Shown here one piece after another: positions 1 through 64,000 of a stretch of DNA of 64,000 bases (position 1 is the stretch's first letter; each line of letters starts with the position of its first letter). A program made the position numbers and the translations under genes. The notes beneath the pieces are model-generated. The model searched no databases. It saw nothing but the letters and a program-made list of their open reading frames with translations, and was not told the DNA's origin. The stretch is taken from NCBI RefSeq assembly GCF_964275005.1, contig NC_092688.1:48477748-48541747 (forward strand). The letters run 5' to 3'. This stretch comes from Diadema setosum. Lineage: Eukaryota; Echinodermata; Echinoidea; Diadematoida; Diadematidae.

Positions 1-869
1 ACATCCTTCTCCTCTACAACAATCTTCCTGTGTGGGTTGTACATGATAAGAAAACATTCTGAAGATTCAGTTGTGACTGCACTGTTCATGACAGCTCAGT
101 CACATGACTGAATGTCTGAAGTCATGAGCCTTTCGCAGTAGACTCTAGGAATCCTGCTAGAACCAATGTGGATGTAACATACCATCTCTTTAGTAGCAAT
201 GTGTTTGTTGGTTGCTGTCGTTCACATTGATTCCAGTGAAACAACAGGAGGTATGGATATTCTAAACCATTGCCAATATGAGATAACCCCAGACAGAATG
301 CAGCACTACACATTGCTTTTGTGCACAACACAATCATAGAGGAATTTGGTTTACTATGAAGAGGAATAAAAGCGCATCACAATCTTCCATCAATGTTTAA
401 TTGCTTTTTTCAACTCTGACAAGTTGTGCCGCGGAAAGAGTAACAAAACAATGTGTACTACCTTAATGCCTCCTGTCACCTTCAACTCTCAGGTCTTCCA
501 CTTGACACTCATGATTATCTTTCTTGCAAACCCATGTAAAATCTCAACATATTCCTTCTCTACCACCAATCTAATCAATAAAAGATGCACAAAACCCCTG
601 TGTCTCTACAGGTTTTCCAAACACAATATTAACAGTTTCACCTTTGTGTGGCCAATTCATCAATCCCAATATTCCAACTCTGTAGCTCTGCCCCTTCAAA
701 CCATAAACCAATATATCCACATCAATACAAGTCCATCATTCTTCTCCATGTCTCAAATCCTGCATGATTACATCTTCATATTTGTCACACGCTGACAATC
801 CAACTTCCCCGTTAATAAATTGAGGACAAACACGCGACAATTTGCCTTCACAGATATCTCCTCGGAGCC
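1..869. other. 3' flank/3' UTR of the BRE1 gene; no other gene seen
   Basis: This segment follows the BRE1 stop codon on the minus strand and is probably 3' UTR and flank. AATAAA hexamers occur only on the opposite strand (about 365, 577, 813). A 123-codon plus-strand open frame at 424-795 has no recognisable domain. Confidence 0.4.
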
Positions 870-3800
870 TCAGTCTAGCCATATCCTATGGTAGTCATTG
901 GCACCAAAGCCAGCATTACACTTGGGGCACTTCCGTTGCCGTGTTTCATAGCGAGTCTTGATACAGGTGAAGCAGAAGACGTGGAAGCACTTGGTAAGCA
1001 CAACGTCCTTGCGACCTTTCTTGCAGCACGGACACGTCAATTGCTCCTGGAACAGTAGAAGGTATTTAGAGTACATGTATATCATTCAATGCTTACGTCT
1101 ATTCAGCTCAAAATGAACGTATTCACACCATTCACTCACAAGGCTGGTCAGCAGCGCTCAAATTAAACAGAGGCCATAAGGCTAATGGCCGTGATACCCC
1201 TCTGAACTGAAGAGTTCAAGGCCACTACTGGTCATGATCCTTTGGGTGTTAACTACCGTAGAAAATCTAATGCTGATAAGTCAGATGACAAAAACCTAAC
1301 TTTAACCGTCTTTGCATAGATCTACATAATGGCATAAATATGTTTTTCTTCTGGAATGTGATCTGAAATGTTGTATCTACATTTCTCAACAATTTTCATT
1401 AAGTATATCAATGAATTTAATGTACATTTAATCTTATATCACATAATCAAACAACATTGGTAACTTTTGTTGCCAGGCAAAGAAAAGTCCATCACATCAA
1501 TGTCGGTGAAAGTCAAAACATATTTTTAGGTAAATGAATTTTGGCTTTTATGCCCCCTAACTGGCCCTGATGCCCCCTCTGAATATCTGTGAGTCAAGGG
1601 CAAATTGGCCATGGCCTAAATCAAATGGAATTTAACTCTTTATGTGCCATGTTTGCATGCCTGACTCAGTGGACAGCATGCCAACTTTGCATATTCTGCT
1701 CAAACTCACAAACCCGCCCAAACCGATCGATAAATCGCCAAATGCCACAGTACAATGCTGCCCCCCCAAGGAAAAACGCAGTATCTAACATTTTTGGCGA
1801 TTTTCACTTTTTTGCATAAATATAGTCAGTGGGCAATCCTTCTTCATATGACATATTCAGATTTTTGAAAAAATGTTTAGAAAGCCACTTTTCCGTAACT
1901 GCCAAACGCAGTATCTACACTCAACTTGCACTTTCCCCAAGGAAAAACGCAGTATCTACATGATGAATATTTCCCCAAGGAAAAACGCAGTATCTACAAA
2001 GCTAGTCTTAATTACCAGACACTGTTATTTATATATGTGAATACTTTGCCGGTTGTTCTGTAATTTGAACGTAAATTACTTTCTTTAGATATACTTGCTC
2101 AATAATAAGACATAATGTTCAAAATATCTAACCGAAACAATACTGATTAGTAAATATTTTGATGAGATCGTGATCCTAATATAAAACACAGTGTGTGATT
2201 AAGACTAACCGAGTGCACATTAAACAATACAACACAACACTGACAGCTTGCAGCTAGCTGCACTGATGCTGTGCAGCAGTCAGCACAGGGCCCGGCTAGT
2301 CAGCATACAGTGGGAGTGTGTACTTGGAATAAAACAAAATGTTGTTGTGGGGAAGGTGAGCCTAGCCCTCAAGAAAAATTTATCTGCAGATAATGAGTAA
2401 GTTATTCAAAGCTATTTCAATATTGAAAGAATAAAGCTGATTGTTTGTCACACGAAGCGAAGTAAACACAAATGCATGTTTGTCACACAAAGCGAGGTAA
2501 ACACAAATGCATACATTTGTGTTTACTTCGCTTCGTGTGATAAACGATCCGCTTTATTCTTTCATATTCTACCTCAATGATGAACATTATCCGTACTACA
2601 ACTTGTTGTGAAGTAACTTTGTTAGACCCAGACCCTTGTCAAAATTCCTCAGGCTCCGAATCCGAAAGTTTCTTCGAAAGGCAATAGATCTATTTGTGTT
2701 GTATCGGATAAACGTCAGGTTATGTAACATGTTACACCCTCCCTTAGGTCTAAGTCTAAGTCTTTTAGACTTGTCTAGACAGTAGGCTATGCCTAACGTT
2801 TGAGTCTTGCGTCTCTTTTCTAATGTTAGACTTAACGTTAATCAGAACTTTCAGGGTCCGTATTCCGAAAGTCTAAAGAAAGATCTAGTGTAGGACTTGA
2901 ATAGGCCTACTCTAGGGCAGGCCTGTAGTAAGAAGTCTAAAACTTAACCACTTTTTAGAATCCTAAGTCTAGTGAAGTGTCAATGTTCAATTATCTACTC
3001 CATACCATACTTATGTCTTAAAATTACAGAGTTGACAATACTATAGATTAGGGTCCATGGGAAAAATAGGTACCCACGGTAAATGGACGAAATAGAGAAA
3101 GTTAAGAATAAGTTGTATTTTAATTCTTATCGGATCTAGACAGTGTCTAGACCCTAACTGGTTAGTGAGACTGGGTTGCGTAAAATGCATGCATGATCCC
3201 ATGCTGCATGCTACATAACTTACAACGAATACAAGTAAAAAAAGTTACATTACAAATTTACATGACGTTAAACTTAGGTTCAATCCAGAAGGAATAGGCC
3301 TAGAGAGCGGATGTCACTTCATTCTAGACCGGTTCTAGATGTATTTTTTTTTTCTAATCAAAGAGTCCTGGCTCGTGTAGGGCTTAAACCTTCTGCAGTT
3401 CTAACGTTAGGCTATTTTTTTTTTTTTTTCTGTGAGCATCGTGCATGTAACTATAGCCTGAGGCGGTAGACTCGTGTAGCCTGCTACGTAGCCAGCCTAG
3501 AATAAACGATATAAAAACTAGACCTAGTCTAGATCGATCTAGGTCCAGACATCCGATTTAGATTTATTTTGGTCTAGACAGACTGTAACCTAGACTGTAC
3601 AGATCTAGATCTAGTATTATAGATGCTAGTTAGCGGCTAGGCCATGTAGCATCACATTACAGCCCTGGCAAGCTTCATATTAAACACGTATCGACGTAAC
3701 GTTAGGCCTACAGCAAGATCGGTCTGGGATACACTTTTAAGCAAAACGTTCCAAGAACGATCTGTTATTTAATAATCTTATGAAGCCTACTCTGTAATCA

Positions 3801-6800
3801 GGGCATAAATGGGGGGGGGGGGGGGGATGGAGGATGCATCCCCCAGGGCCAGAGAATACTTGAACAATGATGTATACATGCATACATAATTATGGCAGAA
3901 GATTAATCCAAGTCATTCCGCTGTAGATACTGCGTTTTTCCTTGGGGAAATTCGTTCCATTGTAGATACTGCGTTTTTCCTTGGGGAAATCAGTCAATTG
4001 CGTGGGGTTTCCCCAAAGTATCTACATTTTCATCAATAACTGAAAAACAAAACAAAAACACAAAATGATATTTTCCAGGAAAATTGGTAGCTAGATAGAC
4101 TAAAATTCCACAATGAAGGAATTTTTCAAAAGAGTATATTTTCCAGGGGCTTTGGCAAAAAGATAAAATGGTGAATATCTCGGTTGTTTAGAAATGGAGC
4201 TGGATGTAGATACTGCGTTTTTCCTTGGGGGGGGGGGCAGAATGAAAGTGTTTGTCGCGATTCCGTTCCTCTCACATGTAGCTTGCATCTTATGTAATGA
4301 TTCACCAGCAAGCAGTGTTCCCTACTGGATTTACGTGTAAATTCTAAGTTTCTGTCACTATTTTGTGTGCATAAGTCATGCATTTACAGTAATGTAGCTA
4401 CTGTAATGGGTCATTTGAAAGAAAACCAATCATAGATTTGTCATTTTGGCATTTTCTCTACAACTTTGCCCACTACATGCCCAGGTTTTCACAGAAATGT
4501 ATAAACGTTACATCGATTTAAAAAACAGAATGTTAAAAACAGAATGTTTTCTCAAAGCACAACAGCGTTGGTGTCTCAGAATAATGGCACACAGGGGGTT
4601 TCCACCATGGCACATAAAGAGTTATGGCCTGCAGGTCAGTGTTAGGGAAATTTATGTACCAAATTCAGACTTTTGGCTAGATTGAGTATTGTTTCTTGGC
4701 CAAGTTTGCTGAACATTTACAAACATACTTACAACCTGATGCAGGGTACCAGTATACCAAAGTGTGAAGAATGAATGCTAACCTTTAATGTTCGGACCTC
4801 TTCAGCCAGAACTTCATCAGCACTGCTGGCAAGCTCCATCCGTTTGTATCTTTCTACTTTCCTCTTAAGACTCACACACTCTTCCTACATAGGCAGAAGA
4901 AAGAAAGAGAGAGGTGTGTTTGCTTAAACTCCATTTTGATACTATCTATATATGCAAAATTTTTTGTGGTTTCATTTTCATGAATTTAGCGAATAGGGTT
5001 TCAACCATGAGAAAAATAGGTGAAAATGTTGACCAAAACTCCGAACAAAAATTTGCCCCACATGCAGAGTCTCCAAGTGAGGAACAGTGGTAAAGCCCTG
5101 ATGCAATCATCACTACTTTACTGAGAGATTTGATCTCATTTCAGCAATGCAAGTAACAAAATGGCTTCTTTGAGAAGTCACACCATCATTTGAACATTTG
5201 TGTTATATATATAATATGTTTTTGCTTTACTTGAATAATTAATAAATTCATTAATACACATACTTTTTAATATTTCATGTCCGAATACTGCTTATGTGAG
5301 AAAGACCCTCTGGAGAAAGGAAGTTTACTCACAGGGTTCCTTTTCTAAGATTATCACAGCCATCACACATGAAATGCTATGCAAGGCAATAATCATGAAT
5401 GTTGGCAAGGTCCAGGTAGGCACTGATGAACAGACAAACTAAGAATATGAGTAACCAGCTTGACAAATGCCTTGATGGTGATTCAATTATGATTTCAAGA
5501 GAGATGGAAGCTAAATATATACAATATAACACTCCTCAGCTGTATCTTAGGCCTATAGGACTGCACCTTAATCACAGCCATCATCATAACATACAATCAA
5601 GAACACATGTAAAAGTGCATGAAATACCTGTGCTCTCCTGAACTTGTGGTTTTCTGCCTCCACAGCTGTGGATTTCTCCTTGACCAACTTCTGAAGTGCC
5701 TCTGTTGTCCCATCAATCTTGTCAAGTTTGAGTTTCAGATCCGCAGCTTGCTGGGATACATCAATGGCCTGAGTACGTGAACCAAAGAAGAAAGGAATGG
5801 ATCGTGATAAAAATAACTAGAATTTAGTACTGAAGAAAAATAATTATTCCTTGAATTCATTTAATACAATAAAATCATTATTTTTTGAATTCATTCAATA
5901 GAATATCTACCATTTGTGTAGTGAAGCATAACAATCTTGTGAGTTTGGAATTGATGGATAGTAGATACAATGTATCTTTAATACGGTCTCTTGAATGACT
6001 GAATCTGTTACATGTGTATACCAGATATTATTCAAACCGACCCCTGTCCCTGGCACACAGCATTCTTTCTCACTCACCCTACAGGTTATACAGCATTTCA
6101 GTTTGAGGACATGTTAGTCCTCACATTTCGGATGCCACAATGCTTTGCTACCATGCTTGGCATGAAGTGTGATTATACTGATATAAATGGATACATAGCA
6201 CAGATAAATTCTGCCATCATGAAGAGGGCTTTCCAAAGGGTAGCTACCTTTCGTTTGTGCATCTCCATGGCCTGCTGACGAAGAGTCAACTCTTTCTCCA
6301 CAGTACTCAGTGTGCTCTGTAAGATTCTCTCCTTCTCCTCAAGTTTCCGTACCACCTGATTCTGGGCATCCACCTGAGTCTGAAGCGTCCCCACCTGGTC
6401 AGCCAACACGTCCTTCTCTTCTCTCAGTAGCTTGTGGATCTGGTTGGACTTAATCCTCTGTACATACAAGTTTGAAGGTAAAATTCCATACACATAATGA
6501 GTGGTAAAGATCACTTACGAAGCAACATTAATCACATCATCCTGGAACAGAGTATCATTTATAGCGAAATGAAAGATTTATCAAAAGTTAACCTTGTTTA
6601 CCCAAGATATGACCAAGAATTGAACAATCAATTTTTCTTGTCTATCACTACAATAATGAGGTTGGTACAATACTCCTAGTATTTCCTGTTCGCAATACTT
6701 CATATTTCTCTCGGACAAGGAGGTCAAGTCAAGTTTGGACTACAGGATATTAGTTGATGTCCTTTTTGCTATAAAAACTTGCTGAAACTAATGGAAATGA

Positions 6801-9800
6801 TTGAGAGAAACAATGGGAATGATATATGTGACCCGCTCCAACAAAAGTATCCTAAAGTCGCTGATGGCTGAGCCGAGAAAATCGAGTTTGAAGTCACATC
6901 ATCAAAATTGGTCAGAACAATCAGATTTCTGTTTTTGGCATAATTTTGTGCCTTATGTTTTGTCTATCATCTGCCAAAATTTCGAAGCTAAATGATCAAA
7001 GGAAAGGCAAGAAATCAGCATTTTTCTGTGCCATGATTTTCCGACTTTCAACGTAACAGAAACGTGTTCGAAAATTTGGATTTAGTGCCGCAGCTAGACT
7101 CCACCCCTAGCAACGAGGGAGTGATCTTATTGGTCAGTGCGTGGCACCTGGTTACTGACTGGTCGTGCGTAGACCGCTGGGGCTAAGTTTGAATGAATAT
7201 CGCGGAGGTCAAAGCGGTGAAAACTGTTTCGCCTCCCCCTGATTATGATAGCTTCGGAAGGAAAACTTTGAAGGCGATTTTCTCTAAACTCTGATTTCCT
7301 CAACCACTTGACATGCGCTAACAAAGTCATTGATATCTCCGCAAACGAGTACTTTTACGAGTTGTGCTACATACGAAATTAGAGTAGAAGAGTAAGGGAA
7401 TAATGTCATGCCATTTTCAGAAAATTGTCTTCCCCGACTTTCGGATCCTTTTGTTGTAGCGGGTCACATATATCCTTGCTTTATGAGAGAGAATACAGTG
7501 TAGACGATAATGGAATTCTCTATTTCTTCCCTAGTGTGGCAAAAGTCCATGTGAGGGCATGTCCTCTATGTACTCACTTCAGACATGAGTTTGAAGTTGG
7601 CGTCATCCTTCTCTCTGAGCTGCTGAAGGAGGCGAGTGTTCATCTCTTGCATGTCCTCAAATGCTTGACCTGTGACATCCATCTCGGACAGTAGAGCCTC
7701 CTCCTCCTGATAGGATCACACCAATACCAACATCAGTTGCCATGGTTTCATGACTGACACACAAGGAATTTATTTACTGACATTTCACTTGCCCTTTTGA
7801 CTCTGATGGCTTGGTACAGAATTCACTTTGCAAATGAGCTTTATACTACAGCTATAAACCAACAGCACTGAATTTTCAAGGCTTTCAAAGAATTCTAAGC
7901 TTGAATTTGGACTGTGTGTAAAACCTCCATAAATCTTCCCTTGAGGTTAACCTATAAAAGAGTGTACTGAAAAACGAGGAATGTTCGTGTGTATTTTAAT
8001 TTTGCGCATTTCGCGAGCGCAAAGATTCGCGAAAAAAAAAATGCACGCGAAAGTTTTTGTCTGCACTGTATGCATTGCACGCCAGTGGCAATTCGCGAAA
8101 ATTTCATGCCACAAAGGTGGCCATCGGCTCCAATTCGCGAATATATCATGTTCTACAGTATAAGTGGCTTCAGAGCCTCTTAAGATTTTGATCTAAAGTG
8201 GTGTGAATAAATCATTGATTTCTGGCTTTGACTGCCATCTACATAACTCTCCCTCTTCACAAACATTCAGTAATTTGTTAGAGCATCTCTCACCTGTTTC
8301 TTTTCAGCAAGTTTCTTCTGTAACTGGTGAATGCCTTCTTCCAAGGCCCGAATCTTCCTCAAAGCATCCTCATCTGTCATCTTTCTGCTCTCTAGTCTCT
8401 CTCTCTCCTCCAGGTGTCGTATCCTTTTCTGCAGGTCATCAATCTCCATCCTGGCCTTGCGCTCATTGGACATAATCTGGCCAGAGAGGGCAGACTTTCT
8501 GTTATCAAGTCACTAATGGGTACTTTATCTTCTATCTCGTACTCACGAATTGCTATCTTTACAAATCACAGTATATACTAGAACAATCTCTCCATGTGTA
8601 CAACATACTTAATTTTTTTTTCCAATTAATATTTTCATCATATAGTGTGTGTAAGACTAAAAGCGCTTCTTACCATTTAGACTTGTATGAAAACGAGTGC
8701 ATCACAGAATAATTCTTACTAAGGCAGGTACTGGGTAATCTTAGTTTGGATAACCATTAGAAAAAAAAAAATCCAGCTGTGCCATGATACATCCCTGTGA
8801 AATCTGCTAGCTAAACAAGAGGAATTCAAGATATTTAGCTGTATTTCAAAATTTCGCTAGATACTGCCACAAGCATTTGTTGGTAAAAGTCAACATATCT
8901 AGGAGAATATGTGTAGAAAGTGGGGAGGAGTCTTTGCTGTATGCAGTCCAACTTAGCAAGAATGTTGCTGACTTGATTATGACAAAGAACACAAATCATT
9001 CATGCATGACAAATTGTTTCTTACCCTTTAATAAGGAGACACCGTATCAAAAGCTACTCAGTATTACATGAACACGCTTACCTGTGCCTTGTCTCTCTGC
9101 TCTTTCTGCAGACCTTTGTACATATCGAGCAGCAGCTTTAGCTCTTTCTGTCCTTCCTGAGCTTTCCTGTCACAAAATAAAAAAGAGAGAAGAAATGAAA
9201 CTCACAGTCAAGGCTTTTACTGTCTGAACGAGTCATTGTTAGATTATTGTAAATGGTTTACCCGGATAAGGGAAAGTTGCTATTGGAATCCTGTTATCAA
9301 ATCATATTTGATCTAAACTACCCTCTATTTACATTGTATGTCTTCATTATCTGTAGTCACTCAATACTCATAGGTCTTAAGTATTCAGTCAATATCGATG
9401 GCTAAATTTGTCCTCTCCCACCTAAACCAACCCCTCCCCCCACCCCACCCCCCCAAAAAAAAAAATCTTCAAAACCGACATCACGTAGTTCACTTTACTA
9501 AAAACACATCCTGATTGAACAATACATAACGAGAAAAAAAAAAAACAACAACAACAACAAACAATGACTGAGCAGATGCTCTAACAACAAAAACTATTGT
9601 AAAGCAAGATATTTTTGCGGGATGAAATTATCGCAAATTGGATCTGATGGCCTTTTGCGTGGCATGAAATTTTCGCAAATTGCCACTGGCATTCAATGTA
9701 TGCAGTGTGGGCAAGAACTTTCGTGTGCATTTTAATTTTGCGAATCTCGGCTCTTGCGAATTCGCAAAATTAAAATGCACGTAACATTTCTGGTTTTTCA

Positions 9801-12800
9801 GTATAGCCAGGTGCCCGCACCTCGTCAGGGGCCCGAATACCGTCACCCCGCTTAAAATCATTTTGAGCGCACTGAACAAAAATGTATGCCCGGGACTGTG
9901 TTCTGTACGCTTGAAACTTAGCAGGACTACCACAACCAAGCAAACTGTGGTGAAAACCGAACAGTTTTTCGCGAAAATCTGAAATTTTTAATAGGGCTAT
10001 AGGAATACGTGTTATATGTCACCCGCACGCATCTTTTACGTGTATGTCTATGCGAACATCACTGTCACCCGCACACGTCTTTTACGTGCTAAGTCTATGG
10101 GAGAGCGGGTGACGAGTTGCGGGCCCCTTCCTTAGCGCGCAACTTTTTCTCATCGTTCGCGTTCGACGGCGATAGCTGCAAATTTTCAATATCGATCAGT
10201 GAACTTGTGATTCCATTGGAATTTTCAGCATTTTTCCTGTATGTGAGTTGGATTTCAAAGAATTTCAGTGGCGAAATGTGATTCAATTATGGGCAAACAT
10301 TAACTATGACGAGGTGCGGGTCACCCAAGTATACCTCTTTTATACAAGTAGATTCCTAAATATGACTGAAATTCAGAAGAGATATTGTGAGCTCACTTTA
10401 GCTGTGCCCTCAGCTCCTTGACAAGGTCAGATTCATTCTTGATGTCTTTCCCACGATCCTCCTTCCCCCGTTCTTTATCCTTCCTTTCATCCCCATGGTG
10501 CGCATGATGATGGTGTGTGTGGTCCTCACGTTTGGCTGGCTGATCCTTCTCATGCCCACCCTCCTTCTGGTGCTCTGAGCTACTCTCTCTGCCATTACCA
10601 CCACTGCTGCCACTCCCACTGGAAGATGCAGCTGATGCAGAAGACCCTCCATTGCTCCCAAGCCCACTGCAGCCCTGGGCATGCTTCTCCACTTCTGTTT
10701 TCAGCTGCACTCAAAACACACGGGATAGAAAGGGTGTTTAAGAAAATAAGGCACACAAAATACTTGTCTTTGTGGATTCGTTTTTGTTGAACTTTTCAAC
10801 AGCTTATCATCACTGAATTCCTTGAATAATAGACGAGACTTACTTTGGCTATTTCCACTTGAGCTTCTTTGAGTTTCCTCCGGTAACGGCTTATTTCTCC
10901 CTTCAGCTGTGAGTTGTGACTTTGATAACTGGACACAAGATGGCGCAGTTCACGATTGATGGGCCCTTAAAATAGAGAAGCAGAACAATTATACACACTG
11001 ATGATGCAGAGTACAAAGGTGTTTGTTACAAGTACATCAAACTGCATGGCAGGAATGACATAGAATTCTAAGGAATTACATTTGGTATCAAGTTGTGCCT
11101 CTGTAAGATTTGGTCAATCCTGATTACAGAAGCCTTCAACTTTAGTGACATCACCAACAGAGTGCCATAGACTCCAGTCTGTCTACTTTTTGTTCAGTCA
11201 GTATTTATGTCCACTTCTATAACTGATGAACTTACTTTTGCTATAATGATTTCTTTAAATTAGCCATCGGCATTTTCACACCTCTCTAAGTCTCCACATA
11301 TGCCTGCACTGTAAGCAGTACCTTGGCTTGCTTTTGATGTAGTTCTAGTCAGGATTTCTTACCTGCTTGTTCATTGGCAGCTAAGTTCTGTTCAAATTCT
11401 ATCCTCAGCATCTCATATTCCTTTTGGACCTGTGCTAGATTGTCTTCCAGCTGCATGACCTCAGTGCGTAGCTTCTTCTGACAGGCAAGTTCATCACTCT
11501 AGATGCACAAAGTTGAACAGTACATTTTTCATATATTAGAACTTAATATGTGACTGCTGGGTGACTATAAAATTTGATGCAAAATTCAACTCCGCCTTGC
11601 CTCAATATGAACAGAAAATTTCAAGAGATCCTGAAGGTACCTGTAGACAAGTTTGAAGCTCTATTCCCACATAATTCAATGAGATTATACCATAATAAGA
11701 CTTACAGTACAGTTACTTAGTCTTCTATGCATGTTTCATCTGCAGATTTTATCAATTATTTCAGAATTCATATCAAATGAATGAGCATAATGACATTACA
11801 AACACATTTGGAGGCTTAAAGATGACATAATATGCAGGATAGATGTCCTTATTAATGAGTCATCTCACAAACATACTGTCAAAGACATACTACAAAATGC
11901 TCTCAGGGGAGTGCAACTGAAGGGAAAAAGTAATGGTTGAAGGTACTAAAGATTAAAGGGCCCTACCTCCATCTGTTCAATCTGTCTCAGGTGAGTGTTC
12001 TTAGTCTGCTGCAGTAAAGTCCTGCCATCCTCCGCCTGAGACTTCATTTCTTGAGCCTCCTTGTAGAGAACAGAGAACTGTGACTGCAGGCACTTGTACG
12101 TCGCCGTCTCCTTGATCACATGCTCTGGCAGTAGCTTTAGCTGTAAGAGTATTATGGTTAAAATCACAAGCTTATTCATGTGAAGCAAAAAAAAAAAACC
12201 CATGAACTACGAGTTCTAAAATGAGCTTCTCCCAAACTATGAATTTCTCAAACAATATTACACATGCAATATCGCTGATGTTTGTATCAGAAATTACTGG
12301 CAATGACACAGTGCGAGAGATCACAAAGGATCCTGCGTGTTCCTATATTTTGTGAAGATCATCCAGTATTGACTTTTTATGAATAGTTACATGCTTACAA
12401 TCCACATTATACATTTGTCAGAAAAAGGAAGCCTTTTACAGTATCAATATACATATGAAAAATAACATGTCTGGTGTACTGTATACGCCAAATATTTCGC
12501 AAGATTTTTATTTTCGCGAATTTCGTGAGTCAGCTGCTATTCGCGAAATTAAAAACATGTGAAAATATTGACTCTAATGCCAATGTGAAGTGCGCATATA
12601 AATTTCTCTGTTCAGTACAAGACTCCACGATCACAAATTTAACCACTCGCGAAATATTGTCGGGAAGTCCTGATTCGCAAAAATTTAGACTTGCGAAATA
12701 TATGGCGTATACAGTATTTCACCACAGTATGGCTCCATGTTTTTTTCTTGTAACTATTTATGACTACTCCACCCACAACCTTTCATCCTTATATCATCCT

Positions 12801-15800
12801 ACAGATAATGACTGCATATCATTTATGTGCTTACATCCATTTTGGACTGTTCCAGGTCTTTGACCACATCTTGGTACTTCTCCTGAAGTTTTTCAAGGTC
12901 ATCCAGCCGACTGGTGGCTAACTCTTTGTTCTCCTGTAGGTCATTCACTATGCTTTGTAGCTGTACGGACCAAGATAAAAATCATTGCTTCAATTACTTA
13001 AGTACAGTTTGAATGTGATATGTGTGGGCACACACCTGCTGATGTGGCTGATGCTCACAATGTCAGTAAACCAATAACATATCAAGATGTGTGCGTGTGT
13101 ATATAGACTGTATGGTCCATTGTATACCAAACATACATGAGAAGCTGGCTGAAGAGACAGAGAAAGATGATGAAATTTAAATCCTGAAATGAACTATTCT
13201 GTTGATCACTACTCCAGCATCTTTGGACTAAACCAGCTGAGTTCAAAATCAAGTGAAAGAGGGATCATGATGTGCAAACAACATTTTGAATGCTGCAGAA
13301 TCTCTGGAATTGTTGTCTCTGATAATGGTACTCAGCTTAGCAGTACACAATTCAAAGGGTACGCTAGACTGTATATTCAATCATATATGATACGAAGAGA
13401 ATATAAGAGAATTTGACTCATTCTATTTTTTCTAGCATAATGATAAAGCACTTGACTGTACCTCTTTTAGAAATCGGGGGAATAATACTATCCATAACAT
13501 ATGTCCGTAACGAGTCAAAGGAATGTGTATTTTCCATAAAAAATGAAATTTTCTAGAATTCTCTCTGTATCCTTGTCCTGCAGTGACATTAAAAACTGTT
13601 GTAGTCTTCTTATCCAGCGATGGCGGCATTGACGCCTTACAAATTCATAATGTATGAATAGACTTTTTGATTTTTTTTCAAACATGACTGATATGTTCTA
13701 CTAATATTGCTACTACATAATCCACATATTTGGGTGCCCCCCCCCCCCCCCCCCCAGTCTTTGCACTTTACATGCAAACCTAACCCTGTTGGGGAATTGG
13801 CCTCTTTTAGGCCTCGTCAGCTTTTGTAGATTCTCTTACACACATGCGTTTTTCTTTATCATTCTCTTCTTTGTACTTTTGTGTACATGCGATGTTATGT
13901 CCTACACCTGCCCACCATTTCTACAATTTTAGCATGTGACATGAATCAAACTTGAAAAACTTGAAACTTGTTATCATAGTATACAGCCCAAGACATTGAC
14001 ATCTCTTGTGTATGTCTGCACAACTTTGCATCATTGTGGCAACACAAAAAGCATACAAGAGTGGCAAAGCATTGTAGCCACTACAAAGCAAAGGTGTATG
14101 AGAGGTTAGTAGAGTTAACTAAGACAGTACTACAGAATGAATGAAGCTGTAAATATTCTGACTGACCTGTTTAGATGCGAATCCACCTGATCCATCCCCT
14201 GAGCCACCAATGAATGTGGCTGTCTTTAGCTTGGTGTAGCTTTCTTCCAGAAGGAGTTCTAGCTTGAAGCCACGCTGCTTGGCCTGATTTAGGTCATACT
14301 CTAAATCATCGATCATGTTGTGAGCCTCGGCTAGCTTGGTCTCCATTGACACCAACTTATCACTGTACCCTGTGTACTGCAGTCAACAAAATACACAATG
14401 ATTTTATTTTCTGTTTCAGTGAGTCAAACATCTTCCAGAATTCTGGAGTATTCTTTGAACTTCAGATCTGCTCTTTTCCGTGCTACTTATGGTGCCACAT
14501 TATGTGATATGTTTTCATACTTTTCTAAACTTTAATAACAAAAAGTAAGTCAACATTCATAAGATCTACAAGCTGTCCTCTAAATGAGGAAATCATTGAA
14601 TTCCCCCTGATAAAAAAAAAGAAGCATTTCAAAACTTCTTAAATTCATGTGTTTATCAATGCCATGCATTCAGCTGACATAGTGAAGACCTATTATTACA
14701 GCTTCCCTCAGTCATTATTTCATGTCTAGAACATACAATTGCCTTTGAAATATATGAGTACAGTCTTGAAGTATGGAATGTGTGACAAGTTAAATCATAT
14801 ACATTTCAATTTAATCCTATGTCAAGTACAAAGTAGGCGGCATGGTGTGCAGCACTGTAGAATTGGAAACAAACCTTCATGGTGGATTCTTGATGCTGAG
14901 TCTGGACTGACTCTATCACATCCTTGAGCCTTTTGTTCTCAGCATAGAGGTCATCATTAATGCTCTTCAACCCCTGCTCTGCATCTGCTTTTAATCAAGA
15001 AGTGCACAAAATACACCAAGCATTTAAAGTAATTTCAGCAACTCTGTAATACCACAAGACATCAAAGTTAGGTTTATAGTTAAGCAACTCCTTTCCAGGA
15101 TTGAGAACATGAATGTTATAAATCAAACACAACATTCTGTGAAATAAAAGCATGAGAGGGGAGGGAAACTAAAACATTTATGAACAAGAATTGGCTTCAA
15201 ATCCAATCAAAGTACATAAATAATAAGTCTCGTTTCAAGAGTATTTCATGATCTTTACATATTATGGCTCTAATAGTACTTGTATTGCTTTATCAGCTCT
15301 ATGTGCATATTCCACACATGAGACAAGAGTGATATTCATAAAGGTGCTTGCCAGACTTAAAAGATAAGTCCACCTTATACATGTGGATTGGGTGAATGCA
15401 GATATATTAGTAGAACTTATTAGTGAAAGATTGGGGAAAATAGGACGATCAGTTCAAAAGTTGTGAATTTTTCCAAATATCTGTGCAGTCATAGATCACG
15501 GCTGGATGAAAAGACTACTACAGTGTATGATGTCATATGCATAGAACAATAAAGAAAATATAAAAGGAGAATTTCACAAAATTCTGTTTTTTTTTTTTTT
15601 TTTTTTTTTAAAATAGTGCACATTTCCTTGACTTGTTACTTACGTATGTTAACCCTATAAATAATATTGGGGGGGGGGGGGGGGTCCCTGCTCAAATGGG
15701 AGACAATATGTGTGTGTGTGCACAATGGGCACAATGTGCCCCCACCCCGGACCTGGGAAGGGTTAAAACAGCTTGGGCTTAAAAGGATTAAGGGCAATAC

Positions 15801-18800
15801 TTGTAATATCATTCCCCCTGCCTTCTGAAAGAGGCAAATCAAGTGTATTTTTATATGCGGGAAAATAAAAATTTTGAATTTTCTTTATATTTTCTTTACA
15901 TAGTTCTACACATGTGACATCACAAGCTGTAGTAGTCTTCTCATCCAACATTGTCCGTGTAGAAACTTCAAAAATTTATAACTTTTGAACGGATTGTCCA
16001 ATTTTCTGCAAACTCTCACTGATGTGTTCTCCTAATATTGCTGCAACAACTCAATCCACATGTCTATGAAGGTGAACTTGTCCTTTAAGAACATGATGTT
16101 CATTAATATTTCATGGATGTAGCATTTTATCACCACCATGATGAACAGCAAGCATTAAATACAAAATGGATACCTGTATTGAAACAATCAAATTGACTGA
16201 TTGTTCCTATAAAACAGGATTTTGTGAGCTCATCAAATGAATGTGTCACTTTTACATGTCTACTTTTCAATAACCAGGTTAGACAATTTGACTGTCACAA
16301 CAGACCTATTTTGAACATCAAGGGAAATCAAGATATTACCAGCAAAACAGGTTTTAAATTAATAATCATGAACCACATTCCACTAGCATGAAGTTTTACT
16401 AAGAAACTAGAAATGTCGCTATGGCGACTGGTGTATGCCTCCGCCATAATGCATGGTTCTCCTAATAGGTCTATAGTACAATGTGTTGACAATGTGTGAT
16501 GACAGTTTCACACAATTGGCAAAATATTAAAATGACAGGTTTGCCACAAATGTGCTGAATGTTCACTTTCCTAGAACTAGGTTCAATTGGATGAATGATT
16601 AAAACATGAGAGTGCAGGTATTCGGGGGAACTGATGATTTTTACTTGACTTTTGACCCTTTTATAAGTTTATGCATTGAGTAATTTTCAAGGTATTGAGA
16701 AAAGTATAATTTCAGTATCAAATGGTAAAATAGTATTATCTAAACCTGGCCTTTGACCTTTGACCTTACAGTTCCAAAGATAATCACTGTCAGGTAGAAC
16801 ATGCATAAATATGTAAGTTTCATGATAATACCATGAGTTACTTTTGAGATATGGAGGAAGAAGTGCAATTTAGCACTTTCACTTGACCTTTGACCTTTTG
16901 ACCTTTGACCTTTTGGCAAGAAACTTCCCACAGAATATATATTGGGTTATACATGCATGTGGATACATCAAGTTAAAAAATCCTTCAGGCATTGCATAAA
17001 TATAAGGAAAGTAGTGATATTTTGAGGAGTTGACCTTGACCTTTGACCCCCCTGACCTTTGACCCATGACCCCCAACTTCCCTAGATAATCACTGCCCAT
17101 CGGTACATGCATATATACTAAGTTCCATGAAGATACCTTGAACCATTTGCGAGATATGGAGAAAAACATGAAATTTCAACCTTTTTTTCACAAAATAACC
17201 TGTGACCTTTGACCTTTGACCCCGTGACCCTAAAATCCAAACAAAGTATCATCCCCCCAGGATATACCCTCATACCAAGTTTGATGCAAAACCACCTCAC
17301 TGTTCTTGAGATATCACCAAAAACAAAACGGGACGGACGGACGTACGTACGTACGGACGGACGGACGACCCGAAAACATAATGCCTCCGGCCACTTCGTT
17401 GGCGGAGGCATAAAAACAAACAAACTCTCAATAAAACTACTAAAATATCACTCTTGGGGGAAGTAAATTATGCCCAGGAAAAATGTGTTTGCTACAATGT
17501 AGCTCTCCTCACACCATTCTTCACTTTTACCTTTTTCAGTCATTTTGAGAAGATCTGATAATAAGGCCAAAGATACTATCGTGGTCTTTGCTGAACAAGG
17601 CCAAATTCACAAAGATGTTATGTGATCTCATTTACTGTACTCTCTCTTTTCCGAGCAAATTCCACTTTTCTTATTTGCCATTCTTTGGTTATATCTCCAA
17701 TGTACAATTTTTATGACAGCGCTTCATTTCACATATATGCTATTCATAACATTATTCAACTTCAGCTGTCATTCAAATCATCAAAACTACACATTCTGTC
17801 ATCTCCAACAAATTATAGAACAAGACTGACCTGTGTTTTCCATGTTTTTAACAAATGTTTCCTGTTTGCTCTTGAGATCTTCAAATGACTTAAGGAGCCT
17901 GGAGACAGCCTCCTTGGAAAACTTGCATCTCTCCTCCAGTCGGATGTCAATCTCATTCTGATCACAACTTGACATCATGGCCAGGAATGATGTGATTTCT
18001 TCATTGGCTGAGAAACACAAAGAAAAGGCATACACAATTCTTTAGTCACTAAATGCTGTGCACAATGACTTCATATGTCATCAAAGGTGTATCACAAGAA
18101 GTCATTAGACACTAGAAATGTCGCTATGGCGACTGGCATGCCTCCGCCATAATGCATGATTCTCCTAATAGGTCTGTAGTACATGTGGACAATGTGTGAT
18201 TAGATTTTCACAAAATTGGCAAAATATGAAAATGACACGTTTGTCACAAATGTATTAAATCTTCACCTTCCTTGACCGCTGGAGGTTTAATTGGATGAAT
18301 GAGAAAGCATGTTGGGGATTTTAGGACGTTTACTTGACTTTGACCCCTTCTTAAGTTTATACATTGAGTAATTTTCAAGGTATGAAGAAAAAGTGCAATT
18401 TCTGTATTGAATAGTAAATTGTTACCATTTTCACCTGCCCTTTGACCCTTGACCTTTGACCCTAAACTTCATGAGAGAATCATTGTCAGGCAGAACATGC
18501 ATAAATATGTACTAAGTTTCAAGATAACTTGAGCCATTTCTGAGATATGGAGGAAGAAGTAAAGATCAGCACTTTCACTTGATCTTTGACCTTTGACATT
18601 TTTGGCAAAAAACAAAACAACAACAAAAAACAAAACAAAACAAAACACTTCCCAGAGAATCTCTATTGGGTTAAACATGCATACACCAAGTTTAAAAAGA
18701 AAAAAATCCTGCAGGCATTGCATTTTAATGAGGGATATAGTAAAATTTTGAAGTGTTACCCATGACCTTTAACCCTGACCTTTGACCCCATGAACCCAAA

Positions 18801-21800
18801 ATTCCCTAGATAACCACTGCCAGTCAGTACATGCATATGTTCCATGAAGATACCTTGAACCATTTCCAAGATATGGAGATAAAAGTGAAATTTTAACATT
18901 TTTACTTGACCTTTTGACCTTTGACCCTAAACTTTCACCAGAGAATCTTAATTGGGTAATATATATGTATACACTAAGTATCAAGAAAATATATCTTCAG
19001 ACATTGCATAGATATGGGGGAAATAGTGAAATTTTGAGCATTTGACCTTGGCCTTTTTGACCTTTGACCGTGAGCATGTAACCCGAAAGTTGATAGGCAC
19101 AACTTCACCCCCTAATACACATACATGCCAAGTTTCATGAGGATACCTCAAAAGGTTTTTTAGTTACGCAGTCCACAAAATTCATTGCGGACGGACAGAA
19201 GGACGGACGGAAGGACGGACAACCCAAAAACATAATGCCTCTGGCACCACTTCCTGGCGGAGGCATAAAAATTCTGAATATCATCCTTCTAATTCATACT
19301 GATTTACAGATGCTACACTACATAGGAATTCACAGATAAAAAAATCATACGTTAGACCAAGATTTAAAATGTCAGGACAAATACATGTAAACACAGCATT
19401 GATTAGAAGTCATGAGTTAACAAACTGAATATTTCAATGATGACACTTTCTCCCAAGCAGCTACTTCATCAGCTATGACAAGAACAATAGACTGGCTGGT
19501 GTCATGTACAGAAATATCAAGTAACAGCTGTTGACTGTAAAGTAGGACTTGAACAACCACACAAAAACAAAAATCGAAATCTAGCCTGACAACCGCATAC
19601 TACTGAGAGCTGTACTACAGTGTACTTGAAGGAAATCATTCTAAACATGAATAATGAAATCATACTTTATATACAATGTAGCACTTATCAACAAATATTT
19701 GACAAAAATGGAACCAGTGTTCCTGCCACTAGAATGCTTGTTGCTTGCCTTAATGTACCTTTATGTCAAGTGAAATATAGCTTTGTCATCTGATGTGACA
19801 TTACATTGTAAGATATAATGTTCCCAGCGTCTGAAAGCTTTAAAATATTTCTAAAACCTTTTACAGAGCTACTTTCCTCATGATTCTACTCACTGTAGTC
19901 AATGACATCATACAAGAATAGACAGTTACTTAAAATGGTAAGATTCAGGAATACATGTATACTTTCTTTTGTGCACAAAGCATAAAACTACTGAAATGTT
20001 CTCATAAATTTTGATACCAAATATTGCTTTATTTTTCATTTTTATACACTGCTTTATTCAAAGATTGTTTTCTATGTAATGAGTTCTCATGCCATATTTA
20101 CTCCTTAATGAGTATACTTGACACTTTTTGCTTTCTTACAAAATGACTAGCCTCAATTCTTGATCACAACAGAAAGAGAAAAGGCGGAAGTGCTTGAATA
20201 GGTTTGCAAAGCTGCAACTGTAGAACTTTGAACCATGCTGACACCTTTTAAGCATTTCTCTCACAAACTGCTCCATGAAAAATTGATAAAAACAGTAACA
20301 ATTAACACTCTTCAAATTTGAGAATGTAAGTGATGACCTTGTTTAAATGCCATATTGGAAGGAAATGCTGCTGGGTAACCATAAAATTTGAGCAAGAAAG
20401 TTAAAATCTCCAGGATTACCTTTCTTTTCTTCCTTTATTCCATCCTTGCTGTCTGAATCAACATCCATCTTCTCCTGTGAGTCATCGGAACCTTCAATCC
20501 GAGCATCGGTCTGACTCTCAGTCTTGACCTCTGGTGCTTCAACTTTGACCTCTGTCCCTTCACTTTTCACATCAGGTTCCTGTTTGATGGATGGTTCTGT
20601 CTTGATCTCTGGTGAGGGTTCTGGGTCAGGTTTGATTGGAGGAAAGCTAACTATGGGAGGAAAGCTCACTATAGCTGGTTTCACCTCTGGCTCAGGAACA
20701 ACAAAGCGTGTCAGGAGAATCTTCAAGTCTTCTTCCAGCTGTATTCAGGACATAAAATGAGGGAATGTTAAAGACTTTTTCCACACATGCAGATATAGTG
20801 ACTCTGGTCATGCTAATGAGACTGCATATCTAATATGGTACATTTAGAAATTGCAGAAGCCAAAAGTCTGTATAAGGAATAATCATCTTTGCCCAACATC
20901 TTTGAGTGTACAGATTTCCATGCAAAAAAAAAAAAACACACAAAAAAAAACATGATGGCAAACAATATGACACAACACATGCCTGACTGCAAACTGTGTC
21001 CTTGGACAAAAACATAAAAAAGGAAGTTGACAAGAGGCAGGAGTTGTCTAATAGCTACCACATGTTTCTTTTTTTTTTGGTCTTTTTCTTTTTCTCAGTT
21101 AGGCAGTCACAGTGTACTGAGTATTAATCAATAGATGCCTTACACTTAGTCACATCAGCAAATTTGTAGCACATTATTCACAATTTCTATTAGGACTATA
21201 AAATATAAAGGACCATAGTTTGCATAAGAACAATCATACCTGTGTCCAATATTGATTCATCAATCCAAGGACGTATTCATCTGTGTTCTGCCTTTGCTGG
21301 AGCCGCTCTATACGCCCTCTAAGGTCATTTTCTACTCCATTCCGTGACTCCAAGCGTTCAACTAATTTTTTGTTCTGGAATCTCAACACTTTGATGTCCA
21401 TCTCCTCCTGTGGAAGGAAAGGTTGTATAAAGTAGAAAGAAAATACAAGGTGAATGTATCAGCAACCTCTGATGGTAGAGCATAGAGAGACAAAGTTTCT
21501 AACATTGCTAAGAGACATCTTTCTGTCATTATACAGATACACATACATACATAGCTGATTTTTGTCATTATTTCTTTTCCTAGAATCTGCTCATCACAGA
21601 ATTGTGATAGGTAAGAGGAAGTTTAGGGAGCTGTGTCATTATTCAGCACTCTTCTTTGAACATGAGATGCAGGCTCTGAGTAAAATAAAAACACATCTGA
21701 TATATTTTCCGCATCTGATGTTGTCTTGACACCGAGGTAACTGCCAGGACTTGCATCATTTCTGTCACTTTATACACTCTACGCCAGCATATTTCAAGTA

Positions 21801-22178
21801 CATTTACACGTGTAGGAAAGATATCTACATCAGTGGATTTGAGAACTCAGCAATATATGGCACACAAACATACACAAAGGATTAGTCCAATAAGCAGCAC
21901 GGCACAATGGACATTTGTGGATGTTCTATTTGAACAGATGTTATGGAATACTGGCACACCACGATGCACTCTGCACATGCAGTACGTCGGTACACCTCAC
22001 TGGTGGCCTGTAATGTACCTTAGAAGACTAGGTGAAATGAAGACAGTCTTACCTGTGAGTAGATGGCTCCGATGCTGTATGGCTCTACATGGATCTTTTT
22101 CGCAGCAGGTTCCTCCTTACTGGTGGAGGCGCCATCTGAAGGGGAATTGGTTTCACCAATAGTCCTCTTGGTCGCCAT
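870..22178 (-). CDS. RNF20: BRE1-type E3 ubiquitin ligase (RNF20/RNF40 orthologue), complete 18-exon gene
   Basis: Coding exons in transcript order: 22178-22053, 21407-21240, 20738-20420, 18007-17831, 14987-14875, 14376-14167, 12960-12835, 12140-11967, 11498-11363, 10965-10844, 10704-10397, 9166-9082, 8476-8294, 7706-7578, 6457-6248, 5768-5628, 4884-4783, 1046-870. Every junction is GT-AG, all phases agree, and the sum is 3006 nt (1001 residues plus TGA). The family monoubiquitylates histone H2B with RAD6/UBE2A-B in the nucleus. Most of the chain is heptad-rich coiled coil aligning collinearly with vertebrate RNF20, e.g. [28 protein letters not shown] and [12 protein letters not shown]. The last 58 residues are a C3HC4 RING ([45 protein letters not shown]). 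Two low-complexity inserts stand out: an acidic Pro/Lys/Glu region (about 113-204) and a Ser/Gly then His-rich region (about 578-627). The start is the first ATG of the most upstream coding exon. A noncoding 5' exon was not located, and no canonical AATAAA was seen on this strand before the window edge. Confidence 0.97.
1632..1755. mobile_element. TTAA-type MITE, copy related to 56562-56683
   Basis: The left end TTAACTCTTTATGTGCCATG and the interior (ATTCTGCTCAAACTCACAAA, then ACCGAT-GATAAAT-GCCAAATGCCAC) match the complete 122 bp copy in the VPS9 gene. The right few bases are degraded, next to the polyC start of the neighbouring element. A reversed related end (CATGGCACATAAAGAGTTA) occurs near 4605-4623. 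Confidence 0.65.
1758..4240. mobile_element. Non-autonomous DNA transposon with terminal and subterminal repeats (about 2.5 kb)
   Basis: The unit CCCCAAGGAAAAACGCAGTA followed by TCTACA starts the element (about 1763) and recurs in the same orientation near 1904, 1936 and 1974. It then occurs only in reverse orientation near 3923, 3961, 4013 (partial) and at the right end (4207-4236). Outer ends read CTGCCCCCCCAAGG and CCTTGGGG...GGGCAG. No transposase frame was seen. The centre is rich in TCTAGA/CTAGGCC words and holds a hairpin at 2422-2567 and a 17 bp G run near 3812. Confidence 0.75.
2422..2567. repeat. Long hairpin (palindrome) inside the 1758-4240 element
   Basis: GAAAGAATAAAGC near 2422 pairs with GCTTTATTCTTTC near 2555-2567. 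Inside this, CACACGAAGCGAAGTAAACA occurs twice in tandem (one diverged) and once in reverse (TGTTTACTTCGCTTCGTGTG). The tandem duplication in one arm suggests slippage within a palindrome. Confidence 0.8.
6827..7468. mobile_element. MITE with TGTGACCCGCT termini, 642 bp
   Basis: The termini are TGTGACCCGCTCCAACAAAA and TTTTGTTGTAGCGGGTCACA, flanked on both sides by TATA, a likely target duplication. No coding capacity. It lies in a BRE1 intron. Confidence 0.85.
7964..8161. mobile_element. TTCGCGAA-rich MITE, about 200 bp
   Basis: The segment is dense in ATTCGCGAA words, with related ends beginning TACTG and ending CAGTA and the shared core TTTTAATTTTGCG. Related copies: 9595-9801, 12477-12716, part of 37010-37140, 63730-63950. 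It lies in a BRE1 intron. Confidence 0.7.
9595..9801. mobile_element. TTCGCGAA-family MITE, second copy
   Basis: Same family as 7964-8161 but in opposite orientation (TGCATTTTAATTTTGCGAAT in the middle, AAATTTTCGCAAATTGCCAC on the left). It directly abuts the TATA-flanked element at 9806. Confidence 0.65.
9806..10329. mobile_element. MITE with GCACCTCGTCA termini, 524 bp, TATA target duplication
   Basis: The left end contains GGTGCCCGCACCTCGTCA and the right end TGACGAGGTGCGGGTCACC, inverted copies of each other. TATA flanks both sides (9802-9805 and 10330-10333). Two internal CACCCGCAC...TCTTTTACGTG units form a further direct repeat. Confidence 0.85.
12477..12716. mobile_element. TACTGTATACGCCA-ended MITE, 240 bp
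   Basis: Near-perfect terminal inverted repeats TACTGTATACGCCAAATATT and AATATATGGCGTATACAGTA, with TTCGCGAA words inside. This is the best-preserved copy of the TCGCGA family in the window. Confidence 0.8.
13430..13735. repeat. Partial copy of the AAGTTCACC/CCACAT inverted-repeat family
   Basis: It matches one arm of the element at 15357-16088 (GTAGTCTTCTTATCCA, CTACTAATATTGCTACTACA, ATCCACATA), ending in a C run at about 13737-13757. It lies in a BRE1 intron. Confidence 0.55.
15357..16088. mobile_element. Fold-back element with long (about 200 bp) arms
   Basis: The left arm begins CTTAAAAGATAAGTCCACCTT and the right arm ends AAGGTGAACTTGTCCTTTAAG; both carry ATTAG.AGAAC.TATTAGTGA and GGATGAAAAGACTACTA in opposite orientation. 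The centre is interrupted by a T run and by the TTAA-flanked insertion at 15649-15791. Confidence 0.75.
15649..15791. mobile_element. Short TTAA-flanked MITE nested in the fold-back element
   Basis: It begins TTAACCCTATAAATAATATT and ends CTTGGGCTTAAAAGGATTAA. The interior has a long G run and GCACAATGTGCCCCC. These are the same ends as the 1 kb element at 46719-47739, so this looks like an internally deleted relative. Confidence 0.75.
16406..17412. mobile_element. TATGCCTCCGCCA element, copy 1 (about 1 kb), rich in TGACCTTTGACC
   Basis: It starts ACTAGAAATGTCGCTATGGC, then TATGCCTCCGCCATAATGCA, and ends GGCGGAGGCAT. Inside are many TGACCTTTGACCT words, repeated AGATATGGAG and CATGCATA motifs, and a GGAC/GTAC microsatellite near 17330-17370. 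It lies in a BRE1 intron. No open frame with family resemblance was seen. Confidence 0.85.
18111..19266. mobile_element. TATGCCTCCGCCA element, copy 2
   Basis: Same start (ACTAGAAATGTCGCTATGGC) and same end (CTGGCGGAGGCAT) as copy 1, in the same orientation 700 bp downstream in the same BRE1 intron. It contains a CAAAACAAAACA tract and several TGACCTTTGACC words. Confidence 0.85.
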
Positions 22179-22756
22179 AGTGACTGGCTGCTTGCTGTGG
22201 AGTTTGATTGGATAATAGAGAATCAACACTCTCAATTCATGAAACACATCTGATCTACACTGAGTGACTGAAATTGTGTGCAAGCCACAGGCCCCAAGTA
22301 AAGTCCGGTGAAATAGTTTATACAGAAACATGTCATCTCAAATTCCTCCTCTGGGCTGATGCCACTTGTTCATTCACAGCTTGCATGGTAAAACTGTGCT
22401 TGATCCCAATTTACTGCAAGTGTAAATGTGCTGTAAGCCAGGGACTATGGATAATTCTAAGGGATTTGCACTTTTTTTCTTTTTTGTTGAACTTCAGGCA
22501 AATAAAATCTAAAACTAATACAATTTGTATCATGCACCTGGTACGTAGGCTACTACATATGCACATAACAAGTATGTTAAAGAGGTGGCAAGAATTTTGT
22601 CTCCACCCCTCATACTCCACAGCTTGCCATGTATGTGTGTGTGTGTATCCACATCCATGCATCCCTGCATTTATAAAAGCCAACATTAACACAGGTAGGG
22701 TAAAGAGGTATGTTAAACATCAATGGGGGACATCCAGAAATCTTTCTAAAAAAGTG

Positions 22757-22850
22757 TTAAAATAGTGTGCACAGCATTTTGCTATAACACGTACTTCCCA
22801 TAGACACCTGCGCGAGTGCACGTACTCGGGACTAGTCTTCAACAAGTTAA
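22757..22850. mobile_element. 94 bp TTAA-flanked hairpin MITE, degraded copy
   Basis: TTAA at both ends and the shared core TTCCCATAGACACCTGC followed by CTCGGGACT. Same family as 30810-30901, 46294-46386 and 52967-53059. Confidence 0.7.
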
Positions 22851-23054
22851 TTTAGTTACACAGTGACCAATTGGTTATAAAGCAAGCTGCCCATGATTAG
22901 ATCGACCATAATGCCGTCCAAAATTCGACCACCTGCTGCATGTAGAAACATGTGCTTTTGCGCATATATGGTTGAACCTTGGGCATGAGAGGTTGAGTCT
23001 TTTGCTTTAATGCGTGAATGATGCAGCGGTGGGGCCAATTACCTCAGCATAGCA

Positions 23055-23404
23055 CAGAGCTACCAAGTCTCACGCATTCTGCGCGAGACCCACGCATTTA
23101 GGGTCCGTCTCACGAATGGCACTCATTTTTCTCATGCATCCGGAGCATAATAGGTCAAAGGATTAACATGATAGTTGCAATTGGAGGTATATATCCCTTT
23201 TGTCTTTCAAAATAAGTAAAAAATAGTCACTTAAGTATGCACCAAAGCGCACCATTAAGAGCTAAATATTGAAAAAGCTCCGTATCGTGCTCCTGATCCC
23301 CCACTCTGTCGCTTCGCTCCCTCGCTCGTGCACATGTGCCCGCGCCAAGGACACCGAGTCATAAAAATTGCACGCATAAAAATTTTTGGAACTTGGCATC
23401 TCTG
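23055..23404. mobile_element. hAT-like MITE, 350 bp
   Basis: The ends CAGAGCTACCAAGTC and GAACTTGGCATCTCTG are imperfect inverted repeats related to those of 23749-24239. ATAGCA flanks both sides directly. Confidence 0.65.
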
Positions 23405-23748
23405 ATAGCATCTTTCGTCCTTCCTTCTTTCCTTTCCTTTATATGATCTTTCTTTTCTTTCTTCCTTTTATCCTCAGAAAGACTTCAATGTCTGACAAAT
23501 TTTACCATAGATACAACCCTACAGTACACTACCCTAACTTTCTTGCTATTCAAAATGCATGCGCCCTGCGGTGGGGCCCATTTCGTCCAGCATGCATGCA
23601 AGCAGTACAATATACAGTGTTATTATATACTGTACTGTTTCTATGTGGGTAACCTTGGCCTACTAGCGGGTAAACTTGGCCCGTCATGACCCCATTGCGA
23701 GGGGCAGAGTTTACACATTAATTAGGCCGACTTCACCCACTGGTACAC

Positions 23749-24239
23749 CAGGGCTGCCAACTCTCACCCATTGAGCGTGAGACTCACGCAATTCAACCAA
23801 TTTTGACTGTCTCACTCTGATGAACGAAATCTCACGCTAAACCCCCAAAATGGAATGTACATGACTACAAAAATAAATATAGGTATCTCTAAATTCTCTG
23901 ATATTCCGAATATCGATATGCCCAAGCCCAAAATTTTGAGATTTTCCCACGCAGGTGTAAAGCTTAACCAATAATAATCGTTTTCGGTTCGCGTACAAAG
24001 ACGAGCTATTGGATTACGATTGGTTTACCACGTGAGCGTAGCTTGTACTTTTGGCAAATTACAGTACATATGGCTCTGACGTGTGCTTTACATCGCTTTA
24101 CATACACTGACTGTGTACGTAGTACGTACATACGGCTGCACAGCAGGCCGATATGCTGCCAGGCGCTAGCCAGGAGGTCGCGCGCTCCGCTCCCTTGCAG
24201 TGTCTCACGCCAAACTCTCACTCAAGGTTGGCAGCCCTG
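23749..24239. mobile_element. hAT-type MITE, 491 bp with exact 8 bp target duplication
   Basis: It begins CAGGGCTGCCAAC and ends GTTGGCAGCCCTG. TGGTACAC is duplicated exactly at 23741-23748 and 24240-24247. CAGGG termini with an 8 bp duplication define the hAT superfamily. Subterminal CTCACGC words recur. No transposase. Confidence 0.92.
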
Positions 24240-24247
24240 TGGTACAC

Positions 24248-25442
24248 TGAAACTGAAACAAAGACCCGATTGTGAGAAATTAAAAGCCATATCTTGTTGT
24301 GTGGCCATCATAGACACTCTCTCACTAATCTAGACTCTAACCCCGGTTAGAACCGATTGCTGTTGCAACGTTTATTTCACTTTTTAGATTTACCTATTTT
24401 AGTAAATTTAATAAATTTAGGGCCTAGGCCCTAACCGTTTATAGGCATACGTTATTTGTACTGTAGGGTGCAAGTTTAGTTTCACAGTGCAGCATGGGAT
24501 TGTGCAGTGACAGACAATTTAAGGAATGCCCGACTGAACACACCAGAAACCATTGGCGTTTCATGGCTCTTCTCTTATAAGGTGAAACTTATAAACCCTC
24601 CGCTCCAAAGGAGCCCAAATTCTCCGCAAACACATTTTGTTGACAGTCATCCCGACAGGCAGGGGAGCCGGGACGGGAGCGAACCCGATTCATCCACTCC
24701 GAGCTCCTCCCCGATCCCCGCCCCGCGCGCGCGCTCCCTTTCAGTACAGAATCCCTCGAAGAACACCACATAAAAAGTAAAACCTTTCACATCCAACACT
24801 ATGCATAATGCACTAGATCATGACGAATAATCCACAAACAAACATAATCACACAGTGCAATAACATACTTTATACATAATTAACAAAAATATGAGAAAAT
24901 ATACCTCTTGACAATCAATTTCAAGTTTTATCGATCATGTCTCGGTCATCGTCTTCGGTTTCTTTATCACTGTTCCTACAAGCGCTCGGTTTTGTATCCG
25001 GGTCAAATGCTATATCGGGGTTGTTTCACGTGACCGACCGCTCAAAGGGCTCAAAGCGGTGGCTCAAAGCCGGTCAAAAGGGTTTGAGGTTTAGATCGGA
25101 TACACAAGAATAAACTAAAAGTTTGGGCTCTGTCGAATGGCTGGGGCTTTTGTACTGAGTACTTTTGAGTGGTGGAATTCCGCCCCGTCCATGTCAAAAC
25201 GTCGTCGTTTTGCATTTTCCTTTCCTCTCTTTTTTTTTCTCTCAAAATTTATTTAAACCATTTATTTATTTTTTTTTTTTGCGCTAATAATGCATTACAG
25301 TCTCTTCTTTTCGCCAATGCATGCGTACTGCTGGAACCAGAAAATAGACTATAAAAACCTAAGATCAGAGATATAGATAGACAAAATATGTCATGGCAAC
25401 TTAATAGTTTAGAAAGACAATTCACATATGGATAGAAATATT

Positions 25443-25473
<31 letters not shown>

Positions 25474-27036
25474 TATAGATAGATAGATAGATAGAGAATA
25501 GGGCTACTTTAGATACGGACAATCAGAGAGGGAGAGCGACCAGGAGAGAGAGATAGTGAGAGATAACTTGGAAACACTTTAAAGAATCGTAATTTTGGTT
25601 GAGACCTAATTTCAGATTTTTTTAAAAACATTTTTTTCTTTTGGTGAGGAATTGAGAAACCTCTTATATAATATGACAGAGCATGTAGGCCCCTAATTCC
25701 GAGACGAATTCAACTTTTTTTTTTGATGAAAATTGGTTTATAAATGGCTGAGATATCCAAAATGTAGAGATTATAGAGTGAATGAATAAAAGATGTGACG
25801 CATCTTTTATTACTTTTTTTTAACTTTTATTTGTTTGTTTTGGATGTTTCGGCCATTCCATCAAATAGACATTGAATTCCTCTTAGAATATGCTCTGTTC
25901 ATAAGCCTAGTTTCTTGGTAGGCCCTATCTCGCAAAAAGTTACAGGGCCGGTGGGGGGGGGGGGGGGGAGGGCTCTTTTTTTTGACACTCTACCATAGAT
26001 GTGGCATGTTTATATAGAAGGAAAAAAATATGATTCATTCTCACCTTGCACTCGATATCACTGATGATGACCAGAGGATTACACCATTTAACACTCAGTC
26101 ACTACCTCAAAAATCCTAATTGTATGTGTCGATAAGAGTGGATTTTGAAAATATATGAAGTTTTATCTTGTAGCTTATACTATTAATCTTAGAAAGATAA
26201 GTCTATATTTTTTCTCAACTGAAACATAGCTTTGTATTAGGCCTATCTTTATCTGTTAACTATATCCTTTTACCCTTTGCACAGTCGATATATGCTTATG
26301 GTATAATTCCTGGTGTATCTTGTTGAAGAAAAACAAAGAAAGAAAGAATATAAATAAATTAAATTGAACTGAATGCATTATATAGAAGTTGGAGAGAGGT
26401 AGAGTGACCAGCGTAAATAATGGGAATGTATACCTGGGTCCTGAAGTGGCCTAAAATTATGCTAAATTGCCACGTCATGTCACAACACATGACTGTGCCT
26501 ATTATAATCAGCTGACAAGCAGAAAAAAGTCCTCACACTTTTTATTTCTATCATTATTTTTTTCTTTTTGCTACGAATTACACATGTATAGTGGCCAATC
26601 AGCTGACAAGAAAAAAATAACACACAAAAAAAACCTACAACTGAACAACTGCGCTCAATCGCCAAAAATAAAAATAAAAACACAAAAAAGCAGGTCTTCA
26701 CAACTTTTTATTGTCAATTTCGTCAACAAATCAGCTGCAAACTAACAAACAAACCAAAAAGAGGTACACAAGATTTCCGTTTTGTAGCAATTATATGCTA
26801 GAATTGTGCAAAAAAGAGACAAATTATGCCTAGCATTATAATGCTAGATACTGAAGCGTATATGTATATAAAATTATGCCAGAAAGCATACTCGAGTATG
26901 CCAACTCTGACAACATCTAGAGTGCGTGGAGAGATACGGGCGAGGCGCCGCGGTTCATACGCCAATACCAGGGAGATGCAAGAGTTATGTTCGTCCGATA
27001 CCACCGCACCGCATCTACCCAGCTTTATTTACATCT
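24248..27036. other. Stretch without recognised genes; microsatellites and short palindromes
   Basis: It contains a GC-rich, CpG-containing patch (24640-24740), a (TATC)n/(GATA)n palindrome (25440-25495), a perfect 11 bp stem with 5 nt loop (about 25786-25812, AATAAAAGATG arms), a G run near 25953, three diverged ATCAGCTG-containing repeats (26506-26735) and two perfect palindromes (CTAGCATTATAATGCTAG about 26830; CATACTCGAGTATG about 26887). The GC-rich patch could be a promoter of the BRE1 gene, but no splice link was found. Confidence 0.4.
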
Positions 27037-28083
27037 CTAGGCTATGGCGCGCCAGAGGGGAATCAAATATTTATGTTCGACACCAACTAAAAAACCATTT
27101 CATCAAGTAAAATTTCATTCAACAAAAATATATTCGACAAAATATATATTTGATAAAAGATATATTCAATAAAATATGTATTTGACAAAAATGTATTCAA
27201 ACAAAATATATATTTGACAAAAAATATATAGGTTTGACCAAAATATATATTTCACCAAAATATATTTGACCAAAATTATATTTGACCAAAAATATATTTG
27301 ACCAAAATTATATTTGACCAAAAATATATTTGACCAAAAATATATTCGACAAAATATATATTTCACCAAAAATATATTTGACACAAAATATGTTTGACCC
27401 AAAATATATTTGACCAAAAATATCTGACGAAAATATATTCGACAAAATATATTCATTTCAATAAAAATATATTAGACCCAAAATATATTTGACAAAAAGT
27501 GTTTTACATACATGGCTTTCCATACTTTCGAAAAAAAAAAATCATTCGATGAACGAAAAACCATTCCATGAAAATACATTTCATGAGCTGAAATACGTTT
27601 CATGACAAAATACGTTCGACAAAACGAGTACGCAATATTCGCTGTGTACCAAGCTGGCCCATGCGACTTGTCTACATGCAGCGCAACACGTACGCATGCA
27701 TACACTGCACGTGTACCATGCATAGCACACTACAGCTAGCTAGCCCGTCATCGGCGCGGCGCAGCCGCTGGCCGCCGCGGTGGGATGCTCGATCGAGTGG
27801 TGGGTTTTGAGCGCGGTAGCTTTCGCGATTTCGATGTCGATCTAGCTCAAGACTTCACGCATGGGCCATGGGCTTCCACTGTTCTGAAAGTGGGAGTAGG
27901 AATGATCCCGCCATGGCGTTATGCAAAAGATTCAGCGCAGCTTAATCTCCGCCATTGCCAGTTGGCGAGCGCGAGATCGGGATCAGGTCGTGGCCGTGGC
28001 AGAGCAACATCAGCGGTAACCGCATGCAGCAGCGACCCCAACACGTTACTGGTTACAGCGCCCCGCGCCGGGGTTACATCATC
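27037..28083 (+). repeat. Long repeat copy A (AT minisatellite plus GC-rich segment)
   Basis: Homologous, in inverted orientation, to copy B at 41590-42517. Shared landmarks in order: ATGGCGCGCCAGAGGGGAAT, GTTCGACACCAACTAAAAAA, the ATATATTTGACCAAAA array, GATGAACGAAAAACCATTC, CACTGCACGTGT, TTTCGATGTC, GAAAGTGGGAGTAGGAA, GCGTTATGCAA, GCAACATCAGCGGTAACCGC, CCCCAACACGTTACTGG and GGGGTTACATCA, where similarity stops. A 105-codon frame at 27785 has no recognised domain and is not kept in B. Confidence 0.8.
27115..27500. repeat. AT-rich minisatellite in copy A
   Basis: About twenty imperfect units of 15-20 bp around AATATATTTGACCAAAA, with variants TTCGAC, TTCACC and TTTGACA. The reverse complement array lies at 42110-42430 in copy B. 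Confidence 0.9.
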
Positions 28084-28084
28084 A

Positions 28085-28200
28085 CAATACAAATACATAT
28101 AGTACTAGTATTTCATCACATCATCACTATACAACCAGCTATATACCTCATCACTATACAACCAGATACATACTTCATCACTACAACCAGATACTTCATT
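28085..28200. repeat. Short tandem repeat next to copy A
   Basis: Three to four imperfect units of about 27 bp around CATCACTATACAACCAGATA, immediately inside the inner end of copy A. Confidence 0.75.
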
Positions 28201-30809
28201 TGATGAATCTTCAAGTCTGATTGGTTAAGAATTGGGGCATACAGTCAGCAATTACACTCACCCTCAGGACCCAAACTGACCCATATTATACTAAACTGCC
28301 CTCTTGATTTGTAGCAGCACATTCATATGCACATGTAGGGTAAGCACTTGGCTTCAATAGTGAGAGAGGTGACCAATATCCAATATGATTGCAATGCACG
28401 TGAAATGGCAGCGCAGATGTGTGAATTGGCTATCCAAGAGCTATTGCCATCAACCTACTAAATTTTCATCTACAATTTTCTTCATTATATAATACATGTA
28501 TGTACAGATATGAACTGCTTTTCTTCAAGGCAGTTGTTGCTATCGGTGCCCCTGTAAGGTTCCTTGGGTCATAGCACAGAGCCGAGATCCCTCGTGGTAA
28601 TGATATCAACAATTCCCCGAAGAGCAGTCCATATTTGCACTCTAGGAGATTGTCATTAAAAACTTCATGTCTGAATAGATGGGAGAAGTGTTGTGTGGTG
28701 GTTAGTAGAGGTGCCATTGAACTACGGCAAACATATTCCATAAATAGTATGTAGTATAAAAATGTCAATAAATGTTTGTAGAATATGTTGAAGGAATTGA
28801 ACTACAGTCAACCTTGCCCATGTTGAATCTATTTGGACTGAAGAAATAGCTTCGATCAGAGAAAATTCAACTAATGAGGGATTAAAATTAATAGAATGTA
28901 CCGGTATAAAGAGAAGAAGACTTGAAAAGGACCTTTGACTTGGGTGATTATTTGACTTATGCGAGGCCAGCTTAAGCAAGGTTGACTGTATTTTCATTTG
29001 TGTTGGAACTTTTGCAGCAGTTATCAAAGAATGAATAAAACTGGATACAAATATAGAATCCATGTTATAAAACTTGCAAGGATGATACACTAATTTCATC
29101 ACAATCATAGTCATGGATTGAAAAGGAACACATATATGCTATTATGTGCCAAGTTTTGTTTTTTTTTCTTTTATGTGAGGGTGTGTGTGTGTGTGTGTTT
29201 TCATTTGATTGCTCTTATGGTTTGTTCACTTATAGGTCTCCATACTTTTCAACACTGTTATTATTCCTCGAGTACTAGTAGTATGTTGCACTGAATCTTG
29301 TATGAAAAAAACAAGCAAACACCAAAACCTCTAATTTTGCAGTCATTCACCTGGAGCATATACATTTGTACTGTACTCTTCTGAGCAGCAGTAAACTAAT
29401 TTGCCCATTCACAATGAACTGGTTGTTTCCAGTCGCACAACTTACAATATATATAGAAAACTTAGTTTGTGGGATGGCATCATTCAGTTGTGTACACAGC
29501 TATATGATGTACGTAGTAACTATCTCACTTTTTCAGTCATAAATTTATCTTGTGTATCATTCATCCACTCACGCATTCAATCACTCCTTTCACTTTGTAT
29601 GCCAAGTTAACAAGGAAAGATATTCGTGCCATACCAATCACAAGATGGAAATTTAATTGCAGTCATTAACAATTCTGGACATAAAAGAAATACAAAGTTT
29701 ATGTAAATAACACTGTATATTCAAATTGGCTTGCCATTATTCAACAAGACAGCTTGCACTGCTGTTGTATGTATTCCACACAACCTACTAAAGAGCTCTG
29801 AACCACACTGCTTTCACAGTAGTTTGGGTACAGTCCCTTTGTTATCAGTCCATATTTTCCATTCACAACAGACCCAAGAGATGTCACCTGTAGGCCACAC
29901 AGTTTTGGGGGATAAATTGTTTCCTGTCATGAATCGCCCACTTATGGCCAGAAGTAACAAGATTTCAGAGGCTGAACTTATTTCACAGATGAGCCAGCAG
30001 GCAGTATTTCTAACATTATGGCATTGTTATTTCATGTTACTGAGTAAGATCTGAATATTACTGAGTACATGTATTACCAGGTAAAATTTGTATGCTTACT
30101 GTTATGTTGTAAAAGTTGCATCGCAGATTACAATTTGCACTGAAATAACCCCCATATTTCTCCTGTTGAAACATGAGAGATATTGAAACATACATTTTCT
30201 TCATCAGACACTCACAGATAAAACATAATAACATATGATAACCAATAATTACAGTATATAGTGCCTTTTCAAAAAAGACTTGAAGCACTTCAACAATTAC
30301 AACACTGATCCACTTACAATGTAACATGTAGGGGGCTCGTAGGCATGGCACATCCAGTCAATATTTGAAATATTACACTTTGAAAAGTCGCATGTAATTA
30401 ATGCAGGTTTGATTCATTTCAGAAGGGATCTTTCTTTTCTATCAAAAACAGATCCCTTAACTTCCAAGCTTCAATCATATTTCTTACATGTCATGTGGTT
30501 GAAGCTTCTCTGGCATTGCCAGATTAATGCCACAGTCAAGGTGTCACAAATTCCAATCTTTAAAATTCATGAAATCAAATTCCAATCTTCTACAATCTAA
30601 ATGAGGCAATTGGCACAAATGTACATGCCTTGTCACATATCTTTTTTTTTTTCTATATTTTTCAAATTCATTTCATTTCAGTCTCACAATAATTAATGAA
30701 TGTTAATTTTGAATGGCAAGTACAATGCTTCTGCTCTGAAATTATGCTGTATACTGTAAACCTGTTTCAATCAGAGGGGGCAGAAATTTGCTTACGACAC
30801 AAGTTAGCC
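28201..30809. other. No gene recognised apart from a Tc1-like MITE and a GT microsatellite
   Basis: Open frames here are short and lack domain resemblance. A GT microsatellite is at about 29179-29199. The element at 28805-28988 is described separately. Confidence 0.5.
28805..28988. mobile_element. Tc1/mariner-like MITE, 184 bp
   Basis: The termini CAGTCAACCTTGC and GCAAGGTTGACTG are perfect inverted repeats flanked by TA on both sides, as for the IS630-Tc1-mariner superfamily. Confidence 0.85.
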
Positions 30810-30901
30810 TTAACCCAATGAGGACTGACTGATTTTGCGACAACAAGCATTTCCCATAGACACCTGCCCTAGTATACTCCGACTGGTTCTCAATTGGTTA
30901 A
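30810..30901. mobile_element. 92 bp TTAA-flanked hairpin MITE
   Basis: Begins TTAACCCAATGAGGAC and ends TCTCAATTGGTTAA, with core CATTTCCCATAGACACCTGC. Same family as 22757-22850, 46294-46386 and 52967-53059. Confidence 0.85.
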
Positions 30902-32429
30902 GAGGAAACTCTGTTAAGCCAGACTTGAAGCACCTCCAGACATAAAGATTCTTACTCGCAAGTGGTACATGTACACTGATCTTTGAAGGCACTGAACACA
31001 TAATAAAATTCTTGCTAACATGAAAACTTGGCTTACACCAGTCTACTGTCAGCCGCCATTACAGGACAAAGATCATCAATGTAAAGTATTGTATCATCCA
31101 ATGAAGTCCCATTCTCTGAGTATGACTACTGCACATCAATAGTTTATACAGGATCCTGCTGTGTACTTCACTGTGAAAACAACCTACAAACAATCAGAGT
31201 TAACATGATACAGACTACAACTGTGTCAAAGATAAGGTGGGTCTGAAAGTCAAGACTACACACAAGGCCTTATGAACATCAATGCTGAACTGTTACCACA
31301 TACTAGTATATTATTCTGTATGTACAACTTTAATAAAGATGTGGAGTGTAAAACAGATGCACCCATCGTGTCACTGACTTCATTTGTATTTCCAGTTCCA
31401 GTGTATATTGTAAGCAACTTTGTTCAACTTTGTCAATAAACAAAACTATTTCACATTGATCACTTAAGTAAACAGGATTGAAGTCAACATCCCTTTAAAA
31501 TTAACTCTGAGACAAATAGAACTATGCAGATATACATCAGTCTAGAGATACCACAAAATTACACTTGCTGTAGGAAGTCTTTAATATTAGAATCTCAGAT
31601 AAGCTGCAAAACATGATCAAGAGAGGCACTCCTGTATGGATTGTACATTGCTAAGTAATTGAAAAATAAAAACTTTATAAGACCAAGGAGGTACTAGTAC
31701 CTCCTTGATAAGACGATAATTTGTACATTTACGAATAATTTCTGAATCCGCAAGAAAGATTCATATACACTCAACAACACTGACAAACAGACAGACACAC
31801 AATAAAAACTCACACACCTATGAAGGAACTTTGTTCACAATGTGGACTAAATCATATTTTTGAACTAAGGAAAACCCACTAGAACTTTAGAAGACTGAGA
31901 GCTAAACACTATCAATTCTGTTTATGCTCTTCCAGCATTATCACAGCCAATGTGAAAAACTGAATGTGGATTTTTCTTCCCAACACCAGGATGTAAATCC
32001 TGCCTTTCCACTGTAAATCTTACTGTTTTCAACAATCTACATATGGCAGTTTATAGTTTACAGTCAGGGGTCCTTCAGCTCATATCATGTAATCTAACAA
32101 TGTAAGTACATTTCAGTTGGACCACAGTGATCAAATTAATCTATCATAAAATTTCATTCAAAGTTAAATGGTGCAGTGTTTCGAGATATTTACGTACATT
32201 GTAACCTCTGGCAATTTAAAGAGTCATGAATACTGAGGAAACACCACAGACAATATTTTTGTACTGAGCAAGGTGATATCCAATATTCTTACAGAGCTAG
32301 ACCTGCTCATAATAAAGAGGATAAAATGGGTTTACCCCTTGCATAGAGACTATAAAATCTCTATCCCATTAAAAGTGCTATTCATTGGAGTGGGTAAAAG
32401 GAAAGCGATGGAAGGTTAATGGCAGGATG

Positions 32430-32870
32430 ATGTCACGGTTTAGGGACAATATGAAGAATGATAGGAAAATGATGTGATGTCACATTAGTGTCATGATGAT
32501 GTCACAGTGTTTGGTGATGATATCACAATAATGTGAGAATGATGCTATGATGTTATAAAGGTATAAGAATTATGTCTTGATGACAATGACGATGATGATG
32601 ATGATTTAGTCTTATTCATAGAGGGTAGCCACTTTAGTGATCTTTGCACTGTTCTCCGTGTGGTTCCTGTTCACATTCATGAATGTAATGCAGCTATCAG
32701 GATTCTGTCATGATAATCTAATGATGATGATGATGTGAGGATGTCATGTTGATAATGAGCTGGCGATGTGATAGGGATGTAATATTGTCATAAAAATAAT
32801 ACAAACATTATTATGATGTCATGATGACTGAGGATGTGACATAAACACATTGAGTGGATTAGACATTGGA
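32430..32870. repeat. Degenerate TGATGATGTCAC-type repeat tract
   Basis: The stretch is crowded with GATGATG, TGATGTCA and ATGTCAC words and a (GATGAT)n core near 32590. It is probably a decayed minisatellite. An A run of about 26 follows at 32936-32961. No gene is seen between 30902 and 33655. Confidence 0.6.
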
Positions 32871-32933
32871 ATGATTGGCAATGAGCCATATAATCAATCT
32901 TTCGCCTTCCCCTAACATCATCAGCTATCAACC

Positions 32934-32966
<33 letters not shown>

Positions 32967-33655
32967 TTGACTGGGAGTGATGGGTTGACATTGGTATTGG
33001 TATTCCTCTGAGTAACCAGTGCCATAAAACTTGCAAATATATCAAAGACGATTCTGACAGAGAATGTCATCACAACTATGAAATCTGTATGTTTACTTGG
33101 GAAAGGGGAGGGAGAGAACTAACCTGAATTCAATTTCATAGGGGCATGATTTGTTTTGTCCCTTTAAGCAGCATTACACATTAAAATGTTCTTGTCATCT
33201 TATCATCATACAAATCTGTAACTGCTGAAAGACTGCAATAGTGCAGATGAAAGAGTTGGTATTCATGTACCAATTGCAAAATTTCAAATACATGAGATCA
33301 AATGCTACAGATTCAAGAAATGAACTAAATATGAATGCATTACTCAATACTGGCAACCTTCATCATCAATAAAAACCATTATCAGTCATAATTGTTTAAA
33401 GTAAATGCCCATTATAAGAACCATGAGAAACACTTCAATATAAAACCTTGTGCAAACAGGAACACTTCCATAAGGCAAAAAAAAAAAAAAAATCATTGTA
33501 TTGGCGTAACCCGCCCGACCCTAGAAAACCCCCCGACCCTGAACTTTTCACACACAAAAAAAAGGAAATACATCGTTTTTACTGAGAGAGGGCGCGATAC
33601 GGGTTTGCGAATTATCAAAAACAACAACAACAACAACAACACCTGGTGTCGGAAA

Positions 33656-34218
33656 ATGGCCGTGCAGTACAGCGTGTTGGCGACTGATAAGTCCGGTTCG
33701 AAGATTTTATTTAGTATTATTCAGAGAATCGATTTGTCAGTGGTGCTGGGTGATTTAGCCCAGGAATTTCTGACCGGTATGTCGTGACGGCTTTTAAACT
33801 GGTTATATAACAAATTTTTGGATGCAACAGACCCTCTCTATCGAATGGGGTTTCGTTAAATATGAGTTTTACACCTAAAATACAGGTAGCAGGTACAATT
33901 GTACACAGTCTTCACTTATTAATGACTTTCACTGAGTATACCCAACCAAACAAATGTCCGTGCACCAGTACATGTATGAAGATTTTGACAGATTGAATGC
34001 GTCAGAAATACTGCAAAACCACATAAGATTCCTGCCAAGTATCAATGAGACCATCGTCAGGTCAAACAAGTTCAAAATCACACAGTTGCTTGATGATGTG
34101 ACGCCGACTCAACCGCCGATGACCCTACTTTTAATCTCCGGCACAACTAAGACAGAGGAAGTCAGCATCACCAAGAAACAGATATCTGAAATGAGCAACA
34201 AAAATCAGTCAATCGAGA
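33656..34218 (+). CDS. Unidentified gene start: two in-phase exons (partial)
   Basis: Exon 1 is 33656-33776 (ATG, 40 codons plus 1 nt, donor GTATGT). Exon 2 is 33937-34218 (acceptor after CACTGAG, donor GTAAGT, ending in phase 1). Together they encode about 134 residues without a stop: MAVQYSVLATDKSGSKILFS at the start, later RSNKFKITQLLDDVTPTQPP and MTLLLISGTTKTEEVSIT. No motif was recognised. A matching third exon was not found before the next gene. This may be the 5' part of a gene whose remainder is diverged or missing, or another gene fragment of the 28-41.6 kb block. A CAA-repeat and a CCCGACCCTNNAAA-type tract lie just upstream of the ATG. Confidence 0.45.
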
Positions 34219-34730
34219 GTAAGTCATTAAAAGGAGTTCTATGGAAAAGAGTAAAACTGTGCCTGATTGCCCCTCTAATTAAACAGACATGGAAGTCATT
34301 GTAGTGCATTAGACATTAAATTAGTCAATTATACCATCCAGTCAGCAGCCTATGAAACCAAATATATAGCATTATTTTCCTACAAATATCTTATAAAGTG
34401 AAAAAAAGTATAAGAAACCTCTAATTTTCTCAAAACATGAAGCAGAGCAGAATACAAGAAATCCTACAGAAGTGCTGAGGTTTAGTTGTGAAGAAGTACA
34501 ATCATAATGACAGATGTTTTACACATAGTTAACTCATTCAATTTTTTTGCTTTTAAAGGACACATTTGTACACATTAGCGTACAATGGGCAATAATTTTA
34601 CAATGTGTACAATTAACAATTAGCCTGTGATATTTAAATGACGGCCCTTGGTTTCAACAATAACATGGCAAAAGTGTGCGAATACACCAGTGGGATGGGA
34701 GAAGGGGAGGGAAGTTCATGCCACACTCAC

Positions 34731-34831
34731 CTTATACTGACAGTGCTTCCATCTGGAATATTTCCTGTAGTGGTGGGAAGTGGATAACCAACATCAGTTA
34801 CATCTTGAAGGACAGCTAACCAAGGCATGAT
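34731..34831 (-). other. Orphan exon-like open segment
   Basis: On the minus strand a 101 nt open segment is bounded by a good acceptor (ACATGCAG) and a good donor (AAG|GTGAGT). In the frame starting at its first base it reads IMPWLAVLQDVTDVGYPLP then TTTGNIPDGSTVSI. I do not recognise it. It lies 3' of the ATP2C and NECAB pieces on the same strand but does not match the sequence that should follow either. It may be another captured or decayed exon of the same block. Confidence 0.35.
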
Positions 34832-35453
34832 CTGCATGTTTGACAACATTACTTATCAAAATTATCACTCATTACTTTATGTTGAAACGTACTGACAAAG
34901 TCTGTACACAATTGAGTAATTTCATCACCAGTGGTGCATCAGACAGTATGTATGGTCTTGTATTCATACATGTATGCTACACGTCTTTTTATGACTTTGT
35001 CTGACACAGAGAAGGCTGAGGCAGGATTGCATCTAATCGAGAGGAGCAGTCATTATTACAGTGCCATCTGGACTGCTTGACAGGCACAAGTTGATAAATC
35101 CCAGCTCAAGATAGTATCATGCTTGTCCTTATACTCTGAAAAGGCTTCATGGAGCAAAACAATTCATTGCATACTGTATGTGAAGATGAATGCTGCTACT
35201 GCATGTACTAATATACACAGCCAAGTATCTATAAAGACAATGGATAAATCTAATCAAATCAATACATGCATCATTATCTAATATTACAATCCGCATGACA
35301 AAGCATCTGACAGAAGATAGCTTGCTAAATGCACTAATGTTATCACTCGGCACAATGTAGCAAGGGCATAATATTACAATTATGTAAAGGAAGAACTTGA
35401 CCAATATTAATAGAAATGTGTGTACAGTCATGGACAATAAAGGGAGCACTAAC

Positions 35454-36381
35454 CTCTCTCCAGAAGACCCAGAGGATCCCCACGACGATGATGAGGGCAG
35501 ACATGACTACATAAATAAGAAGAGGTCTGGTGATCATGGGGTCACGAACCTAACGAGGAGGCTTCCTTATTACATCCTTGTCCAATGGCTCCACTCCGAG
35601 ACTGGACAGAGGAGTGGGGAGAGAATGAAACATTATCATACAGTAATGTGAACTACAGAATGCACAATTTTTTTTTTCATGTCAGTATTTGTTCATTATC
35701 CATCTTTGATAATACATGTATACACACTCTTTCTTTCTTTTTTTTAAAGAATGAACATATATTTGTCCTTTCTTCCAAATTAACAATAAAATCTGTAGCC
35801 ATATAGACAGAAAGGATTTTTGGAAACAACATTAATGCGTAGAGTAGAAATAGTTGGCGTCCAGACTTTCCAATAAGAAGGGTCACAAAGAGAAGGAGAG
35901 TGGCATACAAATGAGACTTCGAAACACTGCTGATTTGAGAGGTATTGATTTTTACTTTTACAAAATTATTTTCCCCATGACTGAAGAATTATAATGGTAC
36001 TCACTAAGATGCTGCTTTAGCCGATGAAAAGGTAAAATGAAATATTTTGAAACCAAAGCTTTAATGAGGTTCAAAGATATTTGCTTGAAGAAATTTGATT
36101 GATTGATTGATTAATTGATTGATTGATTGATTGACTGATTGATTGATTGTGAATCTTTATGCAGAGTGGCCTGATTAGACTGAATCAGAATAATGACTGC
36201 ACTGCCGGCATAATTGCCCTCCCCCTTCAGAATACTCTCAGACCTGCTGATGTGTGCACATTGTGGCTCACCCTTGAGCAGGTGGTCCTTCCATGATGAC
36301 GTTGATCCAAAGGCTCTGCATGGCATTGAGTGGGTTGGGAAACCTCATGATGATGGATAGGGCTATCAGGGTCCCAGGCAG
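35454..36381 (-). pseudogene. ATP2C1-like: Two-exon fragment of a secretory-pathway Ca2+/Mn2+ ATPase (SPCA, ATP2C1/2 family)
   Basis: Exon 36381-36272 encodes [18 protein letters not shown] then [14 protein letters not shown]. Exon 35601-35454 encodes LGVEPLDKDVIRKPPR, then a TAG, then VRDPMITRPLLIYVVMSALI and ends GILWVFWRE. The exons share phase (GG|T), and the 670 bp intron has GT-AG ends. They match the P-type ATPase stretch with the [20 protein letters not shown] motif and the following transmembrane helix. The rest of the roughly 900-residue pump (phosphorylation site, hinge, C-terminal helices) was not found on either side. A premature stop where the family has Asn, plus the missing exons, argues for a decayed, partially copied gene. 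Retention of the intron means it came by DNA copying, not retrotransposition. A sequencing error at the stop is possible but would not explain the missing exons. Confidence 0.85.
36098..36150. repeat. TTGA/GATT microsatellite
   Basis: About twelve GATT units with one or two interruptions, between the two ATP2C exons and the unique 3' side. Confidence 0.9.
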
Positions 36382-37149
36382 CTATGCTCCTACCAACACA
36401 GAGAAACAAACAAACAAACAAAATCATATGTTGCAATCTATCTTCATAGATCCTTCACTTCATACTTTTGCATAATCATTAATGTGTCCATGCAAATTGG
36501 TCATTACGGGATAAGTTTTCATCAATAATTCAAATTTCAACTGATTTCTTGCAAAGTAGAAATCAATACATAATCTTATCACAATTTATATTCATGTTTG
36601 TTTCAATCAAATTACAAATGATTATAAATGATTACACATATTTACATCATATTTGTTATTAAGGGGTCATTTTCAATAAGACTACGTTGTACTTCTCATG
36701 ATTTCTCCATTATCATATTTGACACAGTGCATTTTTGTTTGTTTGTTTGTGTTTTTAATACAGATTTTGTCAACCAATAATGAAAGTGAAAATAAATGAG
36801 ATGAATGAATGAAATGGATGAATGAATAACGTTTGTTGGAGAATAAGCATCAACCCATTTTAATTCTTCCGTGAAAACACTGTTTAGAGTCTTTAATGCC
36901 TATATTTGAATAATTATTCCACCATACAATTATTTTGAACGGAATGAAGTATACAATCTTTCGTTTTTGGCATGCAGAACTCAATTGAAGCAAAAATAGT
37001 GAACCATTTTAAGCCAAACATTTTCGTGTGTATTCCAATTTTGCAAATTTTGTGAGATCAAAGAGTCACAAAATCAAAATACATGTACATGCAAAAGTTC
37101 TTGTTTACACTGTATGCACTGTATGCATTGAATTCAAGTGGCATGCTGA

Positions 37150-38255
37150 ACTAGAAATGTCGCTAAGGCGACTGGTATGCCTCCGCCATAATGCATGATT
37201 CTCCTAATAGGTCTACTGTACATGTGGACAATGTGTGATTACATTTTCACACAATTGGCAAAATATTAAAATAACAAGTTTGTCACAAATGTGTTGAATA
37301 TTCACCTTCCTTGACCTAAGTTTAATTGGATGAATAGGAGAGCATGCATTTGGGGATTTAGGGACTTTAACTTGACTTTGCCCATTCATAAGTTTATGCA
37401 TTGAGTACTTTTCAAGGTATGGAGAAAAAGTGCAATTTCTGTATTGAAAAGTACATTGTTACCATTTTCATCTGGCCTTTGACCGTAAAATTCATAGGAT
37501 AATCACTGTCAGGCAGAACATGCATAAATATGTAGAAAGTTTCAAGATACCTTGAGCCACTTCTGAGATATGGAGGAAAAAGTTAGTTCAGCACTTTCCC
37601 TTGATCTTTGACCTTTTGACCTTTAAGGCAAAAAAAAAAAAAAGAAAAGAAAAAGTTTCCAGAGAATCTCTATCAGGTTATACATGCATACAAGTGTAAA
37701 AAAAAAAATAATCCCGCTGGCATTGCATAAATATGAGGGAAATAGTAAAATGTTGAAGTGTTGCCCTTTTCTTTGGCCCCTGACCTTTGACCCCATGAAC
37801 CCTAAATTCTCTAGATAATCATTGTCAGTCAGTACATGTACATTTGTATATATGCTATGTTCCATGAAGATACCATGAACAATTTCCAAGTTACGGACAA
37901 AAAAATATTGTTACTTGACCTTTTGACCTTTGACCTCATGACCCCAAACTTCCACCAGAGAATCTTAATTGGGTAATACATGTATACATTAAGTTTTAAG
38001 AAAATATCCTCAGGCATTGCATAGATATGGTGGAAATAGTGAAATTTTACGTATTTGACCTTGACCTTTTGACCTTTGATCTTGAGCATGTGCACCCAAA
38101 AGTTGATAGGCACAACTTCACCCCCTAATACACATACATGCCAAGTTTCATTACGATACCTCAAAACGTTTTTTAGTTACGCTGTCCACAAAATTCATTA
38201 CGGACGGACAACCCGAAAACATAATGCCTCCGGCACCACTTCGTGGCGGAGGCAT
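37150..38255. mobile_element. TATGCCTCCGCCA element, copy 3
   Basis: Starts ACTAGAAATGTCGCTAAGGC and ends TCGTGGCGGAGGCAT, in the same orientation as copies 1 and 2. It lies between the ATP2C and NECAB fragments and again carries TGACCTTTGACC words. A partial TCGCGAA-family repeat (about 37010-37140) abuts it on the left. Confidence 0.85.
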
Positions 38256-39040
38256 AAAAAAAAAAGAAAAAAAAAGGCTGTCAGCTGTGATTCAAGAAAA
38301 TTTCACACTGCAAATATTTCTTGCTTTACAGTATGCACAAAACTACTTCCATTGGGGTGTAAGAACAACATTTTGTGTAAGTAGAGAATAGAGATTGTTA
38401 AGAATTGGGTGTGCACTTTTGATTATTGCAACACAAGATAGATACTCTAGAATCTACTTTTTGAAACAAAAATTTTTACAGTATCCTGTCTTCATTTCTT
38501 TCTGAATCTACAACTCCTCAAAGATTAGCTGATTGATGTAACTACCTTTATGAGGGTCGTAAAATTTTGATATACACTGAACAGGATCCTCTGATAAAAT
38601 AGTTATCGCAGCACAAGCATGGCTCCTGTAAGCAATATGTTGATTAAACAGAATTTCCCCACTAGTTAAAGTCAGGGTTAACCACTCTGGAATTGGACTC
38701 CAGCTATCACTGGGGTAACATGACTCTCACCTGGTATAGCCATTGAAGACAGCTGCTCTGGTTTGTCCAAAAGATCCACATTCTCTCGACGGAAAGACTT
38801 TGACTTGGCACCAGCAAAGTTCCTGAAAGAATACAAGACAAGCTTATCAACAAAGAACATGATACATGTACTACAAAATACCACAAATCATAAGCAATTA
38901 CATCTGGTACAGAAATCCTATGACCCACCAAACAAACAAATAAACACAAACTACAATAACAGTGAACATATTCTGAACAAGACACTTTTTTCTTCTTTTA
39001 ATACTGCACAATTTATTCTGACAAATGAAGTATGGAATTG

Positions 39041-39458
39041 CGACTGATTGACAAATTGCCCCACATCGACGTAAATAAGCACTGAATTGATCAGTGTTTT
39101 AGTAGTAGCCATGATAAAAAATCATGGGCGTACATAGTCGAGCAGGATTCGAACCTACAACCTCCTGATCACCGGACAGGCGTCATCTCCACTAGACCAC
39201 CGAGCTTTCGCCCGACAGCAAGTGTTGGTTCTAATCCTTATAGCATGCAGCGGGTACTGCTTTGTTATTCAAATTCATGAAATTCTTCCGTCAAGATGTT
39301 TTCATTGCGACTGATTGACAAATTGCCCCACATCGACGTAAATATCATGGCTACTACTAAAACACTGATCAATTCAGTGCTTATTTACGTCGATGTGGGG
39401 CAATTTGTCAATCAGTCGCAATGAAAACATCTCGACGGAAGAATTTCATGAATTTGAC
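39041..39458 (-). mobile_element. tRNA-derived SINE with fold-back 5' part and exact 14 bp target duplication
   Basis: GAAGTATGGAATTG is duplicated exactly at 39027-39040 and 39459-39472. On the minus strand the insertion contains a tRNA-related head (A box GTGGTCTAGTGG, B box GGTTCGAATCC, about 39212-39136) and a tail ending GGGGCAATTTGTCAATCAGT. Upstream of the head lies a second tail segment and an inverted copy of it, forming about 75 bp arms around a roughly 37 nt loop (about 39284-39458). It is embedded within the NECAB-like fragment. Confidence 0.88.
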
Positions 39459-39931
39459 GAAGTATGGAATTGTTTGCTTGATTTTCTTCTGAACTTAATA
39501 ATCTATGCTTTATTATAAGGAGCTACAGTGTCAAACCTTGGCAAAACCATCACTGGATCAATAGAGATCAACACAAAGTGACTCACGTCTTCCAGTCCTC
39601 TTCTGTTTCCCAGATCTCGTAGACGACATAGTTACAGGTCCCCTCATGGCCTCAAACATTCTCACACTGTAGCTGCCATTGTGTATTAGTGGAAACAACA
39701 GAAATACAATGCATGACATTACTGGGTAAATACTGTATACATGTACCTTTTGGAACATAATTGTATCAACATATAATAAACTTGATGTTGAAAAGATGAA
39801 CTGAAATGTTTCCAATTAGTACCATATTGATGTACCGGTACTTGTTTCAGGTTTCTCTAGGTACTGCTATTATAGTTTGCCTACAATATATTTAGAGGCA
39901 CATATATTGTAATTCTGCAAAGGGGAAAGCA

Positions 39932-39962
39932 ATGATAAATGATGATGATGATGATGATGATA
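39932..39962. repeat. GAT microsatellite
   Basis: About ten ATG/GAT triplets, followed by AT-rich sequence without a gene. Confidence 0.9.
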
Positions 39963-40192
39963 ATCATGACTAGAAACATCATTTTCATTATTCAAGTAAT
40001 AACAACAGTGATAATTCATCATGAAAATTTTATTATGATCACTACCATCACTACTTTATTATTCCTAATATTACTAGCTTTGAAAAAACACACCAAATCA
40101 CTATATTCCAAGTTTATCACAAAAGTAAAAAACATTCACAATGGGGCATAAAGTCTTGACTTCCTAAACTTCATCTTTGAAACTTTAGTTTC

Positions 40193-40193
<1 letters not shown>

Positions 40194-40227
<34 letters not shown>
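40194..40227. repeat. CA microsatellite
   Basis: About seventeen CA dinucleotides. Confidence 0.95.
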
Positions 40228-40228
<1 letters not shown>

Positions 40229-41589
40229 TAAATAACAATAAAGAGGTAAAATTTGAACAACAATTTTCAAACAGTACAAGTACTTGACTAAGTTAGTACT
40301 TGACTGGATTAGGCATCCAGAATTCTGCTCTGTTGAAAGATAGGGATGGCTGTTTATATCACATACCTATATCCTCTGAGAATTGTTCATTCAGCTTATT
40401 CAATCTCATAACTTTCCATAAGAAACATCACATTCATAGAAGAAAAAAAAAAGAAATAAAGTCAATTTTCCTAACTCTGTGATTAGTATAATATTACTGA
40501 AGCACTTTCCATTCAAAATATCACACCAGTGGGAATCTAGCAATGAGGACACGATGTCTTACCTCACACATCCATCATCTCTTCCTGCTGCATCAACGTA
40601 TGTCCTCAGGTTGTCACGGAAACTTCATATTCTTTTCCTCCTGTACGGCGAACTACCTCCCGACAATGAATGCCTGTGGAGAGTAATCGTGATCGCGTGA
40701 ATAACTGCAGTCAGCAACGCGCTGTCGTAATGATACTGACCTGTGTGACAGTAACTCTAATTGTTAGTCTCATGGGGTGGGGGGGGGGGGGAGAACAACT
40801 AGCAATCTATATTTCATGATGAGTTACAGATTACTCCAGGTTAGAAGGCATATAACCTTGTTTTTTATGATGTCTATGATGGTCCCCCTTATTTAAAAGC
40901 CACCGTAATGTGTAACGTTAACATTAGACAGCGCAAGCTGTGAGCGCGAGCAGAAACAACCACAACTAAGTCAACGTTGAATTCAATGCTTCCCCATGTC
41001 TCATTTAATTCAAATTTATGTGAGTGACTGGAAATGAGATACTAAGGAATCCCTGAAATTTTGGTGGAATTTGGTAGAGTGAAATTTGAGGTATATCTTC
41101 TTGCCTCTTAGATACGATATTGGCTTACTGCCAATACTGCATTACCATTTTACTACCGCCGGAATCTGTCTCTAAGAAGCCCATGACCGACGGCAACGAG
41201 AAGAGACAGATCTCAGACAAATTTCAATGGTCGCGTTCTGTCCACACGTAGTGCTCCTCTACAAGTTAGCGTGGATATGTCTTCCTGGACATTTTGCTGA
41301 CTAAACCATACAGTGACGATACAGATACAGATCTCATCGGTCTACGACAGTTTACCAACCTGGGGTTGCTGAGGCTGAGCCCGTATCCGTAGTGCCGGTG
41401 CGGTGCCGGTGGTTGAGCCTGAGCCTATTTACAGCCTCAGGCTGTGGTCTTGCCCTTGGCCTGCTTGATGTTTGGGTTGGAGACCGGATCGTCATGGCAG
41501 GCGCTGCCCAGTCACAGCCCAGTCGCTGTACGTAGGATATTCGCACAGCGTACCTCCGTCTGGTCGGGCTATTCGTAAACGCTGCCGCT

Positions 41590-42517
41590 GATGTAACCCC
41601 CGCCCGGGGCGGCCGGGCGCTGTACCAGTAACGTGTTGGGGTCGCTGCTGCGGTTACCGCTGATGTTGCTCTGCTCGTGCTAACTTAGTCTCCAAGTATG
41701 TCCATGACCGGGCGACCTGATCCCGATCGATCTCGCGCTCGTCATCTCACTGGCAATGGCGGAGCTGAATCTCTTGCATAACGCCATCGAGATCGTTCCT
41801 ACTCCCACTTTCAGAAGAGACAGACATCGAAATCGCTAATGCTTTGTATAATAGCGCGCGTACCACACGCGAGCGTCTTACGTCTAGCTCTCACCGCACG
41901 GTATACGGGCTAGCAAGCGCGCGCGGATGTGCATGCGCATGCAATTTGCAGATTGATGGTGTATACCACAGTGTACACGCCACGACACGTGCAGTGTAAG
42001 CTTGCGCTGCGCTGTATTGTCATCGAATGACTTTTTATTTTTATGGAATGATTTTTTGTTCATCGAATGGTTTTTTGTTCATCGAATGATTTCTTGTCGT
42101 AAGTATAGAACGCCATGTCAAATATATCTTGGGTCTAATATATTTTTGGTGAAATATATATATTTTTTGTCGAATATATTTTGGTCAAATATGATTTTTG
42201 GTCAAATATATTTTTTGTCAAATATATTTTGGGTCAAACATAGTTTGTGTCAAATATATTTTTGATCAAATATATTTTTGTGAAATATATTTTTGGTGAA
42301 ACATATATATTTTTGTCAAATATATATTTTGTCGAATATATTTCGGTCAAACCTTCATATTTTCTTGTCAAATATATATTTTGTTTGAATATATATTTTA
42401 TGAAATATATATTTTATCGAACATATTTTTGTGGAATGAAATTTAAATTGATGAAATGGTTTTTTAGTTGGTGTCGAACATAATTATTTGATTCCCTTCT
42501 GGCGTGCCATACTAGGC
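41590..42517 (-). repeat. Long repeat copy B, inverted relative to copy A
   Basis: Reverse complement of the landmark series of copy A, from TGATGTAACCCC at its inner end to ATTCCCTTCTGGCGTGCCAT at its outer end. The AT array is at 42110-42430. Many small indels separate A and B, so they are not a recent duplication. The outer end stops about 95 bp before the ATG of the VPS9 gene. Confidence 0.8.
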
Positions 42518-42611
42518 CTACAGTAATAGTATCCGAATAAGTTGTCCTTGCTTCTAAGATCGTACACTCTTTGAGGTATCTTGTATACGGCACAACTACT
42601 ACTGCACAACT

Positions 42612-45600
42612 ATGGCTGACCACGAAGATTTAGAATTTAACCCATTGTACAAAGCTCTCCAGGTAATTAGCATACTGTGAGCATGTATGATAAGCATTGA
42701 TGTATCTGTGACTGATTTTTAGTATTTTTCCGTCGATTGATTTGTGCGTGTTGGTGCCAGTGCAGTTTCAAAGGAGTGGCTAGGATAAGCGAACGTTATG
42801 TCGGTCCCACATACTTCATTATATGTCGTGCTGATTTGCAGTGCAGAACACTGCTTATAATAAGCCAGTTCGGAGTTAACTATACACAGCCCTGTCGCTG
42901 TACACAAGTGTAAGTCGCGACAGGGCTGTACGGTGTGGACACTCCGTAATCTCTGTATTCGGGGCGCCGACGCGATTTTGAATTCACTGCACCATATTTG
43001 TTACTAAGACTAGACACATAAGGTGAAAACTTTATCTATTTAGCTACCGTTTTCAGCTATTGATATTGATATACTCATTCTATAACTTACCAAAAATTGC
43101 ACCTTTTTTAATCCTGTACGCCGCAGAATTGCAGAAATGATTCGAAATGTCGGCGCAGCACTGGGCAAAGGGGGCGCTGTCGACTTCGCGGGCGCAGTGC
43201 CGTATCTTAATATACGGCACTGCGCGGGCGTACAAACTCTAGCAGCGCAATTTGCATCGTTCAAAGCTGGGAAAGGTTTATTTTGAATGGCCCCGCGATG
43301 ATCACAGCATTCCGGGTTAAGGTTGGACTTTTTGCTCAGTGTATGTTGCGTGAGGGCTCACTATGGACTGAAATACCATGCTCATAGTCCAAGTATCTCA
43401 ATTCACGTGAGTGATTCGTAAAATGTGTGAAAAGAATGTAGAAATTTTCAATAGTTTTGTTGTTGTGTGGCCGTGTTCGAGGGGTTTAGTAGACATGTGT
43501 ATGATATGGGGTTCCGTAGATATGTGTATCACACACCGTCAGACCCCGTGCTAGCTTAGCGCACGGGGTCTGGTCGGGCTAGTTCGGAGTTAGCTCATGG
43601 GCACATTGGTACGAATGACCTTTCTTTTTTCTCAGTTGGTTAGGGGCACTTCACTCGTTTTCAGAGCGACGTAATGCATAAGCTTTACGTAACAATTTAT
43701 GGGATTCATCAATCCCGTTCAAACAAAGAATAAACTTGCGTAGACCAGACACTACCACACCAGGGCCCCGTTGCAAGAAAGTTGCAATCAATTGCAAATA
43801 ATTGCTAATTTTGAAACAACGATTCTTATTGGCTCAGGGTCTGCCCTATTAAGAAGACATGCATGCAACAATGATTTTGATTGGCCAGTGACAATCAGTT
43901 GCAAGTTGCGTTTAAACGCAAAGTTTCTAGCAACGGGGCCCAGATGAGCAGAATGATCTGTCAATTCAGACTTGAGACTTGACTGTCTTGAGAAAGCATC
44001 CATTTCATTATTTTGCATTGGATGTAGGCCTATTGACAATCTCTTGCTATTGACATTCACGACTATTGATATTGCCAAATACCACTTTTGCTGTCAGGTG
44101 GATGTGCTGGCAAGCAGCATTTATAAGGATTACATGAATAATCATTACATGACAGATGCTTATCCCAGTAAATTTAAAAACCAACATGCCTGTTGGTCCG
44201 AATGACCTTGCTTCTGCTCATGCGCAAAGTGGAACTCCGAACTGGCTTATTTACATACATGTAGGAGGCGAATACTAACTGTTAAAATAGATTCTAACGT
44301 TAGAGATTTCCGAATGATCCATCCTATTTGTGGTAGGATTGGATTTAGTCTGGATAGAAAGATCCGTCTGTCGGGAGGAGTCTTTCATCTTATTTTCATT
44401 TTTTTTTTTTATTCACCTTATGCTTATAGTTATGGGGCCTATTTTTTTATTTTTATTTTTTCACCTTATCGCTTGCGCTCTTAACTTTAGTCCGTGTAGA
44501 TCTACTCCCATTACAGCCATGGCCAATGGGGCATGGCCCATGATGGGCATGGACTTGGATGATTGTGTATCTATATTGTGTATATACCCGACATCACGAC
44601 GCGACAACCACTGACGACCAGATACAGACTGATCTTCACCACTGATCTTCCGCTTAAGATATACTTGTACTATCATACACATGACACTGCAGAATTATTG
44701 GTTACTGGTTGCAAATACCAAGAAGTTGATCATTGTTGACTGAGTATATGATTGAAGTAGGGTAAGAGTACCAGTATTCGGTCACCTACCAGAATTCGGT
44801 CACTTATCACTAATCACCAGCCAGTAAGTTCAACTGTCACAACACACACAAATCACATCAATTCACATACTTGCACACTCAATCACAACAGAAAAGTCCC
44901 TTAGTCCCCTCCTAAAATTTATCCAAAATCCCAAATTTCACCGTCAAAAGTGCAGAATCGGCGAGACTTTCCCAAAGCGCGCGCGGATTAAGCCCAGTTT
45001 TAAGAGTACGGGTCGCCAAAAAAGGCGCTAAAAATCAAGAAATGCGTCATTCTCTTGCAGGATTTTGTTGCTTATCACAACCTCGGAGTGCGATGGTATC
45101 CTAAAAAATGCAAAAGAAAAACAATTTCCATACGTGCCGCTGCAGTGACTCGATGTACAAGGGTGGAATGCAAGTGCCGATTCCCCAGTATTCGGTCACC
45201 AACGGGCGCCGCAGTGTCCCCGATGCAATTTTGCGCCAACAAGGTAGTGCGCAGCGCATTTTTCAGCTGCCTTGAACATGCATTGACTTTGAACGCGCAT
45301 ATAGCATGACCGAATTCTGATCGCGGTGACCGTATTCTGGGGGGTTTTCAAGGTGATATATTTTGGGATTTTGTGAAATTCTGTGAGGTATTTGACAAAA
45401 TGAAATTTGAGATTAAAGAAATTTGATATATTTCACATACATTGTACATTGCTGTAGATATGATGTATGTGTGTATTATTTTAATTTAAAAAATATTGCA
45501 GAGAAGCTTAAATGACCGAATACTGGGGGTTTTACCCTATTGTGAATATATGTTCCCCAATTTTCCCAAATGTACTCAAAAGCTGTATCACTTCGGTGAT

Positions 45601-48600
45601 CCTTCGTATTATCCAAAAGTTGAATAATCCTTCAAGTTTATGCTAGCCATGTTTAAGTAGGGTGTGTGTGTGTGTGTCACACACAAACACACTACTATAG
45701 TTTCTGACCATTTGAGCACTGGACGAACACTGAAATATGGCTTTCTTATACATAGCTCAGTCGGTAGAGCACCGGGCCAGCATCCGGAGATCTCGGGTTT
45801 GAATCCCCATGGAATCCCATTTTTATTTGCATAGCAATTCACAATCCATTCAAAGGTATATGAAGTTCAAAACGTGTAGTTTCACCCTTGAAAATTGTTT
45901 GCTTAGCAAAGTATGTGAACTCAAGTATGTCATAACGATTTTGTTTACATATTTTACAGACCAGGTATAGGAGCAGATTTGAAGATGCTCAGGATAGACA
46001 ATTTCTTGTCTGCATTCCACAGACTGCATCCCTTGTAGGAGTGGACATAAGTGATCAGTTTCTTGGTAAGGATTGCTGATTGCTGTATTGATTTGCCCAA
46101 TACTCTCAGTCTCAGTAGGATTATTGTATCAGGGCAGACCCCCAATTTGCAACTTTCTGTTTCAGTTTCTGTCTTTGTTTTTGTTTTTGTTTTGAAGATA
46201 TGTAGTTTTTATCAAGGAATGTAGGTCCCCCCTTTTTTCAGTTTGTATGCCTTAAATAACCTAGCTTTAAAAAATCATGTTAAAAGAGTATTGTTAACCT
46301 GTTGAGGACGGACTGAATTTGCTACAACACTCATTTCCCATAGACACTTGCCTGAGCATACTCGGGATTCGTCCTTGACGGGTTAAAGTAAATACCATTA
46401 TTTTGTTCCATAAACTATATATCATTAAGTACATGATAGTTGAATACTTGAGACACAAGCTTTCAGTAATTCTGTAAGTAGATTGACTGTGCACATGATA
46501 AGATGAAAAAGTCTTAAACTTTCATAGTGATCAACATGTGGTAGAGGGAAAATGTGAAAAGACGATATCAGTGTATTTTCAATTTTGCTTCTACATTTCT
46601 TCTTGATATCTTCCAAAGTTTATGATTTTTTGTACAAAGTATCATGAATATGTAAGTAACTGAGTAAAAAGCCCAACAAATGTGAAAACCTAATACCGTT
46701 ACCTGAAAGTGGAGCTGTTTAACCCTATAAAGCCCAAGGGGTGGGGGGGGGGGCACACATTGTGCCCCCCACCAGATTTTCCTTTACCACTCCTTCGCCC
46801 TTAATCCAATTTCAACAAAATTTGGTGACTTTTCCAAAAATCTTATTGCAAACATTTTGATATATATATAATTTAGTTATATTTGATGTTGCTGGTTGCC
46901 ATGGCAACCACAAACTGACAACCATGTCAGTCAGATTTTGCATCTTTTTTCTGTTCCCATTTCATTTAACAGCATTACAGTGTATGGAATGGGTGTTTCT
47001 TGGCTGAAATTTGCTGAAGGAGCAAAATTTTAAGTAATTATGGTCCTGGAAAGTTTTTCCTATTATTTCCTTTGTTTTTATGTGACAAAGGCATAAAACA
47101 ATAGATATAATAGAGATAATTGAAAACAATAATATTTTCTAAAGATTGCCCTTCTATTTTGTGTTATTTTGATTCTTTCACCCAAGTTTAATATGCCTCT
47201 AATTATCATTAGTTTATCATATTATCAATTTGCAATCTCAAAGTTCTGCTATTATGCAAATATGAAATGTCATAACTATACATGTACCAATCCCCAACAT
47301 TTCATCTCAGGTCTCATTATGTATTTCTTTATGTTGATATGAATAGCGCCCCCACATGGTGACCTTGAAAAATTTCGATCATAACAAATAATAAGATTCC
47401 ACTTGCTTATCATTTGAAAGAATATGAAAATGATTGATCTATAATAAGACATATATAGTGGGGATGAAGAAATTATAAAAAAAAATCATGTTGCAAGCAT
47501 ATTTCCTATGTATTTCTTTATATTTTGGTAAATAGCGCCCTCCATGGGTGACCTTGAGAAAATTCAAATGTACGGTCATGTACAGTGTAGAGTATGAGTT
47601 AATCTACCCATGTGCCAAATATGACGATGATACATGTACATCAAATAATAAAAAAGTTATATGGGGGGGGGGGGGCACAATGTGCCCCCCCCCCTTGGGC
47701 CTGCCAGGGGTCAAAATAGCTTGGGCTTAATAGGGTTAAAATATCCCCCAAATTGATCAGTATTTCAATGAGTCATCATTTGCTCCTTTCTCTCTGACCT
47801 GCAGGTACGCACCTCTTGAAGCCATCTCCAATGCTGCAAGAGTAAGAGGCGATGTATTACATTATGTTTATAGTTTCATGTCAGCAATTACAGAAAAATG
47901 CTGTATCAGGCAAGATCCAGATTTTTTTTTTAGGAAGTAAATTTTACAGCTCAATCAATTTATTTCGAGTTAAAAACCGAACCTTTTTCCTTTCCAGTGA
48001 AGAAGTTAACTAATATCTAATCATTAGCTTAAAGTGAATTTGCAAATTTGAGGTAAGAAGTTGCTACAATCATCATCATGATCCAGTTTATGTCAAATGA
48101 AGAGTCCTGTGAATAGATGCGAGCATCTCAACATCGGCCATTTTTATTGGCTGATTTGGCTTGGGAAAATTATGGACAAGACTTTAGAGAAAATTTATAG
48201 TTAGATTATGAGGTTGTAATATTCAGATAGCTTGAGGAAAACAACTGCAGACTGATGGTATTTCTGTGCTCCACCATATTATCCTTCATGCAGTCATTAC
48301 ATCAGCACAGATAAAAGTGGAAGTAAGACCATATTGGTAGATGAAGCATTCATCTTGACAACAGAGGGATTCAGTCAACCTGGCCGTATCAGAATACTCT
48401 CAGAGGAACTTGGATACAATAAGGTGAGCTTACCATGATTTTAAGGAATCAATGGAGTATTAGGGCCTACTGATTGCTGTACTTGAATATATATCCAAAG
48501 TATTGGAGATGATAATTGTAGCTTTGACATAAATGATAGTGAATGTAAATTGATGCTGAAAAATCTAAATTTTCACGAAGTCAGCATCACCAGCCTCATT

Positions 48601-51600
48601 AACAGTACTTCTGTAAACTGTAGTTTTTAACTGCAAAGAAAATCACAATGGCAATGACTGTGCCACTTTGTTCATTTTTTTTTTTTTTTTTGAGGGGGGG
48701 GGGGATATCGCCTTGTGTAAATTCATTACCATTGAGCCATTTTAGTGATATGCAGGAGTTATGAAGTTCATCTTGAATAGATTAAAGACAGATGATATAT
48801 CTTCAACTACTTCACCTGTATACATTTTTTTTTAATGTAAAGTAATAGCTTGATATGTTCACTGCTCAACCTCTTGATGCCTCTTTAGCATATTGTTTTC
48901 TAGAATCAATTGCACAAATAGAAATCTTATCATTTTATGAGAATAAATATTTTGGGGTAGGATGATATTATAACTTTGATTTGATTAGTTCTGTTTAACT
49001 TTACAAATAACAAATCAATGTTGATTTAGTGTTGATGATTACAAAGTACAAAGTGCATACTAAACCTGGTGCTTTTGAAAGTGCCCTTGGTGAAGGAGTC
49101 CAAAGCTCAAGTTTAGAAGGAGAGATGGAATAGTCAGCAAGAAATCAAAATGGAAGATCTGTATCTTGTCTCACTGTACTACTTGTGCTGTACAATATTG
49201 TCTTGATGTGTCATTCATCGTACAACTCACTTTGTGTCTCAGATAATGTGTCCATTTAAGCAAAATTTCCAACTGATCACAAGTCAGATTGTAAAGTTGT
49301 CAGTGAAATGTAAGGAAAGTAATCATAGAATTTGAGAGTAAGATGACAAGCTTCATAGTAATACCTAGATCTTAATATGCTATGTATTAATGCATGAATA
49401 CACATAAACTGTACGTTTATGTTCACTACGAGATGTTAGCGATGAAATGTCCAGACCAACCTTCACTCTCTGACCATTTAAAGCCCAACTGATACCCCAC
49501 ACCTTCACCTGTCAACCATCCAGCCTTCCACATCCATCACACATCCTAACAACATTTTATTTCAACAATGTATTCTCCATGTTCTTCCGAGTTGTATCTA
49601 CCACCAAGACTTGCAATAAACACTTCACTTATCCTCCCAACTCTCATCGAGTCCAGATCTATAATTCTTGTGTGTCATACCCACATGACGATTCTACATT
49701 GACGATGAGGGTGGGGTAAGCATTACTGAAACAAATATTCTGTAAAGCATCAAATGTTGTTTTTAAACTATTAGAACATTATTTCTCAAACATTTAATCA
49801 GGATACAGAAAATGTTCATTAGTTGGGCAAGGAAATTGACGAGAATGTTCATGTCAATTTTTTACACAGAATTACAAGCCTTTCAAAATGCTGATCATAG
49901 AAAAACCTCTTGAAGGTGCAGTCAAGGTAAGATGTTTTCAGTTTTTATCTTTGAAAATGTAGAGTATTTTTATTTCTTTTAGCTGTACGGGTGACTCCCA
50001 TTATAACTAAATCCTTTGGACTGGCATTTTTAGCTCACCTGAGCCAAAGGCTCAAGTGAGCTATTGCGATCGCCCTTCGTCCGGCGTCCGTCATCCGTTG
50101 TCCGTCGTCAGTCGTCCGTCGTCCGTCGTGCGCAAACTTTTTACATTTTCATCTTCTTCTTGAAAACCCCAAGACCGATTTTCATCAAACTTGGCAGGTA
50201 GCATCCCTAGGGGGTTAGGATCTCAATTTGTTAAAATGGGCACCATGCCCCACCCAGGGGCCCCCAGGGGGGCCCAAACCCCCAAAATGAAGGAATCTTT
50301 AAATGGGGGAGGGGTCCTAATGGGGCCTTAATTGTACATTTTCATCTTCTTCTTGAGAACCCCATGACCAATTTTCACCAAACTTGGCAGGTAGCATCCC
50401 TAGGGGGTTAGGATCTCAATTTGTTAAAATGGGCACCATGCCCCACCCAGGGGCCCCCAGGGGGGCCCAAACCCCCAAAATGAAGGAATCTTTAAAAATC
50501 TTCTCTAGAATCAGAAGTTATAGAGCTAAGATAATACTATGAGTGCGTACATTAATGACTGTAGTTTCAAGTTTGTTCATAGCAGATCCAGGGGTGCCCC
50601 TCTTTGGGGCAGGGGGGGGGGGGGGTTGGGAAGGTCCAAATGGGGGCCTGAATTGTACATTTTCATCTTCTTCCTGAAAACCTCATGATGGATTTTTGTC
50701 AAACTTGGCAGGTAGCATCCCTAGGGGGTCAGGATCTCAATTTATCAAAATGGGCACCATGCCCCACCCAGAGGGCCCCAGGGGGCCCCAATCCCCCCAA
50801 ATTAAGGAATCTTAAAAAAAAATTGGGCCCTTATTGTACATTTTCATCTTTTGAGAATGCCTGGTCAAATTTTTGTAGAGCTGTGAATAATTTAGATTAG
50901 TGACTGTGTGAAAGGTGAACTTGCGATACTCAGGTGAGCGCTAGACCCGCGGGTCTCTTGTTTTTTTCTGTTGTATATTGAAATTTCCTTATAGCCGAAC
51001 ATTACGGTATATGAAGATATAGAAAGAGATTTCTGGACCTTTTACTTTAATTCTGTACCGTGAATTTTGTTATAACCTTGTTCGTTTTACCAGGAGTGCA
51101 CTGTATTTGTGTCTTTTTGAATTAGATGTTGTTGTTTCTGTGGGTATACAAATGGTTATGCGCAGTAAGCAGTTGCCAATGCAATGGGTATGCAATTTAG
51201 AATGATTTATATGGAAATGGAGATGTGATATTTACTTGACACTTCAAATCAGTGATATTTACTTGACACTTCAAATCAGTGATCAATATGAAGTGATATT
51301 TACTTGACACTTCAAATCAGTGTTTGCTTTTGCACCCAAGATTTGTTTATGAAAGGGACAAAAAAGGATGTGCTTGGTTTACTAGAAATATTAGAATTTA
51401 TGAAGTGTTATCAATGAATTTGTCCATTTCCCAAATCTATGTGAATGAAACATCATTTTGATTTTGATGGTCCCACTGCGTAGAATAATATTTTGGCCTT
51501 GAATAAAGACTGTGCAACATTTTTTGTCATGTATGTTAGAGCTCTCCTCTTGTCCGCATTGCACTGCTTCATGTGTATTAAAGCTGATTGCGCCTTGATA

Positions 51601-54600
51601 GTACAGCATTCCTGATTAACCTATATAATTGGTCTGGAAAGTTTCCATGATGACTTCCAGGAAATATTGTAAGTTAATTGAAGAACCACCTTGTATAGTC
51701 GTATAAAGAGACTTCACATGTTCCTAATGAAATAGCACTAAAAGGAAAGTTGGGGAAAAGGCAAGGGTAGTAGGGTTTGTAGGTTGGGATATGACAATAT
51801 GAAACTTGTCTCCAGCAAATTGATGAAATATAAGAAGTATGGAGAATGAGGAGGATGGGAGAGAAAGATGAATAGATAAATAATAAATTGACAGAGAAGA
51901 AGAGAGAGTGGGGGGCATTTTGTAAATGAAGGTGGGGGAATAATTTCTGTCACATGATGAAAGACTTATCAAAGTCATCAGTTGGACATTTTTTGTTATT
52001 GATAGTTGAAATCATTCACTTTGTTGAACAGTGTTAGAAGTCACAGTAGAGGAGGGATTTTGTTGTTGTGTATAACACAAGAGTGTTCACATTTCTTTAA
52101 ACACAAGTCAGTTTGGTCATAGGACGTAGAATTTCTATCAACAGTGTGCTACTGGTCATTGTATGCTAAATTCACAATGATGATTAACTTCACAGTTTGT
52201 AAAGAAAGAAAAAGAGATCATGTATCAGTTACATTTGGTCGAAGCAATGTTGTGAGTAGTGAATGCATAACTTGGGGATTTTGCAATGCACCAGTCCTGG
52301 CCACGTTTTCATGACAGATCTGCATGTCTGTGTTTGGTTGTATGAGTGAGAGATGTGTGTCTGTAAGGGATATATTAATGACACATCTTTGATTTTGTGT
52401 TCTGTGATTTCAGGGACGAAGGGGATCAGCTGGTTTTTCAGATGATTTCCTCACACCAAGAGCAAGTTACTTTGAGTGAGTTAAAGACACTGATGTTTGT
52501 TCACAAATCTCTGATGTGACAGAGAATGAAGATATGTGCTTGCTGCCCTCTATAACAACAAAGAGAGAAACAAAAATGAGCAATGAAATTAGGATGTTCA
52601 ATGCTTTTATTAAAAAATACAAGGAAATCAAAATAATGGATGAAATTTAATACCGTAAAGTGTATATTGTGTAACTGTGTTATTTGAGAATTATGTCATG
52701 AAGCAGAAATGAGACTGATTTTTGTGGGAAGTATGGTTAATGGTCCTGTTTACCTTTGGGAGCAGTGATTTTAAAAATGTTCAAGATATCACATGTGATG
52801 CATATGCATAGGTTTGTTATACCACAAAACATCCTACCATATAACATTTTTGCAATAAAGTATATAATATAAAGAGATGTCAGTATATTTCTCAATAAAC
52901 CGTAGCAATAGATGGTTTAGTTTGGAAATATTTTTATCATAACTTTTGTTCATATTTTGTATATATCTAACCTGTGGAAGACGGGCTGACTTTGCTACAA
53001 CACGCATTTCCCATAGACCCCTGCCCGAGTATACTTGGGACTCGTCCTCAACGGGTTAACAATATATTACTTAACATTGATTTTACTGATTCAAATTTTT
53101 ACATTGGTTGTTTCTATCCCTAACTCATATTTTAGAACTATTTCAAAGCACTAATGCTGGGTTTTTGTTTCATCTGCAAATGGTAAATTATGCCTTTAAT
53201 GCTTGAGAGCTGTAGGCCTATAGCTATTGTCTCTTCCTGATTGTGTTCCTAGAAACAAGCGGTTCCTGGCCCATTTCCCAGAGAACCATCAAAGCATGAA
53301 CCGATTAGAGGAGAGTGTGCAGCAGTTTAACCAGAACTATATGATAGTCAGAGGCTACCTGACTGACATCAGCAACAAACTCAGGAGGATTTGCCAAGAA
53401 CATAAACAGGTGAAACAAAGTTTACGTATCAAACCCATTGTTGATGTCTTGTTAAAGGGGAAGTCCGGACGATTATCAGCTGTTTCCTGTGTAAAGAACA
53501 ATATTTCATGAACCTATTACCCTTTTCCCGACTAGAAAAGACCATCAGATACATTTACTATGATTTTTTTTTTAAAATATGGTAATTCTTCATGTTCGAA
53601 TCCGTCACGAGCAGCCCTTCGTACTATCTGTCCCAGGATGCATTGCACGTGACGTATCAGGTGCAGTTTCCTCAGCTGAGAGCACCGCGAGCGAAGCCCA
53701 GCTACGCATCGATTTCCCATTGCACTGCTGACTGCGGCGCGATATCTGCATGCCTGCCTAGGTGTGCCTTGTTGGCGCTACTGCAGGAGACCGTACACCG
53801 ATTTGGGAGTGCTGTTGCCAAATGCTGTATTCCTTTATTCAGATTATCTTCGGTATATATCTATATAATATCCATCAAAAATTAATGTAAAATAATCGCA
53901 ATGCTGTAACATTTTCATTTGATTGCAATATTTATGTATTGTAATACTGCCGTACTTATTAGTGTTCACCCCATCATTTACAATTCATTGGCTATTGTTG
54001 CCATCAGAGTGATCAGGCTGCTCAGGCATACATTTACGTCTGCTGCTGCCAAATGCTATCACAATCCGCAATCGTTTTTTTTCGACTTCTGAGTGTGAAC
54101 AATCTGAAATCAGTCTGTCAATTTCAGAATTATTGCCTCTCTTGTTGTCCGAGACTGTTGAGTATGTGTGACGGTGGTAAATTACGACAGTATACATGTA
54201 ATTTGAACCGCGGAAGAAATGCCAGCGCCAGCTTCATTATGTAGTACCGCCGCCTGTAACTGCGACCAGCAGCCCAATACACACAGCGTAATGGGACTGC
54301 ATACTGTAGCATTCAGGATCATGATAAGGTAGTATCGCGGATAAATATCAACTTTAATTCGAAATATTTCTTCAATTTGAAGACTTACTACTAAAGTTAA
54401 AGTATTGAAAACAGGCTTCGGACAACGTTTGGTTCTGCCAGTAGTCCCTTTCTGTTCAAATTGATGACTTAAATGTGACTCGGTCGAGAGGAACCTTGGA
54501 GAGAAACACTGAATTATTGACGGCCAGCACAGGCGCACACATCACACACGCACAAATTGACGACCGGATAAGATGCACTAACTGTCAATTCAGTGTAGCT

Positions 54601-57600
54601 CTCCCAGGTTCCTCTCGACCGAGTCAAATTAAGTCATTAATTTGAACAGAAAGGGATTATTGGCAGAACCAAGCGTTGCCCGAAGCCTGTTGTCAACACT
54701 TCAACTTTACTTGTGAGTCTTCAAATTGAAGAAATTTTTCGAAATTTAAGTTGATATTTATCCGCGATACTACCTTGTCATGATTCTGAATGCTACAGTG
54801 CGCAGCCCCATTACGCTAGAGTATGCGTATGGGGCTGCTGGTCGCAGTTACGCCGCCGATGGGGAGTATGATGAGGCTGCATCGAGTAGTATTTGTAAGT
54901 TTTGACGACAAACTTGTATTGGAGAGCCATCTTGCGCACCTTTCCTGCTCATTTTCTGGGTTCGGAATGGTAAAAACAACTCTTCTTCTGGCCATCGCCC
55001 GGTTTATTAGAACACCCAAACACTTGACACATCGGCATTTTTTAAGTGAAGCAATAGATCATGCCGCGTGCATCCGCGGTGTGGCCGGAACCACACGGTA
55101 CGCTACCGCTTGCTCGGCCCATATCGCCGTTGCTCAAGCAGGGCTCCCCGAGCCAGCTGACGCTCCAAACAAAAAGCAATGTGGGGCTAATACGTCACGC
55201 CGTCACGTGATCTTTCTCGCCGGCGTACAGAAATCGAACAGTTACGATTCAAAATTAGTGATGCTAAAAAGTCGATTGTGACGAGTTGGGAGGGTATTTT
55301 TCTATGAAACTTAGTCATTATGGTCCTTGATTTATGTAGATTTTGGTGAAATTTATAAAAAATCGTCCGGACTTCTCCTTTAAGACTTTGATAAATGTAT
55401 TACATTTTGTCTCTCTCTTCTGGGCCCCGTTTTATCAAAAGATAAAATCGATTTTAAATGTCCTTACCACACAGGTTGCCATAGACTTAGAGTTGAAATC
55501 AACTTTATAATCAATTTTAACTCTTCATAAAACAGGGCCCTGGTCTACAAGGGCAGGGGTTAAAAATAGTACAAAATCATTGACTGCCATGTGACTGCAT
55601 TGTATTCTAAACTCATTTCTCTGACTGAAGTCTTGCATACATTTGTATTATCTTTTGAAACAATGATGGTAGAAATGTGGCTCTGTGCTTCTAGACAGGT
55701 TGTGAAAACTTGACACTATGAAACATAGTGATCAAGGGATTTTTCAAGCAGTGAAACCTAATTCTGCCCATTGTTTGTAATTCAATTCATCATCCTGTGT
55801 TCATGCCATATCTTCACAGCAGTTTGACTAATTTTCTCAAAATACAATGAGTCAGAGGCACAATGAAATAAGATACAAGAAGCAATAGAACACTGATGCA
55901 CCACAGTTTTGTATAACATGTTTCACAAAAGAATTTATTTAATGCAAATTTAATGTGAAATATATCCTAATTTGATTTACCCTTCTGTTATAGATATGGA
56001 AAGAAAATTACTTCAAACTTTTGTCATTGTAAACATACATTGAATTGATTGTTAATGCAATAGTCTTACAAGTTTTCTGACTTTGATTTCAAATCAATTT
56101 GCAATTTGTTGATGTCCCACGTGATGTTTTCTAGCTTGTCTCCATAATTTTTAATCTGAGTTTTTTTCTCTCTTTCAAAATCCAAGGGAGAATAGCTTTT
56201 CACTATTATTTCAATCATCCATATAAAGGCCAGTTTCTAGAACAAGGGTATGGTGCTGTCACTGTGATTTATTATTTTTTTCTCGAATAAAAACAAAACA
56301 AAACACAAAACAAAACAAAAACAAGAAAGTGAATTGCAAGTAGAAGATAACATTTGGAGTGGTCAGAACAGATGAGTTTGTCGTTATTACAAAAAAATGT
56401 AAGAATGATGTTCTGATGTGAGCCCAAATTTTGCATCTCTGTGATCACAGGCTTTCCTTGCAGCAAACCAGTACATCAAACTACAGTCTGATGGCAGACT
56501 TGAAGAGGTTATTTCTGTTGCTGTTGAGAGGTAAGATAAAATCTTCTGATAAACCAGTCATTTAACTTGTGCCACGTTTGCACCCCCAACTCAGTCGACA
56601 GCATGCCAAGTTCGCATATTCTGCTCAAACTCACAAACCTGCACAAACCGATGGATAAATTGCCAAATGCCACAAAGGATTAAACAATGTCAAAACTGAT
56701 ACAACTGTATGCAGTTTGTTTTGGATCACAGCATGCCAGGTGACCACATCTGGTCAGTGTCCAGGAAATTTATGACATACCTCATCCCACAGCTTTGAAG
56801 AAGAACACAAAAAATGCAGATAGTAATGTAACAATTAATATGTTTCATTATACACAGCTTGCGTACATACTAAGGATTTTTGTGTTACATTGCACTCAGT
56901 TACAATGCACTCAGTTACAATGAACACAGGTATAACAAATGTATACAACAAAGTAAAAATTCAGATCCCAAAATTGTCATAAAAGTCTATGGGGCAAAAT
57001 AGGCTTAAAATGAACATGGTTAGAGCAAATTTTTTGTTTTAACAAAGTCATTTCCTAGTGCCATAGAAAAACAGAAATGTGCTCCGTTATAATGACATGC
57101 GGATCGCTTATGGAATTGGAGTGCACTGTATACAGTTTTAGTCAGCAATGAGATACCCCATGGATTTTTCAGAGTTGTCATTGTAATCATCAATTCTTCA
57201 TATTTCAACCACTAGCTGTGTCATGGGTGGAGTCCACTCCAAGGTGTTTAAAGCTATCTGCTCAGAGAAGCATCAGGATGACAACCTTTTATCTGACAAG
57301 CTCCACAAGCTACAGGGAGTGACTGGTGAACAGCTAGGGGTTCCTGAAGATTTCTGCTGCCCTCTACCAGCTTCAGTGAGATAGCTTTATTCTTGCTATA
57401 TACATAAGTGTCTTTTGCATCACATTCTGAATATCTGTATCTGTTACGTATAAGCAAATCCCTTGACAGTGATATCCATAAATGGGACTATATCAAATCA
57501 TACATTTTTCCTTTCTCTCTAAAAAGCACCTGCCATTTTTAAAGTTAAAGTAAAAATATGAATGTGATGTCATGTCATGTCATGGTAACCTACTTTTGCC

Positions 57601-60600
57601 TGGATTTATTTGTTTGTTTGTTGTTGTTTTTTTTTGATTGCAGGTAGTGGAGCTGGCAAGGCTTGACAGCATCAACACACCTCATGAAAAACTCATCTGC
57701 CTTCAGTCTACTCTTGTAAGTTACTTTTAATTTACCAAACAGTTTGCAATGACATGATATTTGATGATTGCTCAAATCAGATGCAGAGAATTGTATCAAT
57801 ATAATGCAATTTTGTTGTAGTGTTAGCAAGATGTAAAAAATTTTATTCTTTAAATGTGATGACTTTAGTGGTTATTGATTTGAGAAAATATGTTTGTACA
57901 GGACAACATTACGGAAGAGGTGAACGTTTACCTGAGAGACAATCTGGCGCCAGGTCAAAGTCTGAAATGTTTGACCTCAGATGACCTCATTCCCCTTTTG
58001 GTAAGTTTGCTCTGTTTGCTGCATTCCACCTTGATGCATTGCAGCAATACTGATTATACCACAGGCATGGAGTATGTTAAAAAATAAACATGGAAATAAT
58101 CATTGATGTATTCATGGGTCTACAGAAACACATACCAAATATCTTTTCCTACTGTGCAATACTATGGCTTGACACTCATTTACCTTATGACGACAGGATT
58201 GATTAGAAAGCATGAAATGTGAATAAGTGTAAAACGTGATGTGGCTTATGTGTAAGGTCAGTTGGAACTGTCTGTTCTGTGGTGAAGACTGAAGGAAGCA
58301 AAGAGCCGTTGAAAGTAAAATTTTGTTGATAATGTTCCAGTATGTGTTATTACTTTGATCGACTGAAATGCCTGGGTACTGTTATAAGACATTATTGTTA
58401 ATGAAAATCAATGTGCTGTTAAATTTTCAAAATACTTGTCTATTTAGAAAGTGATGATCAGTAGGGTGTCCAACTTGTGCACTGCTTATTTTGTTGTTGT
58501 TGTAATGTTGTTGTAGAGAAGATATCCTCAGTCAGCTATGCTCCTGTTTTATCAGCACCAAGTCATTTTTGTGTATTGGTCTGTAATTCTTGAAGATTCT
58601 AATGTTATTGGTTGTCAAACATTCCTGTGTGTTAGGTGGTAGTGATCAGCCGAGCCAAGTGCAGGCATCTGTGCAGCAATCTCTACTACATTGAAAACTT
58701 TCACTGGGTGGCTTCTAAACATGATAACTTGGGGTAAGTTGTGACCAGTCTTGATTACCTAGCATCATATTTTAAGACATGATGACTTTCTTTCGATACT
58801 ATCATCATTTACCTTTCATAAATAACATACAAAAAGATCTGTATTCCTGTGCCTCAGAAGATGCCTATTAGGCATTATGCTTAGATTGTCCATCTGTCTG
58901 TCCATGGTCTAATTTTCCTGGTATCGCATCACAATTTGCTGTGCATTTTTATACTACTGCTACACAAGCTATCTTTAGTGTAGCATTTGTATTCCTTTGA
59001 AGTGTATGGGATACCATTTGAAACATTATTAATCAGCTGGAATTGCTAATCAAATTTGAGTTAAAAAATCATTCCCTGCATCAGTCAGTTCTCAAACCCT
59101 GCTGTGAGTGTAAGCAAATGTATTGGTGTTTACATAAAGTCTCTATATCCTCTGTGTCCAGGTATTCATTAGTAACCTTCACAGCAGCTGTGGAGTACAT
59201 CAAAGAAACAGACTTCTCACACATCAAAACAAGCAAGAACAGAGTGAAGAAAGAGGTAATGATGAGAGAGGATGTTATAAAAAGTTTGCAATGATCAGCT
59301 CAAGATCTGAAGAAATAAGAATCACACTCTTATACATGACTGTTAAACACATATTATTTTACATATGCTATCTTTTGCCCATATGTGTCTGTTTATTACT
59401 CTCATTTCCTAATTGTTTGTTGTTGTTTTTTTGTTGTTGTTGAAGTGCTTACATGCATCCTGTCATGTTATTTATGTGGTAGCTTTTTTTCAGCTCATGC
59501 ATTGTTACCTCGGATGCGTTCAAGCGCTCTCCTAAAGCAAACTGAACAGTACCGAACCCGTCCCAGAGGAGTGCTCCAATGCTCCTGGAGTGTACCATAC
59601 CACACTGAACAGAGCCAAAAGTGGACAATTTCCCAATGTGCTCCAAAAAAGCGTACCAAAAGTTTGCATGTGAAGAATGCGCATATCATGAATGCGCTTG
59701 TCTTGCACATATGTCATAATGCAAAGAGTTCATTCTCTTTGTTTGGGACATCTGTGAGCTGTTTAGGCACGCCAGGTGAATGACCCTCTTGCTACAAAAT
59801 GCGTGACCCCCTCTAATAATAATTCATGAGGTACTCTTTCTCGACAGAGCACTCAAATGCTCCAAATATAGCACAGCGCGGTATGGTTCACTTTGGTTTG
59901 GTTCACTTGAGTTTGCTTTTGAGTGCTTGAAGGCACCCCTAGTTTCAGTGAAAATGATAAATAAAACTCATTATCCTGCCTCACATCACTGCTTTGTTGT
60001 GGAGATCATGTGAGCAACAAAGAATGAGTGATGTGATTGTGATGCAAAGTTTTCATCAATGCGATCATTCATGTAGATGAGCATCGAGGAGCTGATGGCA
60101 GCCTCCAAGTTTGCCTATACCAGTGGCACCAGTGGAGACACCACACCCACTCAAGCTCCCCTGGAGGGTGGGACTAGTGAGGCAGGACCAGCATCACATG
60201 TGATGGCAGAGAGACAATCCTCCCACCAGATGAAGTCACTTCAGACGCAGCTTGACAACATCAGCCGTATGATGGAGTCCTCTTCTATTGCACCCAGAAG
60301 TGTGTTTGGAGGTGAGACTACTACTGATCTCAATGGGCGCAGGGCATGACTTACTAGTCTGGTTGTACCAGTTTTGTTGATATCTCTTTCCAGCTTGAGA
60401 CAGTCTCATCACATGAATTCAGTTTCTTCATCAAGGTCACAGACAGAATAAATGTTGTGTTTGCACAAATCTCAAATGTAAATATAATATCCACTGTTAA
60501 GTTCCAACACCTTTGCTAATTTTTACCATGATGACACTGCAACTTAAGTTTCCTATGCAATTGTATGCAAAATGCACAACATACCCACATGTGTACTGGT

Positions 60601-62501
60601 TACTCTTTTGTTTTTACTTGTCAGGCCCTTTGCAGACAAATAATGGAAGTATGCCAGTTAGTGAACGTTAATTATTTCATTTCTGTTCTGCAACATATAA
60701 AACAAATGTAAACAAACACTGCAGAGTACACTGTACATGTAGCATACAGAAATATGACTTATGAATGATACCAACATAGAGCAAATTAGGTGTATTTTTA
60801 AAAATCAAGCATTATATTGAAAACATGGGAAGACTAGAACAGAAAGTGCTGGAATGAAATGACAATATCATGGACAGAAGCAATCAAGAGTAGAAGTGAA
60901 AATATGAGCATGCGTCACTAGAATGATGCTGTCTTCCTCTGACTCATTTTTATCTTAGAGGAATTCATCCTCTAAGCCAGTTAAGATTCACAAGGCACGT
61001 TTGTACATCTCTCTGTCAGATGGACATTAATTCCATGACCATGTTCTGTTAAGAAAGTCATATATTTGTTCATGCTTGAGAAAATAAGCCAAAGTAGTTG
61101 TATGCCCAATCCTTTGATATACTCTTAGTGTGATATTATGGATGATAGTATCATGATGATATTGGCTGGCCTGTAATATTGGTGTGATCTACTATTAATA
61201 CACTGTATTACAAATAATGAGACCATTGTATTGCACTTGTCCTCAATCTATGTGAAATAAACTTGGTGAACACAAATTGTGCTTAATTCTTTATACTAGA
61301 TAAGTTACATGATGAGAGTTTTGTCGGCACATCCAGACTTAAAGAAGCCCTTCTTGAAAGATGATTAATTCATTTATTATGTGTGGATGGTATTGATATC
61401 AGTTGCATTTCTAAACTCTTTGAATTTCCTTCCCCTTCCATCTAATATGTAAACAATGAGATTTCCTGAAGTGATGATGTGTGATGTAATAATCTCTGCA
61501 GGTTTCAATGGTGCACATGATGGAGGAGCCAAGGGACCACCTCCTGATGTGATTCCTGCCACAGAACACAGACCAAACAGGACCCAGCTAGGGTGAGTCT
61601 AGTGAAAGAACACAGACCTAACAGGACCCAACTAGGGTGAATCTAGTTACAGAACACAGACCAAACAAGACCCAGCTAGGGTGAGTCTAGTCATAGAACA
61701 CAGACCAAACAGGACCCAGCTAGGGTGAGTCTAGTCACAGAACACAGACCTACAAACTAACAGGACCCAACTAGGGTGAGTCTAGTCATAGAACATAGAC
61801 CAAACAGGACCCAGCTATGGTGAGTCTAGTCATAGAACACAGACCAAACAGGACCCAGCTAGGATGAGTCTAGTCATAGAACACAGACCAAACAGGACCC
61901 AGCTAGGGTGAGTCTAGTCACAGAACACAGACCAAACAGGACATTGGCGAGGGGGGTGGTTATCTTGAAGATCAGGTGAGCAGCACCCCCCTAATTTTTT
62001 TTTGTTTCCACATTTGCTTTGAATAGTAAGATTGTAAAGTTTGATCAATCCAATTTATCTCGCAAATTACGAGATACGCATAATTTATAGCGCCATCTAC
62101 GGAGACCGAAATTCATGATGTCGCAAGAACGATCTGCCCTGTTTGCAACGTGAAAATTCAGGATTATCTTGAGAATTTTGAATCCTGGTAAATCCAAACT
62201 GACAAATATAGGCACGGAGTTTTTACGGAGTGGATTGGAGTGAGTTGCGATAAAAGAAGACAAGATTAAATTACGACACTCCCGTAGAAACCCGAGTCTG
62301 AGTGATTTATCATTAACCTGATCTCGTACAAGCAGGCACAAAGATAAAAAAAAAGAAACTTTACATTGGAAAAACTGACAAAACTATGCATTCAGAAGAA
62401 TGTAGCGCTCATCTACTGTTATCATATTTTCTTCTTACAGAGGATTCTTAGCTGCCCTGCAGAGTGATGTTCTGGACTGTTCATATGGCAAGCTGGACTA
62501 G
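42612..62501 (+). CDS. ANKRD27-like: VPS9-domain Rab guanine-nucleotide exchange factor, ANKRD27/VARP N-terminal-like, no ankyrin repeats; complete 16-exon gene
   Basis: Coding exons: 42612-42662, 45960-46065, 47805-47841, 48294-48423, 49870-49926, 52414-52475, 53253-53409, 56451-56530, 57216-57375, 57644-57715, 57902-58000, 58636-58733, 59162-59255, 60077-60311, 61502-61592, 62441-62501. All are GT-AG and phase-consistent: 1590 nt, 529 residues plus TAG. The N-terminus (DLEFNPLYKALQ) resembles that of ANKRD27. The VPS9 core spans about 227-400, with HEKLICLQ, the DDLIPLL signature (D331, P335) and YYIENF followed by GYSLVTFTAAVEYI (Y371). VPS9 domains catalyse GDP release from Rab5/Rab21-type GTPases on endosomes. 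Vertebrate ANKRD27 continues into two ankyrin blocks; here the tail is a short Ser/Thr/Gly/Pro-rich segment ending CSYGKLD. The Thr three residues after the conserved Tyr is Val (V374). The first exon lies about 95 bp downstream of inverted repeat copy B. It could instead be a separate VPS9 paralogue rather than a shortened ANKRD27. Confidence 0.92.
43187..43225. repeat. Perfect GC-rich hairpin in VPS9 intron 1
   Basis: GCGCAGTGCCGTAT and ATACGGCACTGCGC are perfect inverted repeats separated by about 6 nt. No T run follows and no RNA family is recognised. Confidence 0.85.
43540..43572. repeat. Perfect 12 bp hairpin in VPS9 intron 1
   Basis: CAGACCCCGTGC and GCACGGGGTCTG flank a 9 nt loop (TAGCTTAGC). 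Confidence 0.85.
43763..43941. mobile_element. GGGCCCCGTTGC MITE, 179 bp
   Basis: Termini GGGCCCCGTTGCAAGAAA and TTTCTAGCAACGGGGCCC. It lies in VPS9 intron 1. Confidence 0.85.
44758..45539. mobile_element. TAGGGTAA...TTACCCTA element, about 780 bp
   Basis: The left end TAGGGTAAGAGTACCAGTAT then TCGGTCAC and the right end TGACCGAATACTGGGGGTTT then TACCCTA are inverted. The CAGTATTCGGTCA motif also occurs internally near 45186 and reversed near 45328. No transposase frame. Confidence 0.8.
45745..45815 (+). repeat. tRNA-like sequence (probable SINE head or tRNA pseudogene)
   Basis: Has an A box (TAGCTCAGTCGG), a B box (GGTTTGAATCC) and an Ala-like anticodon stem-loop reading CCAGCAT. The usual T at position 33 is C and the acceptor stem does not pair well, so a functional tRNA is unlikely. 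Confidence 0.6.
46294..46386. mobile_element. 93 bp TTAA-flanked hairpin MITE
   Basis: Begins TTAACCTGTTGAGGACGG and ends TCGTCCTTGACGGGTTAA, with core CATTTCCCATAGACACTTGC. It lies in VPS9 intron 2. Confidence 0.88.
46719..47739. mobile_element. TTAA-flanked transposon, 1021 bp (piggyBac-like target)
   Basis: Starts TTAACCCTATAAAGCCCAAG and ends CTTGGGCTTAATAGGGTTAA. Near each end is a G or C run with the palindrome GGGGCACAATGTGCCCC. No transposase is seen. The short element at 15649-15791 is a relative. Confidence 0.85.
50032..50960. mobile_element. AGCTCACCTGAGCC element with internal direct repeats
   Basis: The left end AGCTCACCTGAGCCAAAGG contains a small palindrome. The right end has ACTCAGGTGAGCGCTAGACC then GCGGGTCTCTTG. 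A unit of about 165 bp (ACATTTTCATCTTCTTCTTG, AACTTGGCAGGTAGCATCCC, AAAATGGGCACCATGCCCCA) repeats three times, from about 50140, 50335 and 50655. It sits within an older sequence with TTATAAC and GTGCACTGTA ends, in a VPS9 intron. Confidence 0.8.
51228..51321. repeat. Threefold tandem repeat, about 30 bp unit
   Basis: TGATATTTACTTGACACTTC followed by AAATCAG occurs three times, the third after a short spacer. Confidence 0.9.
52967..53059. mobile_element. 93 bp TTAA-type hairpin MITE
   Basis: Ends CTAACCTGTGGAAGACGGGC and GACTCGTCCTCAACGGGTTA, with core CATTTCCCATAGACCCCTGC. One end has CTAA instead of TTAA. Confidence 0.85.
53452..55383. mobile_element. TTAA-flanked transposon with TTAAAGGGGAAGTCCGGACG ends, 1932 bp, containing a large fold-back
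   Basis: The left end TTAAAGGGGAAGTCCGGACG and right end CGTCCGGACTTCTCCTTTAA are inverted. In the centre two arms of about 270 bp (54246-54517 and 54588-54861) are inverted copies around a roughly 70 bp spacer. Shared words include CTCGGTCGAGAGGAACC, GGTAGTATCGCGGATAAATA and AACTGCGACCAGCAGCCC. Open frames inside (97 and 152 codons) have no recognised domain. It lies in the VPS9 intron between exons 7 and 8. Confidence 0.85.
55422..55540. mobile_element. GGGCCCCGTTTTAT MITE, 119 bp
   Basis: Termini GGGCCCCGTTTTATCAAAAG and TCTTCATAAAACAGGGCCC. Related in its end motif to 43763-43941. Confidence 0.8.
56562..56683. mobile_element. TTAA-flanked MITE, 122 bp
   Basis: Starts TTAACTTGTGCCACGTTTG and ends AAATGCCACAAAGGATTAA. 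Same family as 1632-1755. Confidence 0.8.
56886..57130. mobile_element. TACANTGCACTC MITE, about 245 bp
   Basis: Left end TACATTGCACTCAGTTACAA and right end GGAATTGGAGTGCACTGTA, imperfect inverted repeats. An AATGCACTCAGTTACAAT duplication lies at the left end. Confidence 0.6.
59505..59942. mobile_element. MITE with TTCAAGC-CTC ends, about 435 bp
   Basis: Left GCGTTCAAGCGCTCTCCTAA then AGCAAACTGAAC; right GTTCACTTGAGTTTGCTTTT then GAGTGCTTGAAGGCACCCC. The ends are diverged and no clean target duplication was found. It lies in a VPS9 intron. Confidence 0.6.
61560..61948. repeat. 44 bp tandem repeat carrying the exon 15 end and its 5' splice site
   Basis: Eight units of about 44 bp plus a partial ninth. 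Each contains CACAGACC(A)AACAGGACCC then A(G/A)CTAGG|GTGAGTCTAG. The first unit is the real 3' end of coding exon 15 and its donor; the others lie in the following intron. Donor sites stay GTGAGT in most units; units 2 (GTGAAT), 6 (TATGG|TGAG) and 7 (GATGAG) differ. Confidence 0.95.
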
Positions 62502-64000
62502 TCTTTTGTCAAGATTCATAGCCAAGCGAGATTTTTTCTCTCTGATGGTTTTGACAGCTTGGATGAATTGTATCTTCAGTTGCCGAGAAGATTGTAAACT
62601 CTGGACAAAGTAAATTTGTTTACCTGTTGAAAATTTCTTGCATTGTACTGGTATTGATTTCAGAATGTTTGGCAGTAGACTGTCTGAGACTTGGAAGATG
62701 TGCAATGTCAAAGATGATTGAGTAAGCATACTTTGTTCATTTTCCTCATTGGAAAGAGAAGTGGTTAGAGTAAATGTTGTGATTTCTTGTGCAATACTCT
62801 TGTTTCCGTTTTCACTGCAATACAGTCAGTGAACACTAGGCGATGTCCTGAATTCTAGCTTCAGTTTTTGAGATGCAATATGTTCATAGAGCAGTGAAAA
62901 ATAGAAGAAAGCAGCTGTGTAAACCTGAAAGTTGTAAAAAAAAAAAAAACCCTCCACTCCCGTGATCTAGTGGAGATTTTTGTTTTGTTTTGTTTCTTGT
63001 GCTGTAGTTCTCTGAATATTGTATTTATTGATCTGTGAAGTGATTCGTTGTTTATTCAGGAAATCCTCCCCTCCCATATCAGATCTAAAACACTAAACAT
63101 CTCGTCTTGCTTCACAAAAAAAAAAAGAGGGAAAATGAAGGATAATTTGCAAGCAGATAAAATCCAACAGTTTGCCTAGTTTGTATAAGAAAATGGATGT
63201 GAAGAATATGGCTGACCATGCAGTACATGGTTCCAGTGTAAGAGAGCTAACCTGCAAGATGATTGTTCACAAAATATCATGTCAGGTGTCCACAAATGGA
63301 AGGGGGATTAATAGTCCAAGACTACAGACAAGTATGCTGAATGAATGCCAAAGGCAGCCAACACATACTTAGCCTCTCTCACTAAATCATTGGTATGGAG
63401 TTACAATGACACTTCTTCTTCATCTCTCTCATCTAGGGCATTGCAGAAGGACATAACTTGTCTTCTTACTCTTTCTTACTAATTTAAGCTCTTAAAGTGT
63501 TGTCAGTGTCTTCAAGAGTCTTGACAAGTAGAAATTTTTAAATTAGATTATTTTGCTTTCATCATTATCCTGCTTGATTTTCAATTAATACCATGTACGG
63601 CATGGATAGGTTACCTGTGAGGAGAGATAGCAGTATATACAATGAAACTAGTAATGAGGATTGGTTTATCAGTAGGGGTGGTAGATTATCAATCTAAGGA
63701 AGTGACTGAAATTTAAATTTATGCCCAAGTGCTATTCAGCCATATATTTTGCGATTACACGAGTTGGGTGCTAAATTTAATGAGTGAAAATATTAACTCT
63801 GACATGAATATGACGTGCACAGTTACACGTTTCCATTCAATATTGTACGTCAACAATTGGAAATTTGGCCACTTGCAAAATTGTCTGGAAGTCTGCATTA
63901 AAAAAAAAAAAATCAAATCAGACTCAAAAATATATGAGGCATACAGTAAAAGAGTATCTCAGAAATACCTCAGTCCTATCTCTGGTGCCCATGTACTGGC
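62502..64000. other. 3' UTR/flank of the VPS9 gene and a weak MITE
   Basis: No coding exon is recognised. No AATAAA was found on the plus strand in this stretch. 63730-63950 resembles the TACTGTATACGCC family (GTGAAAATATTAACTCTGAC, GTCTGGAAGTC, GGCATACAGTA), poorly preserved. Confidence 0.45.

Follow-up and report, generated by a model that had tools for sequence, protein, structure and literature searches.

A giant nonautonomous transposon of Diadema setosum, most likely of the IS3EU superfamily, with a cargo from two neighboring host genes

The window analyzed here, a stretch of 64,000 nucleotides, is situated on contig C4 of the 912.7-Mb Diadema setosum genome (G000; 102 contigs, by whose numbers other loci are given below; the COX1 gene on C102 gives a sensible translation when AAA is taken as Asn and TGA as Trp, as in the echinoderm mitochondrial code). 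Positions 27,043 to 42,511 of the window constitute one transposon of 15,469 bp with long imperfect inverted repeats. Its left terminal inverted repeat (TIR; copy A, 27,043 to 28,091, plus strand) starts with TATGGCGCGCC, and its right one (copy B, 41,587 to 42,511, minus strand) ends in ...GGCGTGCCATA, so that the element termini read TATGGC..GCCATA; the inner boundaries of both arms are approximate. Each arm contains a tract of 16-bp tandem repeats (27,122 to 27,497 in the left arm and 42,117 to 42,431 in the right). Complementarity between A and B amounts to 91% in the outer 132 nt, 83% over the outer 372/395 bp, and 73% of the ungapped columns over about 1.0 kb, and the differences between them represent a left/right asymmetry common to many copies of the element. 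Comparison of the flanks revealed a 6-bp target-site duplication, CTAGGC, that directly abuts both ends (27,037 to 27,042 and 42,512 to 42,517). The original prediction of two facing repeats with matching outer ends is thus sound, and the block that it delimited, 27,037 to 42,517, is exactly the element with the duplication that it had proposed looking for at the outer ends. Beyond the right end (42,512 to 42,670), an ATG-initiated frame starts roughly 100 bp from the element and continues to a candidate splice donor, suggesting that the element may have inserted into the promoter or 5' leader of a gene; Pfam searches with three frames outside the block yielded no match that reached the cutoff.

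Between the arms we recovered the predicted exon pieces of ATP2C and of a NECAB-like gene, all on the minus strand and all with approximate limits. These include part of the final ATP2C coding exon (34,725 to 34,800), an ATP2C exon with a premature TAG in place of the parental CAG (35,455 to 35,608), the preceding ATP2C exon, of which 22 residues were given (36,255 to 36,350), and two NECAB-like exons, NFAGAKSKSFRRENVDLLDKPEQLSSMAIP (38,735 to 38,827) and NYVVYEIWETEEDWK (39,585 to 39,680), the second of which carries a frameshifting 8-bp insertion in the window copy. Outside the element copies, the ATP2C and NECAB-like exon patterns are each found in one place, C9:802,573 (plus strand) and C9:815,678 (minus strand), only 13 kb apart, which indicates that the cargo came from one locus. 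Judging from the alignments, this parental locus is C9:802 to 816 kb (aligned, C9:802,341 to 816,329), with ATP2C and the NECAB-like gene as convergent neighbors. Hence, the search for the parental genes suggested in the original prediction succeeded, but its description of the two as unrelated host genes has to be replaced by that of a single locus.

In the C9 region that we read (797,000 to 822,000), further ATP2C exons precede the captured stretch, and by our reading the last exon ends near 805.5 kb. A parental ATP2C exon retrieved ATP2C1 as its best match in the PDB (E = 1.2e-17) and the Cation_ATPase_C domain in Pfam (E = 2.4e-11). The neighbor on the opposite strand showed an EF-hand match just below the Pfam cutoff (E = 5.3e-5); its EF-hand exon recovered weak EF-hand matches from the PDB that are not diagnostic (best E = 0.017), and two of its exons, when joined, gave a weak match to the ABM domain (E = 0.11). 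We tentatively call this gene NECAB-like, a name suggested by these weak EF-hand and ABM matches.

The element aligns to the parental locus with 9,282 of its 15,469 bases. Cargo block 1 (28,182 to 36,566, minus strand) gives a gapped reverse alignment to C9:802,341 to 811,516 and comprises the 3' part of ATP2C with downstream DNA, whereas block 2 (36,831 to 40,834, plus strand) aligns directly, with insertions inside, to C9:814,079 to 816,329 and comprises the 3' part of the NECAB-like gene; the junction of the inverted and direct blocks occupies 36,567 to 36,830. From these alignments, about 14 kb would have been captured, of which about 9 kb is inverted, and some 2.5 kb of parental DNA separating the two blocks is absent. 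The Pack-type reading, with introns taken up along with the rest of the genomic DNA, therefore largely holds. The orphan exon and the unfinished gene start also predicted inside the block, without coordinates, were assigned by us to two plus-strand frames (33,392 to 33,784 and 33,948 to 34,304); neither showed a Pfam match up to an E value of 1, and for this reason both are likely to be chance frames, the second lying, in addition, in DNA that aligns to the parental ATP2C 3' end.

Genome searches, each scored for its best 40 candidates, recovered matches to A in at least about 40 places and to B in at least about 38, and the interior stretches 28,250 to 31,500 and 33,500 to 37,100 matched largely the same loci. 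The identity of the copies is mostly 96 to 100%, with 90% as the lowest full match for 28,250 to 31,500. Four copies, on C5, C7, C15, and C17, are 99 to 100% identical to the window copy in the stretches searched, and the insertion in the window consequently need not be old, as had been supposed from the indels between A and B. A 27-base terminus pattern allowing up to 3 mismatches found 86 matches, as opposed to none with the reversed control. The flanks fetched allowed 40 pairs to be made from facing ends separated by less than 70 kb; the lengths of the pairs are 2.57 to 63.4 kb (most of them 14 to 18 kb). A perfect 6-bp duplication flanks 36 of the 40, comprising 36 different hexamers; the remaining four (C1:40,502,620, C4:20,759,355, C12:39,207,182, and C24:11,783,134) are without a matching duplication. 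The end at C10:95,893 is without a partner, and the copies at C3:16,984,463 and C12:18,090,920 were left out of the pairs (one without fetched ends and one with a damaged end). Copies bearing the cargo number at least 41 and are distributed over 18 contigs: pattern searches with the NECAB-like exon and with the ATP2C exon containing the stop codon each recovered 41 element copies, and the pattern for the preceding ATP2C exon (up to 1 mismatch) recovered 39. The arrangement of A, block, and B therefore recurs across the genome, as the original prediction had proposed checking, and A, B, and the interior pair up at shared loci, rather than A and B occurring singly and independently. This establishes A and B as parts of one unit and, with the duplications around the pairs, rules out independent insertions of the two. 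Likewise, the suggested fold-back-driven duplication hub gives way to a TIR element with 6-bp duplications.

Several copies show peculiarities at their ends. At C24:17,859,377 to 17,890,739, two copies are positioned head to head with 10 bp between them and have separate but overlapping 6-bp duplications, pointing to insertion beside an existing end. In the copy at C12:39,207,182, one of those without a matching duplication, the outer flank repeats the terminal 16 bases of the element, as if the end were doubled. Finally, right ends with the left-end variant (the GCGCGCCAGAGGGG form) are found at C1:40,502,620, C2:18,718,188, C5:18,829,580, C9:22,651,655, C19:34,337,405, and other places, which looks like the outcome of one arm converting the other within a subfamily.

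Comparison of the copies with one another and with the parental locus offers contextual information on their history. The K2P distance between element and parent is 0.151 for ten aligned segments taken together (7,675 columns) and 0.136 for four segments chosen because they overlap divergent copies on C3 and C4 (3,446 columns), whereas the window copy is at 0.031 from each of these two copies (2,051 and 2,855 columns, respectively). A distance of 0.14 to 0.15 to the parent, against 0.03 between the window copy and the two divergent ones, suggests an old capture and a later spread. At the affected ATP2C codon, the parent and these two divergent copies have CAG, and the other 39 of the 41 have a stop (38 TAG and one TAA); the absence of the stop from the former indicates decay within the element lineage. 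The junction of the cargo blocks is also present in the divergent C3 copy (96% identity over 600 bp), and the inversion accordingly predates the split of that copy from the window copy. Six copies lack one and the same stretch of about 1.2 kb (36,483 to 37,682), indicating that derived copies multiply too.

Two insertions are nested in the element. The first (37,149 to 38,262) is a dispersed repeat that is found in neither the parent nor the divergent C3 copy; this repeat of about 1.1 kb has two further copies in the window (16,484 to 17,420 and 18,111 to 19,271) and another next to the parental locus (C9:819.4 to 820.8 kb). The second (39,041 to 39,461; 421 bp), also absent from the parent, has palindromic arms (80 nt at 100% and 76 nt at 99%), is flanked by a 14-bp direct repeat detected by eye, and contains a tRNA-like sequence on the minus strand (Rfam tRNA match, 39.6 bits), for which ARAGORN in bacterial mode reported no tRNA. 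Taken together, the sequence comparisons suggest that capture and inversion came first, nested insertion and decay followed, and the spread came last.

How the element arose can be envisaged in more than one way. The two arms enclose what is almost an unbroken stretch of chromosome, as would be the case if two separate short elements had come to lie around that stretch and were then moved by their outer ends. Such a composite arrangement may be how the element arose; still, the terminus pattern (up to 3 mismatches) is present only at the two outer ends in the window and at neither inner end, and we give this origin a small though appreciable weight. A second scenario concerns the gap between the long stem of the element (K2P of about 0.13 to 0.15) and its shallow crown (about 0.03), with no intermediate copies among the matches listed, which is what horizontal transfer would be expected to produce: uptake of the cargo could have taken place in another echinoderm, with the element later arriving in this genome together with a foreign two-gene segment. 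We consider this unlikely, since vertical persistence with the loss of old copies would account for the gap more simply.

As for its affinities, we interpret the element as a giant nonautonomous TIR transposon, very probably of the IS3EU superfamily ("Pack-IS3EU"), with the superfamily assignment drawn from the terminal sequences and the duplication length. IS3EU elements are described as having 6-bp duplications, TAYGG..CCRTA ends, and TIRs of >30 bp (PMC12730594) or, in another account, TA..TA ends and duplications of usually 6 bp (PMC10045372). The present element agrees with them in its duplications at 36 of 40 paired copies, its TATGGC..GCCATA termini, and TIRs that exceed 30 bp. Long TIRs with tandem repeats are also known from the sea urchin TU foldback elements. 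A foldback or Mutator-type element comparable to TU, Tetris, or Drosophila FB4, with captured DNA and a Mutator-like transposase, would account for the 16-bp tandem repeats in the long TIRs, which resemble those of Tetris and FB4 (PMC8277862 and PMC4079207), and foldback elements have been reported from sea urchin (PMC4079207), the host here being an echinoderm. However, the duplications described for Tetris and FB4 measure 8 to 10 bp (PMC8277862 and PMC4079207), as opposed to the 6 bp seen here, and the ends match IS3EU, making this reading quite improbable. A nonautonomous relative of Polinton/Maverick would share the 6-bp duplications (PMC10045372) and the overall size of 15.5 kb, but we deem it very improbable, since the longest stop-to-stop frame, of 138 aa, rules out an intact frame for a polymerase, integrase, or capsid and the TATGG..CCATA ends fit IS3EU (PMC12730594). 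The resemblance of the cargo to ordinary gene pieces with introns might suggest a segmental duplication or an assembly artifact between two independent repeat insertions, but the unit occurs on 18 contigs, and a separate duplication surrounds it at 36 of 40 sites, so that the chance of this is negligible.

Returning to the Pack-IS3EU interpretation, we searched for a transposase both inside and outside the element. Pfam searches with 24 of the 68 frames of the block recovered no IS3EU transposase, though a gene split by many introns could escape them; the sole fitting family was Cation_ATPase_C in an ATP2C exon (E = 0.0088, below the cutoff), and the few other matches were below the cutoff and chance-like. 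As no frame in the element is of transposase size, movement in trans appears likely. A looser pattern for the ends found 251 matches, against 5 in the control, which indicates that related elements exist. The search with rve_3, which scored 150 of 809 candidates, was uninformative, as many of these were in frames of >1,000 aa with a retroelement-like appearance. Ten frames from loci beside related ends or within a long copy (L081, L082, and L097 to L101) gave no match to an IS3EU-type transposase in Pfam; they contained reverse transcriptases, a YqaJ-type fragment (at L097, outside the small element there), and one DDE_Tnp_4 (PIF/Harbinger-type) fragment. The last (L100; C8:19,235,926 to 19,236,258), about 2.1 kb inside a related end, is the only transposase seen near such an end and speaks weakly against IS3EU. 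Harbinger relatives have duplications of 0, 2, or 3 bp (PMC12730594), and for this reason we take the fragment to be a probable nested insertion.

No autonomous partner was recognized among the candidates. Two long end-to-end copies, of 63 kb on C4 and 37 kb on C3, consist in the parts read (about 20 kb of the former and the central part of the latter) of element interior and nested DNA, with a non-LTR-type reverse transcriptase (RVT_1) in the nested DNA of the C4 copy and no IS3EU transposase. At the loci with related ends (L084 to L086 and L096 to L101), the parts read measured about 5 kb or less, and the Pfam searches just described, which covered frames of L097 to L101 among these loci, gave no IS3EU-type transposase. 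These loci include a miniature element of about 116 bp with related ends (L085; C14:36,630,401) and a 4.45-kb element with related ends and its own tandem repeats near one end (L086/L096; C10:20,678,316 to 20,682,767).

Based on these observations, we propose the following history. Through faulty repair, template switching, or joint transposition of two nearby elements, an ancestor of the element would long ago have acquired about 14 kb, consisting of the 3' end of ATP2C, intergenic DNA, and the 3' part of the neighboring NECAB-like gene, with one part of the cargo inverted. The lineage would then have gained nested insertions and internal deletions, followed by a recent spread to about forty copies. 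A DDE transposase from an IS3EU element elsewhere would recognize both ends and move the unit, cutting the target with a 6-bp stagger upon insertion, and the cargo would be decayed baggage.

Viewed against known systems, the element differs from described IS3EU elements in that no transposase was seen inside and in its arms, which measure about 1 kb, contain 16-bp tandem repeats, and enclose a host two-gene segment. In structure, it resembles the Pack-TIRs of animals, i.e., TIR elements around non-TE DNA with a parent elsewhere in the genome, the captured DNA of some being reportedly transcribed (PMC8277862): its TIRs and duplication surround non-TE DNA from a parental locus, and no internal transposase gene is apparent among frames of up to 138 aa, from which a gene of many short exons could escape. 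The animal survey reported 370 Pack-TIRs in 100 genomes, four of them multicopy, with a median captured region of 224 bp; 323 belong to hAT or TcMariner, and the main text does not mention IS3EU (PMC8277862). Here, by comparison, 9,282 bases align to a 14-kb parental stretch and there are at least 41 copies. Our search of the literature, covering open-license papers, found neither a similar case nor IS3EU as a Pack-TIR superfamily. Thus, the element is a Pack-TIR by structure, far beyond the typical size and number in that survey and probably of a superfamily unreported for Pack-TIRs in the literature searched.

Plant Pack-MULEs, which belong to another superfamily, similarly hold gene fragments between TIRs and depend on a transposase in trans, but in their first survey none exceeded 7 kb and most were of 1 to 2 kb (PMC6431247). 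Large loads of gene fragments are known from Helitrons (up to 39 kb with nine fragments in maize and 14 kb in fungi), which, however, are rolling-circle elements without TIRs and 6-bp duplications (PMC6431247). DNA transposition is described as falling markedly above a cargo of 6 kb, even if artificial constructs of 100 to 200 kb still move and Helitrons carry large loads (PMC6431247). The present case, a 15.5-kb element with a two-gene segment, shows that such a load can be retained by a natural TIR element of an animal during its spread to at least 41 copies. With parent, divergent, and young copies together, the succession of events from capture and inversion to decay and spread can be followed within one genome.
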